6,078 nt of DNA, taken from the NCBI GenBank assembly GCA_913053915.1, contig CAJXGP010000143.1, positions 1 to 6,078 on the forward strand, given 5' to 3'. The notes under the pieces are model-generated. The model was not told the DNA's origin and did not search any database. It saw nothing but the letters and a program-made list of their open reading frames with translations. Made by a program: the position numbers and the translations under genes. Below, piece by piece: positions 1 to 6,078 of this stretch. This DNA is from an uncultured Ignavibacteriales bacterium. Lineage in GTDB: Bacteria; Bacteroidota; Ignavibacteria; Ignavibacteriales; Ignavibacteriaceae. Within the stretch, counting starts at the first letter, position 1; each line of letters begins with the position of its first letter.

Positions 1-90
1 ATTCGCGAACAACTTGGTAATGGCAGCGGTAAAGAATCACCCGGTTTTAACGCGTTAAGTAAAACCCCTGCTTTGATTCGGTCATCGTTC
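1..90 (+). other. GC-richer leading segment of unknown origin
   Basis: The first 60 bases hold 27 G/C (45%, hand count), against 27-28% in 241-360. The segment reads in frame with the downstream gene (LGNGSGKESPGFNALSKTPA), but I recognise no family in that reading. A second frame (from base 2) reads FANNLVMAAVKNHPVLTR and stops at 56-58, and one reverse frame is also open, so the coding frame is unsettled. It may be a further fragment joined to the AT-rich gene around 88-100. Confidence 0.3.
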
Positions 91-1275
91 GAAATGTTTT
101 ATCTCACACAGAAAAATTTAAGCATTGAAATGATTTATAGTACAAAATATAAACATTGTGATGCCTATATGGTTGCTGGAGGTGTTCCTGATCCACAAAA
201 AGATCATGCGAGCAGAATCGCACTGTTAGCATTAGATATGAAGAAAGCTAATATAGAATATACAAAATCCGATAACTGTTTTACTTGGATAGGTGATATT
301 GAAAAAGCACAAGTAATTTCAGATAATATTGACGTCAGTAAATTCCATTCGAAATTAGATGGTTGGGTTGAAGAATATGTTCCCATAATAAAACCTCTAA
401 GCAAATTATGGACTATGAAATATCATTGGTCAATTAAACAAATTGAATATTCTACCGACATAATATTTAAGTCCGAAGAAAGATTAGATATTCTCTATAA
501 ACAATTACTCAATTATTGCAACAATACCGTCATACCGGAAAATGTTATGTCATTTTTAGGAAAAAAGTTATCCGGTAAACAAGCCGGCAGAATTCAAAGC
601 AGTTGTAAAAGAACTTATAATGGATTCCGTATAAAACATCAATGCGGATTCTTAAGTATTAAAATCTATAATAAATCCGGTAATGTTCTTCGTATTGAAC
701 TTACTGTAAATGATGTTTCCCAATTAAAAGTTTTCAGAGATGTTCATCATAAAAATGGAACTGTAAGCAAACAACGGGCTCAAATGGAAAGATCTATTTA
801 CTCGCTTATTCATATTATTCGTTTCGGTAAAGCTGACACAAAAAGATACTTAGACTTTCTTTCTAAAATGGATGATAATAGTAAAGCTATTTCGCAGCTT
901 TCCGAATTTACAAATAGAAAAACTGTAAATAACAAAAACTACAAAGGATTCAATCCGTTAAATGAAAAGGAAATTCAAATTTTTCAAGCGCTGATAAACG
1001 GCGCTTTGATAGCTAATGGTTTTACCAGTAAACATCTGAAGAGGTACTTATCCAAATATTTCAATGAACAGTGGAGTACTTCTAAAATTTCTCGTCTCTT
1101 AAAGAGATTGATAGTTTTTAAACTTGTTAAAAGAGTAAAACATTCTTACAAATATTTTCTTACTGAAACAGGTCGTATTATTTTTACTATGTTCTTAAAG
1201 TTAAGGAATCTTACTGTCATTCCTGCTTTGTCTATTTTGTTTGAAGAATTATTACCGGCTTACAATATTTCTTGA
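1..1275 (+). CDS. Uncharacterised protein with C-terminal winged-helix-like domain, 5'-partial and mosaic
   Basis: The frame is open from the window edge to TGA at 1273-1275. A TTG at 73 and an ATG at 94 are possible starts, but neither has a Shine-Dalgarno sequence, so the true start is probably upstream. Residues below count from the TTG at 73. From about residue 57 (KKANIEY, then SDNCFTWI, YHWSIKQIEYSTDIIF at 117-132, FRIKHQCG, SIKIYNKSGNVLRIELTVND at 195-214) the protein resembles, from memory, a widespread uncharacterised bacterial family. Members carry motifs such as RIKHxxG, KMYDK and LRIETTxND. The C-terminal part (about 297-375; SKISRLLKRL, then SYKYFLTETGR) looks like a winged helix, so DNA binding is plausible, but no function is known to me. 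Family members usually have an N-terminal block around an FGxxHxRxQTWFPF-type motif; here it is missing and replaced by a cyclase-like patch. The gene is therefore probably not functional as read. It is separated from sufB by about 250 bases and shows no link to Fe-S assembly. Confidence 0.6.
   Translation: MREQLGNGSGKESPGFNALSKTPALIRSSFEMFYLTQKNLSIEMIYSTKYKHCDAYMVAGGVPDPQKDHASRIALLALDMKKANIEYTKSDNCFTWIGDIEKAQVISDNIDVSKFHSKLDGWVEEYVPIIKPLSKLWTMKYHWSIKQIEYSTDIIFKSEERLDILYKQLLNYCNNTVIPENVMSFLGKKLSGKQAGRIQSSCKRTYNGFRIKHQCGFLSIKIYNKSGNVLRIELTVNDVSQLKVFRDVHHKNGTVSKQRAQMERSIYSLIHIIRFGKADTKRYLDFLSKMDDNSKAISQLSEFTNRKTVNNKNYKGFNPLNEKEIQIFQALINGALIANGFTSKHLKRYLSKYFNEQWSTSKISRLLKRLIVFKLVKRVKHSYKYFLTETGRIIFTMFLKLRNLTVIPALSILFEELLPAYNIS
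160..240 (+). other. Class III nucleotide cyclase fragment embedded in frame
   Basis: The translation reads DAYMVAGGVPDPQKDH followed by HASRIALLALDM. This is the conserved stretch of class III adenylate/guanylate cyclase catalytic domains that follows KTIG: GDAYMVAGG, then DHA, then IALxALDM. Only about 27 residues are present. The metal-binding aspartates, the FxDIVGFT motif and the transition-state residues are absent, so it cannot be a working cyclase. The preceding Gly of GDAYM is replaced by Cys (TGT GAT), which suggests the join lies at 157-160. The second join lies near 238-243 (ATG AAG). GC of 181-240 is 26/60 by hand count, against 16/60 in 241-300, which supports a separate origin. 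Confidence 0.7.
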
Positions 1276-1425
1276 CATAAAAAACAAAAATATTATTGAG
1301 GATACTATTCTCTTCCTGTAGAAGGCACGTGACGTCTAACGGTCCAATATATTTGTAAAATAAGTTTATTTTGGGTTGTGTCGATTCATAAACTAGTGAT
1401 TAAAATCGTGATAAAAAAAGCAATC

Positions 1426-1454
1426 TTGACATTTTTGTATAGATTGGTTACGTT
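1426..1454 (+). promoter_or_regulatory. Candidate promoter of the suf operon
   Basis: TTGACA at 1426-1431 is a perfect sigma-70 -35 box. Seventeen bases later TACGTT (1449-1454) is a weak -10 (3 of 6). The same site also fits the Bacteroidota-type pattern: TTG at 1426-1428, 20 bases, then TACGTTT (TAnnTTT) at 1449-1455, lacking only the final G. Transcription would start near 1460, leaving a leader of about 65 bases before the sufB ATG at 1527. No IscR-, SufR- or Fur-type operator was recognised in the leader. Confidence 0.45.
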
Positions 1455-1479
1455 TCGTAAGTATTAAAAAAATATATGG

Positions 1480-1489
1480 TACTTAAGTA
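1480..1489. other. Perfect 10-base palindrome TACTTAAGTA in the sufB leader
   Basis: TACTTAAGTA is self-complementary and lies between the promoter candidate and the sufB start. It could be a small operator half of some regulator, but it matches no Fe-S regulator site that I know, and short AT-rich palindromes arise easily by chance. Function unassigned. Confidence 0.2.
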
Positions 1490-1515
1490 ATGAGTCCGAA
1501 GGTAAAGGAAAATGC

Positions 1516-1523
1516 AAGGAGAG
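1516..1523 (+). promoter_or_regulatory. Ribosome binding site that decides the sufB start
   Basis: AAGGAGAG stands 3 bases (GGAG core 5 bases) before ATG at 1527, an optimal spacing. The in-frame ATG at 1512 would place this Shine-Dalgarno inside the coding sequence and has only a poorly spaced GGA two bases before it. The start at 1527 is therefore preferred. Confidence 0.7.
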
Positions 1524-1526
1524 AAG

Positions 1527-2975
1527 ATGAGCAATACAGAAGTAACGGCTATTGAAAAATTAGCCAATAAGGAGTATAAGTATGGCTTTGTAAGTGATAT
1601 AGAAGCCGATAGTTTACCTCCGGGTTTAAATGAAGAAACCATCGGAAAACTATCTGCAATCAAAGGTGAACCGGAGTTTATGTTGGAATGGAGATTAAAA
1701 GCATATCGGCACTGGAAAACTATGAAAGAACCTCATTGGGCTAATGTTCATTATCGGGAAATAGATTATCAAAGTATTTCGTATTATTCGGCTCCAAAGA
1801 AAAAGCCGAAGCTAAACAGTCTTGATGAAGTAGACCCGGAATTAAGAAAAACTTTCGAGAAATTAGGCATTTCACTCGAAGAACAAAAAAGGTTAAGTGG
1901 TGTTGCAGTAGATGCTGTTTTTGATAGTGTCTCGGTTGCAACAACATTTAAAAATACCCTGGCGGAATTGGGGATTATATTTTGCCCAATATCTGAAGCA
2001 ATTAAAAATTATCCCGGTCTAATAAAAAAATATCTTGGGAGCGTAGTTCCTTACACCGATAACTTTTTTGCAACTTTGAATTCTGCAGTATTCAGCGACG
2101 GTTCATTTGTTTATGTACCTAAAGGTGTACGCTGCCCTATGGAACTTTCGACTTATTTCAGAATAAATGCTTCAAACACCGGACAATTTGAACGAACCTT
2201 AATTATTGCCGATGAAGGAGCCTATGTTAGTTATCTCGAAGGTTGTACCGCCCCGAAGAGAGATGAAAATCAGCTTCATGCTGCGGTTGTTGAATTGGTA
2301 GTGTTGGATAATGCACAAATCAAATATTCTACTGTACAAAACTGGTATGCCGGTGATAAAAACGGTAAAGGAGGAATTTATAATTTTGTAACCAAACGGG
2401 GCGCTTGCAGAGGTATAAATTCCAAAATTTCATGGACCCAAGTTGAAACCGGCTCGGCAATAACCTGGAAGTATCCCAGTTGTATCCTGCAAGGTGAAAA
2501 CTCAATAGGTGAATTTTACTCAGTTGCGGTAACTAATAATATGCAGCAAGCCGATACAGGTACAAAAATGATTCATCTCGGTAAAAATACCAAGAGTACT
2601 ATTATCTCTAAAGGAATATCTGCCGGAAGAAGCAATAATAGCTATCGAGGATTGGTAAAAGTTTCAAAAAAAGCTGATAATGCGCGAAATTTTTCCCAAT
2701 GCGATTCGCTTTTACTCGGAGATAAATGTGGCGCTCATACATTCCCTTATCTGGAAATAAATAATCCTACTGCACAGATAGAACATGAAGCTACAACTTC
2801 TAAAATTGGTGAGGATCAAATTTTTTATCTGAATCAACGGGGAATTTCAACGGAGAATGCCGTGAACTTAATTGTAAATGGATATTGTAAAGAAGTTTTC
2901 AAGGAATTACCGATGGAATTTGCTGTCGAAGCACAAAAATTGTTGAGTATCAGTCTTGAAGGCAATGTCGGATAA
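1527..2975 (+). CDS. sufB: Fe-S cluster assembly scaffold protein SufB
   Basis: SufB is the main scaffold subunit of the cytosolic SufBC2D complex, on which Fe-S clusters are built from SufS-derived sulfur. The product is 482 residues from the preferred ATG, within the family's usual range of about 470-495. The N-terminal part carries the SufB signature [18 protein letters not shown]; the central and C-terminal parts form the expected beta-helix core domain ([50 protein letters not shown]). Residues matched by motif to the important E. coli ones are Cys240 (EGCTAP; E. coli Cys254), Cys392 ([11 protein letters not shown]; Cys405, needed for cluster assembly) and Glu421 (EHEATTS; Glu434). The C-terminus [18 protein letters not shown] is typical. 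It is the first gene of the operon, 66 bases before sufC. Nothing looks damaged. Confidence 0.97.
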
Positions 2976-2979
2976 TCCG

Positions 2980-3042
2980 ATGGTTAAAGGTGAAAAAATT
3001 TATCTTATAAAAGATATTTCAAAATTTGAGAGGCAAAATTAA
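2980..3042 (+). CDS. Possible 20-codon small ORF filling the sufB-sufC gap
   Basis: ATG at 2980, four bases after the sufB stop, opens a frame ([10 protein letters not shown]..., lysine-rich) that ends in TAA at 3040-3042. That stop overlaps the sufC start as TAATG. There is no Shine-Dalgarno before 2980, so translation would depend on reinitiation after sufB. The sufC ribosome binding site (GAGAGG, 3028-3033) lies inside it. It may serve only to couple translation of sufB to sufC, or be a chance open frame; 20 codons without a stop is not rare. I recognise no homologue. Confidence 0.2.
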
Positions 3043-3806
3043 TGCTGGAAATTAAAGATTTACATGTGAGAATAGAAGGTAAAGAAATCCTTAAAGGAAT
3101 AAATCTAAAAGTTAACACCGGTGAGATTCATGCAATTATGGGACCTAACGGTTCAGGCAAAAGTACACTGGCTCAAGTACTCGCAGGACGGGAAGAATAC
3201 GAAGTAACAAAAGGAGAAATAATTTTTAAAGGAAAAAATCTTTTGAAATTATCACCGGAGGACAGGGCGAGAGAAGGTATATTTCTTGCATTCCAGTATC
3301 CGGTAGAAATTGCAGGTGTAAGCAACACAAATTTACTGAAAACAGCTCTGAATGAAGCACGTAAATATCGAGGTGAAGAGGAGCTGGATGCTATTGAGTT
3401 TCTATCTCTTATAAAGGAGAAAATGAAATTGTTGGAGATGGATCAAACTCTATTAAACCGCTCTGTTAATGAAGGATTTTCCGGTGGTGAGAAAAAGAAG
3501 AATGAAATATTCCAAATGGCGGCACTTGAACCGACGTTGGCAATACTGGATGAAACCGATTCCGGCCTGGATATTGACGCCTTGCGTATAGTTGCAAATG
3601 GCGTGAATAAATTAATAAGCCCTGAAAGATCAACTATTGTTATTACTCATTATCAAAGATTATTGAACTACATTGTTCCCGATTTTGTCCATGTTCTGTA
3701 TAAAGGGAAAATAGTAAAATCAGGAGGAAAAGATTTAGCACTCGAACTTGAAAATAAAGGTTACGATTGGTTGAAAGAAAAGAATTCAGAGCCGGTAAAA
3801 AGTTGA
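3042..3806 (+). CDS. sufC: Fe-S cluster assembly ATPase SufC
   Basis: SufC is the soluble ABC-type ATPase of the SufBCD complex; its ATP-driven dimerisation reshapes SufB-SufD to allow cluster formation. The product is 254 residues, a normal SufC length. Visible motifs: Walker [10 protein letters not shown] (34-42), Q-loop in AFQYP (Gln85), ABC signature [14 protein letters not shown] (146-159), Walker B LAILDE (166-171) with catalytic Glu171, D-loop SGLD (174-177) and switch His203 in ITHYQR. SufC-specific features are the [18 protein letters not shown] stretch and the basic run after the signature (EKKKNE; usually EKKRNE). There are no membrane segments, as expected. A GAGAGG ribosome binding site lies 8 bases before the ATG. 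It sits between sufB and sufD, the usual order. Confidence 0.97.
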
Positions 3807-3845
3807 TTAATTTAAATCTTTCATTGCGGTTAAATTTAGATTTCA

Positions 3846-3861
3846 ACCGGCTATCCCCGGT
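3846..3861 (+). other. Small GC hairpin in the sufC-sufD gap
   Basis: ACCGG and CCGGT form a 5-base-pair stem around a 6-base loop (CTATCC) in the 93-base gap between sufC and sufD. There is no T-tract after it, so it is not a convincing terminator. It might act in mRNA processing or stability between the two cistrons, or be incidental. Confidence 0.25.
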
Positions 3862-3899
3862 ATGTGAAACATGTTCTAATTTAATGGAGAAAATTACGA

Positions 3900-5219
3900 A
3901 TGAATGAAGTTTTAGATATCAAGAATTGGTATTTAGAAAATTTTAAGGGCTTTGAGAATAGTCTGAATGGAGCAAGCTCCGGTTTTATTCATCAACTGAG
4001 GAAAAAAGCAATACGGAGCTTTGAAGATTTGAATTTTCCGACAACACACGATGAAGAGTGGAAATATACAAATATTGCACCTCTGCTTATGCATAATTTT
4101 ATTCCATCCGGAAAAGCGACTAATCTTTCTAAAGGAGATATAACGAAATTTTTATTTGATGATTTAAATGGCAGTTTATTAGTTTTTGTCAACGGATATT
4201 ATGTTAATGAGTTATCGGATTTAAGAAACTTGCCTAAAGGGGTTGTTGTACAAAATTTCGCATCCGCTTTAAAGGAAAATTATTCTATAGTACAAAAATA
4301 TTACGGTAAATATGCTGATTACAAAAATCACATTTTTACCGCATTAAGTACGGCGTTTATAAAAGACGGAGCTTTCATTTATGTATCCGACGGTAAAATA
4401 TTGAATGATCCTATTCATCTACTTTTTATAACCTCAACAAAAAATGATAAAATATTAGTTCAACCGCGTAACTTATTTGTTGCCGGTAAAAATTCACAAT
4501 TTAAAATTCTAGAGCATTATGTTTCATTAGATGAAGATACATATTTTACTAATTCCGTAACTGAAATTTTTACTGATGAAAATGCGATAGTCGATCATAT
4601 AAAACTTCAGGAAGAAAGTAAAAAAGCTTTTCATATAGCCCGGATGGAAGTTAATCAAGAAAAGAGCAGTAATTTTACTTCTCATTTGATTTCACTAGGA
4701 GGAGGAATTGCTCGAAACGACATTAATTCGCGCTTCAATGATGAAGGTGGTGAGTGCATGTTAAATGGACTTTTTCTAACTTCGGGTACACAATTATTTG
4801 ATGTTCACTCTATGATTGACCATGCAAAACCACTCTGCAACAGCCACGAACACTATAAAGGTATTTTAGACGATAAGTCAAGGGGAGTGTTCAACGGCAA
4901 AGTAATGGTTAGGCGTGATGCTCAAAAGACGAATGCTTTCCAGGAAAATAATAATATTCTTTTATCAACTGAAGCTTTGATTAACACAAAACCGCAGTTG
5001 GAAATATTTGCGGATGATGTAAAATGCTCGCATGGAGCGACGATCGGGCAACTTGACGCAGATTCAATGTTCTATTTAAAATCACGCGGCATTCCTGAAG
5101 ATATTGCCAGAGGGATTTTAATCCATGCTTTTGCAAGCGATGTAATAAAATATATCAAAATAGATCCAATCCGTAATTATCTAGAAAACATATTGGAGAA
5201 TAAATTTAATAAAAATTAA
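3900..5219 (+). CDS. sufD: Fe-S cluster assembly protein SufD
   Basis: SufD is the SufB paralogue that pairs with it in SufBC2D; the SufB-SufD interface is where the cluster forms. The product is 439 residues (E. coli SufD is 423). The N-terminal helical region includes the family signature [18 protein letters not shown] (about residues 46-63). The C-terminal beta-helix domain includes [19 protein letters not shown]-like [37 protein letters not shown] and [15 protein letters not shown]. His378 in CSHGAT corresponds to E. coli SufD His360, the residue proposed to help hold the nascent cluster. The C-terminus has [20 protein letters not shown], as expected. A GGAGA ribosome binding site lies 9 bases before the ATG, and sufS starts 13 bases after the stop, so co-transcription with sufS is very likely. 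The gene appears intact. Confidence 0.96.
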
Positions 5220-5232
5220 AGGCAGGTACGTT

Positions 5233-5784
5233 GTGAATACTAAAGTTCAATCGGCAAATAAAATTTTAAACCGTTTTGATGTTGAAAAAATCCGTAAAGA
5301 TTTTCCTATTTTAGGACAGACGGTTCATGGTAAAGCGCTTTGCTATTTTGATAACGCTGCAACCACTCAAAAACCGAAAGCAGTCATAGATACATTAAAT
5401 AATTATTACCTTTCCATGAATTCAAATGTTCACAGAGGTATACACTATTTAAGTGAATTGGCTACCAAACAATATGATGCAGCTAGGGTTAAGATTCAAA
5501 ATTTTATTAACGCCAAAAGCGAAAAGGAAGTGATTTTTACCAGAGGTACTACGGAATCGATTAATTTGGTTGCCGCTACTTTCGGAAGAAATAACATCTC
5601 CGAAGGAGATGAAATCATTAAAAACCTGGTGAACTACGTTATTGAAATTCCTGCAACCGAAGAAATTTTCTCTCCTCTGCTGGCTATCATTCCCTTACAG
5701 AAACTGGCTTATCATATGGCCATATTAAGAGGCTGTAATGTGGATCAGCCCCGAAACCTCGCTAAATCGGTTACGGTAGAATGA
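5233..5784 (+). pseudogene. sufS: In-frame chimera: N-terminal third of cysteine desulfurase SufS joined to the C-terminus of GlmS
   Basis: GTG at 5233 follows sufD by 13 bases with GGCAGG at 5221-5226 as ribosome binding site. Residues 1 to about 129 are SufS, the PLP-dependent enzyme that takes sulfur from cysteine for Suf[66 protein letters not shown] and SEGDEII. A normal SufS has about 405 residues. Here everything after the EGDEII motif is lost, including the HHSN histidine, the PLP-binding lysine and the active-site cysteine, so the product cannot be a desulfurase. From about residue 130 the sequence is GlmS ([39 protein letters not shown] at the stop). The 183-residue product lacks a working domain of either enzyme. 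Either the contig is misjoined here and the true sufS continues elsewhere, or recombination has destroyed it. Confidence 0.85.
5602..5784 (+). other. glmS: 3' end of glmS (glucosamine-fructose-6-phosphate aminotransferase)
   Basis: GlmS makes glucosamine-6-phosphate from fructose-6-phosphate and glutamine, the first step to UDP-GlcNAc for cell wall. Only the end of the C-terminal sugar isomerase (SIS) domain is present, about 54 residues. The final [18 protein letters not shown] is the near-invariant GlmS C-terminus, and [20 protein letters not shown] precedes it as expected. The part before the join (glutaminase domain and first SIS domain) is missing. Bases 5602-5619, coding EGDEII, could belong to either gene, because GlmS proteins often have a similar xEGDxxI stretch at this place. 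GC of 5641-5760 is 52/120, higher than the sufS part. Confidence 0.85.
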
Positions 5785-5785
5785 G

Positions 5786-5827
5786 GATGTGGGATGTAGG
5801 ATTTTTGATGTTTGATGTGAGATGTTC
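5786..5827. repeat. Six tandem GATGTNN-type heptamers
   Basis: Directly after the glmS stop, six 7-base units follow without a gap: GATGTGG, GATGTAG, GATTTTT, GATGTTT, GATGTGA, GATGTTC. Five of the six begin GATGT; the third is degenerate. Similar heptamer runs occur, from memory, between genes of some Bacteroidota. They do not encode a gene here. No such repeat is seen in the SUF part of the window, which fits a different source for the right end. Confidence 0.75.
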
Positions 5828-5834
5828 CGTACCA

Positions 5835-5862
5835 GCTTTAGGCATTTTATGCCCTTTATAGC
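5835..5862. terminator. Weak hairpin between the convergent gene ends
   Basis: GGCAT-TTT-ATGCC (5841-5853) forms a 5-base-pair stem with a 3-base loop, and outer GCT (5835-5837) can pair with AGC (5860-5862) in an imperfect extension. It overlaps the stop codon of the - strand gene and lies after the glmS end, where a bidirectional terminator would be expected. Neither side has a clear T-tract, so this is tentative. Confidence 0.25.
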
Positions 5863-6078
5863 TTCGTAGCCAGCACTGCTGTTTTCTTAAATTGCTTCAC
5901 CCGGCCGCTTTGGTCAAATATTTTGATGTAAAGGACGTAAATACCAACCGGAGCTTTCGTGCCATCATCTTTCAGTCCATCCCAGGAGAAAACCCCTTCG
6001 GTGCCCACATATTCATTGTTGATCAGCCTGCGTACCAACTGTCCGGAAGCATTGAAAATATTAATGGTCATGGTGTTA
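5856..6078 (-). CDS. C-terminal FlgD-Ig-like domain of a larger, probably secreted protein (5'-partial)
   Basis: The - strand frame is open to the window edge and ends in TAA at 5858-5856, so about 74 codons of a larger gene are present; the ATG at 6071 is most likely internal. The sequence has the layout of FlgD-type Ig-like/C-terminal sorting domains common at the end of large exported Bacteroidota proteins: TINIFNASGQLVRRLIN, GTEGVFSWDGLKDDGTKAP, VGIYVLYIKIFD and a basic tail GRVKQFKKTAVLATKL. In that phylum such tails often mark type IX secretion cargo or cell-surface proteins, but the main domain lies outside the window and its function is unknown. It converges with the glmS end. GC is about 45% (5881-6060, hand count), unlike the SUF genes. 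Confidence 0.75.
   Translation of the reverse strand, partial: NTMTINIFNASGQLVRRLINNEYVGTEGVFSWDGLKDDGTKAPVGIYVLYIKIFDQSGRVKQFKKTAVLATKL

Follow-up and report, generated by a model that had tools for sequence, protein, structure and literature searches.

SufS is a full-length class V aminotransferase with a PLP lysine and a catalytic cysteine. A failure of metagenome assemblers described in PMC7299287 is the chimeric contig, which forms where shared k-mers link assembly graphs. The reading frame considered here lies directly behind a SUF operon, begins as sufS and ends as glmS. It is almost certainly the seam of a chimeric contig that carries genes of two bacteria and not a real fused gene. 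The window, the whole stretch of DNA that was analysed, is 6078 bases long and is apparently a whole contig. Its features are as follows.

1-1275, + strand: ORF1, running off the left end; apparently another in-frame chimera
226-240, + strand: second in-frame join, at the word LALDM, where a cyclase-like fragment (about 157-240) meets the last 349 residues of an unclassified protein (226-1275)
1512-2975, + strand: sufB (NF008773, 918 bits)
3042-3806, + strand: sufC (TIGR01978, 375 bits)
3900-5219, + strand: sufD (TIGR01981, 297 bits)
1512-5219, + strand: the SUF operon sufB-sufC-sufD, ordinary and of Ignavibacteria type by its profile matches and SufD relatives
5233-5601, + strand: 5' part of a sufS of Ignavibacteria type (residues 1-123, ahead of the shared word; TIGR01979; 57-71% identity to related sufS)
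5602-5619, + strand: the join, at the shared word EGDEII found in both parent families (SufS relatives, GlmS P0121)
5620-5784, + strand: 3' end of glmS with its stop codon, from another lineage, probably Bacteroidia (NF001484 positions 551-601 of 601; P0121, 100%)
5785-6078, no single strand: spacer 3' of glmS and the C-terminal tail of a T9SS/FlgD_ig-type protein (6077-5856, - strand; PF13860, PF13585)

The sufS/glmS reading frame

The ORF at 5233-5784 on the + strand has a GTG start and encodes 183 residues with no interruption. An earlier note had read it as one frame running from a SufS start into the GlmS C-terminus, and hmmscan bore this out. Residues 1-129 matched SufS (TIGR01979, E 7.7e-47, profile positions 1-112 of 403), while residues 130-183 matched the C-terminus of GlmS (NF001484, E 7.6e-19, positions 551-601 of 601) and extended to the final position of the GlmS models. 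Both halves are highly significant family matches, so chance does not account for the fusion. Among the 120 matches listed of 6178, the window's own protein was the only one to cover the whole fusion, and the second-highest coverage, 89%, belonged to an ordinary SufS-type protein.

The SufS part was aligned with the sufS found behind sufD in 19 related loci, giving 57-71% identity over the aligned stretch. The alignment ended at window residue 129 in 17 of these first 19 loci, at residue 140 in L004 and at residue 155 in L013. In five further loci it ended at 155-157 or less cleanly, with low-identity extensions. The full SufS proteins of the first 19 loci, 18 in number, contain both SGHK (at 233-263) and RTGHHC (at 369-399), which we take to be the motifs of the PLP lysine and the catalytic cysteine, respectively. 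The exact SGHK was missing from one (L034) of the eight full sufS of a further 16 loci. Both motifs lie beyond the part of SufS that is present in the fusion, which covers profile positions 1-112 of 403 only and carries neither of them. Similarly, the GlmS half covers positions 551-601 of 601 only, and the matches to the N-terminal glutaminase (GATase) and SIS domains of GlmS, two of the latter being expected, were carried by the intact GlmS P0121 and not by the fusion. The predicted product would very probably have neither SufS nor GlmS activity, since it lacks the SufS motifs and everything in GlmS ahead of profile position 551.

Origins of the two sides of the contig

In the genome collection, 35 loci are related to the window SufD. 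Of the full-length relatives, the best (L001-L007, 66-67% identity) are from MAGs, five of them labelled Ignavibacteria, Ignavibacteriales, Ignavibacteriaceae or Ignavibacteriota and two Bacteroidetes. A full sufS ORF of 416-446 residues, stop to stop, lies directly behind sufD in 26 of the 35 loci, and the contig ends in or before sufS in five others (L003, L021, L023, L030, L032). No sufS was present in the DNA examined behind sufD in the remaining four (L025, where this DNA was just 977 bases, L027, L028 and L029), which are distant loci of Cryomorphaceae or Flavobacteriales with SufD identities of 42-43%. Wherever SufD is at least 50% identical, the locus either has a full sufS behind sufD or is cut by a contig end.

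The GlmS tail was compared with those of 16 genomes behind the SufD loci, of which 12 bear Ignavibacteria-type labels, three are labelled Bacteroidetes and one simply 'bacterium'. A match was found in 15 of the 16, at 59-65% identity. Over the last 54 residues, the window agreed with these 15 tails at 32-35 positions, whereas the same tails agreed among themselves at 44-53 (median 49, 105 pairs), which indicates that the GlmS tail is foreign to the group picked by SufD. When the tail alone was scored against 5.8 billion proteins, 7988 matches were obtained among the 8000 candidates scored. The top match, P0121, is an intact GlmS of 612 residues encoded on a 7137-base contig, and matches all 60 residues encoded by 5602-5781, EGDEII included, with 100% identity. 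The next seven matches had identities of 92-95%. The nearest lineage-named match among those listed was P0154 of Bacteroidales (78%), and other named matches among the best 120 listed were from Bacteroidales, Bacteroidetes, Mongoliibacter and Chitinophagales. The parent of the glmS part is, on these relatives, probably a member of Bacteroidia. The exact donor gene was not found in 395 genomes of the phylum, where the best identity to P0121 was 69-70%. Searches for the donor DNA in 291 genomes of one order, 8 of one family and 148 of another likewise did not find it, the best-scoring matches being 72-74% identical over about 150-180 bases, with higher identity over shorter conserved stretches. 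No match to 5560-6078 was found in plasmid records.

The possibility was considered that residues 130-183 are a natural variant of SufS and not GlmS. No point in support of this reading was found, and it is refuted by the complete identity of the last 60 residues with intact P0121 and by the reach of the GlmS models described above; the halt of most SufS alignments at residue 129 also speaks against it. Its probability is close to nil.

The base composition changes at the same point, from 34.1% GC over 5233-5601 to 43.0% over 5602-6078, close to the 33% and 43% previously claimed; the end of the contig, 5785-6078, has 43.9%. This end presumably comes from the same foreign molecule as the glmS end. 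The T9SS/FlgD_ig-type tail encoded there (PF13860, E 4.3e-8; PF13585, E 2.7e-5) was tried as a lineage marker and matched 30 of 32 genomes. The top four were glmS-side genomes (best 44%, E 1.5e-16), with SUF-side ones close behind (43%, E 1.1e-13), and the tail was accordingly given no weight as a lineage marker. The spacer at 5785-5826 has similar counterparts in several genomes of G088's order (for example G527, G644 and G671, 83-86%) and is perhaps a recurring intergenic repeat.

Judged by the protein comparisons, the two sides of the contig are from different genomes, and the chimera that the earlier note had suspected is upheld by the tail counts. Its further, conditional proposal, that the SUF operon would have lost its desulfurase here, is not supported: the GlmS tail is of another lineage, and the contig has a second join at its opposite end. 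A full sufS stands behind sufD in most of the related loci, apart from the five cut by a contig end and the four distant ones lacking it.

The words shared at the two joins

At the join, the SufS-type protein P0003 reads NNLNEGDEIIISGMEHHSN, and SufS relatives such as this one have EGDEIIIS. The word EGDEII is common to P0121 and 10 of the 18 SufS relatives compared with it, these 18 being drawn from the 26 full ones found, and is, as read from these proteins, native to both families. The sole other 6-mer common to P0121 and the SufS relatives is ASTKAF, in one of the 18, and no 7-residue word is common to P0121 and any of them. A word of six residues in common is unusual: when P0121 was shuffled, a 6-mer in common with a SufS relative occurred in 65 of 3600 trials, as compared to 10 of 18 with the real P0121. 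The earlier note's placing of the join at EGDEII, and its notion that so short a shared stretch could mislead an assembler, were upheld at the protein level.

At the DNA level, bases 5602-5620 of the window are identical, over 19 nt, to the sufS of the Ignavibacterial locus L013. In the other 23 of the 24 loci L001-L024 the identical run near the join is at most 15 nt. The seam lies in sequence common to both parents at the protein level, with an exact 19-nt match in the L013 sufS; that this exact match was seen in just one of 24 related loci counts against a misjoin. The residue before the word is Ser in the window and Thr in P0121, and the residue after it is Lys in the window and Ile in most SufS relatives. 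The neighbouring codons suggest that DNA identical between the sufS and glmS parents would be at most about 21 nt long. Such a length is short for an assembly overlap, which also counts against a misjoin; the early rounds of multi-k assemblers use k of about 21.

The second join is near the left end of the contig. Residues 76-424 of ORF1 align at 92% identity with residues 175-523 of P0241, a protein of 523 residues that is unclassified and whose first 174 residues are missing from ORF1. Of the 120 relatives listed, P0256 alone extends the alignment leftwards, to ORF1 residue 56. The alignments strongly suggest a break at residue 76. ORF1 residues 53-81 resemble a class III nucleotidyl cyclase (PF00211, E 4.6e-4, 20.3 bits, below the cut-off of 21.9), and cyclases in the PDB gave weak matches (E 0.0071 and up), so that the front part may, with moderate confidence, be read as a cyclase fragment. 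Since the cyclase side of this second seam depends on these weak matches, they are a further point against a misjoin. The word LALDM (window 226-240) is common to the cyclase-like fragment and the P0241-like protein. Ahead of this fragment, window 1-155 matched no Pfam family, and there may be a third seam near 155.

The P0241-like family (window 247-1275) has members of about 520 residues and no Pfam family above the cut-off. A few members are named MarR-like or predicted transcriptional regulator, and 109 of the 120 relatives listed are on contigs under 5 kb. The idea that the protein is a mobile element with many copies found no support; it was present in four of 80 genomes of one class, with one or two copies in each.

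How the join arose and how it compares with known systems

The evidence counted in favour of a chimera comprises the family split, the foreign tail, P0121, EGDEII, the L013 match, the GC step, the second seam, the uniqueness of the fusion and the missing motifs. The most likely maker of the join is the assembler, rather than a library step or a living cell. It would have followed the Ignavibacteria-type sufS up to the stretch coding for EGDEII and then gone on into the glmS of another bacterium, probably one of Bacteroidia. Because EGDEII is read in the same phase in sufS and in glmS, the seam would stay open. The true sufS very probably runs on normally in another contig.

A chimera could also have been made before assembly, by MDA or PCR or by ligation during library preparation at the short shared sequence, in which case reads would truly span the seam. 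The same two-lineage and shared-word evidence would apply, and two seams in one contig suit an amplified sample. However, both seams lie at shared words in the same phase, which is better explained by the following of exact shared k-mers. Such an amplification or library step, itself a form of chimeric contig, ranks second behind an assembler misjoin and is unlikely.

The remaining reading is a real recombination in which an Ignavibacteria-type genome gained the 3' end of glmS through about 18-20 nt of microhomology, with truncation of sufS, leaving the SUF operon dependent on another desulfurase. In its favour, the frame runs through the join without a stop, and the shared word could seed illegitimate recombination. 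Moreover, SUF operons without a neighbouring sufS do occur, in four of the 35 SufD-related loci, all distant and of Flavobacteriales type, which also counts against a misjoin. This reading has to contend with a second, unrelated seam within the same 6 kb, with a fusion found in the window's contig only among the 120 listed matches, with the full sufS or contig end in every locus with a SufD identity of at least 50%, and with a product that would have neither activity. That two in-frame seams occur at shared words of 5-6 residues, each close to an end of the contig, makes a natural event very unlikely, and real recombination is a remote, highly improbable reading.

The case shows how a chimeric contig can escape notice: where the shared word is coding in the same phase in both parents, a gene caller sees an ordinary intact ORF. 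Annotated unchanged, this contig would yield a fusion protein that does not exist and wrongly suggest that SufS has been lost. Before use, it should be cut at about 5602-5619 and probably also near 226-240.

The fusion resembles SufS (TIGR01979) in that residues 1-129 match the N-terminal quarter and the frame takes the place of sufS behind sufD, but three quarters of SufS are absent, including SGHK and RTGHHC. It resembles GlmS, the glutamine-fructose-6-phosphate transaminase (NF001484/TIGR01135), in that residues 130-183 fit the last 51 positions, but the first 550 positions are absent. The contig also resembles the inter-genome chimeric metagenome contigs of PMC7299287, in which sequence of two genomes is joined at shared k-mers. 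That review deals mainly with closely related species, whereas the parents of the probable misjoin here are distant and have no more than a short coding word in common.
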